A program made the translations under genes and the position numbers. From contig NZ_CP139301.1 of the NCBI RefSeq assembly GCF_034092395.1, positions 1,240,001-1,304,000 of the forward strand: a DNA stretch of 64,000 nucleotides. Direction: 5' to 3'. Every line of letters starts with the position of its first letter. The first letter of the stretch is position 1. Origin of the DNA: Prochlorococcus sp. MIT 1307. GTDB lineage: Bacteria > Cyanobacteriota > Cyanobacteriia > PCC-6307 > Cyanobiaceae. The notes below the pieces were generated by a model that saw nothing but the letters and a program-made list of their open reading frames with translations, was not told the DNA's origin and did not search any database. Shown in pieces: positions 1 through 64,000 of this stretch.

Positions 1-2
1 CT

Positions 3-2123
3 GATCCCATATCGAAGGCTTTAAATAGAAGTCCACATTACGCATTTGATACAGATGATATTAGTGTCGTAAAGCATGAGCTTTCTACAGAAAAAACTCG
101 TCTTGTTCCAATTATAACTAAGAATAGAAAAGTAATATCAATAGCATATCTTACAGATATAAGCTTAAATATTAACCAGAAAGATATAACATATCAGAAT
201 AATTTGATCTACCTAATAGCTGAAATAGGTGTTAATCATAATGGCAATCTCAAAGAAGCCTATGAATTAGTCGATGCTGCTGTGGAAGCTAATTTTGATG
301 CTGTGAAATTACAATTTAGATCTAATTCTACCTACTCCAATGTCAAAGAGACAGGTAATATTGATCTTGGAACAGAATATATTCTAGAAGAGCTTAAAAG
401 GACATCATTAAATAGTGAGGAAGAAAAGAAACTATGTAGATATATACGTTCTAAGCAAATAGACTTTATTGGTACTCCTTTTGATGATGATGCTTTGGAG
501 CGTTTATATAGCTATCAACCTGATGCGATAAAAATTGCATCTTGTGATTTAACTAACCATTCACTTCTCAAAAACTGTGCCAATAAAAATCTTCCTTTAA
601 TAATAAGTACAGGCATGTCCAATGAGACAGAAATTATTCAAACAAAACAATATCTTACAGAACTGGAAGTTGATCACGCGTTTCTACATTGTAATTCAAC
701 CTACCCTTCTCCAGTAGAGGATGCACGTTTAAAATATATAGGTCGCCTCGCTTATATAACTAATGCTATTTCAGGTTACTCATCACATGATGGGAACAAG
801 TATATACCTCTTGCAGCAATCGGTGCTGGTGCAAAAATAATAGAATTGCACATAACAAAAGATAAAAAGGCTAAAGGAACTGACCATGCTGCTTCTTTAG
901 TCATAGACGAACTAAAAAGCTTTGTGAAGTCAGCCAGGTTGATAGCAAAAGCACTAGGAAGTAGTAATCCTCGAGTACCTACACAGGGAGAGTTAATCAA
1001 CAAAGTATCTCTAGGTAAAAGTCTATGCTACAAAAGAAACCTTAAGAAAGGTACGATAATAAATACTGAGAAAGATTTCATTCTTAGATCCCCTGGTGAT
1101 GGCATAACATCAACCAGATTAAATGAGTTTATAAATAAGAAGTTAACTAAGGATGTAAATTATCTAGATAAAGTTGATTTTACAGACTTTGAAAATCTAG
1201 TAAATCTTTCTACTAACATTAGAAAAGAGCTTCAAGATGATCAAAGGAAGTCTCTGTCACAGTTCGAATGGGGAGTACCAGTAAGATACCGTGATATGGA
1301 AGAGATGATCAGCTTATTTAAGCCACCATTAATTGAAATTCATTTAAGCTCCAAAGACCTAGGCTTCCCCTTAGAGAACCTGAACCATAAATATATGAAA
1401 AATAAATCGATTATATTACATGCAATAGAACAATATCATGATGGTTTTATTCTAGATCTTGCCTCTAATCGTCAAGATATTATAGACGAAAGTTTTCTTC
1501 GCATCAATGAATTAAATGAACATGCTAAGAAGATCAATACTCTTTTCCAACCTAAACAGAAAATTAAGATTGTAATGAATTGCGGAGGATTTAGTAGAAC
1601 TAATTTTTTAAATAAAGAGGAAGTTCAACAAAGAGAAGTGTTGCTAATTGATAATTTAATCTTAGCTAAGAATAAACTCTCTGAATTTGAAATATTACCT
1701 CAATCTATGCCTCCTTTTCCATGGCATCAAGGAGGACGTTCTTACCACAACCTGCTCCGGTCAACAGAGTCTCTCATAAGCCTCAATCAACAAACTGGGC
1801 TAAACATATGCCTTGATTTTTCACATACATACATGGATTGCTTATATACCAAATGCGACTTTTATCAAGCATTAGAAAGTTTAATGCCAATAACATCACA
1901 TCTACATATTTCAGATAGTAATTCCTCATCCAATGAGGGATTGAATATAGATGAAGGAAGTATCGATTTTGAAAATGTTTTTAACATCATTCTGAATAAA
2001 GATTTTTCAAAAAGGACAATTTCTTTAATCCCGGAGGTTTGGCAAGGACATCACAATAATGGTGAAGGTTTTCAAATAGCATTAGAAAGAATGTCTAGAT
2101 ATATATCAGAGCAAGTATCTTAA
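3..2123 (+). CDS. Nonulosonic-acid synthase (NeuB-like) fused to a sugar-isomerase-like TIM barrel, 5' partial
   Basis: The frame is open from the window edge, so the gene starts upstream; a TTG at 204 could start a 639-residue protein, but the 67 codons before it read as protein. Domains (numbered from the edge): about 1-60 resembles one CBS repeat (RLVPIITKNRKVISIAYLTDI-like strand pattern); 68-320 is a NeuB barrel with AEIGVNHNGN near the start and an IELHITKD...GTDHAAS block that matches the metal/substrate region; about 340-395 is a SAF (antifreeze-like) domain; about 415-700 resembles the xylose-isomerase/AP-endonuclease-2 barrel (HLHISDSN, IPEVWQGH). NeuB enzymes condense phosphoenolpyruvate with a hexosamine derivative to make sialic, legionaminic or pseudaminic acids. 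The exact product cannot be read from sequence. A CMP-sugar synthetase follows after 240 bases. The NeuB call is firm; roles of the flanking domains are inferred. Confidence 0.88.
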   Translation, partial: DPISKALNRSPHYAFDTDDISVVKHELSTEKTRLVPIITKNRKVISIAYLTDISLNINQKDITYQNNLIYLIAEIGVNHNGNLKEAYELVDAAVEANFDAVKLQFRSNSTYSNVKETGNIDLGTEYILEELKRTSLNSEEEKKLCRYIRSKQIDFIGTPFDDDALERLYSYQPDAIKIASCDLTNHSLLKNCANKNLPLIISTGMSNETEIIQTKQYLTELEVDHAFLHCNSTYPSPVEDARLKYIGRLAYITNAISGYSSHDGNKYIPLAAIGAGAKIIELHITKDKKAKGTDHAASLVIDELKSFVKSARLIAKALGSSNPRVPTQGELINKVSLGKSLCYKRNLKKGTIINTEKDFILRSPGDGITSTRLNEFINKKLTKDVNYLDKVDFTDFENLVNLSTNIRKELQDDQRKSLSQFEWGVPVRYRDMEEMISLFKPPLIEIHLSSKDLGFPLENLNHKYMKNKSIILHAIEQYHDGFILDLASNRQDIIDESFLRINELNEHAKKINTLFQPKQKIKIVMNCGGFSRTNFLNKEEVQQREVLLIDNLILAKNKLSEFEILPQSMPPFPWHQGGRSYHNLLRSTESLISLNQQTGLNICLDFSHTYMDCLYTKCDFYQALESLMPITSHLHISDSNSSSNEGLNIDEGSIDFENVFNIILNKDFSKRTISLIPEVWQGHHNNGEGFQIALERMSRYISEQVS

Positions 2124-2363
2124 CAGTCAATAAGTTGCAAAATAAGTGGATAGTTCTCCTAAATTAGAATCAAAAAAATAGTGTTTGGTTAAGTTAACTT
2201 AAAAGCTGACATCATTCTAATTAATTTGTATAATAATTCCTATCAAAGATCAATACTGCTCAGAAAGAGGTGAAATAATTTCAAATAAATGAATTCATAT
2301 CACTCGCTCAAAATATGAGGTCTTAAGCAGTAAAGCTTACTATAGTAATAAAAAACCAATTAA

Positions 2364-3053
2364 ATGAATGTTGCCCTGATCCCTGCAAGAGGAGGCTCTA
2401 AAGGAATCCCAAAGAAGAATCTCCAAATGGTCAATGGAAAAAGTCTTTTAAGCAGAACAATTCAAGCTGCAAAGGATTCTAAAAGTATTGATTTAGTTTT
2501 TGTTTCTTCTGATTCAAAAGAAATATTAGAACTAGCATCTAAGTGTGGAGCAATTGCCATTCAAAGATCTGATCAATTATCATTAGATACTACAAGTACT
2601 GAAGAAGTAATTTTAAATGAACTAAGTAATATTGAAAATCATAGTGGCAAGATTGAATTATTAATTTTACTTCAATGCACCTCACCATTTAGCACTTCAA
2701 ATGAAATAGATTTAGTCGTAAATACTTTAGAAGAAAATTTTGAGTACCATGATGCCGCGTTTGCAGTATCCGAATGTCATTCATTTATATGGCAATATGA
2801 CCATAGCAAAAAACGGGCCAGTGGTATTAATCATAAAAGTGATTTACCTCGACAAAGAAGGCAAGACTTAAAGATAAAGCAATATCTCGAACTTGGCTCT
2901 GTGTATGTTGTCTTTAGAGAAGCTTTACTCAAATCAAAATGTAGATTTGGTACACGTCCCCTTCCTGTTGAAGTTTCTTCTAAGAATTCATATATAGAGA
3001 TTGATTCATTAGAAGATCTAAAAATTGCTAATTTAATAGCTAAAGAAAAGTAA
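2364..3053 (+). CDS. neuA: CMP-N-acetylneuraminate-type cytidylyltransferase
   Basis: This 229-residue protein activates a nonulosonic acid with CTP to give the CMP-sugar used by glycosyltransferases. The N-terminus carries the nucleotidyltransferase signature ALIPARGGSKGIPKKNL (residues 4-20), followed by a VFVSSDS strand, a LLQCTSPF motif near residue 100 and an acidic IEIDSLEDL segment near the C-terminus that matches the metal-binding end of the family. Length is normal for NeuA. It follows the NeuB fusion on the same strand; the 240-base gap leaves room for its own promoter. The sugar specificity (sialic, legionaminic or pseudaminic) is not determined by what I can see. Confidence 0.9.
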   Translation: MNVALIPARGGSKGIPKKNLQMVNGKSLLSRTIQAAKDSKSIDLVFVSSDSKEILELASKCGAIAIQRSDQLSLDTTSTEEVILNELSNIENHSGKIELLILLQCTSPFSTSNEIDLVVNTLEENFEYHDAAFAVSECHSFIWQYDHSKKRASGINHKSDLPRQRRQDLKIKQYLELGSVYVVFREALLKSKCRFGTRPLPVEVSSKNSYIEIDSLEDLKIANLIAKEK

Positions 3054-3070
3054 TTACAAATGTACCATCT

Positions 3071-4177
3071 TTATAAGCGAATTATTTTTTTTAATGAGGC
3101 CTTAATAAAATGATTTTTAATTGCTAATAAATAATTGGAAGCTACGCAGTATCCTTGCCAAGCAATATTAGATGCTTGATCAATATTTGCTTCTGCCCAT
3201 AGGAATTTTTCTTCTAAATCTAAAAAATTTGATTCAACAGGGATATAATTTTTCCAGGGTTCCATATAGCGATCATAATACATATGACTTTTATGATTTG
3301 GCTTGAACATCAGATTTCCTCTTAGGCATTTTCGGATAGCACCCCATGAACCACATAATTGATTATTTCCTGGAATGTCAGGATAATATTTATATTGCTT
3401 GAAAAAGTCTTCGTTAATTTTCCTTCCAATTAAATTGTTGTTAATTAACCATTGTCGGATCAATTGCTTCGGGATCTCATTTTGGACTATATTTGTAATT
3501 TTCATATCAAAGCCTTCTTTTCCCACATGAGATAAACATATTTGTACTCTTTCTAATTGCTGTAAGTTAAAAGTCGATTTAATTGGAGGCCCAGTTGTGC
3601 TTCCTCTCCAAAACATAATTGACTTTCTGGCAAGCCAACTCTTTTTAAATGATTCAAAGCTATTCCATGATTCTAATTTAGTCAACTTTTTACTTTCAAG
3701 CATTGAGTATTCATCTGGTATAACATTCTCCTTGTCTTCACTAGTCATAGAGAGAAAATTACTAGTTCCCCAATCACTAGCATTTAAAGCTAATGAATAA
3801 GAATAATTCAGCTGATTAGATATTTCTATGCAATATGGAATCCAAAAGGAGTAACAATTGTATATTCTCTTTGTATTATTATGTTTATCATTTAAAGTAC
3901 TGGGAATGTCAATATGAATAGCTTTTTCCTTATTGGCATTTATTCTTACATATATTCTTGTTGTCAAATCAATCAAAGAAGGATCAGCATGAAGGGAAGA
4001 TAGAGTTATATGATGCCTTTTAGCTATTTTGCCCAGCAAGCGAAAAGTTCTTGGATGAGAATGAGTAATGAATCTGGATTGAAAAGGTAGATATGTATGC
4101 ATTGCTATTGGTACATTTATAAAAGACAATAATTGATATAATAGGTTAAACACTACATTATCGGCAATAGAGGCCAA
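3071..4177 (-). CDS. GT90/CAP10-type glycosyltransferase
   Basis: The C-terminal two thirds match the CAP10 / glycosyltransferase family 90 pattern. There is an IMFWRGSTTG motif near residues 187-196, then GSWGAIRKCLRGNLMFKP near 277-294, and YMEPWKNYIPV followed by an acidic DLEEKF segment near 307-325. In fungal CAP10 and animal POGLUT relatives these positions bind the UDP-sugar. The protein is 368 residues from a TTG start; an ATG at residue 26 (position 4102) is an alternative. It is convergent with neuA and separated from it by 17 bases. No signal peptide is clear. Location beside sugar-activation and export genes suggests work on a surface glycan; donor and acceptor are unknown. Confidence 0.75.
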   Translation of the reverse strand: MASIADNVVFNLLYQLLSFINVPIAMHTYLPFQSRFITHSHPRTFRLLGKIAKRHHITLSSLHADPSLIDLTTRIYVRINANKEKAIHIDIPSTLNDKHNNTKRIYNCYSFWIPYCIEISNQLNYSYSLALNASDWGTSNFLSMTSEDKENVIPDEYSMLESKKLTKLESWNSFESFKKSWLARKSIMFWRGSTTGPPIKSTFNLQQLERVQICLSHVGKEGFDMKITNIVQNEIPKQLIRQWLINNNLIGRKINEDFFKQYKYYPDIPGNNQLCGSWGAIRKCLRGNLMFKPNHKSHMYYDRYMEPWKNYIPVESNFLDLEEKFLWAEANIDQASNIAWQGYCVASNYLLAIKNHFIKASLKKIIRL

Positions 4178-4504
4178 ATATATGCCTAATTAGATTAATC
4201 TTTAAGCATAACTTGGTTTGAGTAAGCAGTCCCAACCAATTAAATCACTTGACAAGCAGTGGAAGAGGAACAAGATCTTTTTTTTACTCTTTCTAATTCA
4301 TTCACAAGCAATCTGAGAAACTAAATCTCTAGATATTTAGTGTAATTTAACTAATCTTTTCAAGGCTTCTTAAGAGATTGCTTAACAACATCTTATTGAT
4401 TAGAAAACTACCAATCAAAAAACTGGATAAAGCAGATGGTCTTACAGCCAACGAACTGGCTATTGCAAAGACAAGTCTTGCCCCTTGCTAGGTAATTTAA
4501 GTTG
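4178..4504. other. Intergenic stretch upstream of the ABC exporter
   Basis: About 330 bases between divergent genes. It is AT-rich with a T-run near 4276-4285. I see no open frame with a plausible start and no RNA gene. It presumably holds promoters for both flanking genes, but I cannot point to a convincing site. Confidence 0.4.
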
Positions 4505-6364
4505 ATGAAGCGTGCGAGCAAAACATTAGATCTCTTGGTGCGTCTAGTAAAGACATTACCAAGGAAACGCAAGTGGTCCCTTGCATTTCTTTTGCCATTA
4601 GCCGCAATTGGCGGATTGGCTGAAGTAGCTGTAGTTGCATTGATTTCGACCCTCTTTACACTTGTTGCCGGGCAACCAAATAGTGCTCCGATACCATTCA
4701 ATGAGTTTTTGCCAGATGATCCTAAACTCAAAGTTATAAGTATAATAATACTATATATAGGAATGAATTGGTCCTCTTCTTTTATAAAGATATTCCAGAA
4801 GATTTGTCAAGAAAGAATTAGGGTTTTGGTCTGGTTTGATTTATCTAAACGCGCACAGAAAAATATAATATCGCAACCTTATGAATACTTTCTAAACAAA
4901 AAGTATAATGATTTTTCTACAAGCGTACTAATAAATATTGAAAGAGTTTCTTCTGCAATAGTACTACCAATTATGCATTTAACTAGTAGTTTATTTGTAG
5001 TATCATTTCTTACAATTACGATACTAAGTATCTCAAAATCTAGTGGACCTTATTTAATTATATCATTATTAACTTTCTATTCTTTAATTACCTTTATTAT
5101 TACTCCATATATCAGATTTGCAAACCGTCAAAGAATTTTACTTGAGCGAGAAAAATCAAATATACTTCAAGAATCAGTTAGAACAATTATAGATGTTCAC
5201 TTAACAAATTCTGAATCATATTTTGCTAAAAAATATTCCGATATTAGCTCTGAGTCCTTTCCTTTTTTTTGGAAAAGTAGGGTACTGCCAGATCTGCCAA
5301 GAGCTTTAATAGAACCTTTTGGGATTACTTTAATTTTTACTATAGGGTTGCTACCTTATCTGTCTGGGAATCAACCAAGAAACCTGATCGAAATAGTACC
5401 TTTTTTAGCGACAATTGCTGTTTCAGCCTTAAAATTAACAGCTCCACTTCAACAAGCCTTCGGCGCTTTTACTAGATTAAGAGCTGGCATACCAGACTTA
5501 GAAGTAGCATTGAAATTAATTGAGCTTCCATATCACAAGCGAAAATTATTAGATAATGAAAAGACCGTCTCGTCAAAAGGTATTGAGCCACGTAATTATA
5601 TTAAGTTAAATCATGTTAAATATAAATATCCAACTAGCAATAAGCTAGTACTAGATGATATTAATATAACTATACCAGTAGGATCACGAGTTGCTTTTGT
5701 AGGTAAAACAGGTAGTGGAAAGACAACAACTGCAAATCAGCTACTTTGTCTCTTGCAGCCAACCTCTGGATCATTACAAGTTGATGGAATAAATGTTAGT
5801 GAATCAGAAGTTTCAGCATGGCAATCAAATTGTGCATATGTTCCACAATCCATCAACCTTTTAAATAGTAATGTTGTAGAAAATGTTGCCTACGGGCTAG
5901 AGGCTGATGATATTGAACTTGATAGAGTTTGGGAGTCATTAGAAGCAGCACAAATTGCTGACCTTGTTTCAGAGTTACCTATGGGCCTTTATACTGAAAT
6001 AGGCGACAATGGAATACGGCTCTCAGGAGGTCAGCGTCAAAGACTTGCTTTAGCAAGAGCATTTTATAGAAAATCAAAGTTATTAATACTTGATGAAGCT
6101 ACAAGTGCATTAGATAACCAAACTGAAGCAGAAGTAATGGATGCAATTGAACTAATCGGAAGGCGTTGCACGATTGTAGTAATTGCACATAGATTATCCA
6201 CCATTATGCGATCAGATTATATTTATGAGTTTGATCATGGAACTGTCAAAGCAGCTGGTAATTATCAGGAACTTTTAGAAAAATCCCAAAGTTTCAAAGA
6301 AATGATAAATATCGCTAAAACAAAATTAAGAGAAGACGATATTGAACACTTCCTTGAAAGTTGA
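4505..6364 (+). CDS. ABC exporter, fused membrane and ATPase domains (MsbA-like)
   Basis: A 619-residue half-transporter. The first ~330 residues hold a membrane domain with several hydrophobic spans; residues about 355-600 form the ATPase. Walker A is GKTGSGKTT (near 400), the ABC signature LSGGQRQRLALARA is near 505-518, Walker B plus D-loop LLILDEATSALD follows, and the switch histidine is in IAHRLS. This architecture is typical of exporters of lipids, lipid-linked sugars or peptides and acts as a dimer in the inner membrane. The start is ATG at 4505 rather than the TTG three bases earlier. Beside NeuB, NeuA and GT90-like genes a polysaccharide or glycolipid substrate is the natural guess, but the substrate is not shown by the sequence. 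Confidence 0.88.
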   Translation: MKRASKTLDLLVRLVKTLPRKRKWSLAFLLPLAAIGGLAEVAVVALISTLFTLVAGQPNSAPIPFNEFLPDDPKLKVISIIILYIGMNWSSSFIKIFQKICQERIRVLVWFDLSKRAQKNIISQPYEYFLNKKYNDFSTSVLINIERVSSAIVLPIMHLTSSLFVVSFLTITILSISKSSGPYLIISLLTFYSLITFIITPYIRFANRQRILLEREKSNILQESVRTIIDVHLTNSESYFAKKYSDISSESFPFFWKSRVLPDLPRALIEPFGITLIFTIGLLPYLSGNQPRNLIEIVPFLATIAVSALKLTAPLQQAFGAFTRLRAGIPDLEVALKLIELPYHKRKLLDNEKTVSSKGIEPRNYIKLNHVKYKYPTSNKLVLDDINITIPVGSRVAFVGKTGSGKTTTANQLLCLLQPTSGSLQVDGINVSESEVSAWQSNCAYVPQSINLLNSNVVENVAYGLEADDIELDRVWESLEAAQIADLVSELPMGLYTEIGDNGIRLSGGQRQRLALARAFYRKSKLLILDEATSALDNQTEAEVMDAIELIGRRCTIVVIAHRLSTIMRSDYIYEFDHGTVKAAGNYQELLEKSQSFKEMINIAKTKLREDDIEHFLES

Positions 6365-7160
6365 CCACTACATTTTCCTATGAGGCAAGCCATACTTTCT
6401 TGATTAAATTCAAATCCTATAAGTTGACTTTCTAGCAGTTACATAGCAGACTCAATCGTATGCTTACGCTAAAGCCCAAGCACCTACTAATGCAATAATT
6501 ATTATATTTTTTTATATATTTTACTGCCAAGAGATGCCAGCCAGGGCACAATTCATAAAAATTCTTTCAACAAGGTTAGGCTTTAAGCAAATAATTTTAG
6601 CCAATAATGAATTGATTTATAGCAATAGTGAGCCGCAGATCAAAAAAATATTTTTTTACATTTAAAGTTTAAACACATAAACTCTTCTCTTTCTATGCAG
6701 TATCAATGCTAGGATTGATTGTTAATTAAATATGCCTTTAGTCTAACTTATTCTCTAAAAAGACGAGCCACATAAGCCCAAACTAATTATCTATTATCTT
6801 CATAAAAGCCTTTTTATATAGGTTTATAGCACTTTAAAGCCAATCTAAGATTTCGAAATTAAAGGAAGGAACATCAAGCAGGCGTGCAAGTATGACGTGC
6901 ATACACAAATTTATATCATAGTGATCAATAAATTTAATTTATTCCAAGAAAAAAATTTACTTTAGCTCTCTTGAGTATAAATAAAAGCACATTCCACGCA
7001 ATATAGGCATTTTCTGGCAAACAAGATATCTACTAATCCATATATTCCAAATTTTGAATGAATTAAGTAAAAAATGCTTTCAAAACTTCATTCTCCTTAG
7101 CAAAACCATCAAATTCCACTAGGTCAAGCGTAGAATCAGCTACTGGTTTAGATAAAGGCA
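6365..7160. other. Long AT-rich intergenic region before acsF
   Basis: Nearly 800 bases without a convincing gene, unusual for this compact genome. Only very short open frames occur, for example 6534-6665 (+, 43 codons, ATG start) and a 22-codon frame on the minus strand around 6835-6900. Neither has a ribosome-binding site or a recognisable product. The region separates the polysaccharide genes from acsF and probably holds the acsF promoter. It could also hide a small RNA or decayed genes. Confidence 0.4.
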
Positions 7161-8216
7161 ATGACAGCAACTGCTTCTGCTGCCCCAGCTACTAACAATA
7201 CTACTCCTGGGAAAAATGATCTTCCCCCTCATCTCAATGAGAATCTCCTAACACCACGTTTTTATACAACCGAATTCGAAAAGGCAGCCAAAACAGATCT
7301 GGACATTGCCAGAGAAGATTTTGAAGCAATGTTCAAAGAAATGGAGGCCGACTATAACCTCAAGCATTTCGATCGCAAGGCATCACTCGATCGCTTGAAT
7401 GAACTGTCACCCTCTGATAAGGCTGTATATGAGAGCTACTTGGTCCGTTCTGTAGTATCTGAATTCTCTGGTTTCTTGCTTTTTAAAGAGATATCAAATC
7501 GATTTAAAAAGGCAGGGAGAAAAGAGTTAGGTGAGTTTTTTCAATTTTTATCTAGAGATGAAGCACGACATGCTGGTTTTCTTGGCCGAGCCCTAAAAGC
7601 AGAAGGAATCAATGTAGACCTCCCAAACTTAGGAAATAAGCGAGCTGCTACATTTTTCCCACTCAGCTGGGTGCTCTACTCCTTATATCTGTCAGAAAAA
7701 ATTGGATATTGGCGCTACATCTTGATCAACAGGCACCTCGAGGCTAATCCAGATAAAGCTTGTGCTCCTTTGTTTGACTTCTTTGAGCCTTGGTGCCAAG
7801 ACGAAAACCGACATGGTGACTGCATCAATCTAATGATGCGCTGCTGGCCAGGTATGACCAAAGGGTTTCGAGGCAAATTATTAAGCCGTTTTTTCCTGTG
7901 GAGTGTTTTTCTAACTCACACTCTCACTGTTTGCGAACGAGGAGATTTCTACGAGCTTTTAGGCATTGATCCTGTTCTCTTTGATGAAGAGGTCATAATC
8001 CAAACCAACAACACTACGCGTAACGCATTTCCTTGGGTATATAAGTTTGAGGATGGAAAGTTCCTCAAGATGCGTGTTCAAATTTTAAATGCATTCCGCA
8101 ATTGGAGAAATAGCTCTGGACTAGCAAAGCCAGTAGCTCTCTCCAAATTTGTTTCATTAATTATTCGTCAGTTTGCATTACCTATGGAAAAAACAAATGC
8201 AGTTAGGTATGGATAA
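7161..8216 (+). CDS. acsF: Mg-protoporphyrin IX monomethyl ester oxidative cyclase, AcsF type
   Basis: AcsF is the oxygen-dependent, di-iron enzyme that forms the fifth ring of chlorophyll from Mg-protoporphyrin IX monomethyl ester. The 351-residue protein has the ferritin-like ligand set: glutamates around 101-110, DEARH at 133-137 and DENRH at 214-218. Length is normal for the family. The gene is convergent with the ferredoxin gene downstream, and a hairpin at 8224-8260 lies between them. A 2Fe-2S ferredoxin next to an enzyme that needs electrons is suggestive, but a partnership is only inference. The first ~30 residues are low-complexity (Thr/Ala/Asn), as is common before the conserved part. 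Confidence 0.95.
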   Translation: MTATASAAPATNNTTPGKNDLPPHLNENLLTPRFYTTEFEKAAKTDLDIAREDFEAMFKEMEADYNLKHFDRKASLDRLNELSPSDKAVYESYLVRSVVSEFSGFLLFKEISNRFKKAGRKELGEFFQFLSRDEARHAGFLGRALKAEGINVDLPNLGNKRAATFFPLSWVLYSLYLSEKIGYWRYILINRHLEANPDKACAPLFDFFEPWCQDENRHGDCINLMMRCWPGMTKGFRGKLLSRFFLWSVFLTHTLTVCERGDFYELLGIDPVLFDEEVIIQTNNTTRNAFPWVYKFEDGKFLKMRVQILNAFRNWRNSSGLAKPVALSKFVSLIIRQFALPMEKTNAVRYG

Positions 8217-8223
8217 TAACTAG

Positions 8224-8260
8224 AGTAAGAACCTAATGAATAAAGTTTTATATTCTTACT
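8224..8260. terminator. Hairpin between convergent acsF and ferredoxin genes
   Basis: AGTAAGAA at 8224-8231 pairs with TTCTTACT at 8253-8260 (8 bp, 21-nt loop), just after the acsF stop and before the end of the opposing gene. It could end transcription from either side. The stem is AT-rich and there is no long T-run, so the call is tentative. Confidence 0.4.
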
Positions 8261-8316
8261 GCTTCAAAATTTCAATTACAATAATTTATTGAGATTAATC
8301 CTGTTTGGAAATTAAA

Positions 8317-8682
8317 CTATATATCAAATGGGCTACCTATGTGACTATCTAGATTTCCCACATGCTTACCGAATTGTAGTTGATAAACCTCATCTTCATC
8401 TTGAGTCTCAACCTCAACAGGTCCAATAGCTTTTGCAATGCAAAGGAGCGCATAGCCTTTAGAAATCATTTCTGTTGAAAGGCCAATTCCATCAGTTTGA
8501 TCAATTTCTCCTGATAAAACTCTTACTGCACATGTTGTACAACAGCCATTTCTACAAGAAAAGGGCAATTGCTCTCCATGCGATTCGAAGCTGCGTAGAA
8601 TATATTCTCCCTCTGGAACATCAAAAATAATAGTTCGACCAGCTTTTTTATAGTGGATAGTGACTTTATGTAGAGACTTCAT
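8317..8682 (-). CDS. Plant-type 2Fe-2S ferredoxin
   Basis: A soluble 121-residue ferredoxin. The four cluster cysteines follow the plant-type pattern: C43, C48, C51 and C81 (CX4CX2CX29C), with an extra C47. The fold's N-terminal strands (VTIHYKKAGRTIIFDV) and the EGEYILRSFE segment precede the loop as usual. It is somewhat longer than the roughly 97-residue photosynthetic PetF because of an N-terminal extension and a C-terminal tail after residue 100. It is therefore probably one of the minor cyanobacterial ferredoxins rather than the main photosystem I acceptor. It converges on acsF; the partner enzyme is unknown. Confidence 0.9.
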   Translation of the reverse strand: MKSLHKVTIHYKKAGRTIIFDVPEGEYILRSFESHGEQLPFSCRNGCCTTCAVRVLSGEIDQTDGIGLSTEMISKGYALLCIAKAIGPVEVETQDEDEVYQLQFGKHVGNLDSHIGSPFDI

Positions 8683-8817
8683 GAGAAAGGGATTTACTTG
8701 ATTTAAATGTGCTTTTCAAGCAAATCTACCTGGATAAAGACATTAATATCAAAAATTACCTTCTTTATAAGCAAATCATTCTTTTGACTGGGTACTAGTC
8801 AGTCAAGCAGTATCTAT

Positions 8818-9144
8818 TTACTCACTTATATCTCTATGGGTTGGTAATGGGGGTAAGTCTGTTGCATATTCGCGCAACAAATCTAAATCAATTTGTACTA
8901 TAGAACTCTCACCACCAAATCTTAACTTCAGCCAATTAATAGCCGTCAGATCTTCTGCGACGACTGCTTCAACTCCAGTGCCAGGTAAGTCAAATTTTTT
9001 TACGAGTTCTGGAGAAAGGTACCAAAAAGGAACATTAGGCCCACGTTTTTTCCGCCGTTCCTTAACTGTTTCACGTAATTGACCATTGGCACTCAACTGA
9101 CCAACAGGGGCTATGAGGACATGAAGAGCTTTGGCCTCTGACAT
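8818..9144 (-). CDS. Conserved-looking soluble protein of unknown function
   Basis: 108 residues, ATG start, no membrane span or signal peptide. The sequence has well-formed features: a first strand ALHVLIAPVG, a basic stretch KERRKKRG near residue 29, then FWYLSPELVKKF and INWLKLRFGG. I do not recognise a family. It lies on the same strand as the ferredoxin gene, 135 bases upstream of it, so the two may share expression. Confidence that this is a real gene comes from length, protein-like composition and a clean start, not from a match. Confidence 0.7.
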   Translation of the reverse strand: MSEAKALHVLIAPVGQLSANGQLRETVKERRKKRGPNVPFWYLSPELVKKFDLPGTGVEAVVAEDLTAINWLKLRFGGESSIVQIDLDLLREYATDLPPLPTHRDISE

Positions 9145-9289
9145 AAAAAAATTTTAATATGTTTGAATCTTAGTTCGCCAAGGTGAAAAGACTCCAACTA
9201 TATACTTCAGCACAAAATTGTCTGGTTTACTCACCTTCATTAGACCCATCAAAAGGCTTTAGACACCATCTAAAGAAAGGATCTATATT

Positions 9290-9362
9290 GCCGAAGATGA
9301 AAGCGCCGTCTTCTGCCGAGCGATGCATCAGGGACCATGAACTATGATTAAGAAAAGGATGC
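9290..9362 (+). promoter_or_regulatory. GC-richer leader with a 16-codon frame and small hairpin
   Basis: Just upstream of the gene at 9372 is a short stretch with more G+C than its surroundings. GAAGA at 9293-9297 can pair with TCTTC at 9309-9313. An ATG at 9298 opens a 16-codon frame ending TGA at 9346-9348. It may be a structured leader, a leader peptide or a small RNA. I do not recognise a known riboswitch. Confidence 0.3.
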
Positions 9363-9371
9363 GAACTGAAC

Positions 9372-9629
9372 ATGATTAACTTTCTTCTTGGAACTCATGA
9401 ATTTCTTGGAAATCATAGTTTCGCAGAATTTTTAATTGGGTACCTCTTTGGTGGAGCGTTAATTATTGGTGCACCAACAGTATTTTTAATTATGGTATTT
9501 ACGAGTGCCCTAATGAAAACCAATGGCAAAATGGGTGGTTATAAAGAATATGCAGTTTACGGAAAATCATCTTTGAATGATTGTCCACCCTTCATCCTGC
9601 CAGATCCAACTGCTACTAAAGCAAAATAA
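9372..9629 (+). CDS. Small membrane protein, unknown
   Basis: 85 residues, ATG start. One hydrophobic helix is clear at about residues 18-48 (IGYLFGGALIIGAPTVFLIM and beyond); the N-terminus is FLLGTHEFLGNHSF and the C-terminal 35 residues are soluble and end in a proline-containing tail (PPFILPDPT). The family is not known to me. Small single-helix proteins of this kind in cyanobacteria are often membrane-complex accessory subunits, but nothing here proves that. A short inverted repeat (TTAACAA at 9643-9649, TTGTTAA at 9661-9667) follows the stop and could end transcription. Confidence 0.65.
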   Translation: MINFLLGTHEFLGNHSFAEFLIGYLFGGALIIGAPTVFLIMVFTSALMKTNGKMGGYKEYAVYGKSSLNDCPPFILPDPTATKAK

Positions 9630-9774
9630 AATCAATGGAGCCTTAACAAATTAACCTATATTGTTAATCTTCAATTTCTCCTATACGGACTCCCACGGTA
9701 GATAAAAGTCTTGAACCAAATGTGCTGATTACCTCTATAAAATCTGATTTAAATGTCTATTAATACTATCTTTT

Positions 9775-10281
9775 ATGAAGAACTGGTTTCTCAAAAAAAA
9801 TTCAAATGTCTACTCTTTACAAAAGCTAGAGACTTTTACTAATAAAGAGGAGCTAATAAATAAGCTTAAAATAGAAATAGAAAAAGTAGATGCATCACTA
9901 TCAAACGCAACATCTGAACTTATACGCGCTCAAACAATAGGCATCAAAATCGCTCTATCTAGAAATAACAATTGGATTGATCAATTGCAAAAGAAAGCTT
10001 ACTGGTCAAATATTCAAAATTCAGCCTCGTGGCATAGAGAAAAGATATTGCACCTATACCAAGAAAGAAGGACTCTCCAAATAAAATTAGATAAATTAAC
10101 TGGAAAGTATTGGTCTAAGCAGATCTTGAATTTGTTAAAACTTATAGGTTTAGGGGTAACTATTATTTTTGCACTCTGGCTTACAATGATGGGTATCATG
10201 GCAACAATTTTTCTCCTCCCACTATTTGCTTTAATCCTGCTCGGATATTTTATTGTTTTAAACAAGAACAAGAGAATATAA
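9775..10281 (+). CDS. Coiled-coil protein with C-terminal membrane helices, unknown
   Basis: 168 residues. Residues about 20-115 are rich in Glu, Lys, Leu and Ile with helical, coiled-coil-like spacing and few prolines. Residues about 120-165 contain two closely spaced hydrophobic stretches separated by a short turn (ILNLLKLIGLGVTIIFALWL, then MGIMATIFLLPLFALILLGY). The likely topology is a cytoplasmic helical domain anchored by a helical hairpin. No family recognised. It runs in the same direction as the gene at 9372, with 145 bases between, so probably has its own promoter. Confidence 0.6.
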   Translation: MKNWFLKKNSNVYSLQKLETFTNKEELINKLKIEIEKVDASLSNATSELIRAQTIGIKIALSRNNNWIDQLQKKAYWSNIQNSASWHREKILHLYQERRTLQIKLDKLTGKYWSKQILNLLKLIGLGVTIIFALWLTMMGIMATIFLLPLFALILLGYFIVLNKNKRI

Positions 10282-10331
10282 ATCCCATTAAATTTGAGTG
10301 CACAATAATTATGGTGATGCTTAGCTATATG

Positions 10332-10619
10332 CTAACTTTTATTTTTCAAAATAGTCTTCTCAAGGAGACTTAATTGCTTATTAAATTCCCTTAATTCGAC
10401 TGAAAATGTTTGTCTAGCTGTAGTCTTAATGGAATTATTTTCTGATGGCTTAATCTGAGCATAAGCTGAATTTGTTGAGAGGATCAAAAAAGCAAGAAAA
10501 AGATATGGCCAAGAATTAGATTTTCCAAAACGGACAAATTCCTGTTTGAATTTTACTGATATAGGATCTAAGAGTCCCTCCAAAAATTGAAGACTGTCCA
10601 AAAGTTTATTTAACTCCAT
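10332..10619 (-). CDS. Small protein with an internal signal/anchor segment, unknown
   Basis: The frame is open to 10703, but the first in-frame ATG with a sensible N-terminus is at 10619 (MELNKLLDSLQFLEG), giving 95 residues. A hydrophobic segment at about residues 37-52 (SWPYLFLAFLILSTNSAYA) ends in an AxA-like site. That looks like a signal peptide preceded by an unusually long N-terminal region, or a single anchor. The C-terminal part (FSVELREFNKQLSLLEKTIL) is helical. No ribosome-binding site is obvious and no family is recognised. Confidence 0.45.
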   Translation of the reverse strand: MELNKLLDSLQFLEGLLDPISVKFKQEFVRFGKSNSWPYLFLAFLILSTNSAYAQIKPSENNSIKTTARQTFSVELREFNKQLSLLEKTILKNKS

Positions 10620-10882
10620 GATTAAACATGGTCTAGATTCCTTAATTTTTACGCAATTTACATATAAAGCAAGGTGTAGTGGCAAAATTATTTTTCGAGG
10701 CAACTATTAAAAGATACAAACTAAAAATAAAAGTGCTTCATTACCAGAAAAATTCGAGCTCAAAGAGGCATAAGCAAAAGAAAATGCTTATCAAAGACAA
10801 TTCTCTAATGAACTAATTAGTAAAGTTTAGCAATATCAATTGATCAGCGAATGTCTTTAATCTTGGTAAAGGCAAGAAAAAA

Positions 10883-11050
10883 TTACTTCCTTGGCTTATC
10901 ACGTAAATCAAAGGTCTGTTTCTCCTGTGGTAATTCTCCTTCAATAAAAGATGAGAAGAAAAATAATATACGACCAAATACAGGGACCCAGAAATTCTCG
11001 TAGAATTTTTTCAATGGATTCTTTTGCGGATCTTTTAATGGATTATTCAT
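10883..11050 (-). CDS. 55-residue protein with one hydrophobic segment, unknown
   Basis: ATG at 11050 to TAA at 10883-10885 encodes 55 residues. The N-terminus is basic (NPLKDPQKNPLKKFYENF), a short hydrophobic aromatic core follows (WVPVFGRILFFFSSFI, about residues 22-37), and the tail is charged (GELPQEKQTFDLRDKPRK). The composition is far more protein-like than the surrounding AT-rich DNA, and the start and stop are clean. Upstream there is only a weak AAAAG. It resembles the many small membrane-associated proteins of picocyanobacteria, but I cannot name it. Confidence 0.6.
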   Translation of the reverse strand: MNNPLKDPQKNPLKKFYENFWVPVFGRILFFFSSFIEGELPQEKQTFDLRDKPRK

Positions 11051-11495
11051 CTTTTTAAATATGATTAATACGCAATCGGAACGAAAATAACATCTAAGAA
11101 ATTAATAAAATTGTAAAGCTATGGATTAAAATATAATAGCAATATAACACATTAGCGGGATGAGTAGATCAATAAAAACATTAAGATATAAAATTAGCAA
11201 TGTTCAAGGGCTGTATCAACAGTAATTATAAATCTAAGAAATTAAAATTTTTGTCTATAAGTAAATAAAAGATATGGGCTTGCAAAATATTATTAACCTT
11301 GCTATACACAACTTAGTATCACAATGTCTACATTAAGAAAGAGAAAAATCACTAACATGATAGTCTCATATTTAAAAAAAGCAACTGGCATAGGAAGTTT
11401 AATTAATATTTGAAACTCATCAATCATATTTTAAGCGCGCTAATTAATGAAGAATCAAAGAGATGGTATAATTTCATTTTAAAGAGTTTATAAAT
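11051..11495. other. AT-rich intergenic stretch before the methyltransferase pair
   Basis: About 445 bases, very AT-rich. A 29-codon frame beginning at the ATG at 11325 is the only open frame I noticed, and nothing supports it. The promoter of the gene at 11496 should lie here, but no site stands out. Confidence 0.35.
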
Positions 11496-12359
11496 ATGCT
11501 CAATAGTTTACTAAGATTAGCTTTAGAAACTAAAGTAAAGGTCAATTATTACTTTTCCAATATATATTATCCATGGAAGACATATAAGAAATCATCTATC
11601 GATAACGCATTTTACAATGATGACAAACTAAGATATCGCAATTACTCTTCTAAAGATAAGTTTATAAATTTAGGAGCTGGTTCAACTTTCTATCATCCAA
11701 GATGGACTTGCTTAGATTTCTATAAAAATGGAATGAACAAAATCTTCCCGAATTATATTCCATGGGACTTTACACTTGAAAAACCTCTTCCAGGTTTATA
11801 TAAGCTTGTATATTGTTCTCATGTATTTGAACATATACCCAAACAGTCAAGTGAAAAGTTTATAGATAATATATTTAATTCAATGCAGCCAGGAGGTATC
11901 TTGAGAATGACTCTACCAGATGCTGACTTAGGCTACGAAGCTTACTCTGAAGGAAGATATGATGTTCTACAAATTTGGGAAAATAAGATTGCTAAAAGTG
12001 GTATTAATGTTGATAAAGAATATTATTTTGAATTTCTTCTCTTACATTGTTTTGCTACATCTAAAACATGGGAGTTCACTCCTGCTCTTGCTAAAAGCAT
12101 TCGTAAAGCTCACAAAATCTTGAGCAAAAGTGAGTTTCTTGATTTGTTGATTTCAGGAATAAATAGTAATGTTGAGGATGGGCAAGACCATGTCAACTGG
12201 TTTAATTATACTAAGCTGGAGAAATTACTTATAGATAAAGGTTTTTCTAAAGTTTATAGAAGTGCATATGGCCAATCTAAAAGTCCAGCAATGAGAGATG
12301 TTCCTTTGTTCGATGAGTTTATACCATGTATGACTCTTTATATAGAGGCAGTAAAATAA
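11496..12359 (+). CDS. Class I SAM-dependent methyltransferase (predicted)
   Basis: 287 residues. The glycine-rich cofactor loop FINLGAGST lies at 57-64, an acidic residue follows in TCLDFY, the motif LVYCSHVFEHIP (near 105-117) matches the post-II motif of type-11/SAM methyltransferases, and GGILRMTLPDADLGYEAY follows. The C-terminus has the block SKSPAMRDVPLF that is shared with the next gene. Bacterial enzymes of this type often modify sugars, lipids or O-antigen parts; the substrate is unknown here. It is followed by its paralogue after 68 bases. Base composition is lower in G+C than the core genes, fitting an accessory region. Confidence 0.75.
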   Translation: MLNSLLRLALETKVKVNYYFSNIYYPWKTYKKSSIDNAFYNDDKLRYRNYSSKDKFINLGAGSTFYHPRWTCLDFYKNGMNKIFPNYIPWDFTLEKPLPGLYKLVYCSHVFEHIPKQSSEKFIDNIFNSMQPGGILRMTLPDADLGYEAYSEGRYDVLQIWENKIAKSGINVDKEYYFEFLLLHCFATSKTWEFTPALAKSIRKAHKILSKSEFLDLLISGINSNVEDGQDHVNWFNYTKLEKLLIDKGFSKVYRSAYGQSKSPAMRDVPLFDEFIPCMTLYIEAVK

Positions 12360-12427
12360 ACTAAAGTTGAATTTCACCTAACAGATCAATCAAGTAACAT
12401 GTTAAAATTAATAAAAATAAAGCCAAA

Positions 12428-13291
12428 ATGTTAAATATTCTAAGCAGAGAATTAATTAAAAGAAAAGCAAAGATACTAGCTAATTTTTTCTTTGATAAGA
12501 TAATGCCATACAAGCGTTTGCGCAAATTTTCTATAGATCGCTGGATTTATAGAAATGAGTCTGATAGGTATAAACTCTATAAAAGTAAGGATCATTATAT
12601 AAATATAGCTCCAGATAATAATTTTTATCATCCCAAATGGGACTGTCTAGTGCCTTATTCTGATAAGAGGCATAAATTTCTATCTAGTTATTTAGAATAT
12701 AATTTCTCAAACATACAAGAATTTCCAAATACCTATAAATTGGCATATTCTTCTCATTTTCTTCAATTAATTCCTCATGCATTATTAGAGTCACTTTTAG
12801 GTCATATTTATGAGGCATTATCCAGCCAAGGAATTTTTAGGGTAGTTGTACCAGATGCAGATCTTGCCTATGAAGCATATAAGGAAAAGAGAATAGATTT
12901 CTTTGAAATTATCTCACCTAGAAAATATTCATTCGAAAAGAATGAATATTTTTTTGAAATAATGATTACTTCATTTATTTCAGGAAATAAACCCAATAAT
13001 TTAAAGATTGATTCGAAGACAGGAAGCACAATTAGGAAAGCGTATAAAGAAATGAATAAGGAAAGATTTTTTGATTTTTTGATTGATTTAATTAGTTCTC
13101 AAGTCAAAAGTTCAACAAGTAATATGAATTGGCTTAACTATACCAAGCTATATGATTATTTAAGCAACGCTGGCTTCTCAACAGTCTACAAAAGTAGGTT
13201 CGGACAGTCCAAAAGTCCTGCGATGAGAGATATACCATTATTTGATGCGAAGCTTCCATGTTTTAGTCTCTATATAGAAGCTTCAAAATAA
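12428..13291 (+). CDS. Methyltransferase-like paralogue with a degenerate cofactor loop
   Basis: This gene has exactly the same length (287 residues) as its upstream neighbour and aligns to it along the whole length: YHPKWDCL, PDADLAYEAY, NWLNYTKLYDYL and FGQSKSPAMRDIPLFD all have counterparts. The positions that bind S-adenosylmethionine differ: LGAGST (59-64) is IAPDNN here, and CSHVFEHIP is SSHFLQLIP. The frame is intact, so it is not a pseudogene by sequence. It has probably lost catalysis, or serves as a partner subunit or has a new function. It arose by tandem duplication. Confidence 0.7.
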   Translation: MLNILSRELIKRKAKILANFFFDKIMPYKRLRKFSIDRWIYRNESDRYKLYKSKDHYINIAPDNNFYHPKWDCLVPYSDKRHKFLSSYLEYNFSNIQEFPNTYKLAYSSHFLQLIPHALLESLLGHIYEALSSQGIFRVVVPDADLAYEAYKEKRIDFFEIISPRKYSFEKNEYFFEIMITSFISGNKPNNLKIDSKTGSTIRKAYKEMNKERFFDFLIDLISSQVKSSTSNMNWLNYTKLYDYLSNAGFSTVYKSRFGQSKSPAMRDIPLFDAKLPCFSLYIEASK

Positions 13292-13418
13292 AGATTCTTT
13301 TTATGTAAAGAAGTTCATATGACATAAATAATCTAAAAATATTCAATAGCTAATAATCAAAAAATAAATTTATTATGTAATCAATACAACTAAATGCGAA
13401 ACTGCTTATTTATAGACC

Positions 13419-13670
13419 TTAGTTATTCTCTGACTTTTCTTTATTAAGATCCCACGTTGATCCACAAAGAAGAACCAGACAAGCCACTGTTCCTACTGTT
13501 CCTTGTTGCATCGGTAAAGAACAAGCAGGTTTCCTTATCTCTCCATCTTTATTGTCATACCAACAACGATTAGAGACATCACTTTTGGATGCTTCATAAA
13601 AATTCGTTCCACTAAATACTCCACATCCAATTGCCCCTATTCCTAAAAGTATTCGAATCAAAGGATTCAT
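13419..13670 (-). CDS. Small membrane protein, unknown
   Basis: 83 residues from an ATG. Two hydrophobic segments (about 4-22 and 58-74) flank a polar loop with two cysteines (NRCWYDNKDGEIRKPACS). The likely form is a helical hairpin with a loop outside the cytoplasm, where the cysteines could pair. No family recognised. It is the last gene before the repeat-bounded island that starts near 13.8 kb, so it marks the original downstream flank of argJ before the island formed (inference). Confidence 0.6.
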   Translation of the reverse strand: MNPLIRILLGIGAIGCGVFSGTNFYEASKSDVSNRCWYDNKDGEIRKPACSLPMQQGTVGTVACLVLLCGSTWDLNKEKSENN

Positions 13671-13785
13671 CTGAAAGTCTATTAAATAATGACTATAAGT
13701 TTCTCATACATCTCCTCGTTAACCTTACTCAGGAAAAGAAATACATGAATATGTTAAAACAAGTAGTATAAAAGCGGTTTATTAC

Positions 13786-13860
13786 AAATAAATAAGCCTC
13801 AAACCCCTTGCAGAACAAGGGATTTCCATCAAGTTGTATAGTCGGCATTTATGTGTACAT
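13786..13860 (-). repeat. argJ-3'-end repeat, copy 1 (distal attachment-site remnant)
   Basis: Bases 13833-13860 match the end of argJ (17705-17732) at 26 of 28 positions. Read on the minus strand, this copy encodes YVHINADYTT followed by TGA, the same ten residues that end ArgJ (whose stop is TAA). The differences inside the codons are synonymous (ATC/ATA, GAT/GAC, ACG/ACT). To the left lie a CCCTTG-5-CAAGGG hairpin and AATAAATAAGCCTC, shared almost exactly with copy 2 at 15054-15120. A GGTATA-like element at 13765-13782 sits where the argJ copy has one. This is the outer boundary of the island. Confidence 0.88.
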
Positions 13861-13965
13861 AAGAGCAAAATCAAGGCTATTACTGGGTTATCAATTGATT
13901 GACAGGCGGTATTTCGCGGTATAAATATTTTCTGGGAGCTCAAAACCCAGTTATTGCAATACCGC

Positions 13966-13982
13966 GGTATAAAAGCGGTATA
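13966..13982 (+). repeat. GGTATA-pair motif in module 1
   Basis: GGTATAAAAGCGGTATA: two GGTATA hexamers 11 bases apart, preceded by CAAAACCCAG at 13941-13950. A related, poorer pair occurs at 13906-13924. The same arrangement (AAAACCCAG, then the pair) recurs in module 4 at 16973-17017 and the pair beside argJ at 17636-17653. The one-turn spacing of hexamers is what a DNA-binding protein's arm sites would look like. Confidence 0.6.
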
Positions 13983-14000
13983 AAACGATTAAGAATAAAA

Positions 14001-14675
14001 CTAAAAGCGATATCTAAGGCCTGTAAACATTGCAATTTTTTCAAAGCCATCCTGTTTATAACTATTGTGGTTAGCTGTATGTACGTTCTGTCCTATTCTA
14101 AAGTTATCAGTAACTTCATAGCTTAATTCAGTATAAATTTCAGATCTCTGATTTAATTCATATGTTGCTCCAATTATTAACTGTTGACTATCCATATCGG
14201 TTGTGTGGATTTTTGTTGTATCCCCAGCAGCTGTACCTCCTTTATTTTTATATGTAGATTTTCCATAGCCATATCCAACATAAGGTGAAAGTTTAGAGTT
14301 GGAATTAAAGTCGTAAAAAGCACGAATTGACTTTGTAGTTAAGTCTAAATCTCCAGTAGCCGTTGAATCTGCTCCGTTTTGACTATAGTCTTCATATTCA
14401 AAAGTGTCTTTCCCATATTCAAATTCGGTTCTTATATTTCCAAAGTCATAACCAACTCCAAATTTAAACTGCCAATCATTGCTTTCATATTCCCAATTAC
14501 CAAAGACATCAGAAGAATCAAAATTGATTTCACTTGATTGATAATGAGCCTTGCCTATACCAGAAGACAAGTAAAAACCTTTTCTGGTATTACTCTCCTC
14601 AGCTAATGCAGGATTCACAATGCAAGTACAAGAGATAATACCAGCGCAAATGAAACGACTAGCCTGATTTTTCAC
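14001..14675 (-). CDS. Outer-membrane beta-barrel protein (module 1 cargo)
   Basis: 224 residues with a signal peptide (about 1-26, ending NPALA before EES). The mature part alternates polar and hydrophobic residues as in an eight-strand porin-like or Opa/OmpX-type barrel: GFYLSSGIGKAHY, FKFGVGYDFGNIRTEFEY, IRAFYDFN, LSPYVGYGYG, QLIIGATYELN. It ends in RYRF, the terminal phenylalanine used for barrel insertion by the BAM machinery. YDFGNIRTE and the RYRF end are shared with the gene at 15354, so the two are paralogues carried by adjacent modules. A surface role (adhesion, phage receptor, small-solute passage) is possible; no specific function can be assigned. Confidence 0.8.
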   Translation of the reverse strand: MKNQASRFICAGIISCTCIVNPALAEESNTRKGFYLSSGIGKAHYQSSEINFDSSDVFGNWEYESNDWQFKFGVGYDFGNIRTEFEYGKDTFEYEDYSQNGADSTATGDLDLTTKSIRAFYDFNSNSKLSPYVGYGYGKSTYKNKGGTAAGDTTKIHTTDMDSQQLIIGATYELNQRSEIYTELSYEVTDNFRIGQNVHTANHNSYKQDGFEKIAMFTGLRYRF

Positions 14676-15353
14676 TTACAATTTCAACAATTTCAAGTAT
14701 CAATTTACACAAGGCTTAAGGAATGGAAAGAATTCGAAGGCCACTAATCTCAGCGTCCCTTCGGATTAATATTAAAAAATTTTAGCTTTAAAGAGCCTAC
14801 TAATTATCCATTTAATTAAGCTTCAAGCTTATGCAACTAATTTATTTCGTGAAATTAGAGAACTGCTCATATATAAAATTAAACTCAAAAGTTAAAGTTT
14901 ATTTTTAGAAGGCCTAAAAGCATTACAGAATCATGGGCGACACTTTCCAGAGTCGAAATATTAAAAGCAGCTAGATCAATTTGTGTTAAGATGATCAAAT
15001 ATTATTGAGAAAATAATATGTTCGAATCCAGTTGTGTGAGCGCGGTATATTATAAATAAATAAGCCTCAAACCCCTTGCAGGACAAGGGATTTCAATCAA
15101 GTTGTATAGTCGGCATTTATACAGATCTTTTGGATGTGTAATACAAACCTTTTTTAGAAGTCAGTCATACCAAGTCATTGGGAGCACAGAAAACAAGGGA
15201 TATTTATCACACAGTTGTCACAGTGGGCATTCAGTGTTGTCACACTTGCGGAATGAGACGAACCATACATTGCATTAGAAAACCAGTTCAATCATTGACC
15301 ACTAGAATATCTAAAGCATCTAGGAGACAATCGATTGTTAGTAAATTTTAGAG
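14676..15353. other. Gene-free junction between modules 1 and 2
   Basis: About 680 bases with no credible gene. It holds argJ-end repeat copy 2 (15054-15120) and, near 15206-15250, a cluster of TCACA and TTGTCACA motifs. Within that cluster the bases around 15218-15240 resemble a further, degenerate argJ-end core (GGGCATT in place of CGGCATT). Promoters for the two divergent barrel genes should also be here. Confidence 0.5.
15054..15120 (-). repeat. argJ-3'-end repeat, copy 2
   Basis: These 67 bases match 13786-13852 at all but two positions; the copies are 1,268 bases apart. The right part (15101-15120) reads INADYTT plus TGA on the minus strand; the left part has the CCCTTG-CAGGA-CAAGGG hairpin. 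Similarity stops abruptly after GGCATTTAT. Near-identity of copies 1 and 2 indicates that module 1 inserted recently or was kept uniform by recombination. Confidence 0.88.
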
Positions 15354-16055
15354 ATGTCAATTACAAGCAAAGTTGTCTCTTTGTGCACAGGAATATTTCT
15401 AACCACAACTGCAAGTCCAACACTCGCAGATGTCCTGCCGTCTAATGGAAGTGCTAACAAAGATGATGATAAAGGTTTTTATTTAACTGTCGGTGTCGGT
15501 TATCATCATCTTCAGAACGAAAAAGCAAAAGCAGGTCCGGATAGTTCAGTAACTGAGGGTGAAACAATAATCGATCAGTTTGATGGAGGTTATGGAATAG
15601 AAACTGGTCTTGGTTATGATTTTGGAAACATTAGAACAGAACTAACTTACAAATTAATCGACAATGAATTAAAAAGCGCTTATCTAGGCAACCTCGGAAG
15701 CACAACATCAGCAAGTGGTTCTGTTGATGCTCATTTATATCTGCTCAGTGCTTATTACGACCTCAAAACCTCCTCTCGTATTAAACCTTATTTTGGCGGC
15801 GGTTTGGGGTTTGGTAATCTTGTGATCAGAGACATTACTGAAACAACATCTAGCGGAACACTCACTACTGCTGATGATGATGTTGATGTTTTTGCTTATC
15901 ACGGCAAAATTGGTGCTTCTTATCTCGCAAACGAAAAAACTGATATTTTTCTTGAGGGTGTAATTACACGAACAGATGAATTCAAGTATGCCTCAAATTC
16001 TTACGATCCTTTGACAGATATCGGAGTTAATTTAGGCATAAGATATCGTTTTTAA
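15354..16055 (+). CDS. Outer-membrane beta-barrel protein (module 2 cargo)
   Basis: 233 residues with a signal peptide (about 1-25, ending SPTLA before DVL). Barrel-like strands alternate along the mature protein (GFYLTVGVGYHHL, GIETGLGYDFGNIRTELTY, HLYLLSAYYDL, IKPYFGGGLGFGN, GKIGASYLANEKTDIFLEG) and the C-terminus is GIRYRF. It shares YDFGNIRTE and the RYRF end with the barrel at 14001-14675, but the rest has diverged, so this is an old duplication or two related elements. It is transcribed opposite to the other cargo genes. The loops between strands are Asp/Ser/Thr-rich, as exposed loops usually are. Exact function unknown. Confidence 0.8.
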   Translation: MSITSKVVSLCTGIFLTTTASPTLADVLPSNGSANKDDDKGFYLTVGVGYHHLQNEKAKAGPDSSVTEGETIIDQFDGGYGIETGLGYDFGNIRTELTYKLIDNELKSAYLGNLGSTTSASGSVDAHLYLLSAYYDLKTSSRIKPYFGGGLGFGNLVIRDITETTSSGTLTTADDDVDVFAYHGKIGASYLANEKTDIFLEGVITRTDEFKYASNSYDPLTDIGVNLGIRYRF

Positions 16056-16090
16056 AAGCATTCTGGGTTATAAAAAGGTGAGCATTAATA

Positions 16091-16204
16091 TCACATAGTT
16101 GTCACATTTACTAAAGGTGCGTATAAAAAATAAACAACTATTTAGTCCTGCCAGTGGATTTGGGTTGTCACACTATTAGGTTGTGTAATCGGCATTTATA
16201 TACA
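16091..16204 (-). repeat. argJ-3'-end repeat, copy 3, with TCACA-type arm
   Basis: The core at 16180-16204 reads YINADYTT plus TAA on the minus strand. On its left is a roughly 100-base arm: TCACA, GTCACA at 16101-16106, then TGCGTAT, and TTGTCACACT just before the core. Copy 4 has the same arm motifs, with TCACA the same 98 bases from TCGGCATT. To the right, 16225-16245 holds a decayed AAACCCCTTGCC element and 16270-16320 has three further AATCACA motifs. Confidence 0.75.
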
Positions 16205-16348
16205 ACATTCGCTTTTTTGATATACAACATCCTTTAAACCCCTTGCCACTACTCGAGTAGAGACAATAGGAAATAATCACATAATAATCACACTGAGTCA
16301 AAAAATAATCACATAAACTTTTTGAGATGCTTCGTTTTCACAAAAGAA

Positions 16349-16621
16349 TTAATAACAAGATGTTGTTCCTAGAAATTCATTGTGAGAACATGTCTCAGAA
16401 TAAGAACTTCCACCAACAGTACCTGTTGTTGTAGTCGTGCCAAGAAACTCATTATGAGTAGTAGTTGTATTTACGCTCTGTCCATTGATTGATCCAGAAC
16501 AAGATGTTGTTCCTAGAAAGTCATTATGAGAACATGTATACCCTGCATAAGCAGAAGGAATTATGCCCATAATTCCAACAATAGAAATGCTTGATGCAAA
16601 AAATAATTTAAAGGGAGTCAT
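16349..16621 (-). CDS. Small secreted protein with HN(D/E)FLGTT repeats (module 3 cargo)
   Basis: 90 residues. A signal peptide (about 1-26, ending SAYA) is followed by a mature peptide of roughly 64 residues built from three copies of a short unit: CSHNDFLGTTSC, THNEFLGTTTT and CSHNEFLGTTSC, with Gly/Ser/Thr-rich linkers. Four of the five mature cysteines sit at the edges of the first and last units, so one or two disulfides could close the molecule. The underlying DNA of the units is also repeated (AGAAATTCATTGTGAGAAC-like). I know no family with this motif. Secretion across the inner membrane is likely; function could be surface-associated, signalling or toxin-like, all speculative. Confidence 0.7.
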   Translation of the reverse strand: MTPFKLFFASSISIVGIMGIIPSAYAGYTCSHNDFLGTTSCSGSINGQSVNTTTTHNEFLGTTTTTGTVGGSSYSETCSHNEFLGTTSCY

Positions 16622-16704
16622 GGAATTAACTTAATTACACCTTCTTATAGTTCTAGGTATCAATTGGTGATTCCAATGAGGAATAGAATTCCAATTAATC
16701 AAAA

Positions 16705-16744
16705 ATTTCTATAGGGGTGAATATGTATTCACCCCTATAGAAAT
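16705..16744 (-). terminator. Perfect 19-bp inverted repeat with 2-base centre
   Basis: Bases 16705-16723 are the exact reverse complement of 16726-16744, around a central TG. On the minus strand the hairpin is followed by TTTTT, which makes it a strong intrinsic terminator candidate for leftward transcription from module 4 or argJ. A stem this long and perfect is unusual for a terminator and could also be a recombination or protein-binding site. Confidence 0.6.
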
Positions 16745-16774
16745 ATATAAATCACGCTCTGGAAAGAAGAAAAA

Positions 16775-16889
16775 TCACAAAATGGTCGCACTCTTTCTAG
16801 ATGCGTATTACACACCCTCCAAAACCACTGCATATAAAAGGAACTTAGACAATCACACTTTAAGTAGTGTAGTCGGCATTGATGTTGAT
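16775..16889 (-). repeat. argJ-3'-end repeat, copy 4, with TCACA-type arm
   Basis: The core at 16864-16889 reads YININ-ADYTT plus TAA on the minus strand, with codons GAC TAC ACT ACT instead of argJ's GAT TAT ACA ACG. The left arm (TCACA at 16775, GTCGCA, TGCGTAT, then AATCACACT before the core) parallels copy 3, with TCACA 98 bases before TCGGCATT in both. Confidence 0.78.
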
Positions 16890-16939
16890 ATAGACACTAA
16901 AACCCAGTGACAGCAATGGATCTCAGGAAGTGAATTACC

Positions 16940-17017
16940 GGTATATTGGTGGTATATCGTCTTCTCAGTCGCTGAAAACCCAGTCATAGAAGAACTACCG
17001 GTATAAAAGTGGTATAT
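16940..17017 (+). repeat. Two GGTATA-pair motifs in module 4
   Basis: GGTATATTGGTGGTATAT at 16940-16957 and GGTATAAAAGTGGTATAT at 17000-17017, 60 bases apart. Each is preceded by CCAAAACCCAG-like sequence (AAAACCCAGTGA at 16900 and AAAACCCAGTCA at 16975). The second is identical to the pair beside argJ (17636-17653). An open frame across this area is an artefact of the repeats. Confidence 0.65.
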
Positions 17018-17167
17018 GAGCAACTCATGTAGATAACAATTAAGAAAGGATATTTCTCTTAGATAAACATCAATAAAGAAACACAATTATTTGAAGCAAT
17101 CAAAATAGAAACAAGAACAAATTACCATAAAGAGAATTCGAGACCTTTGTTGATATTTGATCAATCT

Positions 17168-17560
17168 TTAATATGTACCTGGGCAGTAAGTAGGGAAAAG
17201 TTGCTTATCTGCTGTATACCGAACAACCATGTCTATATTTTTATTATTTAGATTCTCTTGAATTTTTTGATTCAAATAATCCATATAACTTCTACCTAAA
17301 GTTTGATTAGATTGTTTTGCTCTATAGCACATAGCATTTATTGCAGTAGGACTATTTCTTATATTATTTATTTCCATATTGAGTACTTCTTGGAAACTCT
17401 TAAACCCTGGACCTGGAGATGGTAGGACAACTTTAGGAGTTACTTGTACTCGAGGCGAGGGTTGGTAAGACTTTTCTGATGGAAACAAGCGCCATAATAA
17501 AGCGATGACAAACAACGTCCAACAAACTGTCATGACAGGGTTTTGTTTTTGATCAGTCAA
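17168..17560 (-). CDS. Membrane-anchored or secreted unknown (module 4 cargo)
   Basis: 130 residues. A single hydrophobic segment at about 9-25 (VMTVCWTLFVIALLWRLF) is followed by a proline-rich linker (PSPRVQVTPKVVLPSPGPG) and a C-terminal domain of about 80 residues with two cysteines (AMCYRAKQ and FPTYCPG). The likely topology is an N-terminal anchor with the domain outside the cytoplasm. The C-terminal domain, with spaced Asn/Tyr and helical segments (SYMDYLNQKIQENL), is not one I recognise. It is the only gene between repeat copy 4 and argJ, so by the accretion model it belongs to the latest insertion. Confidence 0.65.
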   Translation of the reverse strand: MTDQKQNPVMTVCWTLFVIALLWRLFPSEKSYQPSPRVQVTPKVVLPSPGPGFKSFQEVLNMEINNIRNSPTAINAMCYRAKQSNQTLGRSYMDYLNQKIQENLNNKNIDMVVRYTADKQLFPTYCPGTY

Positions 17561-17635
17561 ATTCTCACTCGCTATTTTTTTATTTTAATGCGTCCAATAA
17601 AGAAATCTACCTAAAAAAGCACAAGCAACAAAATC

Positions 17636-17732
17636 GGTATAAAAGTGGTATATTGAAAACATTAATCCTTCAAAACCCTTTCAGCACAGGGGATCTGGGG
17701 TTACGTTGTATAATCGGCATTGATGTGTACAT
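17636..17732 (-). repeat. Functional argJ 3' end and adjacent repeat elements (attachment-site candidate)
   Basis: This unit contains the true argJ terminus (codons for YVHINADYTT, TAA at 17701-17703) and, beyond the stop, AGATCCCCTGTGCTGAAAGGG and a GGTATA pair (17636-17653). All parts have counterparts in the copy at 13765-13860. The CCCCT...AGGGG part may also act as the argJ terminator on the minus strand. Confidence 0.8.
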
Positions 17733-18957
17733 ATTCCTCTGATAAATCACACCCCCACACCGTCGCAACTCCAAGGCCATTTCCTACTTTTAAACAAATT
17801 GATATTGAATCATCCCTCAAATACGCTCCCTCCTTACGTTCTTTCATATAAGCAGATGCTGCAGTTCGATCAAATGCCAAAGGCTCTCCATCTTGAATTA
17901 ACTGATAGGAACCAATCCACAAAGAAAGTGCCTTTTGAGGAAAATAGACTCCCGCTCTACCTGCTGCTGCAACTATCCGGCCCCAATTTGGATCACTACC
18001 ATGAATAGCTGTCTTAACTAAAGCAGAGCTACAAATAGTACGAGCAATTATGCGAGCCTCAGAATCAGTCTCAGTACCAAGGATTTTGACCTCTAATAAA
18101 CAATTAGCTCCTTCACCATCTCTCGCAATTGCCCTAGCTAAATATTGTGATGTTAATGTTAATCCAACTTCCAAAGTCTCTAAATGCTCACGAGGCAATG
18201 GAGAGCCAGCCGCAAAAGCAAGGAAAGCATCATTAGTACTAGTGTCTCCATCAACAGTTATCGAATTAAAGGACCGGTCGACCACTCTTTCTATCATTGC
18301 CGACCACAAATCTGAAGAGATCCCTACATCACAACTAAGGTAACCGAGCATTGTCGCCATATTGGGATGAATCATGCCAGATCCTTTAGCCATACCCCCA
18401 ATTCGTACACATCGACCATCTAAATAGGCTTCATAAGCAATTTGCTTCTCTACTAAATCAGTAGTCAATATGGCATTAGCAGCGGCAGAGCCCCCAAGAT
18501 CACTCAGCTCTTGCACAAGCCTCTCTAGGCCTAAAAGTAAGGTCTCAAGAGGTATTGATTCACCTATGACACCAGTCGAGCAAATCAAAACCTCTTCTGA
18601 CGTCACCCCAAGCAGCTCAGCAAGAGCATCGGTTGCACGCACACTATCTATCAAGCCACGTTTGCCAGTACAAGCATTTGCTTGCCCTGAATTAATTAAA
18701 ACGGCTCGTGCATGTCCAAGATTTGCCTTCAAACGATCAATACATAGATCAATGCAAGCAGCTCGCACAAAAGACTTGGTAAAAGTTCCTGCACAAACAG
18801 CACCCTCAGGAGCAAGCAATAAAGCCAAATCTGGTTTGCCTGAAGTTTTCAAGCCTGCTTTAATACCAGACGCTTTAAAACCACTGGGAGTAGTTATTCC
18901 ACCGGAGATGGGAGACCATAAAGAAGTGGTGGAATGGCTCAAATTTTCCAAAAGCAA
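17701..18957 (-). CDS. argJ: Bifunctional ornithine acetyltransferase / N-acetylglutamate synthase
   Basis: ArgJ moves the acetyl group from N-acetylornithine to glutamate and so recycles it in arginine synthesis. The 418-residue protein is normal length; the self-cleavage region KGSGMIHPNMATMLGY carries the nucleophilic threonine, and the C-terminus is the family's invariant INADYTT. The start is a TTG at 18957, backed by AAGGAAGG six bases upstream on the minus strand. The gene is head-to-head with coaE and its ribosome-binding site lies in the coaE leader or 5' coding region. The 3' end is the apparent target of repeated insertions. The coding sequence itself is intact, so insertions preserved function. 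Confidence 0.96.
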   Translation of the reverse strand: MLLENLSHSTTSLWSPISGGITTPSGFKASGIKAGLKTSGKPDLALLLAPEGAVCAGTFTKSFVRAACIDLCIDRLKANLGHARAVLINSGQANACTGKRGLIDSVRATDALAELLGVTSEEVLICSTGVIGESIPLETLLLGLERLVQELSDLGGSAAANAILTTDLVEKQIAYEAYLDGRCVRIGGMAKGSGMIHPNMATMLGYLSCDVGISSDLWSAMIERVVDRSFNSITVDGDTSTNDAFLAFAAGSPLPREHLETLEVGLTLTSQYLARAIARDGEGANCLLEVKILGTETDSEARIIARTICSSALVKTAIHGSDPNWGRIVAAAGRAGVYFPQKALSLWIGSYQLIQDGEPLAFDRTAASAYMKERKEGAYLRDDSISICLKVGNGLGVATVWGCDLSEEYVHINADYTT

Positions 18958-18981
18958 CTGAATCCTTCCTTATCCTGCGCC

Positions 18982-19620
18982 ATGATCGGCGAAATTCACA
19001 ATCAAAAATCTCTACATCGATGGAATGGGCCACAGCGGCGCATCGGAATCACAGGAGGTATCGCAAGCGGAAAAAGCAGTGTTGGAAAATATCTCAAAGA
19101 AATAAAAGGCTTTCCAATTCTTGATGCAGATTTATATGCACACAATGCCCTAGCCCCTGGGAAAACCCCGACCAGGGTGATCTTAGAGCGGTATGGCAAT
19201 GCAGTAGCAGGTCAAATACAAAACCATCAACCAAGCATTAATCGTTCAGCGTTAAGCAAAATTATTTTTAGCGATCCAAATGAACGTCTTTGGATTGAAG
19301 AGCTAATACATCCAATAGTACATATGCACTTTACTAAAGAACTAGAAAGAATGAAAAACTCTCCTGTTATTGTCTTAATAGTTCCACTATTATTTGAAGC
19401 AGGATTTAATAATCTTTGCAGTGAAGTTTGGGTCATCAATTGCACAACCGATCAACAATGCTTAAGGCTGCAGAAACGAGAGGGAATTAGTAGTGATGAA
19501 GCCCTAAAAAGAGTTCAAAGTCAATGGCCTTTACAAGAAAAGATAGGCCTAGCTGATGTGGTCATTGACAACCAAGGAGATTTCCAAAAATGGATAGCAA
19601 AGGTAAACCAACTCTGTTAG
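18982..19620 (+). CDS. coaE: Dephospho-CoA kinase
   Basis: CoaE phosphorylates dephospho-CoA, the last step of coenzyme A synthesis. The P-loop GITGGIASGKSSVG is near the N-terminus and is followed by PILDADLYAH, IVLIVPLLFEAG and the lid-region QKREG with arginines, as in the family. I start at the ATG at 18982 (212 residues); the frame is open from 18934, which would overlap argJ further. About 20 residues before the P-loop are not conserved in type, so the true start could be later still. It converges on gatB with only six bases between stops. Confidence 0.93.
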   Translation: MIGEIHNQKSLHRWNGPQRRIGITGGIASGKSSVGKYLKEIKGFPILDADLYAHNALAPGKTPTRVILERYGNAVAGQIQNHQPSINRSALSKIIFSDPNERLWIEELIHPIVHMHFTKELERMKNSPVIVLIVPLLFEAGFNNLCSEVWVINCTTDQQCLRLQKREGISSDEALKRVQSQWPLQEKIGLADVVIDNQGDFQKWIAKVNQLC

Positions 19621-19626
19621 CAATGA

Positions 19627-21105
19627 TTAAGCCTGAAGCTTCTTACTAAGGATTTGATTTGCCAATTTAGGGTCTGCCTTTCCTCCTGTTTCTTTCATCA
19701 ATTGACCAACAAAAAAGCCCTGGAGTTTTTTCTTCCCACCACGAAAAGCTAGTACTTCATCAGGGTGAGCAGAAAGCACCTTATCGACTATCCCACTTAG
19801 AGTTTCAATATCACTAATCATTCCCAATCCTAGTTCATCAACAATTGCATTTGGTGAACCCCCTTGTTTAAGCAATTGCGGCAAAATCTCCTTCGCTATC
19901 TTTCCACTAATTTTTCCATCCTGAATCATCTGCAGCATTTCAGCTAGCTGTTCTGGTTGGAACGGCAACTGTGAATAACTCAATCGGTTTGCATTTACAT
20001 GAGCGGCTATATCTCCTGTAATCCAATTAGATGCTGCTTTAGCCTCCACACCTTTTGCTACAACACTCTCAAAATAAGTTGCCATTGACAGTTCATCCGT
20101 CAACACTCGAGCATCATAAGGCGACAGGCCTAGCTCATTTGCATAACGATGTCGTTTCGCCGCTGGCAGCTCTGGCAATTCTGCATACCAACTGTCACGC
20201 AGTTCCTTGCTCACTTCAATAGGTCCTAAATCGGGATCTGGAAAATATCTATAATCGCTACTGCCTTCTTTTGAACGCATACTCTTAGTAAGTTGCTTAC
20301 TTTCATCCCAAAGGCGAGTTTCCTGCTTAATAGATTCACCAGCCTCATAGGCCTTGATTTGACGTTGTATTTCATACTCACAAGCCTTCTGTATCGCAGA
20401 GAATGAATTCATATTCTTAATCTCTACTTTTGTCCCAAAGGGTGCATTAGGACCTGGTCTAACTGAAATGTTGACATCACAACGAAGGGAACCCTCCTGC
20501 ATGTTGCCATCGGATACTCCTAAATAACGCATAATTCGACGTACTTCTGAAGCGTACTCCGCAGCTTCCCTACCTGATCGCAAATCAGGTTTGCTAACAA
20601 TCTCAGCCAATGCAACGCCAGCTCGATTGTAATCAACTAACGAATAAGTAGAACCTGCAAGACGATCACTTCCTGCATGAACCAATTTTCCTGCATCTTC
20701 TTCCATATGCAAACGCTCAATGCCTATACGCTTTAAATAGGTCTCCTTACCCTTTTCTGCAACCTCTACTTCAATCCACCCATCTTCTGCAATAGGTTCA
20801 TCAAATTGTGAAATTTGATAATTCTTTGGTAAATCAGGGTAAAAATATTGCTTTCTATCAAATTTGCTGTGTTCTGCAATGTGCAAATTCAATGCCATAG
20901 CAGCCTTAACCGCAAATTCCAGTACCTTTGCGTTTAGTACTGGAAGAGTACCGGGAAGCCCACAAACGATAGGGTCAATATGGGTGTTGGGGTCATCACC
21001 GAAGATGGTAGAAGCTGATGTGAAAATCTTGCTATCAGTACCAAGTTGTACGTGGGTCTCCAGTCCAATTACAGGTTCCCAAGCTTTCTTAGATCCTGAC
21101 ATCAC
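19627..21105 (-). CDS. gatB: Aspartyl/glutamyl-tRNA amidotransferase subunit B
   Basis: GatB is the kinase/transfer subunit of GatCAB, which converts Glu-tRNA(Gln) (and Asp-tRNA(Asn)) to the amide in organisms without GlnRS. The 492-residue length is normal. The N-terminal GLETHVQLGTDSKIF motif, the YFYPDLPKNYQISQ block and the RCDVNISVRP block are all present, and the C-terminal YqeY-like tRNA-binding domain extends from about 340 to the end. A second ATG immediately after the first gives a one-residue shorter alternative. Partners gatA and gatC are not in this window. Confidence 0.96.
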   Translation of the reverse strand: MMSGSKKAWEPVIGLETHVQLGTDSKIFTSASTIFGDDPNTHIDPIVCGLPGTLPVLNAKVLEFAVKAAMALNLHIAEHSKFDRKQYFYPDLPKNYQISQFDEPIAEDGWIEVEVAEKGKETYLKRIGIERLHMEEDAGKLVHAGSDRLAGSTYSLVDYNRAGVALAEIVSKPDLRSGREAAEYASEVRRIMRYLGVSDGNMQEGSLRCDVNISVRPGPNAPFGTKVEIKNMNSFSAIQKACEYEIQRQIKAYEAGESIKQETRLWDESKQLTKSMRSKEGSSDYRYFPDPDLGPIEVSKELRDSWYAELPELPAAKRHRYANELGLSPYDARVLTDELSMATYFESVVAKGVEAKAASNWITGDIAAHVNANRLSYSQLPFQPEQLAEMLQMIQDGKISGKIAKEILPQLLKQGGSPNAIVDELGLGMISDIETLSGIVDKVLSAHPDEVLAFRGGKKKLQGFFVGQLMKETGGKADPKLANQILSKKLQA

Positions 21106-21192
21106 AATACAAATAGATTAATGAATCCTATGGAATAACTTGCCAGCCACAATCGATAAGCTGGACTAAAAGGCATTATAAGAACCAAAAAG

Positions 21193-22305
21193 ATGGCTTC
21201 CAGGGCCAAAGAGCCATTACTAATAATTGGTGGGGGACTCATTGGGCTAGCAGTTGCTTATGAATTAGCCAAAAGAGGACGTTGTGTCGAAATCCTTAGC
21301 CGCAGGAGAAGTGAAGCTGCCGGATTCGTTGCAGCAGGGATGCTCGCTCCGCATGCTGAAGGCCTTACAGGAAATTTACTCAAGCTAGGACAGTTGAGTC
21401 TCGATCGAATACCACAATGGGTTATAAACATAGAACAAGATAGTGGAATTAATTGCGGCCTCAAGCATTGTGGAATAGTTGTACCTTTTTGCACCCCAGA
21501 GGCAAGAGATGCACATCCCACTGCCACTTTTGGGAACAATTTGAATCGGCAAGAGTTAGAAATTGAAGTTCCTGGCATTGCACCTCAATGGCAAACAGGT
21601 CTGCTCTTCAATCAAGATGGACAAATCGACAATCGTCGTCGACTAATGCGAGCTCTAGAGAAAGCATGCGTTGGGCTAGGAGTGCATTTTCAAGAAGGTG
21701 TTGAAGTTCTTGATGTGTTGCAGAACGAAAAAGAATTTAAAGGGGTAAAGGTCCGAAACGCAGAAGGTAAATTGCAATTACTACCAGCGAAAGAAGCCGT
21801 TCTCTGCAGCGGAGCATGGAGTAAGCAAATCTTTAAGGCAATACCAATTGTCCCTGTAAAAGGCCAAATGTTATCCCTACAAGGGCCCAAAAATGCTCTG
21901 AAACGAATTCTGTTTGGACCAGGCACCTACTTAGTGCCAAGAGAAGACGGATTAATCGTAATTGGAGCTACAAGTGAAAAAAAGGCGGGTTTTCAAGAAG
22001 GCCTAACGCCTTCCGGACAGCTGCAGCTCCATCAAGGCATCACAGCTCTACTACCTGCTGCAAATCAATGGCCTCAAATGGAACGGTGGTGGGGATTCCG
22101 ACCCTGCAGTCCAGATGAAGGTCCATTATTAGGATCATCTGTTTTAAAAGGCTTATGGCTTGCAACAGGCCATCACCGCAATGGTGTACTTCTTGCTGGT
22201 ATAACAGCTGAACTGCTTGCAAAAAGTATCTGCAAAATCAAACTCAGCCGCAAGGAAAACGAGCTAATTACTCAATTTAGATGGAATAGATTTGAACAAA
22301 AATAA
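21193..22305 (+). CDS. thiO: Glycine oxidase-like FAD-dependent oxidase
   Basis: A 370-residue FAD enzyme of the D-amino-acid-oxidase family. The Rossmann motif LIIGGGLIGLAVAYELAKRG is at 10-29, the AAGMLAPHAEG segment follows, and ATGHHRNGVLLAG near the end closes the FAD site. ThiO oxidises glycine to the imine used for the thiazole ring of thiamine. Here no thiG or thiS neighbours confirm that role, so thiamine synthesis is from family knowledge. It is divergent from gatB and convergent with ndk. Confidence 0.88.
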   Translation: MASRAKEPLLIIGGGLIGLAVAYELAKRGRCVEILSRRRSEAAGFVAAGMLAPHAEGLTGNLLKLGQLSLDRIPQWVINIEQDSGINCGLKHCGIVVPFCTPEARDAHPTATFGNNLNRQELEIEVPGIAPQWQTGLLFNQDGQIDNRRRLMRALEKACVGLGVHFQEGVEVLDVLQNEKEFKGVKVRNAEGKLQLLPAKEAVLCSGAWSKQIFKAIPIVPVKGQMLSLQGPKNALKRILFGPGTYLVPREDGLIVIGATSEKKAGFQEGLTPSGQLQLHQGITALLPAANQWPQMERWWGFRPCSPDEGPLLGSSVLKGLWLATGHHRNGVLLAGITAELLAKSICKIKLSRKENELITQFRWNRFEQK

Positions 22306-22368
22306 AAACCAAAACCATAGTCAATACATACCAAGCCAACCGCAACCTATAAAGAACAGTCAGCAGAG

Positions 22369-22827
22369 TTAACTCTCAACACGCCAGCTTTGATCAGAAG
22401 GAACCCAATCATGAAGTTCTGAAGAATCGAACCAAAGACCTATCTCAAAAGCCGCCGTTTCCAAGCCATCTGATCCATGAATAACATTGCGACCAATATT
22501 TACAGCCAAATCCCCACGAATAGTTCCTGGATTGGCTTCTAAAGGTTTTGTTGCTCCAATTAGATTCCTTGCACTCGCAATCACTCCATCACCTTCCCAT
22601 ACCATTGCCACCACAGGCCCACTAGTAATGAAATCCACTAAACCTGAAAAGAAAGGACGTTCTCGATGCACTCCATAATGCCTTTCTGCTAATTCACGAC
22701 TTGGAATCAATTGTTTCAAAGCAATTAACTTGAATCCTTTACGCTCAAATCTTCCCAAAATCTCACCTATCAAGCCTCGTTGTACCCCGTCGGGCTTGAT
22801 CGCGATGAAAGTGCGTTCGGCAGCCAT
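22369..22827 (-). CDS. ndk: Nucleoside diphosphate kinase
   Basis: Ndk balances nucleoside triphosphates by transferring phosphate through a histidine. From the ATG at 22827 (MAAERTF) the protein has 152 residues, the usual size; the longer open frame to 22905 adds 26 residues not seen in the family. The active histidine is H117 in NVIHGSD, and [15 protein letters not shown] is the typical Kpn-loop region. It is divergent from speA. Confidence 0.96.
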
Positions 22828-22974
22828 CAAATAAAACATAATAATAAAGCCATCGTCATCTGGAAGTGGCCCACTTGGCAAGTCATCAAAAGTTTGACTT
22901 GTCAAAATCCTTGGCTTTTATCTATTTCGCCTAAAGTCCAACAAATTTTCAATACTTACCCTCCGCTCTAGGTC

Positions 22975-24921
22975 TTGACGACAGACAACCTCGCGAACAA
23001 TCAAAACAATTGGACTGTCACAGACAGCTCTGGCCTCTATGGACTTGATCGTTGGGGAAATAATTATTTTTCCATCAACGAACTTGGCCATATAACAGTA
23101 AATCCAAACGGTCAGCAAAGTAGGGCACTGGACCTCATGGAGCTAGTCAAAGAACTAGAAAGCCGAAATTTGAAACTACCTCTACTCATCAGATTTGACG
23201 ATATTCTTGAAGATAGACTGACTCGATTGCATGGAGCCTTTGAGAAAGCTATTGCTCAATACCATTACAAAGGGCGATACCAAGGGGTTTTTCCCGTCAA
23301 ATGCAATCAACAAAGGTACGTAGTTGAAGAATTAATAGCATGTGGACGCCGATGGCATTTTGGATTGGAAACGGGCAGTAAAGCAGAGCTGCTAATCGCC
23401 CTTTCACTTCTTAGCGATCCAGAAGCATTACTAATTTGCAACGGTTATAAAGACAAGCGATATATAGAGACAACTATTCTTGCACGTCAACTAGGTCGTC
23501 AACCAATAGTAGTTATTGAACAAGCAGATGAGGTTGAGCGAATCATTGCAGCCAGCCAAAAACTTGGCGCAGCACCACTTATTGGCATCAGAGCAAAACT
23601 TTCCAGTCGTAGTAGCGGGCACTGGGGTAGTTCCATTGGAGAAAAAGCCAAATTTGGTCTATCAGTTCCAGAAATACTTACATCAATCAAACAATTACGC
23701 AGCTCCAACCTCCTTCATGAGGTCCGACTACTCCACTTCCATGTAGGAAGTCAGATAAACGATATTGCAGTGCTAAAAGATGCTTTACAAGAAGCTGGGC
23801 AAATTTACATCGAATTAAACCGTCTTGGTGCTCCCATGGGATACCTTGATGTTGGTGGTGGATTAGGAATCGACTACGATGGAAGTCAAACAGCTACTGA
23901 AGCCTCTACTAATTATTCTCTTCAAAACTATGCAAATGATGTAGTAGCAACAATCAAAGAATGCTGTGAAGGTAAGAACACCCCAATGCCCACATTAATA
24001 AGTGAAAGTGGGCGTGCTATCGCAAGTCACTTTTCAGTTTTGCTCTTCAACGTGCTGGGTACAGGCTCAGTTCCCGCAGAGGATCCTCCCCCGAAGCATG
24101 ACGAAGCATTAATAGTTCAGAACTTGCGTGGCACATTAAAATATATTCAAAAAATACCCAAAACTTCTGACGTAGATAGTTCAAAGCTTCAAGAAGCATG
24201 GAATGACGCAATTAAATTCAAAGATGATGCACTAACTGCTTTTCGACTCGGGTATCTAGGACTACCTGAAAGAGCGATTGCTGAACAACTTACCTGGGCT
24301 TGTGCAAAAGCCCTAGTTGAACGCCTACCTCAATGTGATTTGATTCCCGAAGAGCTCAAAACGCTTCGCTATGCACTATCAGCAACCTACTACGCAAATC
24401 TATCAATATTTCGATCAGCACCAGATACCTGGGCAATCAAACAACTCTTCCCAATCATGCCAATACACCGCCTCAATGAAAAACCAAACCAACTAGGTCA
24501 TTTTGCAGACCTTACATGTGATTCCGATGGCAAGCTTGCACGGTTTATTGATAATGGCCAAGTTAAACCACTACTAGAACTGCACAAGCTTAAAGAAGCT
24601 GAACAATATGTAATTGGTATGTTTCTTGGAGGTGCCTATCAAGAAGTGATGGGTAATCTACATAATCTATTTGGGAGCACAAACTCAGTACATCTCAGAT
24701 TATCTTATACTGGTAGTTATAAATTAGATCACGTAGTACGTGCTAATACAAAATCAGATGTTCTAGAAGCCATGGAACATGACCCTGAAGAATTACTCGA
24801 ACGGTTACGTATAGCAAGTGAAGAAGCAATCCAACATGGCAGCCTAAAAATCAGTGATGCACAACGCCTTATGGATCATCTTGAAACAAGTCTAAGGGAA
24901 AGTACATACCTACATGACTAA
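22975..24921 (+). CDS. speA: Biosynthetic arginine decarboxylase
   Basis: SpeA makes agmatine from arginine, the first step of polyamine synthesis in cyanobacteria. The 648-residue protein is normal for the biosynthetic enzyme. Lysine 109 in FPVKCNQQ is the PLP Schiff-base residue, HFHVGSQI and DVGGGLGIDYDGS are the PLP-phosphate segments, and SESGRAIASHH-like (SESGRAIASHF) follows. I use the TTG at 22975, since there is no suitable ATG before the conserved region starts. It converges on alaS with six bases between the stops. Confidence 0.95.
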   Translation: MTTDNLANNQNNWTVTDSSGLYGLDRWGNNYFSINELGHITVNPNGQQSRALDLMELVKELESRNLKLPLLIRFDDILEDRLTRLHGAFEKAIAQYHYKGRYQGVFPVKCNQQRYVVEELIACGRRWHFGLETGSKAELLIALSLLSDPEALLICNGYKDKRYIETTILARQLGRQPIVVIEQADEVERIIAASQKLGAAPLIGIRAKLSSRSSGHWGSSIGEKAKFGLSVPEILTSIKQLRSSNLLHEVRLLHFHVGSQINDIAVLKDALQEAGQIYIELNRLGAPMGYLDVGGGLGIDYDGSQTATEASTNYSLQNYANDVVATIKECCEGKNTPMPTLISESGRAIASHFSVLLFNVLGTGSVPAEDPPPKHDEALIVQNLRGTLKYIQKIPKTSDVDSSKLQEAWNDAIKFKDDALTAFRLGYLGLPERAIAEQLTWACAKALVERLPQCDLIPEELKTLRYALSATYYANLSIFRSAPDTWAIKQLFPIMPIHRLNEKPNQLGHFADLTCDSDGKLARFIDNGQVKPLLELHKLKEAEQYVIGMFLGGAYQEVMGNLHNLFGSTNSVHLRLSYTGSYKLDHVVRANTKSDVLEAMEHDPEELLERLRIASEEAIQHGSLKISDAQRLMDHLETSLRESTYLHD

Positions 24922-24927
24922 ACACAA

Positions 24928-27606
24928 TCAGGACAATGCAGAGATAAACTCTTCGCGCGCGAAATCTAGTGCGCTATTTAATGCGGTTACATCACGACCA
25001 CCAGCTTGAGCACATGTAGATCTGCCACCACCACCACCGCCACAAAGTTTGGCTATAGAGCCAACAAACTGGCCAGCATGGAGGCCTCCAGTAACAATCT
25101 GCGAGCCAAAATTAGCAACAAATATAACTTTCTTTTGATCACTAAGATCTGGCTGTCCAGCAAGAATTACTGCTGCATTTTTACCAAGTTTATCAACTAG
25201 ACTCTGAGCTGCATTTTGAAGCGCATTACCGTCAATTCCATCTAGACGTTTTACTAGATATTGACTATCCTTTATAGTTATTGACTCATTAGATAATGAC
25301 AATACCTTTACAAGGGCAAGTTCCTCATGCGCTACTGCAAGAGCCTTCATTGTCGACTTGACTTCATTCTGAAGGGATGCAACTCGCCCCACTATTTGGT
25401 TTGGTTTAACCTTAAAACGTTCACCAAGTTCCTTCACTATTCCATCTCTCTCCTGCAAATAGTCTAAAACTCCTTGACCTGCAAGGGCTTCGATTCGACG
25501 AATACCAGAAGCAATGCCACACTCAGAAACAATCTTAAAAATACCTAGCTCAGATGTGTTCTTAACATGTGTACCACCACATAATTCCATGGATACGTCT
25601 GGAATATCAACAACTCGAACTAGATCTCCATACTTCTCGCCAAACATCGCAACAGCTCCACTCGCCATAGCCTCTTCTATCTCCATCTCCTGAATAACAA
25701 GAGGATGGGCCTCAGCAATCCAACTATTCACAAGCTTTTCAAGCTGCTCTAATTCAGCAGGATTAATCTCTCTAGGGGCATGGAAGTCAAAACGTAACCG
25801 ATCAAAATTTACTAATGAGCCAGCCTGAGAAATACCAGGATCAATAACCTGTTTCAGAGCCGATTGCAACATATGAGTAGCCGTATGATTTGATTGAACT
25901 CGGCGGCGAGCGATATGGTCAACTCGACAATCAACTGTATCACCCTCCTTCAAAGTTCCTCGTGTAATGCGGCCTGCATGAACAAATACATTATCGTTAC
26001 GAGTAACCGTTTCAATCTCAACTAAAGCACTATTATTTCCAAAATCAACGCCAACTAACGTTCCACAATCTCCTACTTGACCACCACCCTCGCCATAAAA
26101 TGTAGTCGTATCGAGTGCTATCTGCACACTATCATCAATACTAGCTATCTTAGCAGGTTTGCCATTAACTAAGAGCCTTTGAACTGTGCAGCGGGACTCC
26201 AACAATTCATAGCCCAAAAAATTCGTACTTTCTAAATCAATAGCCATTTGATCAACCGCATCTTGGACAGTGAGATCAATACTGATACTCGCAGCTTTTG
26301 CACGTTGCCGTTGCTCAGCCATAGCCCTATCAAAGCCCTCAACATCAACAGAAAGATTATTTTCTTCGGCGATTTCCTGCGTGAGTTCTAATGGGAAGCC
26401 ATAAGTATCATATAACTCAAAGGCCTTTTCTCCGCTAATCCTACTTGGTTTCTCGCTTAGTAAATCCACCAACAACTTTTCTCCACGCTCAAGGGTTTCT
26501 AAAAAACGAGCTTCTTCCCTTTGCAACTCTTGCAATATCACATCTCGTCGTTCCAATAGTTGTGGATAAACAGACTCCATCAAATTAATCGCTGTCTCCC
26601 CCATCTCAACAAGAAATGGCTTCGCAATACCAATCAGACGTCCATGGCGAATAACTCGACGGACCAATCGCCTCAAAATATATCCACGGCCTAAGTTACT
26701 GGCAGTCACACCATCACAAATCAAATGAGTAACAGCTCGACTATGATCCCCGATAACCTTTAAAGACGTTTTTCTTTGAATATCAACTTTTTTGTAGTCA
26801 ATGTCTGCAAGCAATGCAGCTTTTTGAATCAAAGGATAAATAAGATCCGTTTCATAATTATTAGGAACTCCCTGCAAGATTTGTGCCATTCTCTCTAAAC
26901 CCAAACCTGTGTCAATATTGCATTTCTCAAGAAGTGTCAGCTTTCCTAAAGCATCCCGGTTGTATTGCATGAATACCAAGTTATAAAACTCGATAAATCT
27001 TGTATCATCATCAAGATTAATTCCTATATCACCCAACTCAGGCTTGAAATCGTAATAGATCTCAGAGCAAGGCCCACAAGGTCCTGTAGGCCCAGAAGCC
27101 CAAAAATTATCTGCCTCATCCATCCGAATAATTCGATTAGGGTTCACACCCACTACTTCACGCCAAATCACTTCGGCTTCATCATCTTCTCGAAAAACAC
27201 TAACAACAAGATTTTTAGGATCTAGACCAAATACCTGAGTGCTCAGTTCCCAGGACCACTGAATTGCTTCCTTCTTGAAATAATCACCAAAAGAGAAATT
27301 TCCAAGCATCTCAAAGAATGTGTGATGCCTAGCAGTACGACCCACATTCTCAATGTCATTAGTACGAATACATTTCTGACTAGTAGTTGCCCTAGCTGCC
27401 GGCCGCTCCTTTTGCCCCAGGAAAACAGGCTTAAAAGGCAACATCCCAGCAATAGTCAAAAGAACCGTTGGATCCTCAGGTACTAATGAAGCACTAGGTA
27501 AAATCTGATGTTGTCGCTCAGCAAAAAACGCTAAAAAAGCATTTCGAATCTGGCCCCCAGTCCAAGTTTGCGACATTTCAATAGGCGATGATCGTTCAAC
27601 GGTCAT
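24928..27606 (-). CDS. alaS: Alanyl-tRNA synthetase
   Basis: AlaS charges tRNA-Ala. All domains are present: class II catalytic core from LPSASLVPEDPTVLLTIAGMLPFKP, the editing domain with HTATHMLQSALK and CGGTHVKNTSELG, and the C-terminal C-Ala domain ending with GGGGGGR near the carboxyl end. The frame is open to 27636, but the ATG at 27606 (MTVERSS, 892 residues) has CAGG upstream; another ATG at 27576 (MSQTW) lies closer to the conserved start. The gene is intact. Confidence 0.96.
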   Translation of the reverse strand: MTVERSSPIEMSQTWTGGQIRNAFLAFFAERQHQILPSASLVPEDPTVLLTIAGMLPFKPVFLGQKERPAARATTSQKCIRTNDIENVGRTARHHTFFEMLGNFSFGDYFKKEAIQWSWELSTQVFGLDPKNLVVSVFREDDEAEVIWREVVGVNPNRIIRMDEADNFWASGPTGPCGPCSEIYYDFKPELGDIGINLDDDTRFIEFYNLVFMQYNRDALGKLTLLEKCNIDTGLGLERMAQILQGVPNNYETDLIYPLIQKAALLADIDYKKVDIQRKTSLKVIGDHSRAVTHLICDGVTASNLGRGYILRRLVRRVIRHGRLIGIAKPFLVEMGETAINLMESVYPQLLERRDVILQELQREEARFLETLERGEKLLVDLLSEKPSRISGEKAFELYDTYGFPLELTQEIAEENNLSVDVEGFDRAMAEQRQRAKAASISIDLTVQDAVDQMAIDLESTNFLGYELLESRCTVQRLLVNGKPAKIASIDDSVQIALDTTTFYGEGGGQVGDCGTLVGVDFGNNSALVEIETVTRNDNVFVHAGRITRGTLKEGDTVDCRVDHIARRRVQSNHTATHMLQSALKQVIDPGISQAGSLVNFDRLRFDFHAPREINPAELEQLEKLVNSWIAEAHPLVIQEMEIEEAMASGAVAMFGEKYGDLVRVVDIPDVSMELCGGTHVKNTSELGIFKIVSECGIASGIRRIEALAGQGVLDYLQERDGIVKELGERFKVKPNQIVGRVASLQNEVKSTMKALAVAHEELALVKVLSLSNESITIKDSQYLVKRLDGIDGNALQNAAQSLVDKLGKNAAVILAGQPDLSDQKKVIFVANFGSQIVTGGLHAGQFVGSIAKLCGGGGGGRSTCAQAGGRDVTALNSALDFAREEFISALS

Positions 27607-27760
27607 AACGCACCTGAAGATAAGAAAAAGATCCAACAGTCATGATGGCCTTTAAAGATGTCCAGAAGTTAATCATCATCCCACTAAATCCAATGAGTAA
27701 GAGTAAATAGGCGTGCAATCTCAGGGAACACCCTCCTTGCAAGAATTGCTCTACATCTTC

Positions 27761-27901
27761 TCAGAGTCTTATAACATTCGATATCACTTCAATGATCCTG
27801 TCCCAAGACGGCTTATAGCCTAAAAGATGTGTTTGTTGGATCATATATTCACGAAATAAACCTTCAATGAACTGACTCGCAAGCTCATCTACTGGCATCA
27901 T
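27761..27901 (-). CDS. 46-residue protein, unknown
   Basis: ATG ATG at 27901 opens a frame to TGA at 27761-27763: 46 codons reading MMPVDELASQF and LFREYM, then LGYKPSWDRIIEVI. The composition (aromatics, charged amphipathic helix) is protein-like and unlike random AT-rich spacer. There is no clear ribosome-binding site. It lies in the 390-base gap between alaS and the SNF2 gene, on the alaS strand, about 150 bases upstream of alaS. A small hairpin (GCTGCT at 27930-27935 with AGCAGC at 27940-27945) sits between it and the SNF2 start. Confidence 0.55.
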   Translation of the reverse strand: MMPVDELASQFIEGLFREYMIQQTHLLGYKPSWDRIIEVISNVIRL

Positions 27902-27992
27902 TAGTTATGGAACCCCTCTAGTGGTGGTTGCTGCTACTTAGCAGCGCATTCCAACTTCAAGAGACCCAAGTCATGAATTTTGCGTCGCGGCC

Positions 27993-30900
27993 ATGAGCCT
28001 GCTGCACGCTACCTGGCTTCCAGCCATTAGAACCCCGACCAGCTCAGGTCGGCCAGCACTTCTTGTGTGGGCAGATAAATGGCAAGTTGCAACTCCAGCA
28101 GGTCCAAACGCAACTCCAGCGCTACATCCTTTTACCCTTACGCCGGAAAATCTGCGAACATGGCTGAATGAAAAAGATTTGTTGCCAGCGGGCATTATTG
28201 ATGCAACTGCGTGTCTAACTCTTCCAAGTAGAGCTCTGAAATTCAAAGGCAAAGGAAAGACAACCCAAAAAGCAAAAGAAAGCATAAGCGAACCACAATG
28301 GACTGGTCTACCCTTGCAAGCAGGAGAACCTATTCCTAAGCAATGTGAATGGTGGCCCTGGCAAGTACAAGGCTTAGCTATAGAGCCTGCTGAAGCCACA
28401 GCCTGGCTTGCAAAACTTCCTCTATCCGGACGTCATCCAGATCTAGGTGAAGAACTAAGATGGTGGAGCCATTTGCAACGATGGGCTCTTAGTCTCATTG
28501 CCCGTGAACGTTGGCTACCACAAGTTGAACTAAGTAGAGGTGAAGGCTATCCCCATCGCGCTAGATGGGTGCCACTATTAAATCGTGAAGATGATAGACG
28601 CAGATTAGAAGAGCTGGCAGCACGGCTTCCTCTCGTCGCAACTTGTGCCCTTCCATGGCGAGAACCAACTGGTAAAAGAAGCAATCGAACAACCCGACTC
28701 AGACCAGAGGCAATGAGAGCCGCCAATCCAATTGCCTCATGCAGACCTCGCAGTGGTCGTCTTCGAGTGGCAAATCTTTTAGAAGAACTCGTAGATGCAC
28801 AACTAAGAAAAGATTTTGAAGCCAATGCGCCGAACCTTGACCCATTACTTGCTACTTGGCAGGAAGCGCTTGCATCAGAGACAGGTGTTATTACACTCCC
28901 CGATGAAGAAGCCAAGCGCCTAGCCACAGCAAGTAGTCACTGGCGAGAAGGGGTGGCAGGAAATGTTGCTGCAGCCAGAGCTTGTCTGGAATTGTTTACA
29001 CCTTCTAAAGGTGAAGATCTCTGGGAATTACGCTTCGCATTACAAGCTGAAGCAGACCCAACGCTCAAAGTACCTGCAGCCACAGCCTGGGGAGCTGGCT
29101 CACAAGTTCTTCAACTTGGAGAAATTCGAGTAGAGCATCCTGGTGAAGTCCTTTTAGAAGGTTTAGGGCGCGCACTCACTGTTTTTGAACCAATTGAAAG
29201 AGGTCTTGAGAGCGCGACACCAAATTCAATGCAACTATCTCCAGCAGAGGCTTTTGTACTGGTACGAACCGCTGCGTCTCAACTGCGTGATGTTGGAGTA
29301 GGTGTAGAGCTACCACAAAGCCTCTCAGGTGGATTAGCAAGTCGACTTGGGTTAGCAATTAAGGCAGAACTTTCTGAGACCTCACGCGGTTTCACTCTTG
29401 GTGAAAGCCTTGACTGGAAATGGGAGCTAATGATTGGAGGTGTGACTTTAACTCTCCATGAACTAGAGCGACTGGCTGGCAAGCGAAGTCCACTTGTACT
29501 ACACAAAGGCGCCTGGATTGAATTGCGGCCAAATGATCTAAAAAATGCAGAGCGCTTTTGCAGTAGTAATACAGAACTAAGTCTCGATGATGCACTGCGA
29601 CTTACAGCAACTGAAGGTAATACGCTGATGAAACTTCCTGTGCATCGCTTTGAGTCTGGACCAAGACTTCAAGGAGTCTTAGAGCAATATCACCAAAAAA
29701 AAGCTCCCGATCCGTTACCTGCACCAGATGGATTTAGTGGTCAATTAAGACCTTACCAAGAGCGAGGGTTGGGATGGTTAGCTTTTCTTCATCGATTCGA
29801 TCAAGGTGCATGTTTGGCCGACGATATGGGTCTGGGTAAAACCATCCAACTACTTGCATTCTTACAACATCTGAAAGCCGAGCAAGAACTCAAGCGACCA
29901 GTATTACTTGTTGCTCCAACTTCTGTACTAACAAATTGGAAAAGAGAAGCTCATGCATTCACTCCAGACCTACAAGTTCGTGAACACTATGGACCGAAAC
30001 GACCTACTACTAACCCTCAGCTCAAACAAGCACTAAAAAATATAGACCTAGTCTTAACAAGCTATGGCCTCATGCAACGAGATAGTGAGCTACTTGAAAC
30101 AGTCGATTGGCAAGGAGTGGTAATCGATGAAGCTCAAGCCATAAAAAATCCTCAGGCAAAGCAAAGTCAAGCAACACGTGATATTGCAAGAGCTGCTAAA
30201 AGCAACCGTTTCAGAATCGCCTTAACAGGTACACCTGTAGAAAATCGAGTTAGTGAGTTATGGGCACTCATGGATTTTCTTAACCCTAGAGTTCTTGGAG
30301 AAGAAGACTTTTTTCGTCAACGCTATCGCCTACCAATTGAGCGATATGGGGACATGTCTTCATTAAAAGATCTAAAAGCTCGTGTAAGTCCTTTTCTCCT
30401 TCGTAGACTTAAAACAGACAAGGCAATCATCTCAGATCTTCCAGAAAAAGTGGAACTGAGTGAATGGGTAGGTCTTAGCAAAGAACAACAAAGTCTCTAT
30501 CGCAAAACAGTTGAAGACACCCTAGATGCAATTGCAAAAGCTCCAAGAGGTCAACGTCATGGCAAAGTGCTTGGACTACTCACACGTCTAAAGCAAATCT
30601 GTAATCATCCTGCCTTAGCACTTAAAGAGAAAATTGTTGAAGAAGGTTTTATAACACGCTCAGCCAAGCTTCAAAGACTTGAAGAAATTTTGGAAGAAGT
30701 TATCGAAGCAGGTGATCGAGCACTGCTATTTACCCAATTTGCAGAGTGGGGACATCTACTACAAGCATATCTCCAGCAAAGATGGCTTTTTGATGTCCCC
30801 TTTTTACACGGCAGTACCACCAAAACTGAGCGACAAGCAATGGTCGATCGATTCCAAGAAGATCCTCGTGGACCACAAATTTTCTTACTTTCTCTGAAAG

Positions 30901-31190
30901 CTGGAGGCATAGGTCTTAACCTCACACGAGCCAGTCACGTTTTTCACATAGATCGGTGGTGGAATCCTGCCGTGGAAAATCAAGCAACAGATCGTGCCTA
31001 CCGTATAGGTCAGGAAAATAGAGTCATGGTTCACAAATTTATTACAAGCGGATCTGTTGAGGAAAAAATTGATCAAATGATTCGAGAAAAGTCTCGACTA
31101 GCCGAAGACATTATTGGTTCTGGTGAAGATTGGCTTGGAAGTCTAGGTGTTAGTGAATTGCGTGAATTAGTCCAATTAGAAGACAATTAA
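27993..31190 (+). CDS. SNF2-family ATPase with N-terminal SNF2-associated domain
   Basis: A 1,065-residue superfamily-2 DNA-dependent ATPase. The first ~550 residues match the layout of the bacterial SNF2-associated region. The motor spans about 580-1050: ADDMGLGKTIQ (Walker A, near 606-616), VVIDEAQAIKNP (DEAQ Walker B, near 710), LTGTPVENR, and the second lobe with LLSLKAGGIGLNLTRA and WNPAVENQATDRAYRIGQ. Such proteins remodel or translocate on DNA; their role in bacteria is poorly known (transcription recycling, repair or defence). It is followed by a SWIM zinc-finger gene four bases after the stop, a pairing seen widely in bacteria. Confidence 0.93.
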   Translation: MSLLHATWLPAIRTPTSSGRPALLVWADKWQVATPAGPNATPALHPFTLTPENLRTWLNEKDLLPAGIIDATACLTLPSRALKFKGKGKTTQKAKESISEPQWTGLPLQAGEPIPKQCEWWPWQVQGLAIEPAEATAWLAKLPLSGRHPDLGEELRWWSHLQRWALSLIARERWLPQVELSRGEGYPHRARWVPLLNREDDRRRLEELAARLPLVATCALPWREPTGKRSNRTTRLRPEAMRAANPIASCRPRSGRLRVANLLEELVDAQLRKDFEANAPNLDPLLATWQEALASETGVITLPDEEAKRLATASSHWREGVAGNVAAARACLELFTPSKGEDLWELRFALQAEADPTLKVPAATAWGAGSQVLQLGEIRVEHPGEVLLEGLGRALTVFEPIERGLESATPNSMQLSPAEAFVLVRTAASQLRDVGVGVELPQSLSGGLASRLGLAIKAELSETSRGFTLGESLDWKWELMIGGVTLTLHELERLAGKRSPLVLHKGAWIELRPNDLKNAERFCSSNTELSLDDALRLTATEGNTLMKLPVHRFESGPRLQGVLEQYHQKKAPDPLPAPDGFSGQLRPYQERGLGWLAFLHRFDQGACLADDMGLGKTIQLLAFLQHLKAEQELKRPVLLVAPTSVLTNWKREAHAFTPDLQVREHYGPKRPTTNPQLKQALKNIDLVLTSYGLMQRDSELLETVDWQGVVIDEAQAIKNPQAKQSQATRDIARAAKSNRFRIALTGTPVENRVSELWALMDFLNPRVLGEEDFFRQRYRLPIERYGDMSSLKDLKARVSPFLLRRLKTDKAIISDLPEKVELSEWVGLSKEQQSLYRKTVEDTLDAIAKAPRGQRHGKVLGLLTRLKQICNHPALALKEKIVEEGFITRSAKLQRLEEILEEVIEAGDRALLFTQFAEWGHLLQAYLQQRWLFDVPFLHGSTTKTERQAMVDRFQEDPRGPQIFLLSLKAGGIGLNLTRASHVFHIDRWWNPAVENQATDRAYRIGQENRVMVHKFITSGSVEEKIDQMIREKSRLAEDIIGSGEDWLGSLGVSELRELVQLEDN

Positions 31191-31194
31191 TTTC

Positions 31195-32094
31195 ATGGCA
31201 AATTCGTCCATCAACAATTCAGAAATTACAACTGCCCTCAGTGAAAAAGGTCTAGGGCAACAACCCTGGTGGGTTGAACAATGGATGGAACTTATTAATT
31301 CGTATAGGTTTAAAAAACGACTCGAAAGAGCATGGACTTACGCGAGAGAAGGGAACGTAACCTCGATCCGTTTCGAGGGCCGAAGAGTCCATGCAAGAGT
31401 TCAAGGGACTGAAGAAGACCCATACAAAGTCAAACTCTGGCTTGACGTTCTAAATGACGAAGATTGGAGCTACGTTCTTGAAGCCCTAACCCAAAAAGCA
31501 CGTTGGTCTGCCCAATTATTAGCAGGAATTATGCCAGCAGATATAGAAAGAGCTTTCGCTGCAAGTGGACGTCGCTTATTCCCCTTCAAGCTACAAGAAG
31601 TTCGTAGTGAATGTAATTGCCCTGATAAAGCTAATCCCTGTAAACATATCAGTGCTATCTATTTCCTTATGGGAGATCGCTTCAGCGAAGATCCCTTTGT
31701 TCTATTTCAATTACGAGGACGCACCAGAACAAAATTACTGCAAGACTTAGCAGAACAACGTCTAGAGGTACTCGCAAATATCACAAAAGCCAATGAAAAA
31801 GAGAATGCAAAGAGTAAGAAAATAAATGACAACGATGAGACTCCTAGCTCGCCTCATCCAGCCGTAATAGACCCAAGTCTTTGGTGGAAGTATGAAGGCA
31901 GTCTCAATTCCGATCTAGTCGTAATCACACCAGCAATGGATGGAGAAACTGGCCTAGATGCCGCAGGAGAACTCCCTCTTGCAGAGGAACCACTTTTCCC
32001 TGAAGCTCGCAAAACCTTCCTTAATCACTTACATAAGCAAGGTGCAAAAATCGCGCAGCAAGCAATGCTTCAAGCAATGGCAACCGGTGAATAA
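31195..32094 (+). CDS. SWIM zinc-finger protein, SNF2 partner
   Basis: 299 residues. The SWIM motif CxCx6CxH is C140-N-C142, C149 and H151 (ECNCPDKANPCKH), in the middle of the protein. The N-terminal ~130 residues (WWVEQWMELINSYRFKKRLERAW onward) form the usual preceding domain. The C-terminal part from ~200 has a charged, low-complexity linker and then a less conserved tail. SWIM domains bind DNA or protein. The gene begins four bases after the SNF2 stop, so they are co-transcribed and probably work together. The exact process is unknown. Confidence 0.9.
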   Translation: MANSSINNSEITTALSEKGLGQQPWWVEQWMELINSYRFKKRLERAWTYAREGNVTSIRFEGRRVHARVQGTEEDPYKVKLWLDVLNDEDWSYVLEALTQKARWSAQLLAGIMPADIERAFAASGRRLFPFKLQEVRSECNCPDKANPCKHISAIYFLMGDRFSEDPFVLFQLRGRTRTKLLQDLAEQRLEVLANITKANEKENAKSKKINDNDETPSSPHPAVIDPSLWWKYEGSLNSDLVVITPAMDGETGLDAAGELPLAEEPLFPEARKTFLNHLHKQGAKIAQQAMLQAMATGE

Positions 32095-32569
32095 AGCTCA
32101 AGCCCCATGGCATACAAAAAAGACATTAAGGGTGATACATCTACTATTAACCTCATATCAAAATGCCTTTAAACAAAGTTTATTAAACTCTCCTGAAGAG
32201 TTGAGTTCACAGCTACAACAAGCCAAGATATTGTTTGCTCTAAAAGAGCCTGTCATCGCACATAACAATGAGAAAGATCCTTGTTTAAATTATGCAAATG
32301 CTGCAGCGCTACAACTATGGGGTAGAGGTTGGGACGAAATGATCGGCATGCCTTCTCGACTAACAGCCCCAATAGAAGAGCGTGAAGAACGACAATATGC
32401 CTTAAATAAGGCAATTACAAAACATGCGGTCAAAGATTATGAAGGCATCAGAATTAACAGTAAAGGCGAAGTTTTCATGATAAAAAATGCACGTATATGG
32501 ACAATTTTTGACGAAAATGGTGAACTCCGTGGTCAAGCCGCAACCTTCGATTGGTGGCAGAAAATCTAA
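32087..32569 (+). CDS. MEKHLA/PAS-like domain protein
   Basis: The MEKHLA domain is a PAS-related module. The most likely start is the GTG at 32087 (160 residues), which overlaps the SWIM gene's end by eight bases; the open frame reaches back to 31958 inside that gene but is only a shadow there. Visible motifs: LNYANAAALQLWGRGWDEMIGMPSRLTA (about 66-93), and the C-terminal GQAATFDWW. The overlap suggests co-expression with the SNF2-SWIM pair. PAS-type folds bind small ligands or mediate dimers; no ligand is visible. Confidence 0.85.
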   Translation: MNKAQAPWHTKKTLRVIHLLLTSYQNAFKQSLLNSPEELSSQLQQAKILFALKEPVIAHNNEKDPCLNYANAAALQLWGRGWDEMIGMPSRLTAPIEEREERQYALNKAITKHAVKDYEGIRINSKGEVFMIKNARIWTIFDENGELRGQAATFDWWQKI

Positions 32570-32646
32570 AAAACAACTAAAAGAAAATCCCTTCTTTGGG
32601 CAAATCAGAACTTAAATAGAGAAGAGTCTGTTCAAATTAATAGATC

Positions 32647-33759
32647 ATGCAACGTAGAAAACTACTTGCAACTAGTGCTACTGCCCTTACTGCAGCAGTA
32701 GGTACAGGTTTCCTCAGCTCTTGCACAATTCGTCAAGAAAGCCCAAAAAACGCCATCTCTTTACCCCAAACCAGATGGCGCATGGCAACTAGCTGGCCGA
32801 TTTCACTAGACACAATCTATGGTGGCGCCGAAACCATCAGCGAAAGAGTTAATGCATTAAGCGGTGGGAACTTCCAAATCAAACCTTATGCTGCAGGCGA
32901 AATAGTTCCTGGCCTAGAGGTACTAGATGCCGTACAAACTGGTTCAGTGGAATGTGGTCATACTGCCAGTTACTACTACAAAGGGAAAAATCCGTCTTTT
33001 GCTTTTGGAACTTCCGTACCATTTGGTCTCACTGCACAACAACAAAATGCCTGGCTTTATGAAGCAGGTGGCATAGAAGCAATGAATCAAATATTTGCCG
33101 ATTTTGGGGTAATCAGTTTTCCAGCTGGAAACACAGGAGCACAAATGGGAGGCTGGTTTAAACAAAAACTTGAAGGCCTCCAATCGCTACAAGGACTCAA
33201 AATGCGTATCCCAGGACTTGGTGGTGAAGTAATGGCTGAGTTAGGTGTAAATGTTCAAGTTTTGCCAGGGGGTGAGGTATATCTAGCACTTGATCGTGGA
33301 GCAATTGACGCAGCTGAATGGACAGGTCCCTATGACGATGAAAGACTTGGTTTTGCGCGAGCAGCTCGTTTCTATTACTACCCGGGATGGTGGGAACCGG
33401 GACCAACTCTCAATGCTCTAGTAAACCAAAAAGCTTGGAACAAGTTGCCTAGTGAATACAAAGCAATTTTCACCACAGCTTGCTACGAAGCAAACCTAAC
33501 TATGCTGAGCCGTTACGATACTCTCAATGGTGCTGCCCTTCAACGACTTCTTAAAAGTGGAACTGAACTAGTTCCCTATGAACAAAAAATTCTTCAGGCT
33601 GCGGAAGAGGCATCCTTCCAACTATATGCAGACCTCTCTGCAAAAAATCCAAGCTTTCGTTTGCTCTTTAACGAATGGCAAAAATTCCGTAAGGAAGTTT
33701 CCTCATGGAACAAAGTCAATGAATTTTCATTGTCAAGCTTTAGTTATACAGAAAGATGA
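32647..33759 (+). CDS. TRAP transporter substrate-binding protein (DctP family, TakP-like)
   Basis: 370 residues. The N-terminus has a twin-arginine-like start (MQRRKLLATS) and a lipobox LSSC with Cys26, so it is probably a lipoprotein tethered outside the inner membrane. The mature part has the DctP pattern WRMATSWP..., PYAAGEIVPGLEVLDAVQTG and DAAEWTGPYDDERLG, and WWEPGPTLNALVN, which match TakP-like binders of 2-oxo acids. It is the first gene of a three-gene TRAP operon with the membrane subunits directly after. The actual substrate is not known; related cyanobacterial TRAP systems have been tied to organic-acid or glutamate uptake. Confidence 0.9.
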   Translation: MQRRKLLATSATALTAAVGTGFLSSCTIRQESPKNAISLPQTRWRMATSWPISLDTIYGGAETISERVNALSGGNFQIKPYAAGEIVPGLEVLDAVQTGSVECGHTASYYYKGKNPSFAFGTSVPFGLTAQQQNAWLYEAGGIEAMNQIFADFGVISFPAGNTGAQMGGWFKQKLEGLQSLQGLKMRIPGLGGEVMAELGVNVQVLPGGEVYLALDRGAIDAAEWTGPYDDERLGFARAARFYYYPGWWEPGPTLNALVNQKAWNKLPSEYKAIFTTACYEANLTMLSRYDTLNGAALQRLLKSGTELVPYEQKILQAAEEASFQLYADLSAKNPSFRLLFNEWQKFRKEVSSWNKVNEFSLSSFSYTER

Positions 33760-34325
33760 AACAATGGCTAGCCTTTAGCACGCGGATAGACAATCTCAAC
33801 AAGAAGGTTGCAGTAATTGCACGTTGGTCCATATTCTTAATGCTTGGATTAGGCCTTTGGAATGTAATTGGTCGGTATGTAGGTGTAGCTATAGGTCACA
33901 ATCTAAGCTCAAACAGACTCATAGAAGCGCAATGGTATTTATTTGATTTGGCTTTCTTGTTGGGATTAGGATGGACATTACAAAATCAAGGGCATGTAAG
34001 AGTAGACGTACTGCAAGGACGTTGGAGTGAACGACGAAAAGCAAAAATCGAACTATTAGGTACTCTGCTTCTGCTGTTACCTTTTGCACTTGGAATCATG
34101 GCTATATCTATTGAACCCACCCTTCATTCTTGGAGTATTGCTGAAGTCTCACCTGATCCAAATGGACTGCCTCGCTATTGGGTAAAAACTCTGATTCCCA
34201 TAGGCTTTCTTTTATTAGCTCTACAAGGATTTTCAGAAGCAATTCAAAACTGGGGAAAAGTCAAAAACTCATCTTCGAGAACTACACCGCCAGACAACAT
34301 AAATAAGGAGAATTATCTTGATTGA
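33756..34325 (+). CDS. dctQ: TRAP transporter small membrane subunit (DctQ)
   Basis: 189 residues with four hydrophobic helices, the DctQ fold. WYLFDLAFLLGLGWTLQNQGHVRVDVL contains the family's conserved HVRVD segment (near residues 80-85). The ATG overlaps the stop of the binding-protein gene by four bases (ATGA), a sign of translational coupling. The C-terminus is polar. It forms the membrane complex with the DctM subunit, whose gene overlaps its end by eight bases. Confidence 0.92.
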   Translation: MKQWLAFSTRIDNLNKKVAVIARWSIFLMLGLGLWNVIGRYVGVAIGHNLSSNRLIEAQWYLFDLAFLLGLGWTLQNQGHVRVDVLQGRWSERRKAKIELLGTLLLLLPFALGIMAISIEPTLHSWSIAEVSPDPNGLPRYWVKTLIPIGFLLLALQGFSEAIQNWGKVKNSSSRTTPPDNINKENYLD

Positions 34326-35688
34326 AATTGAACTACTTGGTTATGTAATCAGTCTAAATCTAACAGTAATGCTTGGACCAGGAATGTTTCTGGCACTAGT
34401 AGTCGTCCTATTAAGTGGTTTTCCAGTGGCTTTCTGTTTAGGTGGCATTGCAGTGATCTTCTCATTATTTGGGATGGCACTCGGTGTAATCGACCCCATT
34501 TTTGTCACTGCCATGCCACAAAGAATAATGGGGATCATGGCCAACTTCACATTGCTTGCTATCCCGGCCTTTATCTTCATGGGAGCGATGCTCGAAACCT
34601 CAGGCATCGCGGAACGACTACTAGAAAGTATGGGCAAAATCTTAGGGAGGCTCCGTGGAGGCTTAGCCCTTGCCGTTGTGCTCGTTGGATCATTACTTGC
34701 TGCAACGACAGGCGTCGTTGCAGCAACCGTAACAACTATGGGGCTAATTTCTCTTCCTGCAATGTTACGAGCAGGCTATGACCGCTCTCTAGCAACCGGT
34801 GTTATTGCAGCATCAGGAACACTGGGACAAATTATTCCACCAAGCATTGTGCTAGTGGTACTTGGAGACCAACTCGGAGTTTCAGTTGGAGATTTATTTC
34901 TCGGTTCTCTGATCCCAGGAATATTAATGGCCAGCGCATTTGCAGTTTACGTAATCATAATTAGTGTTCTTAAGCCAGAACTTGCTCCCCAAGAACGTTC
35001 AATAGATCTTGCGCCAATTGAACTTATAAAGCTTGTACAAATAATGATTCCACCATTGGGCCTAATCATGGTGGTCCTTGGAAGCATCTTTTTCGGGATC
35101 GCAACGCCCACAGAAGCAGGAACATTAGGTGCAATTGGAGCAATTGTCTTAGCTGCAATACACAGAGGTTTCAGTCGAACAGCCCTCTCCAAAGTGTGTG
35201 ACGAAACCCTGAAAACGACATCAATGGTTATGGCAATTTTACTTGGGTCAACTGCATTTAGTTTGGTTTTCCGAGGTTTAGGAGGCGATGAACTAATCGC
35301 AAACGTTTTACTCAACCTTCCAGGGGGAAAAGTCGGTTTCATGGCATTCAGCATGCTCATTATTTTCTTTTTGGGCTTTTTTATTGACTTCTTCGAAATT
35401 GCCTTTATTGCTGTTCCACTACTCCTGCCTGCGGCGCGTCAACTCCTTGGACCAGATGCTCTCCTTTGGCTAGGTGTAGTCATCGGAGCAAACCTCCAAA
35501 CATCATTTCTAACTCCTCCTTTTGGCTTCGCTCTTTTTTATTTGCGAGGAGTGGCACCGAAATCGATTACAACTAAAGAAATATATATGGGGGCGCTACC
35601 ATTCGTAGCAATTCAAATTGGCATTTTATGCTTAATAATAGTTGCTCCAGCTCTTGTGAACTGGCTTCCAAGTTTGTCTTGGTCTTAA
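34318..35688 (+). CDS. dctM: TRAP transporter large membrane subunit (DctM)
   Basis: 456 residues with about 12 hydrophobic segments, the DctM channel subunit that couples substrate uptake to a sodium or proton gradient. Conserved stretches are GLISLPAMLRAGYDRSLATG, AASGTLGQIIPPSIVLV, TPTEAGTLGAIGA and the C-terminal LTPPFGFALFYLRGVAP. The start is a TTG at 34318 with AAGGAG eight bases upstream, inside dctQ. The operon is complete, so the transporter is probably functional, a notable nutrient-uptake choice for an ocean oligotroph. Confidence 0.93.
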   Translation: MIEIELLGYVISLNLTVMLGPGMFLALVVVLLSGFPVAFCLGGIAVIFSLFGMALGVIDPIFVTAMPQRIMGIMANFTLLAIPAFIFMGAMLETSGIAERLLESMGKILGRLRGGLALAVVLVGSLLAATTGVVAATVTTMGLISLPAMLRAGYDRSLATGVIAASGTLGQIIPPSIVLVVLGDQLGVSVGDLFLGSLIPGILMASAFAVYVIIISVLKPELAPQERSIDLAPIELIKLVQIMIPPLGLIMVVLGSIFFGIATPTEAGTLGAIGAIVLAAIHRGFSRTALSKVCDETLKTTSMVMAILLGSTAFSLVFRGLGGDELIANVLLNLPGGKVGFMAFSMLIIFFLGFFIDFFEIAFIAVPLLLPAARQLLGPDALLWLGVVIGANLQTSFLTPPFGFALFYLRGVAPKSITTKEIYMGALPFVAIQIGILCLIIVAPALVNWLPSLSWS

Positions 35689-35749
35689 GCAATCACCTTC
35701 ATTTTGCAAAATCTCTTTCTTAAAGTCTCACTATTGGTAACAGGATCCC

Positions 35750-37525
35750 ATGGCAGCGAATGAATCCATTGCCACGGTTACAACAAAAACCCAAGTAGCC
35801 AGGTTGTCTTTGCAATGCAAAATCATTGGCAAAGACACTAGTGCAATCAGATCACTTGACTGGGACCGCAGTCGTTTCGATATTGAATTTGGTCTCCGCA
35901 ATGGAACGACTTACAACAGCTTTGTGATCAAAGGAACCAAAACAGCACTCATAGATACCAGTCACAGCAAATTCCGAAGCAAATGGCTTGATCGACTAAA
36001 AGAGACAATTAATCCAAAAGAAATCGATTATCTAATAGTTAGTCATACAGAACCTGACCATTCAGGCCTAATAAGCGATGTACTTAATCTAAATCCTGAA
36101 ATCGAAATTGTAGCTTCAAAAGTAGCAATACAATTCCTTAAAAATCAAATACACAGACCTTTTAAATCAATAACTATCAAAAATGGTAATAAGCTTGATC
36201 TTGGTATCAACCCATTGAGCGGAGTTGATCACAGCTTTGAGTTCTTCAACACACCCAATCTTCACTGGCCAGATACAATTTTTTCATTCGATCACGGAAC
36301 TGGCATTCTCTATACGTGTGATGCATTTGGGCTTCATTATTGCTCGGATCATCTATATGACGATGAGCCAGAAGCAATTGCCTCAGATTTTCGTTTCTAT
36401 TATGACTGCCTAATGGGGCCAAATGCACGCAGCGTCTTACAGGCGTTAAAGCGCATAGAAACATTGCCCACGATTAACACAATCGCAGTAGGCCATGGCC
36501 CACTCTTGCATCATCACATAAGCCTATGGACAAATAATTATCGTGAATGGAGTAACCAACGAAGTAAAGGTGAACGGTATGCAGCCGTTTGCTATCTAAG
36601 TCAATACGGATTTTGCGATCGACTTAGCCAAGCAATTGCACACGGAATTAGCAAAGCAGATGCACATGTGCAACTCGTAGATCTACGCGCAACTGATGTT
36701 CAGGAACTCAGTGCTCTCATCAGTGCAGCTGACGCAGTTGTAGTGCCAACATGGCCAAACGAAGTAAATCCAGAATTACGAAGTTCAATCGGAACCCTCC
36801 TTGCGGCCTTAAAGCAAAAACAATGGATAGCGCTTTACGACTCGTTTGGAGGTAACGATGAGCCTATAGATACTTTGGCAAGTCAACTAAGAAAACTAGG
36901 CCAAAAAGAAGCATTCTCTCCTTTACGAGTCAAAACAATCCCAGATGGTAATACTTTCCAACGCTTCGAAGAAGCAGGAACTGATCTAGGTCAATTGCTC
37001 AATAAGAAACAAAGTATTGCCGCAATGAAAAGCCTAGATGGCGATCTAGATAAAGCTTTGGGCCGTTTAAGTGGTGGGCTCTATGTAGTAACAGCTAGCC
37101 AAGAAGAAGGAACAACTAAAAGAAGTAGTGCAATGATTGCGAGTTGGGTTAGCCAAGCCAGTTTCAAACCACCTGGACTAACTGTTGCTGTTGCAAAAGA
37201 CAGAGCGATAGAAACTTTGATGCAAGTCGGTGATCGTTTTGTCATCAATATTTTAAAAGAAGACAACTATCAACCTCTACTCCGACATTTTCTAAAACGC
37301 TTTCCACCTGGAGCCGATCGCTTTGCTGGGGTCAATATTTTGACAGATGTTGCTCAAGGCGGTCCAGTCCTGTCAGACGCATTAGCTTTTCTAGGTTGTC
37401 AGGTTGCACAACGCCTGGAAGGTCCAGATCACTGGATCATTTACGCAATTGTCGAGGAAGGAAGTGTGGCAGACACAGAAGCTAATACAGCTGTACATCA
37501 TCGAAAGGTTGGTAATCACTACTAA
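35750..37525 (+). CDS. Flavodiiron protein, Flv3-like (iron ligands intact)
   Basis: 591 residues in three parts: a metallo-beta-lactamase-like di-iron domain (about 40-260), a flavodoxin domain (about 270-410) and a C-terminal flavin-reductase domain (about 430-591). The iron-binding motif is HTEPDH (99-104), with further ligands in HW, CDAFG and GHGP. In cyanobacteria Flv1/Flv3-type pairs reduce oxygen to water with photosystem I electrons. This subunit keeps the ligands and so corresponds to Flv3. It overlaps the next gene by one base, consistent with making a heterodimer. Confidence 0.92.
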   Translation: MAANESIATVTTKTQVARLSLQCKIIGKDTSAIRSLDWDRSRFDIEFGLRNGTTYNSFVIKGTKTALIDTSHSKFRSKWLDRLKETINPKEIDYLIVSHTEPDHSGLISDVLNLNPEIEIVASKVAIQFLKNQIHRPFKSITIKNGNKLDLGINPLSGVDHSFEFFNTPNLHWPDTIFSFDHGTGILYTCDAFGLHYCSDHLYDDEPEAIASDFRFYYDCLMGPNARSVLQALKRIETLPTINTIAVGHGPLLHHHISLWTNNYREWSNQRSKGERYAAVCYLSQYGFCDRLSQAIAHGISKADAHVQLVDLRATDVQELSALISAADAVVVPTWPNEVNPELRSSIGTLLAALKQKQWIALYDSFGGNDEPIDTLASQLRKLGQKEAFSPLRVKTIPDGNTFQRFEEAGTDLGQLLNKKQSIAAMKSLDGDLDKALGRLSGGLYVVTASQEEGTTKRSSAMIASWVSQASFKPPGLTVAVAKDRAIETLMQVGDRFVINILKEDNYQPLLRHFLKRFPPGADRFAGVNILTDVAQGGPVLSDALAFLGCQVAQRLEGPDHWIIYAIVEEGSVADTEANTAVHHRKVGNHY

Positions 37526-39375
37526 TGAAAAGTCCTATTCGCCAAGAGTCTGATAATCAAGCAGACATGCTACAGCTAGTAAGTATTCCTATAGAGGAAG
37601 GGCTAGTAAGCCTTCGAGGCTTAAGCCCCAAACGCTTACGTTTTGAACTTGAATATGGACTTGAAAGAGGTAGCACAGACAACAGCTTCCTTTTTACTAG
37701 CGACAAAAAATCCAAAACAGATCACCAAATTGCAATACTGGTGCATCCACCAGGAGCGATCTATTCTCAAGTATTCTTGCCAGCACTTGCTAATGCCCTA
37801 AAGGATAACAACAGCCAATTAAAAGTCATAGTTGGCCATGTCAATCCCAACAGGGTAAAACTCCTCAAACAATTAAAAGAAATTTACCCAAATCTTCAAT
37901 TAATCAGTTCAAATCCAGCTGCAAAATTACTAAAAGAACTCTGGAATCAACGCAAACCTATACCACCTGGAAAACAACAGGAGAATGATTCATTAGGTCC
38001 CCCATTCCCAATACTCCACATTGTCAGGCAAGAAGAAACAATAAATATCAATCACAATTACCAACTCAAACTGATACCAGCACCTACACCCCATTGGCCA
38101 GGAGGTCTACTGGCATTCGAAGAACAGCTCGGTTTATTAATGAGCGACAAGCTCTTTGCTGCTCATATATGTACGCCAAAATGGGAAGAATCGAACAGGA
38201 GTAGTACTGAAGAAGAGCGACGTCACTTCTATGACTGTTTGATGGCACCTATGCAAAATCAAGTAACTTCTATTGTGGACAGACTTGAAGAACTAGATAT
38301 CAAAAGTATTGCACCTGGTCATGGGCCAACGATAGAAACAAGTTGGCGTAGCCTACTTAACGACTACCGTAGATGGGGAGAAGGGCAACAACAAGCTTCA
38401 ATCAAAGTAATTTTATTATTCGCCAGCGCATATGGTAATACTGCAGCCATTGCTGACGCACTAGCCAATGGAATTGCCAAAACTGGAGTACGTGTCGAAA
38501 GCCTAAATTGTGAATTTATTTCCCCAGAGGAGCTAAACCAGGCGATCCAAGAAGCTGACGCATATCTCATTGGCTCTCCAACACTCGGAGGACACGCCCC
38601 CACTCCGATCGTCTCAGCCCTGGGTGCTTTATTAGCAGAAGGAGATAGAGAAAAACCTGTAGGAATTTTTGGAAGTTATGGATGGAGTGGCGAAGCTTTG
38701 GATCTTCTAGAAAACAAACTTCGCAATGGAGGCTTCAAGTTTGGGTTTGCGCCAATCAAAATCAAATTCAGCCCAGATACCGCAATGGTCAAAACCCTGG
38801 AAGAAACAGGATCACTGTTTGGTAGAGGCCTTCTTAACACACAAAAGCGTCAACAACGTCGTGCCACTGGTGGTATGACTACAAGTCGGAGTGATCCTGC
38901 AATACTCGCTCTAGGCAGAATCGTTGGATCATTAAGTGTATTAACTACTCGAAAGGGACATAAAGAAGAACAATTAAGTGGAGCCATGGTCGCAAGTTGG
39001 GTCAGCCAGGCCAGTTTTAATCCGCCAGGCCTAAGTATTGCTGTAGCCAAAGATCGAGCTGTAGGGAGCCTGCTTCATAGTGGAGATATTTTCACGCTTA
39101 ATGTGCTTGCCCAAGGACGACATACCTCAATCATGAAAAAATTCTTACAGCCTTTTCCACCTGGTGCAGACCGATTTGCAGATATAAATGTCGAGAACAG
39201 TCCTCAAGGGCAGCCAATACTCCCAGACGCATTAGCTTGGCTAGAAGGCTCGGTAAAACAGCGCATGGAATGTGGCGATCATTGGCTAATTTATGCAGAG
39301 ATCACTAATGGCAAGGTTATAGATTTACAAGGAATTACAGCAGTGCATCAAAGGCGCAGTGGAGCCAATTATTAA
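37525..39375 (+). CDS. Flavodiiron protein, Flv1-like (iron ligands replaced)
   Basis: 616 residues with the same three-domain layout as its upstream partner, including flavodoxin and flavin-reductase parts (the latter with SGAMVASWVSQASFNPPGLSIAVAKDRA, near identical to the partner's). The HxExDH motif is replaced by HVNPNR at 105-110, and CDAFG becomes SDKLF, so this subunit should bind iron poorly. This is the known Flv1-type asymmetry. The start codon overlaps the previous stop by one base. Together they form a Mehler-like oxygen reduction complex that protects photosystem I. Confidence 0.92.
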   Translation: MKSPIRQESDNQADMLQLVSIPIEEGLVSLRGLSPKRLRFELEYGLERGSTDNSFLFTSDKKSKTDHQIAILVHPPGAIYSQVFLPALANALKDNNSQLKVIVGHVNPNRVKLLKQLKEIYPNLQLISSNPAAKLLKELWNQRKPIPPGKQQENDSLGPPFPILHIVRQEETININHNYQLKLIPAPTPHWPGGLLAFEEQLGLLMSDKLFAAHICTPKWEESNRSSTEEERRHFYDCLMAPMQNQVTSIVDRLEELDIKSIAPGHGPTIETSWRSLLNDYRRWGEGQQQASIKVILLFASAYGNTAAIADALANGIAKTGVRVESLNCEFISPEELNQAIQEADAYLIGSPTLGGHAPTPIVSALGALLAEGDREKPVGIFGSYGWSGEALDLLENKLRNGGFKFGFAPIKIKFSPDTAMVKTLEETGSLFGRGLLNTQKRQQRRATGGMTTSRSDPAILALGRIVGSLSVLTTRKGHKEEQLSGAMVASWVSQASFNPPGLSIAVAKDRAVGSLLHSGDIFTLNVLAQGRHTSIMKKFLQPFPPGADRFADINVENSPQGQPILPDALAWLEGSVKQRMECGDHWLIYAEITNGKVIDLQGITAVHQRRSGANY

Positions 39376-39423
39376 TACTCCAAACTCAACTTTTCCTGCA
39401 CAATTATCTTAATAGAAATCCCA

Positions 39424-39948
39424 ATGAGCTCTCCAACAAAACTCCTAGTTATCACAGCAAGTAATGGCGAAAATCTACAGCTGGCCCAACGATTTATCCA
39501 AACAGGGAGAAAGCTCGGGGCTACGACAGAACTACTTGACCTAACCACCCTCGATCTGCCTCTTTACAATCCCCGCACTCATGCACAAGAAGGAATTCCT
39601 CCTGTAGCAAAATCATTATCTAATCAAATGGAGGGTATCTCACATTGGGTCATATGTGCACCTGAATACAACGGATCTATTCCGCCAGTTTTTACAAGCG
39701 CTCTCGCCTGGCTCTCAGTACAAGGAGACGACTTTAGAAATTTATTTAATGGAAGACCAATTGCTATGGCCAGTTTTTCTGGAGGTGGTGGCATGGAATT
39801 ATTACTCTCACTACGAATACAACTCACACATTTAGGGGCACAAGTCGTTGGACGTCAACTAATGAGCAATAACAACAAACCAGCCCAAGATGAGTCAATA
39901 GAAGACCTATTGCATCGTCTTTTGCAAATGAAACCACTACAACTTTAA
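39424..39948 (+). CDS. NAD(P)H-dependent FMN reductase / quinone reductase family
   Basis: 174 residues of the flavodoxin-like FMN-reductase family. An initial strand LLVITASNGENLQLAQRF (FMN phosphate loop), the motif WVICAPEYNGSIPPVFTSALAWLS (substrate/FMN pocket, about 77-100) and ASFSGGGGMELLL are typical. It follows the flavodiiron pair on the same strand after 48 bases and may supply reduced flavin or quinone; that link is inference. ATG start at 39424. Confidence 0.88.
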   Translation: MSSPTKLLVITASNGENLQLAQRFIQTGRKLGATTELLDLTTLDLPLYNPRTHAQEGIPPVAKSLSNQMEGISHWVICAPEYNGSIPPVFTSALAWLSVQGDDFRNLFNGRPIAMASFSGGGGMELLLSLRIQLTHLGAQVVGRQLMSNNNKPAQDESIEDLLHRLLQMKPLQL

Positions 39949-40007
39949 AAACTCAGAAAGAACTGCCGCAAATTTTAATTTCAAATAAACAAACTAGACG
40001 TTACAAA

Positions 40008-40041
40008 CACTATATATAGTGGCCAAACACTACATATAGTG
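40008..40041. promoter_or_regulatory. Tandem 14-bp palindromes 20 bases apart (operator candidate)
   Basis: CACTATATATAGTG at 40008-40021 is a perfect palindrome, and CACTACATATAGTG at 40028-40041 differs from it by one base. Both are preceded by AAA. The centres are 20 bases apart, two helical turns, so two dimers would bind the same face of DNA. A TGTAA-TG-TTTACA element follows at 40044-40056. They lie 41 to 74 bases upstream of the start of the small gene at 40082. Confidence 0.65.
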
Positions 40042-40081
40042 TTATGTAATGTTTACATGAATAATTCAAGTCCCCTCTGAA

Positions 40082-40288
40082 ATGGGATTTCAACCCTCTA
40101 AGAACGTTGTGTTTCGTTATCGAGGATTTCTACTCCTCAAACAACCCAACAAAACATGGCTAGTAAGACCAGAAAGAAGCCCAATGTTATTGCTTCCATT
40201 TAGAACACATAATTGTTCACTCGCAGAAGTAAAAGAGATATTAGAAAAAAAACTATCCCAAACAATCGATATACCTCAAGCCGCTTAA
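40082..40288 (+). CDS. Small soluble protein, unknown (likely cyanobacterial)
   Basis: 68 residues, ATG start. Beta-rich first half (VVFRYRGFLLLKQPNKTWLV) and a helical end (AEVKEILEKKLSQ). No membrane span. I do not know its family. Its length, composition and the operator-like palindromes directly upstream suggest a real, regulated gene. Confidence 0.7.
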   Translation: MGFQPSKNVVFRYRGFLLLKQPNKTWLVRPERSPMLLLPFRTHNCSLAEVKEILEKKLSQTIDIPQAA

Positions 40289-40320
40289 AGCTTAGATAAG
40301 GAAAGCCAAGCTAACGTATA

Positions 40321-42135
40321 TCATCTGGGAATGGCACGATTTTGGTTCCATGCCTCAAGCACCTTGAGCGCCATTGGCAAAGCGTGAACAGAGCCTCCAC
40401 CAGGAGTATTTTGGGCAAAAGCAACAATGACTATCTCAGTTGCTTGATATGGAACAAAACATACGAACCAAGCATGATCCGAACCACCAGTACTATCTTC
40501 AGCGGTCCCAGTTTTTCCAGCTACTGGAGGAAGATTGGGCAAACGTAAATTGAGAGTAGAGGCAGTTCCTGCCTCTACAACTTTTCTAAGGCCACGACGT
40601 AATGTCTCCAAAGTTGTAGGTTGAATATTCACTTTCTTACGATGCTTAGAAGAAGTCCAATCAATATCTAAATCTGCCAAATGAGGAGTAACCAAATAAC
40701 CACCATTCGCAAAAACTGCATAGGCACGTGCAAGTTGCAAAGGTGTAATTTGCACAACAGCTTGGCCTATAGACGCACTGGCTATATCTTCTGGAATCCA
40801 AGGGGTTTGACCAGGTCTACCCCACCCACGACCTTTTGCCGCCCATTCCTTATTACCAACAATACCTTTGCTTTCTTCATAACCAATTTCAATACCCGTA
40901 AGAGCATCAAACCCTAATGCAGTAGCCGCGTTATATAAAGCCCTTGCACCTACACCTACACCTACTTGATAAAAAAAAGTATTGCTTGAAAAACGCAAAG
41001 CATCCTCATATCCAATCCATCCATACCCTTTACGATTATGCTCAGGAAAGCAATGACTACCATATTTAATACAAGGCGACGTCTTCAAACGAACATCAGA
41101 TGGAAACTTCCCGCTTTCCATACCAGCCATTGCTGTGACAGGTTTCCAAGTACTGCCAGGGTCATAAGCATTAATTGCCCTACTAAATAAAGGCATGGAT
41201 GGCGACAAAAAAAGTTCGTCATATTCCTTTTGAGGCGTAAAAGGTTTTGAAAAGAAGTTAGGATCAAAAGTTGGCCTACTTGCCATAGCACGAATAGCTC
41301 CTGTACGTGGATCAAGTACGACTACTGCTCCAGCAGACTTATCAGCCAAGGCCTCTTCAGCTGCCAATTGCAAGCCCAAATCAATTGTCAAAACAAGATC
41401 CTTACCTGCTTTTGGAGATTTAAAACCAAGACTCCGCTGAACATTGCCAGAAGCATTAACTTCCAGCATCTCTCCTCCCCATTTCCCTCGAAGAATCTCT
41501 TCATAAGCTGCCTCTACCCCAGTTCTTCCAATCCGGTCTGATATTTCATAACCTTTCTCATTTAAAACTTTGAATTCTTGTGGAGTAATTGGTTGGGTAT
41601 AACCCAACACATGAGAGGCGAGCGTCCCATGTGGGTAATAACGAACCAACTCCACATCCACCTGAGCACCTTTAAGGCTGCGATCTCTTTCCTTAAAGCG
41701 CAAAACCTGCTCTGGTTTTAGGTTTCTAGACAAAGTAATTCTAAAAGGATCATTCCAAACACCTCTCCGAAAACGCGTGTCTAAAGATTCTTTAGGAAGT
41801 TGAAGAAGCTCAGAAAGACGATCACGTAGTAAAGGCCATTTTGAGTCAGTCACTAGTCTTGGTTGAACAGAAAGGGAATATGTCAGCTTGCTATCAGCCA
41901 ATATTTTGCCTTGACGATCTAATAAACGGCCACGAATTGGAGGCCTGGAAACCAAGCGCACTCGATTTTCATCTGCAAGCTTTCTATAAAAAGCGCCCTG
42001 CAAAACCTGTAACCAAAAAAGACGTCCTGCCATTGCGCCAAAAACAATAAGCAAAAGCAGAACAAAAACATTTGGCTGATTACTCAGGCCAATTGTTCGA
42101 TTATTGCTTACATCCTGCTGAACAGTTTCCTTCAT
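40321..42135 (-). CDS. mrdA: Class B penicillin-binding protein, PBP2/MrdA type
   Basis: 604 residues. One N-terminal membrane anchor (about 25-45: FVLLLLIVFGAMAGRLFWLQVL), then the dimerisation domain from about 65 with RPPIRGRLLDRQG, and the transpeptidase with the active-site serine in DPGSTWKP (SxxK), SSN in LRFSSNTFFY and KTGT in VAGKTGTAED. These enzymes cross-link peptidoglycan; PBP2 works in cell elongation. A role in division (FtsI/PBP3) is the alternative, but length and the order of motifs favour PBP2. It is followed on the same strand by nothing close and preceded by two cyanobacterial unknowns. Confidence 0.92.
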   Translation of the reverse strand: MKETVQQDVSNNRTIGLSNQPNVFVLLLLIVFGAMAGRLFWLQVLQGAFYRKLADENRVRLVSRPPIRGRLLDRQGKILADSKLTYSLSVQPRLVTDSKWPLLRDRLSELLQLPKESLDTRFRRGVWNDPFRITLSRNLKPEQVLRFKERDRSLKGAQVDVELVRYYPHGTLASHVLGYTQPITPQEFKVLNEKGYEISDRIGRTGVEAAYEEILRGKWGGEMLEVNASGNVQRSLGFKSPKAGKDLVLTIDLGLQLAAEEALADKSAGAVVVLDPRTGAIRAMASRPTFDPNFFSKPFTPQKEYDELFLSPSMPLFSRAINAYDPGSTWKPVTAMAGMESGKFPSDVRLKTSPCIKYGSHCFPEHNRKGYGWIGYEDALRFSSNTFFYQVGVGVGARALYNAATALGFDALTGIEIGYEESKGIVGNKEWAAKGRGWGRPGQTPWIPEDIASASIGQAVVQITPLQLARAYAVFANGGYLVTPHLADLDIDWTSSKHRKKVNIQPTTLETLRRGLRKVVEAGTASTLNLRLPNLPPVAGKTGTAEDSTGGSDHAWFVCFVPYQATEIVIVAFAQNTPGGGSVHALPMALKVLEAWNQNRAIPR

Positions 42136-42146
42136 TTAGTAGACCC

Positions 42147-42542
42147 TTATTCAGAAGTAAGGTTTTTCGTATCAGAACAATCTTCAAATAGGCACTGCTC
42201 TAGTTCATTCATATCATCTTCAATCATGTCTAAAAACTGCATTAAAGACTCTTGATCCAACGTCTGCTCATTCTGAGGATTTGTTGTGACCTCAATAGCA
42301 ACCTTTACAGGCACAACAGGGTTCCCAAGGCCTGGACTGACCTGATCCAATTGTTCTCGCAAAATTTTTGCTGCAGGCTCTCCTTCTATTTTTAAATCTG
42401 CTAAAGGAGCATCTGAAGCAGTAAAAACTTCAGCAACCTTGCTGGGACCACCCTGCCTGGCCCGTTCAACCATAGCCATTCCAATAGGCAGAACATCCTG
42501 CATAAGAGAAAGACGAAGTTTGTCTATTGGATCATCCGCCAT
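42147..42542 (-). CDS. Conserved-looking cyanobacterial protein, unknown
   Basis: 131 residues, ATG start. Starts DPIDKLRLSLMQDVLPIGMAMVERARQGGPSKV and ends in an acidic tail (IEDDMNELEQCLFEDC). The N-terminal helix is amphipathic; there is no signal peptide. It lies 11 bases upstream of mrdA on the same strand and 21 bases downstream of the membrane protein at 42564, so the three genes form an operon and may take part in cell-wall or envelope work. I cannot name a family. Confidence 0.7.
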   Translation of the reverse strand: MADDPIDKLRLSLMQDVLPIGMAMVERARQGGPSKVAEVFTASDAPLADLKIEGEPAAKILREQLDQVSPGLGNPVVPVKVAIEVTTNPQNEQTLDQESLMQFLDMIEDDMNELEQCLFEDCSDTKNLTSE

Positions 42543-42563
42543 CAGAAGCTGAGGCTGAAATAT

Positions 42564-43250
42564 CTACCTAACTCCAGTTTGCTCGGAAGGCATCAAAAAT
42601 GGTGGACAATTCACATTTGAAACACCTAATGACCAGCCAGTAAACCCTGCCAAAAAGACAACCGCAACAAAAGGCACAACAGCTTGTTGAGTTGTCTCAT
42701 GACAGACCCATTCCTTTAATGAACGCCAAAAACGTTCCCTCTCAAAACGCTTCCTTTCTCTAGATTCTTGATTCCACCTTCTTCGAAATGATTTTTCAAC
42801 CCACCGCTCAAAAGATCGTTTTTTAGTAACAGCCATCTTTCGCTCTACCTCCAGAAGCTGACCAGAGCTCAACTCAGGATTGAAAGTGCTAATAAGCTCA
42901 AGACTCTTAAGAAACATCTCAACAGAAGCATCCTTAATTGCACCTTCTTCCTCATCTAAAGCACTCCAGTCCAATTCAGGATAAAAACGACTGCGATTTA
43001 GCTGTATTTGGTCCTCACCAAGTTGGCCTGGCTCTCTCAACCAACGATCAGTATTGGTATCAAACCGCCGCCAATAAAGGAAAGGGTTTATATAAATAGT
43101 TTTACCTGCAAGCTGGATGCTGTCCTGGTGCAAACGACGTTGCAACTTCACATCCTGTTCTAAAGCAGAGGTCAAGGAAATCCAAGTCAGTGGCCCAGAA
43201 TATCGAGCTATCCCCTTTTGCACCAGCCCTTGATCTCTAGCCGAGCACAA
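42564..43250 (-). CDS. Membrane-anchored cyanobacterial protein, unknown
   Basis: 228 residues from a TTG start (no suitable ATG precedes the first conserved-looking segment GPLTWISLTSALEQD). The middle is strongly basic with many arginines (residues about 145-180: RRRWNQESRERKRFERERFWRS-like). A single hydrophobic stretch sits near 190-210 (AVVPFVAVVFLAGFTGWSLGV). The protein is likely held to a membrane by a C-terminal anchor. It is in line with the unknown at 42147 and mrdA. Confidence 0.65.
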   Translation of the reverse strand: MCSARDQGLVQKGIARYSGPLTWISLTSALEQDVKLQRRLHQDSIQLAGKTIYINPFLYWRRFDTNTDRWLREPGQLGEDQIQLNRSRFYPELDWSALDEEEGAIKDASVEMFLKSLELISTFNPELSSGQLLEVERKMAVTKKRSFERWVEKSFRRRWNQESRERKRFERERFWRSLKEWVCHETTQQAVVPFVAVVFLAGFTGWSLGVSNVNCPPFLMPSEQTGVR

Positions 43251-43357
43251 AAAGCAATGAATTCCTATCTACAGGTATCATCTCAAAATAAATATAAAAC
43301 AACATCTTTTTACTAATGTGAGAAAAACCTTTTGAGAGTAAATATTTGATCCTTATA

Positions 43358-44425
43358 TTATTCACACCAATTTTTCATTTGCGAGTCAATCCATTGAAGC
43401 AAATCAAAGTTCGAAAAATTCCTAGCAAGTTTATAGTCAATACAAGCACCAAGATTATCTCCTAACTCTAACCTCGCTAAAGCTCTATTATAATAAGAAA
43501 TTGCATACTTTGGGTTGATACTTATTGCTTTATTAAAGTCATCAATTGCACCATCGACATCTCCTAATTTTTTTTTAGCATTTGCACGATTATTATATGA
43601 TTGAAAATAGTCAGGCTTTAATTTTATAGATTGATTAAAGTCATCAATCGCACCTTCATTATCTAATAATGCTTGACTCCTAACACTACCTCTATTGTAA
43701 TAGGCAATAGCACTATTAGGGTTAAGCCTGATCAACTCACTAAAATCATCAATCGCACCTTGATAATAACCTAAATTATTCTTAGCATTTCCACGGTTCT
43801 GATAAGCGCTGAAATAATTAGGTTTTAATTGTAATGCATTTGTATAATCAGCAATAGCGCCTTTATAATCTAAAAGTTCATACTTTAAATTTGCCAGTTT
43901 ACCAAAAGCAAGTGCATTAGTTGGGTTAAGCTGCAGAACCTTATTATAGTCATAATTGGCTCCTTTCAAATCACCTAAATCCTTCTTTATAATACCTCGA
44001 TTATAATAAGCAATCTCATAGTTAGGGTTAATTACTATTGCCTTAGTGTAATCAGAAGTAGCTCCTTTGTAATCACCTAATTTCTTCTTTGCATTACCGC
44101 GGTTATTATATGCTAGAGCATAAGTTGGATTTAATTCTATTGCTTTAGTAAAAGCATTAATTGCACCTTCCATATCTCCAATCCCTTTTCCTTTGGCAGT
44201 ACCTAAATTATAGTAAGCAAAGGAATTCTGCGGATCAACTTTTATTGCCTTATTAAAATCAATAATTGCAGATTTAAAATCACCTCGCTTTGCTTTTTCA
44301 ATGCCAGAGTTTATATATAACGAAGCATTCTGCGCATAAGCGACAGAACAGTAAGTTTGAAGTAGCAAAAGTATGAAAGAGAAAAGATATTTATTCGTCA
44401 AGACAGAAGATTTTAATAAAAACAT
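43358..44425 (-). CDS. Secreted tetratricopeptide-repeat protein
   Basis: I start at the ATG at 44425 (355 residues); a TTG at 44443 is possible. A signal peptide (about 1-30, ending SVAYA) is followed by about nine TPR units of 34 residues across the mature protein, each with the A(Y/F)xNRGxAKxxLGDxxGAIxDxxKA pattern (for example YNNRGNAKKKLGDYKGA). TPR proteins are scaffolds; this one lies in the periplasm or lumen. The DNA repeats match the protein repeats. The first unit reads SGIEKAKRGDFKSAIIDFNKAI. Confidence 0.88.
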   Translation of the reverse strand: MFLLKSSVLTNKYLFSFILLLLQTYCSVAYAQNASLYINSGIEKAKRGDFKSAIIDFNKAIKVDPQNSFAYYNLGTAKGKGIGDMEGAINAFTKAIELNPTYALAYNNRGNAKKKLGDYKGATSDYTKAIVINPNYEIAYYNRGIIKKDLGDLKGANYDYNKVLQLNPTNALAFGKLANLKYELLDYKGAIADYTNALQLKPNYFSAYQNRGNAKNNLGYYQGAIDDFSELIRLNPNSAIAYYNRGSVRSQALLDNEGAIDDFNQSIKLKPDYFQSYNNRANAKKKLGDVDGAIDDFNKAISINPKYAISYYNRALARLELGDNLGACIDYKLARNFSNFDLLQWIDSQMKNWCE

Positions 44426-44698
44426 TTTTAAAAACCAATTCAATAGACACGGTTAACTCATAATTCAAAGCTATTCCCATTAACGATTTCTAGATTAGTA
44501 GTCTAATGATTGAGTGGGATTAGCTTACCTACTATAGCGTAGAAGTATTTTCCTATCGCACAGGGACGCTATCTTCCAGCATCAGCACATATACCTCTTA
44601 TCAAGCTTTACAAATTAATTAATACTGGCAATGTCATAATCTCCTAATTAAACTTGTAGCCAAGCAAGCAAGGTCATTCCTAAAAATCAATTAATTGC

Positions 44699-44815
44699 AT
44701 GAATTGGCAATACAATTACTTTCCTCTAAAAGCAACGATAAGAGGTCGAAAATATATTCTATATAAAAGTCAAAAGATCATTACAAAAGAAGATATTTTG
44801 CTCTTCGAGCAATAG
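44699..44815 (+). CDS. Possible 38-residue protein
   Basis: ATG at 44699 to TAG at 44813-44815. The peptide is MNWQYNYFPLK..., then basic and hydrophobic residues (GRKYILYKSQKIITKED) and ends ILLFEQ. The charge and hydrophobic balance is protein-like, but there is no ribosome-binding site and the frame is short. It is the only frame I can propose in the 430-base gap between the TPR gene and guaA; the rest of the gap shows nothing recognisable. Confidence 0.35.
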   Translation: MNWQYNYFPLKATIRGRKYILYKSQKIITKEDILLFEQ

Positions 44816-44875
44816 CTAAAGCAATCCAAAAGAAAATTTCTTTGCTCCAAGAAAATAAAAATTAATTGATTGCTT

Positions 44876-46462
44876 TTATTCCCACTCAATCGTACCTGGC
44901 GGCTTACTTGTTATATCTAATACCACTCGATTTACCCCTTCAACCTCATTGACTATTCTATTAGAAATGCATTCTAAAGTTTCATAAGGCAAACGAGACC
45001 AGTCAGCTGTCATTCCATCTTCACTAGAGACACAACGAACTACAATTGGCCAGTCATAAGTGCGTTGATCACCCATAACTCCTACAGAGCAAACTGGTAG
45101 TAAAACAGCAAAAGCTTGCCAAACATCATTATAAAAACCAGCTTGTCGAATTTCCTCTCGAACAATTAAATCAGCATCTCTTAAACAATTAAGTTTTTGA
45201 TTCGTTACTTCACCAAGAATACGTATAGCCAGACCTGGCCCTGGAAAAGGATGCCTTCTTACTATTTCCTCTGGAAGACCTAAAGATCTACCAACCTTGC
45301 GAACCTCATCTTTAAATAATCGTCTCAGTGGCTCTACTAATTTAAATTGTAAATCCTTTGGCAAGCCACCAACATTATGGTGACTCTTTATCTTTACCGC
45401 TACTCTTTCACCTGTAGCAGGGTCAACATTAGTACCCGCACTCTCAATGACATCAGGGTAAAGAGTGCCTTGTGCAAGGTAATCAAAAGGGCCTAAACGA
45501 ACACTCTCTTCTTCAAAAACTCTTATAAACTCTGCTCCAATAACCTTTCTCTTCTCTTCAGGGTCTGTAATGCCTTGAAGTTTGTTGATAAATCTTTTAC
45601 GAGCATTAATATATTCAACATTAATATGAAACTGTTTATCAAAAAATTGCATAAGGAACTCAGGTTCCCCTTTGCGCATAAAGCCTTGATCGATAAACAT
45701 GCAAGTTAACTGATCTCCAATCGCCCTATGAAGGAGAAAAGCTAGGGTGGATGAATCAACTCCCCCTGATAAAGCAAGAAGCACCCTTTTCTGACCCACT
45801 TGAGCGCGAACCTGAGAAACAGCTTCGTCAATAAATGTCGTTGTAGTCCAATCTGGCCGACAACCACAAATTTCATAAACAAAATTTTTAATCAAGGTCA
45901 TGCCATGAGTCGAATGCACTACCTCAGGATGAAACTGAACACCATAAAGTCTCAGCTTTTCAGCAGCAATAGCTGCTTCAGCAGTATTGGCTGTATGTGC
46001 TAATCGAACAAACCCTTCAGGTAACTCTTTAACTGCATCTCCATGACTCATCCACATAGTTGAGCCATTAACAACTTTATTTAGCAATGAAGTTGAATCA
46101 TCAACTTGCAAAGGAGCCTTACCATATTCTGCTTTCCCCGAAGCAATATCCACAGCCCCGCCTAACTGATGGACCATTAACTGCATTCCATAACAAACTC
46201 CAAGAATAGGAATGCCCAAATTCCATATAGAAGGATCACAAAGCGGCGCTCCTGGGGCATACACAGAGTTTGGTCCCCCACTAAGAATGATTCCTTTCGG
46301 AGACAATTCCTGCAGTTCATTTGCAGAAGTTCGGTGACTCATCACCAAGGAAAAAACCTCAGTTTCCCTGATCCTTCTGGCAATTAGCTCGGAATACTGT
46401 GAACCAAAATCCAGGATGATAATTGTCGGTTTGCGCTGAGTATCCACAGAGAAAGAAGGCAT
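44876..46462 (-). CDS. guaA: GMP synthase (glutamine-hydrolysing)
   Basis: GuaA makes GMP from XMP and glutamine. Both domains are present in 528 residues: class-I glutamine amidotransferase with GVCYGMQ (nucleophile Cys) and QFHPEVVHS; then the ATP-pyrophosphatase with P-loop [14 protein letters not shown] and dimerisation domain to the end. The C-terminus [15 protein letters not shown] is the usual end of GuaA. ATG start at 46462. It is on the same strand as cbiD, 62 bases downstream of it. Confidence 0.97.
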
Positions 46463-46524
46463 ATGAACAAAAGAACGCGTTCAATAAAAATTTAAGAACA
46501 TTCAGACTAGAGAAGAAATCAAAT

Positions 46525-47730
46525 CTACTTCTCGAGAGTCACCCCTAAAACATCAAGCTGTTGACATCCACAAGGTCCAGCCCATCGTATTTGGCGCTGA
46601 CGATCAAATAATGCTGCTCCTATCTCCATAGGCCATGAGCCGTAACGAGCAACATAAGCATTACTTCTTTGCTCAACAACCAATGCAACCCTGTCCCAAA
46701 GGTTTTGAGCAAATTCTGGTTCAGTCAATTCCAAACTCAATAAAGCTGCCTCTACCGAAGCTGCCTCACCAATGGATTGAATCAAGTGCAATGGAATTCG
46801 CTCAGCCACAGCTAAAGCTGTAAGCACTTCTAATCGTCCATCAGCCAAATGATGATGTGTATGAAAAATTCCACCTGCAAGCTTTACCAACTTGCCGTGA
46901 TAGCCCAATAACAAAAGTTTTTTTACTCCAGACTCAGCAGCAACTATTAACAGCGGTCCCACCCAATTACCAACTTTCAGAATTTGTGTAGGAGAAAAAC
47001 CTAGCTTCAAAGCCAAATCAAAACCATTTTCCCCAATCACAAATATGAAAACGTCAGCGAAATTTGAAACAGCACACTTAGAGCGAAGTGACTCGATAGT
47101 GCTTTGCAATTGTTCAGGAGAAGCACTTATTTGAGCCTCTGCTTGTGTCCCTATAAGTGCAAGGCCCTCAACCACTCCAAAAGCCTCATTACTAGTTCGT
47201 TTTGCTAACTCACGCCCTGCGGGAAAAACAATCTCTACTCTCAAAGTATGCCCAGTGGGCACCAAAGATCGCAAATTGCAATGCAATAACTCCCGTGCAA
47301 AGCCAGATAAACAAAGGTCACCAGTGGACTCATGTTTACCTACACCCATACCTGCAACAAGCTTTAACCACGAATCAGAAAAAGAGTCGGGCAATCCATC
47401 TGTGTCTTCAGGCTTTTGCTGTAATTTCACACATGCCCAAATTTCTAAATTCCTTGTTATGTCAAGCCCTTTATGAGAATCGGCATAGCTAATGCCAATC
47501 GCTTGGTTACCCCCAGCAATTAATGCAGCAGAGCTCACAGGAACAGTTAATGATTCCTTTCGATCAGGCAAAACAATAGTTAGTGATGGCAAGAACTGCT
47601 GACCAACCAACACTTGAGTTGCAGCCTTTGCAGCAGCTGTGACCCATACAGGCAGAGTTAAGCCGCTAGAGCCAGAAGACAAATTGACGATAAAAGGAAC
47701 CTGCTCAGTTAGTTTTTTAGGATGACGCAT
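46525..47730 (-). CDS. cbiD: Cobalt-precorrin-5B C(1)-methyltransferase
   Basis: CbiD adds a methyl at C1 in anaerobic corrin-ring (B12) synthesis. The 401-residue protein from the ATG at 47730 (MRHPKKL) has SSGSSGLTLPVWVTAAAKAA, PAGRELAKRTSNEAFGVVEGLALIGT and LLLGYHGKLVKLAGGIFHTHHHLADGR, the last typical of the family. The longer frame to 47784 would run into the divergent aminotransferase gene. The start codons of the two genes are adjacent (47730 and 47732), so the promoters must overlap the opposite coding sequences. Confidence 0.93.
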   Translation of the reverse strand: MRHPKKLTEQVPFIVNLSSGSSGLTLPVWVTAAAKAATQVLVGQQFLPSLTIVLPDRKESLTVPVSSAALIAGGNQAIGISYADSHKGLDITRNLEIWACVKLQQKPEDTDGLPDSFSDSWLKLVAGMGVGKHESTGDLCLSGFARELLHCNLRSLVPTGHTLRVEIVFPAGRELAKRTSNEAFGVVEGLALIGTQAEAQISASPEQLQSTIESLRSKCAVSNFADVFIFVIGENGFDLALKLGFSPTQILKVGNWVGPLLIVAAESGVKKLLLLGYHGKLVKLAGGIFHTHHHLADGRLEVLTALAVAERIPLHLIQSIGEAASVEAALLSLELTEPEFAQNLWDRVALVVEQRSNAYVARYGSWPMEIGAALFDRQRQIRWAGPCGCQQLDVLGVTLEK

Positions 47731-47731
47731 T

Positions 47732-48895
47732 ATGAATCCCTTGACCATGCAGGACAAACTCACCCTGATGATCCCGGGACCCACACCAGTACCAGAAAAA
47801 GTCCTCAGAGCATTAGGTAAGCACCCAATTGGACATCGCAGTAAAGAATTTCAATCAATAGTTAGCCATACTTCCGAACAACTCAAATGGTTGCATCAAA
47901 CCAATAATGAAGTGCTAACAATCACTGGTAGTGGCACTGCCGCGATGGAGGCAGGAATAATCAATACTTTGAGCCGTGGGGCCAAAGTGCTTTGTGGAGA
48001 TAATGGAAAATTTGGAGAAAGATGGGTAAAAGTTGCAAAAGCTTTCGGACTCCAGGTTGAAGTGGTGAAAGCAGAATGGGGGTGTCCACTAGATCCTGAA
48101 AAGTTTCAAACAGCTCTGAATGAAGATAAAAATAAAGAAATTCAAGCAGTAATTCTCACTCACTCTGAAACATCAACAGGTGTAATCAACGATCTGCAAA
48201 CAATCAGCAAATATGTGCAAACTCACGGCCGTGCAATCACAATCGCTGATTGTGTCACGAGTCTTGGTGCTTGCAATGTTCCCATGGACGAATGGGGCCT
48301 AGATGTTGTTGCATCAGGATCGCAAAAGGGCTACATGATTCCTCCAGGTCTCAGCTTCATTGCAATGAGCGAAAGAGCTTGGCAAGCACAACAAACTTCA
48401 GATCTCCCAAAGTTTTACCTCGATTTAGAGCCTTATCGAAAAACAGCTGCAAACAACAGCAATCCTTTTACTCCAGCAGTCAATCTCTACTTCGCTTTGG
48501 AAGCGGCATTAGAAATGATGCAAGAAGAAGGATTAGAAGCAATATTTACTCGGCATGCTCGACACCGGTCTGCAACTCAAGCTGGTATTAAAGCAATGGG
48601 ACTTACCCTTTTTGCAAAAGAAGGTCACGGTAGTCCAGCCATTACTGCAGTTTTGCCAGAAAGAATTGATTCAGAAACAATAAGGAAAATTGTCAAGCAA
48701 AAGTTTGACATTCTCTTAGCTGGTGGACAAGATCATTTAAAAGGAAAAATCTTCAGAATTGGACATCTAGGCTTTGTTAGCGATCGAGATGTCCTAACAG
48801 CAATCTCATCAATTGAAGCAAGCCTCCAATCTCTTAATCTCCTAACTACTCCAATGGGAGCTGGAGTAGCAGCAGCAGCGAAAATTCTTCAATAG
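47732..48895 (+). CDS. Serine-glyoxylate/alanine-glyoxylate aminotransferase family
   Basis: 387 residues (ATG at 47732; the ATG at 47747, MQDKLTLMIPGPTPVPEKVL, is an equally likely start since the family begins there). PLP-dependent class V fold: GSGTAAMEAGI, HSETSTGV, and SGSQKGYMIPPGLSF with the PLP lysine. Such enzymes interconvert glyoxylate and amino acids; in cyanobacteria they serve photorespiration or serine metabolism. The C-terminus is intact. It ends 46 bases before a tRNA-Gly gene. Confidence 0.9.
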   Translation: MNPLTMQDKLTLMIPGPTPVPEKVLRALGKHPIGHRSKEFQSIVSHTSEQLKWLHQTNNEVLTITGSGTAAMEAGIINTLSRGAKVLCGDNGKFGERWVKVAKAFGLQVEVVKAEWGCPLDPEKFQTALNEDKNKEIQAVILTHSETSTGVINDLQTISKYVQTHGRAITIADCVTSLGACNVPMDEWGLDVVASGSQKGYMIPPGLSFIAMSERAWQAQQTSDLPKFYLDLEPYRKTAANNSNPFTPAVNLYFALEAALEMMQEEGLEAIFTRHARHRSATQAGIKAMGLTLFAKEGHGSPAITAVLPERIDSETIRKIVKQKFDILLAGGQDHLKGKIFRIGHLGFVSDRDVLTAISSIEASLQSLNLLTTPMGAGVAAAAKILQ

Positions 48896-48941
48896 AATCT
48901 TGATGCAATATCAAAGAAAAATAAATTAGAATATTTGAAAT

Positions 48942-49013
48942 GCGGGTGTAATTCAGCGGTAGAATGTCAGCTTCCCAAGCTGAACGTCGCCGGTTCGAGT
49001 CCGGTCACCCGCT
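48942..49013 (+). tRNA. tRNA-Gly (anticodon CCC)
   Basis: Cloverleaf: acceptor GCGGGTG pairs with CACCCGC at 49006-49012; discriminator T. The anticodon arm TCAGC-TTCCCAA-GCTGA gives anticodon CCC, which reads GGG. The T arm is CCGG-TTCGAGT-CCGG. No CCA is encoded. I see no copy of its 3' end elsewhere, so this tRNA does not appear to be an integration site here. Confidence 0.95.
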
Positions 49014-49153
49014 TCTTAAAAAATTATTGATCATAGTTAATAGATATTTTGACATGATTTATTAAGCCCTAACAATCATCTAGAAGGACATTTAAAGTAT
49101 TACTTGAAAGGTAAAAAACGCCAACAAAAATTAATCCAATTCAAACAATAACT

Positions 49154-49342
49154 TTATCTCGGTTTTATTAGTTGCAAAACTTGTGGGCCAATTACACCTG
49201 CTCTTCTTTCTTGATCAAGGGCTTTAAGAATTAAAGTAGCTGCAGCTTTTAAATCACCTGCTTCGGCATGTATGCAAGCAGATTCAAAGAATTTAAGAGC
49301 TGTTTTTAAAAAAGCCTCACGTTTCGTATGCGAAGCGTTCAT
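49154..49342 (-). CDS. 62-residue helical protein, unknown
   Basis: ATG at 49342. The sequence is mainly helical: REAFLKTALKFFESACIHAEAGDLKAAATLILKALDQERRAGVIGPQVLQLIKPR. A TPR-like helix pair (FESACIHAEAGDLKAAATLILKAL) is visible. No signal peptide. It is convergent with the tRNA-Gly gene upstream and stands alone. Confidence 0.7.
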   Translation of the reverse strand: MNASHTKREAFLKTALKFFESACIHAEAGDLKAAATLILKALDQERRAGVIGPQVLQLIKPR

Positions 49343-49510
49343 TTTGGTGATCTCACAATAAAACTAGTTGTCTGATTACCTATCTTTGAAAGGTCATTAG
49401 ATTAAATATTAACGCAATTTGGCTTGTAAAGCAGTCTTTAAATAAACAATAATCCAATTTGACAAAATAAATATTGATTATTTAAAGAAAAAAATTCAAG
49501 TGACTGGCAA

Positions 49511-49756
49511 CTAAATTTTAGCACCTAAAGCTACAAAGTCCTGATGCAACAAAAGAAAACTCTGCTCATCACCACTAATCTGAGCAAAAAGCCAAAGGAA
49601 ATACAAGCTTCTCAAAATAATTGTCACTATAAAAAAACCATGCGTTGAGTGTTGTGACTTACTAAAAGAAGGCCCTGCATCTTTCTGAATTTTTAATAGA
49701 ACAGTTCTCTGATCCCTTTCACAAGCAAATAGGTCCCAATTTTGTTCGCACACCAC
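49511..49756 (-). CDS. 81-residue protein, doubtful
   Basis: GTG start at 49756. A hydrophobic stretch (HGFFIVTIILRSLYFLWLF, about 40-58) could be a membrane helix. No family, no strong ribosome-binding site. Its start overlaps by one base the stop codon (TAG, 49756-49758) of a second open frame on the same strand (49756-49890), so the two could be read in tandem or both be decayed. Confidence 0.4.
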   Translation of the reverse strand: MVCEQNWDLFACERDQRTVLLKIQKDAGPSFSKSQHSTHGFFIVTIILRSLYFLWLFAQISGDEQSFLLLHQDFVALGAKI

Positions 49757-49890
49757 TATTGCACATGAGGATGGCTATCTTTTGCGTCACTTTTTAAATG
49801 CTCTTGGCATTCTATTAACAACTTTTCGACTCCATCTAATATTTCGATTTCTTCTAGTGAGCTGTGTTTTTTACTGGATTTAACTACAAC
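49756..49890 (-). other. Protein-like open frame lacking a start codon
   Basis: The frame from 49890 to TAG at 49756-49758 reads 44 protein-like codons (SLEEIEILDGVEKLLIECQEH, LKSDAKDSHPHVQ), bounded upstream by an in-frame TGA, with no ATG, GTG or early TTG. It may be a gene broken at its start or one using another start. The rest of this 370-base gap (49891-50130) shows nothing. Confidence 0.35.
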
Positions 49891-50130
49891 TCAATTAACT
49901 CCAAACTTTGCAAATCAATTAGGACCCTTATATATCAAGACTACTAGAGAACTCTTAACAATATGCTTCACTTAGTAAAATCCCCAGAAAGTACAGTTCA
50001 CAACTAGGTATCAAGGAAATTATTTTTACTGATTAGACTATGCTCAATAAATAAGAGAAAGTTACCCTTGGAGCTAAGCATTTCCTAATAAAGGCCTGGA
50101 CACAGACTAATCAATCGATAATTTATAAAA

Positions 50131-50556
50131 ATGCTTCCTTTTAAGGCCATGGCCAAAAATAAACGTCTAATCTTATTGCCCCTCACAACAATAGGAATGC
50201 TTGTAACAAGCTGCTTAGGGCTTGCTACCTATGCAGCACCAGCTGACGTTGGGAGCAAAGGAGCCAATGTTTACTGCTTTATGCGAAATAGTGGAAACAG
50301 CCACTCAGTAAGCTGGGAAGCAGCTTATCAAATTATCAAACGTCAAAAAAGTAGTTTATTTAAAACCTCACCTAAACATGCTGCTGTAATGATTACTGAA
50401 ACAGTAGTTCAAAATCCAGATATATATAAAAATTGTGGTGCATATCTAGGAGATCTTTATGGATCAACGAATTTAAATTCTATCCCAGAAGAAACACCAC
50501 CAGAAACAAAAGAGACTCCATCAGAAATTAAAAAAGGTGATCGATATAGCTATTAA
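50131..50556 (+). CDS. Secreted protein with Pro/Glu tail, unknown
   Basis: 141 residues from the ATG at 50131; a second ATG at 50149 (MAKNKRLILL) is the more usual signal-peptide start. The leader (LLPLTTIGMLVTSCLGLATYA) is followed by a domain with CFMRNSGNSHSVSWEAAYQIIKRQ and YKNCGAYLGDLY, with two cysteines, then a Pro/Glu/Thr-rich tail. Probably periplasmic or lumenal. Family unknown to me, though the layout resembles a conserved cyanobacterial group. The next gene overlaps its end. Confidence 0.7.
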   Translation: MLPFKAMAKNKRLILLPLTTIGMLVTSCLGLATYAAPADVGSKGANVYCFMRNSGNSHSVSWEAAYQIIKRQKSSLFKTSPKHAAVMITETVVQNPDIYKNCGAYLGDLYGSTNLNSIPEETPPETKETPSEIKKGDRYSY

Positions 50557-50923
50557 TTATCGCTTCTTTGCAAAATTTATTCTTTTCACTTTAAGTGTTT
50601 CTAGTTTTAGCTGCATGTTAAAAACTGATGAAGATGAAGCATATTTAAAGTCAGAAGTTAATATTGGTTCCTGTTTGGAATCTCTTGATGGGAGAAAGCT
50701 CCAAAAAGGAATTGACACTTGCTCTAAAGTAATTGAGAAATTCCCCAATAATGCTACTGCTCTTAGTGAAAGATCCTTACTATATACTATCAATGGTCAA
50801 AATACTCTGGCATGCTTAGACATCAAAAAGGCATTAAAGATAATTCAAGATGAAAAGTTAAGTATAGATCCGTTAGTAAAATATCAAAGCCAAATCCGTC
50901 ATAATTCTTGCAAGAAACGATAA
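50537..50923 (+). CDS. TPR-like secreted or lipoprotein, unknown
   Basis: 128 residues from a GTG at 50537, overlapping the previous gene by 20 bases. The first ~30 residues hold a hydrophobic leader ending in VSSFSCM, where the Cys could be a lipid attachment site (a weak lipobox). The rest has a TPR-like helical pair (KGIDTCSKVIEKFPNNATALSERSLLYTINGQNTLACLDIKKAL). It overlaps the end of the helicase gene on the other strand by 25 bases. The overlap suggests co-expression with the secreted protein before it. Confidence 0.6.
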   Translation: MIDIAINYRFFAKFILFTLSVSSFSCMLKTDEDEAYLKSEVNIGSCLESLDGRKLQKGIDTCSKVIEKFPNNATALSERSLLYTINGQNTLACLDIKKALKIIQDEKLSIDPLVKYQSQIRHNSCKKR

Positions 50924-52467
50924 GTTAGCTTAGAAAAAGGCAGCTCCTTATCTATTTCAGTATTCATTAAGAAATCAATATTTCGAGCCTTATTCGTTAA
51001 TAACTTATCTACCAAATCATCAGCTGGACCCAACTTAAACCAATGACTAATCAAATGACCATTCATGCCAATCCGATGACAACGGTCCTCTGCCTGAACC
51101 ACATCACCCGGTGTCCAAGGCCTTTCAAGTAAAATGACATGCCTTGCACGATGTAATGTATATCCGAGTCCACCAGTACAATAAGTTGTTAGTATCAAAT
51201 TTTCTTCTCCTTTCTGAAAAGAATTAACTGCAGATTCTCTTTCTTCTAAAGACGTTTTTCCAGTCAACAAGACTCCACCTAAATAATTATTTAGCAATTC
51301 CAAAGGTTTAATAAAGCTACTAAATAGTACTATTGCATTACCTCTTTTGATTAACTCTTCTGTAAAATTACTAACACTTGGTAATTTAAATTCGGCAGAT
51401 ATCTGTCTTAAAGCTGATAAAATTACCAATGACTCAGAATCAGATTTAACTAAACCTTTTTGTACTCGACTTCTATATTCATCGAGTACTAAAGATAATC
51501 GATGCTCAAAACCTCTTGCCTCAGAAGCTGAAAGACTTATGAAATGTTCTTCCCTAATCTTTGGAGGCAATCCAAAACATCCATCCTTACATCTATTCAA
51601 AACTAATGGTCTAATTAATTTTCTTAATTCCTGCATATTGCTCGCACCAGAACAATCCCAAATTCGATGAGCTCCATGCTCTCGCCAATGACCTTGACAA
51701 AAATTTTCCTCGAAAGCACGCTGATCCTCTCCTAACGGATGATTCATAGCAGCCAATAAAGGGTAAAGCTCAATAGGTCGACCATTTTTAATAGGAGTTC
51801 CCGTCAGCATCCAAATAGCTCTCAAACAAGGATGACGAGCAAGTCTCAACAAATGTTGAGTTCGTTTTGACTTTAAAGACTTTGCAAAATGTGCCTCATC
51901 TACAACTAGCAAAGTTCCAACTGGAGGCAAATTGTGCGGTAAAGCCGCCCAACTATGCAAATCAATCTCTAAATCAAGTGCATTAGCTTCATTGAGCCAA
52001 TGAGAATGCAACCCAGCTGGAGCAACAACCATTACACGGACACCTGCAACAAGAGCCATCGCTCTGGCTGCTAGCAATGCCGTAAGAGTTTTTCCTAACC
52101 CCATCTCATCAGCAAGTAAAGCTCCCCTTCTTGCCAAAAGCCAACGTGCACCGACTTGTTGATGAGGGAAAGGACTTCTCCCATCTCTCAAAACACTATC
52201 GAGAGCTGCATTGGCTACCAACTCACGATGAGGAGGCAAAGGCGGTAAAGGATATTGAAACCAATGCACCCAATCAGCAAGGTCTTGTTTAATTTCAAAC
52301 CGACTACCTAAAAGATCTATCAAAGCCTTCGCGGCAGATAGAGGAAACTCCCAACCTGTCTTAATTCCACGCCAGCAACCTCGAGGTTTTATTTTTTGGA
52401 GTTGTGCCTGAGTAACAGCATCAAAAGGAAAAGAAACCTTTATCAGCCCTGAAGAAGTTAAACACAA
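50899..52467 (-). CDS. SNF2-family helicase with N-terminal HARP-like domain (SMARCAL1-type)
   Basis: 522 residues (TTG start at 52467). The N-terminal ~65 residues (FPFDAVTQAQLQKIKPRGCWRGIKTGWEFPLSAAKAL) resemble the HARP domain of SMARCAL1/ZRANB3-type annealing helicases. The motor: LLADEMGLGKTLTALL (Walker A), VVDEAHFAKSL (DEAH box), LTGTPIKN, then the second lobe with TTYCTGGLGYTLHRARHVILLERPW and QAEDRCHRIGM. Such enzymes reanneal or remodel forked DNA. An HNH nuclease gene is divergent from it with 185 bases between. Both activities on one protein are known in ZRANB3, so joint function is plausible inference. Confidence 0.88.
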   Translation of the reverse strand: MCLTSSGLIKVSFPFDAVTQAQLQKIKPRGCWRGIKTGWEFPLSAAKALIDLLGSRFEIKQDLADWVHWFQYPLPPLPPHRELVANAALDSVLRDGRSPFPHQQVGARWLLARRGALLADEMGLGKTLTALLAARAMALVAGVRVMVVAPAGLHSHWLNEANALDLEIDLHSWAALPHNLPPVGTLLVVDEAHFAKSLKSKRTQHLLRLARHPCLRAIWMLTGTPIKNGRPIELYPLLAAMNHPLGEDQRAFEENFCQGHWREHGAHRIWDCSGASNMQELRKLIRPLVLNRCKDGCFGLPPKIREEHFISLSASEARGFEHRLSLVLDEYRSRVQKGLVKSDSESLVILSALRQISAEFKLPSVSNFTEELIKRGNAIVLFSSFIKPLELLNNYLGGVLLTGKTSLEERESAVNSFQKGEENLILTTYCTGGLGYTLHRARHVILLERPWTPGDVVQAEDRCHRIGMNGHLISHWFKLGPADDLVDKLLTNKARNIDFLMNTEIDKELPFSKLTYRFLQEL

Positions 52468-52652
52468 ATAACAACTAGAAACTGCTTCGCTCCTTAAATT
52501 TAAAAATTAAACTAATTGAATATTAATTTACTTGAAACCATTTGTAATTTTTTGGAGATTACAAAAACATTGAAAATAATGGACCAATGCATCCTTAAAA
52601 ACATTGACGAGATTTTAAGGCGCGGCAAACTGCTACTAACCGAGACACTCCG

Positions 52653-53063
52653 ATGCACCAAAGGGATGCGGTTTTCTTGGAAGATCTCTGTCCCAAGTTA
52701 CGTGTAAGGCGCTGGCGAAAATCCCTACACACATTTACTGGTAAAAGCTGCATCTACTGTGGCAAGCCTTCTGAATCAATTGACCATGTGTTTCCACGCA
52801 GTCACGGAGGATTAAGTATCACAGAAAACTGTGTGCCTGCCTGCCTTTCTTGCAATGGGGACAAATCCGACACAGATGCATTTGAATGGTATAGACGTCA
52901 ACGCTTTTATGATCCTCGCCGTGCTATGGCAATACGTGCCTGGATGGATGGAGATCTAAGTCTTGCTTTGAGACTACTTGAATGGGCAAAACCAAACATA
53001 AGCAATGACAAACAAACTACCGCAAATCATTCAAACAAGAGTTGGCAAATACAAGCTGCATAA
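52653..53063 (+). CDS. HNH endonuclease domain protein
   Basis: 136 residues. The HNH zinc-finger nuclease motif is complete: CIYCGKPSESIDHVFPRSHGG (first CxxC and the DH pair, near 33-53), ENCVPACLSCNGDKSD (second CxxC and conserved Asn, near 58-73). The N-terminus is basic (LRVRRWRKSLHTF), likely DNA-contacting. HNH proteins of this size nick or cut DNA; many are standalone in cyanobacteria. Neighbour: HARP-SNF2 gene, divergent. Confidence 0.9.
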   Translation: MHQRDAVFLEDLCPKLRVRRWRKSLHTFTGKSCIYCGKPSESIDHVFPRSHGGLSITENCVPACLSCNGDKSDTDAFEWYRRQRFYDPRRAMAIRAWMDGDLSLALRLLEWAKPNISNDKQTTANHSNKSWQIQAA

Positions 53064-53312
53064 ATCACCACACGCGGCAAGCTATAGCTGAGTTGTGCTT
53101 TTCACAAATGGAAGCTAATTCGTTAGGTCTCTCTGGCACAAAAATGGTAATACAGGTGAAACACGTAAGAACCATTAAAAAACTAAATCCACTTTGCAAT
53201 CCAGAGATAGACCTCGTGCACACTTGAGAAGACAACATGACGCGAGAAACTACAGGAAGCCTTACAGGAGTACTGACCATGATCTCAATCAGCTAGTAAT
53301 ACATTTGTACTC

Positions 53313-54242
53313 ATGATCAAGGATCTTGTCAACCAATGCGAACCGCTACCCAGCAATTCCAAGCTGCTTATTTTGGGTGCAGGATTCAGTGGGCAACATG
53401 TAGCTAATCTGGCGAAACAAATGGGAGCAAACGTAATCTGCAGCCGTAGAAAAGAAGGAACTCCAGGTGCAGATTGCATTTTTGACAGCACTAAACAAAA
53501 AATTCCTTCGGAAAAAGCACTTAGCGAAGTGACTCACGTGCTTAGTTGCATCCCTCCAGATGCCGAGGGCGAAGATCCTGTACTTATCAGTCTTAAGAAG
53601 GAACTCAAGAATATGCCGCTGCAATGGGTGGGTTATTTATCCACTACAGGCGTTTATGGAGACTGCAAAGGTCAATGGGTTACAGAGTCTGATCTGCCTA
53701 AGCCGCAACTTGCCAGAAGCACAAGGAGACTTGGATGCGAGCAAGCATGGCAAACTTCTGGGCTACCAATACAAATTCTTCGCTTACCTGGAATATATGG
53801 ACCAGGACGATCAGCAATAGAAAACATCAAAGCTGGAAAAACTAAAATGATTGACAAACCAGGTCAGGTTTTTTCGAGAATCCATATTGACGACATTGCT
53901 GGCGCGATCTTTCACCTAATCAACTTGTCAACCAAGAAAAATATAAAACCAACAATTGTCAATGTGGCAGATAACCTTCCATCTACAAACATAGAAGTAA
54001 TGCAGTATGCAGCATCTTTAATGAATATTTCATTGCCACCTATAGAGCCATTTCAAATAGCAGCCCCAACAATGAGTTCTATGGCTTTATCCTTTTGGCA
54101 AGAAAATCGCAAGGTTAGCAACAATAAGCTCTGCAATGAACTTGGTTATCGCCTAATACACTCAGATTATAAGTCTGGCCTAAAAGACTGTTGGCTACAA
54201 AATAAATCAAACATTTTTTCTAATAATTACTTTATGAATTGA
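53313..54242 (+). CDS. NAD-dependent epimerase/dehydratase-like protein (SDR fold)
   Basis: 309 residues. Rossmann motif LLILGAGFSGQHVANLAKQMGANV at 18-41. The segment YLSTTGVYGDCKGQWVTESD (about 109-128) keeps the SDR YGDxxG-type tyrosine, and RLPGIYGPGRSAIENI follows, as in the extended SDR/YeeZ-like group. The C-terminal half binds substrate and is less conserved. Substrate unknown. No signal peptide. It stands alone, 249 bases after the HNH gene. Confidence 0.82.
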   Translation: MIKDLVNQCEPLPSNSKLLILGAGFSGQHVANLAKQMGANVICSRRKEGTPGADCIFDSTKQKIPSEKALSEVTHVLSCIPPDAEGEDPVLISLKKELKNMPLQWVGYLSTTGVYGDCKGQWVTESDLPKPQLARSTRRLGCEQAWQTSGLPIQILRLPGIYGPGRSAIENIKAGKTKMIDKPGQVFSRIHIDDIAGAIFHLINLSTKKNIKPTIVNVADNLPSTNIEVMQYAASLMNISLPPIEPFQIAAPTMSSMALSFWQENRKVSNNKLCNELGYRLIHSDYKSGLKDCWLQNKSNIFSNNYFMN

Positions 54243-54416
54243 CAAAATCTTTTTGAGGTATAAAAAGTATTATCTAGCAATTAATAGTTCTTAAAAGCTC
54301 AACCAATTAAACTCATTGTATACAAAATCTAACTTCTCATCAGCACCTTAAGCCAATCCAACAATTGTGTTAAGTCAACACTCCTCATTCTCAACTAGAG
54401 CAATTCAACCTTAAAC

Positions 54417-55451
54417 ATGACAATTAGCAATCAATGCTCTCAAAACAAAAATCGTATTGTGATTTCCCTAGGAGACCCAACTGGAATTGGGATAGAAGTC
54501 ATCTTAAAAGCCTTGGCTTCAGAAAAGTTACCGTCAAAGATGCAACCATTATTAGTTGGCTGCAAGAAAACAGTAGAAACAATTTATTTACAGCTCGAAT
54601 CGCAAGGAATTAGATCACTAGTAAATCCAAAGGATTTAGAAATCGAAGACTTACCTATCAATGAAATAATAAAACCAGGGCAACCAAACAAACAAGCAGG
54701 CGAAGCAAGTTTTCAATGGTTAACTCATGCCGCTAATTTACTAATACAAGGTCAAGCAAGGGCTCTAGTTACAGCACCTATTTCCAAACACTTTTGGCAT
54801 CAAGCGGGCCATATATATCCAGGGCAAACAGAAAGGTTAGCTGAAATTGCAGGCACCAATAATCCGTCAATGCTATTCACAGCAATTTCGCCTATAAATA
54901 ATTGGCGATTCAATACTTTACTTGCTACAACTCATATTCCACTCCAAGAAGTTCACAGGAAACTCAACTCACAACTTATTAATACCAAACTCAATACACT
55001 TTTAACCTTCTGCAAAAGATTCAAAGATACTCCAAGGATTGCTGTTGCAGGCCTTAATCCACATGCAGGTGAAGCAGGAAAAATCGGAACAGAAGAAATT
55101 CAATGGCTTATTCCTCTTCTGAAAGAATGGCAAGCCAAGCATCCAGAAATAAAGCTTGATGGTCCAATGCCTCCAGATACTTGTTGGCTCTCCGCTGCAA
55201 AAGCATGGCAAAAAGTGCCTTCATCAGAAAGCCCAGATGGAATTTTGGCTTTATATCACGATCAAGGTCTAATTCCTATGAAATTAATTGCTTTTGATCA
55301 AGCAGTAAATACCACTCTGGGACTTCCGTTTATTCGCACATCGCCTGATCATGGGACTGCTTTTAATATCGCCGGGAAAGGCGTGGCAGATGCCCATAGC
55401 ATGCTTGCCGCTCTAAAAGCATCATGGGACCTTACAGAAGAAAAAGGATAA
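54417..55451 (+). CDS. pdxA: 4-hydroxythreonine-4-phosphate dehydrogenase
   Basis: PdxA oxidises 4-hydroxythreonine-4-phosphate for pyridoxal phosphate synthesis. 344 residues, normal size. ISLGDPTGIGIEVILKAL opens the protein, TAPISKHFWHQAG follows, and the metal-ligand block LYHDQGLIPMKLIAF lies near the C-terminus, with GTAFNIAGKG. The gene ends one base before the stop of accB on the opposite strand, so the pair is tightly convergent. Confidence 0.95.
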   Translation: MTISNQCSQNKNRIVISLGDPTGIGIEVILKALASEKLPSKMQPLLVGCKKTVETIYLQLESQGIRSLVNPKDLEIEDLPINEIIKPGQPNKQAGEASFQWLTHAANLLIQGQARALVTAPISKHFWHQAGHIYPGQTERLAEIAGTNNPSMLFTAISPINNWRFNTLLATTHIPLQEVHRKLNSQLINTKLNTLLTFCKRFKDTPRIAVAGLNPHAGEAGKIGTEEIQWLIPLLKEWQAKHPEIKLDGPMPPDTCWLSAAKAWQKVPSSESPDGILALYHDQGLIPMKLIAFDQAVNTTLGLPFIRTSPDHGTAFNIAGKGVADAHSMLAALKASWDLTEEKG

Positions 55452-55949
55452 TCAAAGGGGCTTAACCCTCATCAAAACTTCTCCAAACTCGACAGGGGTC
55501 CCATTTTCAACAAGAATTTCAATTACTTCCCCACTAACCTCTGATTCCAATTCATTCATCAATTTCATCGCTTCAAGAATACAAACTGTTTGGCCTACTC
55601 CTATGCGACTTCCCACTTCCACGAAAGAGGGATCTCCTGGCGCTGGAGACCTATAAAAGGTTCCAACCATAGGTGCAGTGACTTCAACCAAATCTGCTCG
55701 TGCAGCAGGGACCGCAGGAGGGGGATTGCTAGGAACAGACGCTTCAACTTTAATTGCAGGCGTTTGTGGAGCCTGCACTTCGGCAACTGCATTAACAGGC
55801 GGTGAAGTGAGGTTATTTACAGAAGTTGGCAAATTGCGCCTCACTTCCAAGCGAAAATCTTCGCCTTCCAAGCGAAATTCCTGGATATCACTATCAGCTA
55901 AAGCAGCTAATAAGCGATGGAGTTCGTCGTGATCAAGCTGTATGGACAT
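55452..55949 (-). CDS. accB: Biotin carboxyl carrier protein of acetyl-CoA carboxylase
   Basis: AccB carries biotin for acetyl-CoA carboxylase, the first step of fatty acid synthesis. 165 residues with a helical N-terminus, a Pro/Ala-rich linker (about 48-85) and the lipoyl/biotinyl domain; the biotin lysine is K129 in EAMKLM. The ATG overlaps the efp stop by one base (TAATG), so accB is translationally coupled to efp, an arrangement common in bacteria. Confidence 0.96.
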   Translation of the reverse strand: MSIQLDHDELHRLLAALADSDIQEFRLEGEDFRLEVRRNLPTSVNNLTSPPVNAVAEVQAPQTPAIKVEASVPSNPPPAVPAARADLVEVTAPMVGTFYRSPAPGDPSFVEVGSRIGVGQTVCILEAMKLMNELESEVSGEVIEILVENGTPVEFGEVLMRVKPL

Positions 55950-56509
55950 TAGTTCTCTCGACCGAGGTAGCTATCATTGCGTGTATCAACTTTAATTTTC
56001 TCACCAATAGAAATAAATAAAGGAACCATAATCTGTGCACCAGTCTCAAGTATCGCAGGCTTTGTTCCACCAGTAGCAGTATCGCCTTTAACTCCTGGAT
56101 CTGTTTCCTTGACTTCTAAGACTACTGAGTTGGGCAATTCCACCTCAAGAGGCTTTCCATTCCAAGAAACCACATTCACCTCCATACCTTCTTTTAGATA
56201 CTTACGACTAACACCAATTTGGTCAGCTGTAAGCCTGGTTTCCTCATAAGTGGACATATCCATAAACACATAATCACCTGATTCCATATAAGTGTGCTGC
56301 AGCGTGGACTTTTCAAGCAAAGCCTGTTGCAACATCTCACCCGCTCTGAAAGTTTTCTCAACAACATTTCCACTCTGAACAGCTTTCAACTTGGTACGAA
56401 CAAAAGCTGAACCCTTACCAGGCTTAACATGTAGGAACTCAACAACACGCCAAACTGCACCATCTAGCTCAATGGTGGTCCCAGTACGGAAGTCGTTACT
56501 GGAAATCAT
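55949..56509 (-). CDS. efp: Elongation factor P
   Basis: EF-P relieves ribosomes stalled on proline runs. 186 residues with the three-barrel layout. The N-terminal tip carries [12 protein letters not shown] (about 31-42), where the lysine may be modified; the C-terminus has the [13 protein letters not shown] ending with KVDTR. Followed directly by accB. The start ATG at 56509 is preceded by the divergent cyclophilin gene. Confidence 0.97.
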
Positions 56510-56577
56510 TTCTGTGATTCATACCCTGTGATCATAAGACTGTGCGAAAGTCATGCATCCCCTTGGTTTGGCCTCCA

Positions 56578-57654
56578 ATGGTTAAGAAGCATATTTTTAG
56601 AACCCTTTTAGCGCTATTTACGGCAATAGGGCTGACATGGATCAATCCTGTAATCGCTGCATTGCCGCCAGGAAATGCAGTTAACGATCCTTATGAAATT
56701 TTGCGTAATGCTTTACCGATCCAGCAAACAGATCTACGAGAAATACAACATAAAATTGAAGATACTGGTGCACTAGTACGAGGAAGTCGTTGGCCTGCTG
56801 TAATCAAATCCGTTTCATCTGGTCAATTTCGAATAAGTAACCGCAAAAATGAAATTCTCAATTCTATGCCTACTGGAGATAGAAAGAAAGGAGAAAATAT
56901 TATCAATAACCTAAAAATCAGCCTGACGAGTCTTGGTGAATTAGCAAATAGCAAAAACAAAGCAGCGTTCCTTGAAGAGAGAAGCAAAAGTCTTAAACAA
57001 GTCGGTGATTTAGAAGCACTTGTATTAGGTGATCAATTTCCTTACTCAATTCCAAAAGAGTTTGATAATCTTCCTCGCCTACTTGGCAGAGCAAATGCTT
57101 CAATTAAAACAAATAAAGGAAGTATGAAGGCAGTTATTGATGGTTACAATGCTCCCTTAACTTCTGGAGCATTCGTAGACCTAGCGCTCAAAGGTTTCTA
57201 TGACGGATTACCAATTAATCGAGCAGAGGAATTTTTCGTTTTACAAACTGGAGATCCTGATGGTCCAAACACGGGCTATATAAACCCTGAAACCAATGAA
57301 GAGCGACATGTGCCATTAGAAATCAGAGTTCCCAAAAAAGCAGACACTATTTATAACAATACATTTGAAGAATTGGGTCTTTATACAGAAACTCCTGTCC
57401 TCCCATTTGCTGCTCCAGGCGCTTTAGGTTGGTCACACTCAGGGACAGCTGTAGATGATGGATCATCTCAATTCTTTTTCTTTTTATATGATGCCGAACT
57501 AAATCCGGCAGGTCGAAATTTAATTGATGGCAACAATGCAGCTTTTGGATATGTCACTGAAGGCAGCGAAATACTCAATCAATTAGAAGTCGATGATCAA
57601 ATTATTTCTATCAAAATCGACAATGGAGAAAATTTGCTGAAACCCCATGCATAA
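56578..57654 (+). CDS. Lumenal-type cyclophilin (peptidyl-prolyl isomerase)
   Basis: 358 residues from the ATG at 56578 (MVKKHIF); the frame is also open from a GTG at 56542, but that adds residues before a natural signal peptide (MVKKHIFRTLLALFTAIGLTWINPVIAA, cleaved near residue 28). A helical N-terminal domain (about 30-190) precedes the cyclophilin-type isomerase (from TSGAFVDLALKGFYDGLPINR to the end), with SQFFFFLYDAEL and NLIDGNNAAFGYV as core strands. The layout resembles the plant thylakoid protein TLP40. Location in the lumen or periplasm is inferred from the signal. Divergent from efp. Confidence 0.88.
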   Translation: MVKKHIFRTLLALFTAIGLTWINPVIAALPPGNAVNDPYEILRNALPIQQTDLREIQHKIEDTGALVRGSRWPAVIKSVSSGQFRISNRKNEILNSMPTGDRKKGENIINNLKISLTSLGELANSKNKAAFLEERSKSLKQVGDLEALVLGDQFPYSIPKEFDNLPRLLGRANASIKTNKGSMKAVIDGYNAPLTSGAFVDLALKGFYDGLPINRAEEFFVLQTGDPDGPNTGYINPETNEERHVPLEIRVPKKADTIYNNTFEELGLYTETPVLPFAAPGALGWSHSGTAVDDGSSQFFFFLYDAELNPAGRNLIDGNNAAFGYVTEGSEILNQLEVDDQIISIKIDNGENLLKPHA

Positions 57655-57669
57655 AAGGAGCCATAAAGC

Positions 57670-58656
57670 TTGATAGAAAAGCTAAATCAAATTGGCGAAA
57701 GAGAAATTCTTAATCGCCTTAAAAAGTTTTTACCAAGCGGTCAACTTGAAGACGACACTGCACAGATCAATCCTTACGGAAAAGAAGTACTGATCAATAC
57801 TGATGTGCTAGTCGAAGGGGTCCACTTCAGCAATGAGACAACCTCTCCAAAAGATGTTGGATGGAGAGCAATAGCCACCAATATCTCTGACCTTGCCTGT
57901 AGTGGGGTAAAAGAAATTCTTGGCGTTACGGTCGGAATAATTGCACCATCAAGTACAGAATGGACCTGGATAGAAGATGTTTATATAGGGTTGGAACAAG
58001 CTTTAAAAGAATTCGGTGGCCAAATATTGGGCGGAGACTGTTCAAGTGGCAAGCAAAAAGTTGTTGCAATAACTGCATTTGGAACAGTGGGTCCACTGCG
58101 CCTTCATAGATCGGAAGCAATAGATGGAGATTTACTGATCACTAGTGGCTCTCATGGGCTAAGTCGATTGGGCTTAGCGCTATTACTTTCAGACCCTTTA
58201 ATCAACACCAATCAATTATCTAAAGAGCTGAAAGCACAAGCAATTTATGCTCATCAAAGACCTCAACCACCACTTGAAGCTCTAAGAGCTCTTGAAACAT
58301 GTAAGCCTAACCACTTGTCATGGAGAGCGGCAGGCACTGATAGCAGTGACGGACTTTTAGATGCCGTACAAAACCTTTGCGCAAGCAGTAATTGCCAAGC
58401 AATCCTAGATCCAAACAAATTACCTAGGGATAAAAACTGGCCGTTAGGCGCTCATTGGGATAATTGGTGCATGAGTGGTGGGGAAGACTTTGAGCTAGTT
58501 CTAAGCTTGCCTCCAGAATGGGGAAAAGCACTACTTCAAGTATTCCCTTCAAGTAAACAAATTGGCAGGATGCAAACAGGCATGCCTAAAGTTTATTGGA
58601 ACAATGGAAAAGAAATAACCAACTCTAAATATTCTGGTTTCAAACATTTTTATTAA
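57670..58656 (+). CDS. thiL: Thiamine-monophosphate kinase
   Basis: ThiL makes thiamine diphosphate from the monophosphate with ATP. 328 residues. INTDVLVEGVHF (metal and ATP region) and GGDCSSGKQKVVAITAFG are typical, as is SWRAAGTDSSDGLLDAVQNLC and the C-terminal WCMSGGEDFELVLSLPP. Start is a TTG at 57670 with AAAGGAG ten bases upstream; no ATG fits. It follows the cyclophilin gene by 15 bases on the same strand and probably shares its transcript. Confidence 0.94.
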   Translation: MIEKLNQIGEREILNRLKKFLPSGQLEDDTAQINPYGKEVLINTDVLVEGVHFSNETTSPKDVGWRAIATNISDLACSGVKEILGVTVGIIAPSSTEWTWIEDVYIGLEQALKEFGGQILGGDCSSGKQKVVAITAFGTVGPLRLHRSEAIDGDLLITSGSHGLSRLGLALLLSDPLINTNQLSKELKAQAIYAHQRPQPPLEALRALETCKPNHLSWRAAGTDSSDGLLDAVQNLCASSNCQAILDPNKLPRDKNWPLGAHWDNWCMSGGEDFELVLSLPPEWGKALLQVFPSSKQIGRMQTGMPKVYWNNGKEITNSKYSGFKHFY

Positions 58657-58661
58657 CCTCT

Positions 58662-58696
58662 TATACCCTCCTAAAATTTTAAGATAAGAGGGTATA
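58662..58696. terminator. Terminator hairpin between convergent thiL and gap2
   Basis: TATACCCTC at 58662-58670 pairs with GAGGGTATA at 58688-58696 (9 bp). The 17-base loop contains TAAAATTTTA, itself self-complementary. It sits between two stop codons and can serve both genes. Confidence 0.6.
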
Positions 58697-58727
58697 TAAA
58701 AGAAAAGAGGCTAATCTGAAAATAATT

Positions 58728-59750
58728 TTATTTCCAATTCTTTGCGACAATCTCAGCCAAATCAACAACACGTTGACTATAGCCCCACTCATTGTCATAC
58801 CAAGCAAGTACTTTAATCATATTTCCACCTATCCCCATTGTTAAAGCTTCATCAACAATGGTTGATTCATTAGTTCCTGCATAATCGGTAGAAACCAATG
58901 GTAGATCTCCATACTTAATAATTCCCTTCATTGTGCCCTCTGAAGCAGTCTTTAGAGCAGCATTAACTTCTTCTGCAGTTGTAGGTCGACCAGATTCAAA
59001 AACTAAATCTACAGCTGAAACATTTGGAGTAGGAACCCGCATCGCAATACCTGTAAGTTTGCCCTTCATTTGTGGATAAACTAATGCCACAGCTTTAGCT
59101 GCACCAGTAGAAGTGGGAACAATGTTCATAGCCGCTGCACGAGCTCTTCTGAGATCTCTATGACTATTATCCAAAATCCTTTGGTCCCCTGTATAACTAT
59201 GAATAGTTGTCATCAAACCTTTGTTAATACCAAAAGTTTGATCCAAAATTTTAACAATGGGGGCCAGGCAATTGGTTGTACAACTTGCATTGCTTAAAAT
59301 ATCAAAGTCTTCATGACGATATTGATCTGCATTAACTCCAACTACAAAAGTTCCTACACCGTCACCCTTTCCAGGAGCAGTAAGAATCACTTTTTTCGCT
59401 CCAGCCTGAATATGTTTACTAGCTCCTACATCAGTATTAAAAACACCAGTAGATTCAATAACTATATCTATCCCCCACTCTTTCCAAGGAAGATTTAAAG
59501 GGTTTCTATCTGAAAAACATTTTATTGTTTTGCCATTAATTACAAAAGTATCATCAGTATGACTAATCTCTGCATCTTTAATTTGCCCAAGAATTGAGTC
59601 GTATTTCAATAAATGAGCACATGTTTTGGGATCAGAGGTGACATTGATTCCCACCACCTCAATGCCTGTATTCGCACCTCTGCTCAACCAACAACGCATA
59701 AAATTGCGCCCAATTCGGCCAAATCCATTTATCGCGACGCGCAGGGTCAT
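58728..59750 (-). CDS. gap2: Glyceraldehyde-3-phosphate dehydrogenase, Gap2 type
   Basis: 340 residues from the ATG at 59750 ([15 protein letters not shown]); the open frame to 59765 adds five residues. The active-site cysteine is in [12 protein letters not shown], with a [21 protein letters not shown] block that is typical of the Calvin-cycle Gap2/GapB type that can use NADPH. Cyanobacterial Gap2 works in carbon fixation; this is the expected photosynthetic form. Normal length, no oddities. Confidence 0.96.
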
Positions 59751-59944
59751 ATCAAAAGCGGGCAAACCGCAGGGTTATTGGCCGCTGATCATACAGACCT
59801 GGGCCTCACCCTTAAGCTTTTGCATGTCCTATTACCAAAAATTTGATATCAATACCCAACAAAACATGCCTGAACCCTCGAAAAAATTCAAAGAACAAGC
59901 GATAACAACATCAATGCTCTATCTTTTCAGCGTCTAAAACCTCA

Positions 59945-61393
59945 TTGGCAAATCACCTCGCTAATCAAAAGCACATCCACTTCATAGGAGTTGGAGGCAT
60001 TGGTATGTCTGCATTAGCAGTGATTCTGGTAAAACGTGGTTATTCAATCTCAGGGTCAGATCAAAAAAGCAGCAACACTCTGAAACGATTGGCATCACAT
60101 GGAATAACAATATTTCAACAGCAAAATGCCTCAAATATCAAAGCAATTTGTCAAAAAGACCACTTGCCAACTCTTGTAGTTGTTAGTACAGCAGTCTCAA
60201 AAAGTAATCCTGAACTCCAAGCAGCCAAAGAAGCAAAATTAAAAATTTGTCATCGCTCTGACATCCTTGCTGCTCTAATTCAAAGACAGCCTTCGATAGC
60301 AGTGGCAGGCAGTCATGGAAAAACAACCACAAGCACATTCATTACAACTTTGCTAGCTAAAAGCAATCAAGATCCAACTGCTGTCATTGGTGGTGTTATT
60401 CCTTGCTACAAATCCAATGGCCATGCCGGTAAAGGGAAAATGCTTGTAGCAGAGGCTGATGAATCTGATGGCAGCCTTATCAAATTTCAAGCAAATATTG
60501 GAGTCATTACAAATCTGGAGCTCGATCATATCGACCATTACCCAGACCTAAATGCATTGATTAAAACCATGCAAATTTTCAGTAAGAACTGCAAACGCTT
60601 ACTGGCTAATTACGACTGCCCGACTCTTAGAAAAAACATCAACGCCTCAACTTGGTGGTCAACACAAACAGCTCAAGGTGTTGATTTTGCAGGATTGCCA
60701 ATTGAAATCAATGGCAATCAAACAATTGCTGATATCTACGAAAGAGGGCAACACATTGGCCAAATTGACTTGCCAATACCTGGACTACACAATCTAAGCA
60801 ATGCCATCTCAGCAATTGCTTCATGCCGCATGGCAGGAATTCCATTCCACATTTTGCAAAAAAATATTTCTCATCTGAAAGCTCCTAGTCGAAGATTCGA
60901 TTTCCAAGGAGTTTGGAAAGGACGCCAAATTGTGGATGATTATGCCCATCACCCAAGTGAAGTTAAAGCAACACTGAAGATGGCTCGTTTAATGATCGAT
61001 AGCAAACAAAGTCCCTTACCAAAAACTCCTAAAAGACTTGTAGTGATCTTCCAGCCTCATCGTTATAGCCGAACAAACCAATTTCTAAAAGACTTCGCAA
61101 TAGCACTTGGTCACTCAGATCTGGTTTTCATCGCTCCAATTTATTCAGCCGGGGAAATGCCAATAAAAGGCGCTAACCATCAAGCCCTTGCAACTTCTAT
61201 AAAAAAATCTTTTCCAAACATGCCTGTATTCGTCGCTGAAAATCTCGAAGAACTTACTAACTTCGTGAAAACCCACACCATCCCAGATGACCTCGTTTTG
61301 ACTCTAGGAGCGGGAGACATAAACCAGCTTTGGGAAAACCTACGAAATCACACAACACCTAATCCATGGCAGGCCTCAATTCTTGCGGCCTAA
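59945..61393 (+). CDS. murC: UDP-N-acetylmuramate--L-alanine ligase
   Basis: MurC adds L-alanine to UDP-MurNAc in peptidoglycan synthesis. 482 residues. [14 protein letters not shown] is the first nucleotide-binding motif, [14 protein letters not shown] the ATP P-loop, and [22 protein letters not shown] and [12 protein letters not shown] follow in family order. The start is a TTG at 59945. The end overlaps murB by 28 bases, so the two are an operon. Confidence 0.96.
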
Positions 61394-62292
61394 GCCCCTT
61401 ACAAGGGCTCAAGCTAACAACATTAAGACCTCTATCTCAATTCACAACGCTACGGGTAGGAGGAGCCGCTGAGTGGCTTGCAGAGCCTAAAAACATCGAA
61501 GAGGTCAAAATATTAATTTCCTGGGCTAAAACTTCAAAAATTCCTTGCCAAGTCATTGGGGCAGGATCAAATCTTTTAATCAATGACTCCGGGCTACCAG
61601 GACTAAGCATATGTATGAAAAAAATGCATGGTTCTAATCTCAATGCAAAAAGTGGATTGATAGAAGCATTCAGTGGCGAGCCGTTTCCTGCTTTAGCAAG
61701 AAACTCAGCCAAAGCAGGCTTACAAGGACTGGAATGGGCAGTAGGGATACCTGGAACAGTTGGAGGAGCTGTAGTTATGAATGCAGGCGCTCAAGGGGGC
61801 TGCACAGGGGACTTGCTTGAATCTGTGACCGTTCTTCCGCTCAAGGGTGGAGAAGTATTTGAAATCAAAAAAAAAGACTTGCAATTTTCTTATCGCCACA
61901 GTCTTCTTCAAAAAGAAAAACTAGTGGTTTTAGCAGCACGTTTCCACTTGGAACCAGGACATGATCAAAGAGAACTAAGTCGCAGAACCAATGCAAATCT
62001 GAACCATAGAACAAAAACCCAACCATATGACATTCCTAGTTGTGGCAGTGTTTTTAGGAATCCAGAACCACTAAAAGCAGGAAAGCTTATTGAAAATTTA
62101 GGTTTAAAAGGACACCGTATTGGTGGTGCAGAAATATCCAAACTTCATGCAAACTTCATAGTCAATAGAGGAGAAGCCACAGCTCAAGATATCTCTCAGC
62201 TAATTTCTTATATCCAAAAAACAGTGCAAGAAGCACATGGATTTTTACTTCATCCCGAAGTAAAACAACTCGGTTTTGATAAAAACACCTAA
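61366..62292 (+). CDS. murB: UDP-N-acetylenolpyruvoylglucosamine reductase
   Basis: MurB makes UDP-MurNAc with NADPH and FAD. 308 residues (ATG at 61366 within murC). [12 protein letters not shown] and [17 protein letters not shown] form the FAD site, and [35 protein letters not shown] contains the catalytic serine. The order murC-murB with overlap is typical for picocyanobacteria. Sequence complete. Confidence 0.96.
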
Positions 62293-62316
62293 TCTGCCTA
62301 TTGGTCCACAAAAAAC

Positions 62317-62664
62317 ATGGCAGCATTCGGCCTTCCAAATTTCGGACAGTTAACAGAGGCTTTTCGCAAAGCCCAACAAATTCAGCAAGATGCACAAAAA
62401 CTCCAAGAGGAACTAGAAGCGTTGGAATTAGAAGGCAATAGTAAAAACGGAAAGGTGAGTGTCTGGCTATCTGGCAATCAGGAACCAGTTCGCGTTCAAA
62501 TAGAACCTTCTCTTCTTACGGAAGGTCAAGAAGCCACCGAACAAGCAATTCTTGAAGCATTGCAAGCAGCATATGAGAATTCCACTACAACCATGAAAAC
62601 TAAAATGGAAGAGCTCACAGGAGGATTAAACCTCAACTTACCCGGCATGAATGATGAGAACTAA
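62317..62664 (+). CDS. ebfC: YbaB/EbfC-family nucleoid-associated protein
   Basis: 115 residues, mainly helical at both ends: [32 protein letters not shown] near the N-terminus and [27 protein letters not shown] near the C-terminus, with the central strand pair [20 protein letters not shown]. EbfC-type proteins bind DNA as dimers. The 3' end overlaps rsgA by 32 bases on the opposite strand. Confidence 0.93.
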
Positions 62665-63577
62665 TCATTTCCTCAAGTAATTTCCTATATTGACTATATC
62701 TTTCCCAGTTCTTATCAATTCCACACCCAGGCTCATCTCTATGCAAACAATCACGAAAGCGACAAATAGTCCCTTTCAATTGACATCGGAGTTCTGGAAA
62801 TAAAGTTTGCAATTTAATAGGGGAAATTAATAAATTAGGCATACTAAAGCCTGGAGTATCAGCAATAAAAATATCTTTTTCTATAGCATAAAGTTGAACA
62901 TTACGAGTGGTATTCCTCCCACGCTGCAATTTGACTGAAAGTTTACCAGTTACAATTGATTCGTTAGGCAAAAGATATTTCAGAAAGCTACTTTTACCTA
63001 CTCCAGAAGGTCCACAAAGAACAGCCAGTTTAGTAGATTTAAGTTGACTTTTAAAAGTATCAAGACCTTGACCATTTTCTACAGAAACTGGTATTGCATT
63101 ATACCCCCAACCTGTTATACGCATAATCAACTGATTAAGTTGAGCAGCATTGACTAAATCGCTCTTAGAAAGAATTAATCCAACACGCAAAGAACTTTTT
63201 TCAGCAGTCAACAAAAAACTACTAGCCTGCTCAAAATCTAATAAAGGATTTTTGACTGAAAGAAATACAAAAACATCGGTAACATTCGCTACTGCAGGCC
63301 TACTTAAAAAACTTTCTCTAGGCTCTAAACTACTAATAACAGCTCTATGCGAACTCCAATCAATTGACTCAACAAAAACAATATCTCCAACATAAATAGT
63401 ATCGCCATGATGGGTTAAACGTCTACGCAGTGTACAAAGTAAACGAATATTCTGATCAAGAATCAAGCCATCAACGGAAAAGGGTTGAAGTTTGGAGAAG
63501 TCAATCTCAACTATATAATAATTAGCCTTAATGGAAACTACAATACCCTTAAATTGAGTCAATTCATCTAGCGCCAC
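62633..63577 (-). CDS. rsgA: Ribosome small-subunit GTPase
   Basis: RsgA helps mature the 30S subunit. 314 residues from a GTG at 63577. An OB-fold N-terminus precedes a circularly permuted GTPase: LSKSD (G4) comes before [11 protein letters not shown] (G1), then DTPGF (G3). A zinc knuckle with [14 protein letters not shown] lies at the C-terminus. Starts inside the upstream TusA-like gene (overlap 14 bases). Confidence 0.95.
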
Positions 63578-63812
63578 AAATCACCAATAATCTTACCCAT
63601 GTAGATTGCTTATGTAAAACTTCCACACAATGGCCTTCATTCTTAAGTCCAGCCATAACAATCTCTTCAGGTTCTCCAATATCTAGTAAAACTTCCAAAC
63701 AATCTTTAGGTGATAAATCTTCAATAGCAAGTCTGCAGCGAACAAAATTTACAGGGCAAGGAGTGCCACGCAAATCAAGAACTGCTCTAGAGGCAGGAGC
63801 TGAAGGTATCAT
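63564..63812 (-). CDS. TusA/SirA-like sulfur-carrier protein
   Basis: 82 residues. The TusA-family motif LDLRGTPCPVNFVRCRLAIED contains the conserved Cys-Pro (C19), which carries a sulfane sulfur in characterised members. The rest is the expected two-layer fold. The ATG overlaps the dnaJ stop by four bases (ATGA) and its 3' end overlaps rsgA, so dnaJ, this gene and rsgA form one coupled operon. Possible roles are tRNA thiolation or sulfur transfer; the partner is not in the window. Confidence 0.9.
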   Translation of the reverse strand: MIPSAPASRAVLDLRGTPCPVNFVRCRLAIEDLSPKDCLEVLLDIGEPEEIVMAGLKNEGHCVEVLHKQSTWVRLLVICGAR

Positions 63813-64000
63813 CCATTTTGTCCAAATAATCTCGAAAAAAGACCACTGTTATGATGATGATTTTGTGGGCCTTTAGCTGAATAATGTGCAGCCAACTTTT
63901 CTAACAATATCCGCTCTTCTTCTGAAAAACGTTTTGGCAAGGTAACATTAACAACAACAGATTGATTGCCTCTTGCAACAGGATTACCTAACTTTGGAAT
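63809..64000 (-). CDS. dnaJ: Chaperone DnaJ, C-terminal part (cut by the window)
   Basis: The last 63 codons of a DnaJ are present: IPKLGNPVARGNQSVVVNVTLP matches the C-terminal substrate-binding domain, followed by a helical dimer tail with FSEEERILLEKLAAHYS and a His/Gly-rich end. The J domain and zinc fingers lie beyond the window. The stop TGA (63809-63811) overlaps the next gene's ATG. DnaJ is the DnaK co-chaperone. Confidence 0.9.
   Translation of the reverse strand: MPKLGNPVARGNQSVVVNVTLPKRFSEEERILLEKLAAHYSAKGPQNHHHNSGLFSRLFGQNG

Follow-up and report, generated by a model that had tools for sequence, protein, structure and literature searches.

The 1268-bp unit here called W4, which lies in a 64,000-nt stretch of DNA (the window), is with a probability of about 0.85 a mobile gene cassette of the integrase type that is non-autonomous and sits at the argJ 3' end, where it is the outermost complete one of four in tandem. 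No integrase gene was found inside any of the four units (W1–W4), and the units of the window are classed as non-autonomous only. The argument is built from the argJ-derived cores, the matched ends of the elements, the exchange of cargo between species, and the integrases found beside the same core in related genomes.

The argJ-end cores and the cassette array

The core, 24 nt in all, duplicates the argJ 3' end, with its last seven codons (INADYTT) and the stop. The complete 2.03-Mb genome was searched with the core motif RTNAATGCCGAYTAYACNACNTRR, allowing 3 mismatches, and exactly five copies were obtained, all perfect, all on the minus strand, and all within 3.9 kb at the argJ locus. No core was found elsewhere in the genome at ≤3 mismatches, and the reversed control pattern gave 2 matches. 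All five cores translate as INADYTT followed by a stop, as expected if each inserted element supplies a replacement argJ end, and only the copy at 17701–17724 belongs to argJ. Direct repeats of the target-gene end are present at both ends of the elements and the end of argJ is restored, as in site-specific integrative elements. Between the cores, four complete units of 841 (W1), 684 (W2), 1079 (W3), and 1268 bp (W4) follow one another in tandem, with one gene each (Table 1); no further core was found left of 13829 in a search of the window.

Table 1. Features of the argJ locus in the window
Feature	Positions	Strand	Basis or remark
argJ, target gene; its 3' end is the attachment site	17701–18957	-	ORF of 418 aa; orthologs in 55/60 relatives
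Core copy 1, true argJ 3' end, ATCAATGCCGATTATACAACGTAA, INADYTT stop	17701–17724	-	Genome motif search
Core copy 2, INADYTT stop	16860–16883	-	Genome motif search
Core copy 3, INADYTT stop	16176–16199	-	Genome motif search
Core copy 4, INADYTT stop, right end of W4	15097–15120	-	Genome motif search
Core copy 5, INADYTT stop, left end of W4	13829–13852	-	Genome motif search
W1, 841 bp, type A ends; repeat pairs 16940–16955, 17000–17015, 17636–17651	16860–17724	-	Sequence pattern
W1 cargo, 130-aa protein, family unassigned	17168–17560	-	ORF; no Pfam match
W2, 684 bp, type B ends; repeat pair 16276–16292	16176–16883	-	End common to a G004 unit
W2 cargo, 90 aa, HNEFLGTT repeats, likely signal peptide	16349–16621	-	ORF; no Pfam family above cut-off
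W3, 1079 bp, type B (TGTGAY) ends; repeat pairs 15206–15222 and 16090–16106	15097–16199	-	Sequence pattern
W3 cargo, 233-aa outer-membrane beta-barrel protein	15354–16055	+	Pfam OMP_b-brl, 6.1e-10
W4, 1268-bp cassette, both cores included, type A (ATACCRC) ends	13829–15120	-	Ends shared with the G001 and G002 units
W4 cargo, 224-aa outer-membrane beta-barrel protein	14001–14675	-	Pfam OMP_b-brl, 9.7e-13
W4 distal arm-like repeat pair ATACCGC..ATACC	13908–13922	-	Sequence pattern
W4 distal arm-like repeat pair ATACCGC..ATACC	13966–13981	-	Sequence pattern
W4 proximal arm-like repeat ATACCGC, single, argJ-side	15042–15048	-	Read from the sequence
argJ-side end structure of an incomplete fifth, type A element	13757–13828	-	89% similar to the 15025–15096 side of W4

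The sequence-only reading had singled out a pair of 67-nt direct repeats, and these (13786–13852 and 15054–15120, spaced by 1268 bp) are indeed identical at 65 of 67 positions, differing solely at 13814 (A/G) and 13827 (C/A). The runner-up among ungapped 67-mer direct pairs in the window, at distances below 20 kb, matched at 53/67. The single gene that was placed between the repeats, and its assignment as an outer-membrane barrel, were both borne out (Table 1), as was the argJ-end core within the repeats, which forms the last 24 nt of each copy and is the functional part. The 1268-bp stretch also holds up as a discrete one-gene unit of recombination, and exchange between the repeats would take out exactly that unit. 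The crossover region is expected to be the 24-nt core rather than the full 67 nt. Leftward of the repeats, 89% similarity was retained over 96 nt (13757–13852 against 15025–15120). In the left-hand 67-mer, a core is joined to the argJ-side end structure belonging to one more element, which is no longer complete, and the repeat reaches past the core because this type A end structure stands next to it. What had been left undeveloped is that the core occurs five times in register, which makes the 1268-bp unit one of four.

Two of the earlier proposals fared less well. The near-identity of the flanks had been read as a mark of recent insertion or gene conversion, which was unsupported: over 130 nt, the right flank has 92% identity with its homologue in another species, while the argJ identity between the two is only about 70%. 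Because of this difference, the likeness of the flanks is attributed to attachment-site structure that accompanies this element type, and, as judged from these alignments, their near-identity by itself is no sign of recent insertion. The proposed CCCTTG hairpin is present as an imperfect dyad, but RNAalifold on 17 arms found no conserved RNA structure in relatives. A Rfam scan of the window returned only a tRNA, and an RNA element was rejected.

Several further features of the array were recorded. In W2, an inverted repeat with perfect 19-nt arms separated by 2 nt lies at 16705–16744, upstream of the 90-aa gene. The small secreted HNEFLGTT repeat protein of W2 is alike in design to a DSYGGTSG repeat protein of another genome (element G20a, L051); each is the only cargo of a small type B cassette. 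Relatives of the barrel cargo were found in 65 of 241 genomes, mostly away from argJ, and the barrel is not a marker of the argJ locus. Between the array and the conserved flank, in a variable stretch at 11496–13291, two tandem 287-aa methyltransferase-like genes are 41% identical to each other; such genes lie behind argJ in other genomes too.

Matched ends, exchanged cargo, and movement between species

Inside the cores, short direct repeats spaced by about 11 nt are present in most elements. The repeat sequence varies between elements and agrees between both ends of one element: paired ends shared 1719 8-mers, versus 759 (sd 74) for re-paired ends, and none of 5000 permutations was as high. 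Four elements (L112, L112b, G1b, and G20c) showed no individual signal of end matching and ranked in the middle; L112 appears composite. From their layout, the end repeats are putative arm-binding sites of an integrase. The array of the window mixes two types, namely ATACCRC (type A; W1 and W4) and TGTGAY (type B; W2 and W3). All 13 of the ATACCRC-end units found were without an integrase, and small type A units in many genomes have a common end geometry.

The comparison set comprised one genome per species, and the argJ proteins of the closest compared species reached identities of about 76% at most. A 1492-bp unit of G001 agrees with W4 at 88% of positions in the first 215 nt and at 93% in the last 173 nt, and no similarity was detected in the interior. 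Likewise, the ends of a 1696-bp unit of G002 matched those of W4 at 83% and 85%, and the interior was unrelated. W4 carries a barrel, the G001 unit a YadA-anchor adhesin, and the G002 unit a TPR protein. As argJ is 70% identical to that of G001 and 75% to that of G002, the W4-type ends show higher identity than the host gene, a difference to which selection on the ends may have contributed. Among the other units, the ends of W1 were 78% and 81% identical to a G001 unit, and the last 147 nt of W3 were 80% identical to a G020 unit.

A search for the paired-ATACCRC pattern matched 10 of 400 genomes, and the matches followed up were all in units bounded by argJ cores, those of the G353 unit having 3 mismatches. 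Four of the matched genomes, each from a different species (loci L149, L150, L128, and L152), carry the same stand-alone cyanase gene. These cassettes were 95.8–98.0% identical pairwise, and the third codon positions of cynS were 96.6–98.6% identical, compared with 69–78% for argJ in the three comparable genomes. On this sequence evidence, the cyanase cassette has clearly moved sideways in four other species, and cross-contamination among the draft genomes appears unlikely given a divergence of 2–4%. Between G340 and G283, homology spans segment 1998–3330, the cores start at 2001 and 3308, and the remaining flanks fail to align as a continuation. The cassette adjoins argJ in one of the two genomes and has cassettes on both sides in the other, and homology stops at the cores. 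Movement as a precise unit was observed for this sister cyanase cassette only, not for W4. G324 has a longer cassette, whose homology sets in within the core boundary and which is therefore no clean copy, and the flanks of G340 and G263 are also homologous because argJ adjoins both. Near-identical cyanase cassettes in four species would make cyanate use a mobile trait.

Integrases at the argJ locus and competing explanations

Further cores were found downstream of argJ in about half of 20 genomes, which were hand-picked and mostly close argJ relatives; nearly all lay on the argJ strand, and some copies had up to 3 mismatches. Beyond the array, the genus conserves a 168-aa gene, three small genes, and then a 351-aa gene that is probably acsF, and across the window's genus the 168-aa gene lies between about 2.5 and 7.4 kb from argJ. 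In Prochlorococcus sp. AG-363-B04 (G035), two consecutive elements each carry a tyrosine-type integrase gene 138–150 nt after a core, and the second has restriction-modification genes as cargo. For the integrase survey, 400 genomes of the family were searched with one argJ-linked integrase and 30 loci were examined, of which 25 had a core near the integrase start; as the searches for integrase loci and cores were seeded with this one integrase and argJ-end motifs, such counts are biased as frequencies. The integrase elements that were fetched run from argJ to one further core over 3.6–11.5 kb, with the integrase beside one end. The enzymes match Phage_integrase (some below the curated cut-off) and, clearly, PHROG integrases, and are far below the NCBIfam cut-offs for the Xer and XerA/integron-integrase models. 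The same 400-genome search found no argJ-linked integrase in the window's genome, and in G020 a truncated 88-aa integrase remnant lies beside a core.

The array would be explained by serial insertion through argJ-linked tyrosine integrases, which related genomes carry on longer elements at this site. Each element would bring the last seven argJ codons and the stop, and insertion would therefore keep argJ intact and recreate the core, making repeated insertion at one place, and stacking, possible. Integration and excision would most likely be performed by this integrase family acting at the argJ core, and W4 should be excisable. The integrase-less cassettes of the window would depend on an integrase supplied in trans. 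Counting against this reading, no argJ-linked integrase was found in the window's genome or in any of the 13 type A units, so that a helper integrase for ATACCRC ends is hypothetical.

Other explanations were weighed against this reading. It is conceivable, though rather doubtful, that the units are immobile relics of once complete elements which lost their integrase genes and were kept or are drifting in place. The lack of an argJ-linked integrase in the window's genome, the integrase remnant in G020, and the incomplete end structure left of 13829 fit such decay; however, integrase-less cassettes with the same end type have moved between species as precise units, and decay of unrelated larger elements would not give small type A units a common end geometry in many genomes. 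Homologous recombination among the repeated ends, which at 150–215 nt are long enough, might instead have shuffled the cargo, and the common ends and different cargo of W4, G1b, and G2a are what exchange of the middle predicts. As a replacement for an integrase this is improbable, since it leaves unexplained why the cores are always argJ ends with integrases beside them, and how a cassette came to occupy different array positions in two genomes with homology ending at the cores; it may act in addition.

Mobilisation by the host's own pyrH-linked tyrosine recombinase, which is widespread in cyanobacteria, is very unlikely. The gene is intact in the window's genome and none of the type A units found carries an integrase, but it was found in 43 of 60 relatives, including other families, and has no link to argJ; moreover, its best alignment with the argJ-linked integrases (E 7e-3 over 68 aa) does not amount to convincing similarity. 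An origin by unequal crossing-over, in which a barrel gene and an intergenic repeat were simply duplicated in tandem, has next to nothing left to recommend it. Although the direct repeats are in tandem and two of the four units have distantly related barrel genes, the unit interiors are without DNA homology beyond the ends, the barrels of W3 and W4 are about 30% identical and in opposite orientation, and integrases occupy the same site in other genomes. As to a vehicle, searches of viral contigs, phages, and plasmids with integrases and cassettes gave nothing relevant; the scans of viral contigs returned no relatives of the argJ-linked integrases, only distant phage integrases. A loose arm pattern did match viral contigs, but among the matches listed, the loci checked had no argJ core and were taken as chance.

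Relation to known systems and significance

Integrons are arrays of mostly single-gene cassettes with varied cargo at one site, served by a tyrosine recombinase, and the argJ array resembles them in each of these respects. Unlike integrons, whose sites were compared by general description, the core here duplicates the end of a host gene, both cassette ends bear arm-like repeats, and any integrase gene is located within an element instead of on a fixed platform. We tentatively suggest, at less than even odds, that the family forms a system parallel to integrons, in which integrase-free, mostly single-gene cassettes with conserved ends and exchanged cargo dock at the argJ 3' end through a recombinase acting in trans. 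If so, an integron-like cassette system would allow small genomes to take up and shed genes singly, with cyanase, adhesins, barrels, and an endonuclease as cargo.

The SCC elements of staphylococci insert at the end of rlmH, which is restored, stack in tandem, include recombinase-less members, and use serine recombinases. The argJ units share the restored 3' end of a protein-coding gene, the stacking, and the recombinase-less members, whereas the argJ-linked enzymes match tyrosine integrase families and not the serine recombinase ccr. With prophages and integrative islands they have in common attL/attR direct repeats, an integrase by one end, and restriction-modification cargo (in the second G035 element), but the argJ units are stacked, single-gene, and alike in their ends, with exchanged cargo. 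The tycheposons of Prochlorococcus (Hackl et al. 2023), as described in PMC10872708, are tRNA-associated elements of 4–200 kb at seven tRNA genes. Like them, the argJ elements are cargo-carrying integrative elements of picocyanobacteria with a tyrosine recombinase; the differences from that description are that the site here is the end of a protein-coding gene and that the units of the window are 0.7–1.3 kb and integrase-less. The only tRNA of the window is at 48942–49013, away from the argJ end, and the units of 0.68–1.27 kb fall below the size range given there, within which some integrase-bearing relatives fall. In the literature searched, no paper was found that treats argJ together with integration sites and genomic islands, although the Hackl et al. 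2023 original may mention argJ; the papers found on argJ and attB concern Staphylococcus.

The proposed system offers a testable mechanism for one-gene-at-a-time gain and loss in marine picocyanobacteria, beyond the tRNA-linked elements already described. The cargo includes traits that face nutrients and phages, such as cyanase (nitrogen acquisition), barrels, YadA-type adhesins, and an SRA-HNH endonuclease. As the site is fixed, a simple survey would be to read the sequence behind argJ in any picocyanobacterial genome or metagenome.

Besides the pyrH-linked enzyme, two other tyrosine recombinases in the window's genome flank a tRNA-Ser gene, which lies between divergent 372- and 384-aa tyrosine-recombinase-like genes (L289:5283–8010; G000:C1, ~603.3–606.0 kb). 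In a BLAST comparison, one of them had no significant match to the argJ-linked family. This site adjoins duplicated small nuclease-like and 425–428-aa genes and resembles a tRNA-linked, tycheposon-type site. Two near-identical fragments (90–108 aa) of another tyrosine recombinase were also found about 17 kb apart (L039:1474–1800 and L040:1432–1704; G000:C1, ~97.8 and 80.8 kb).
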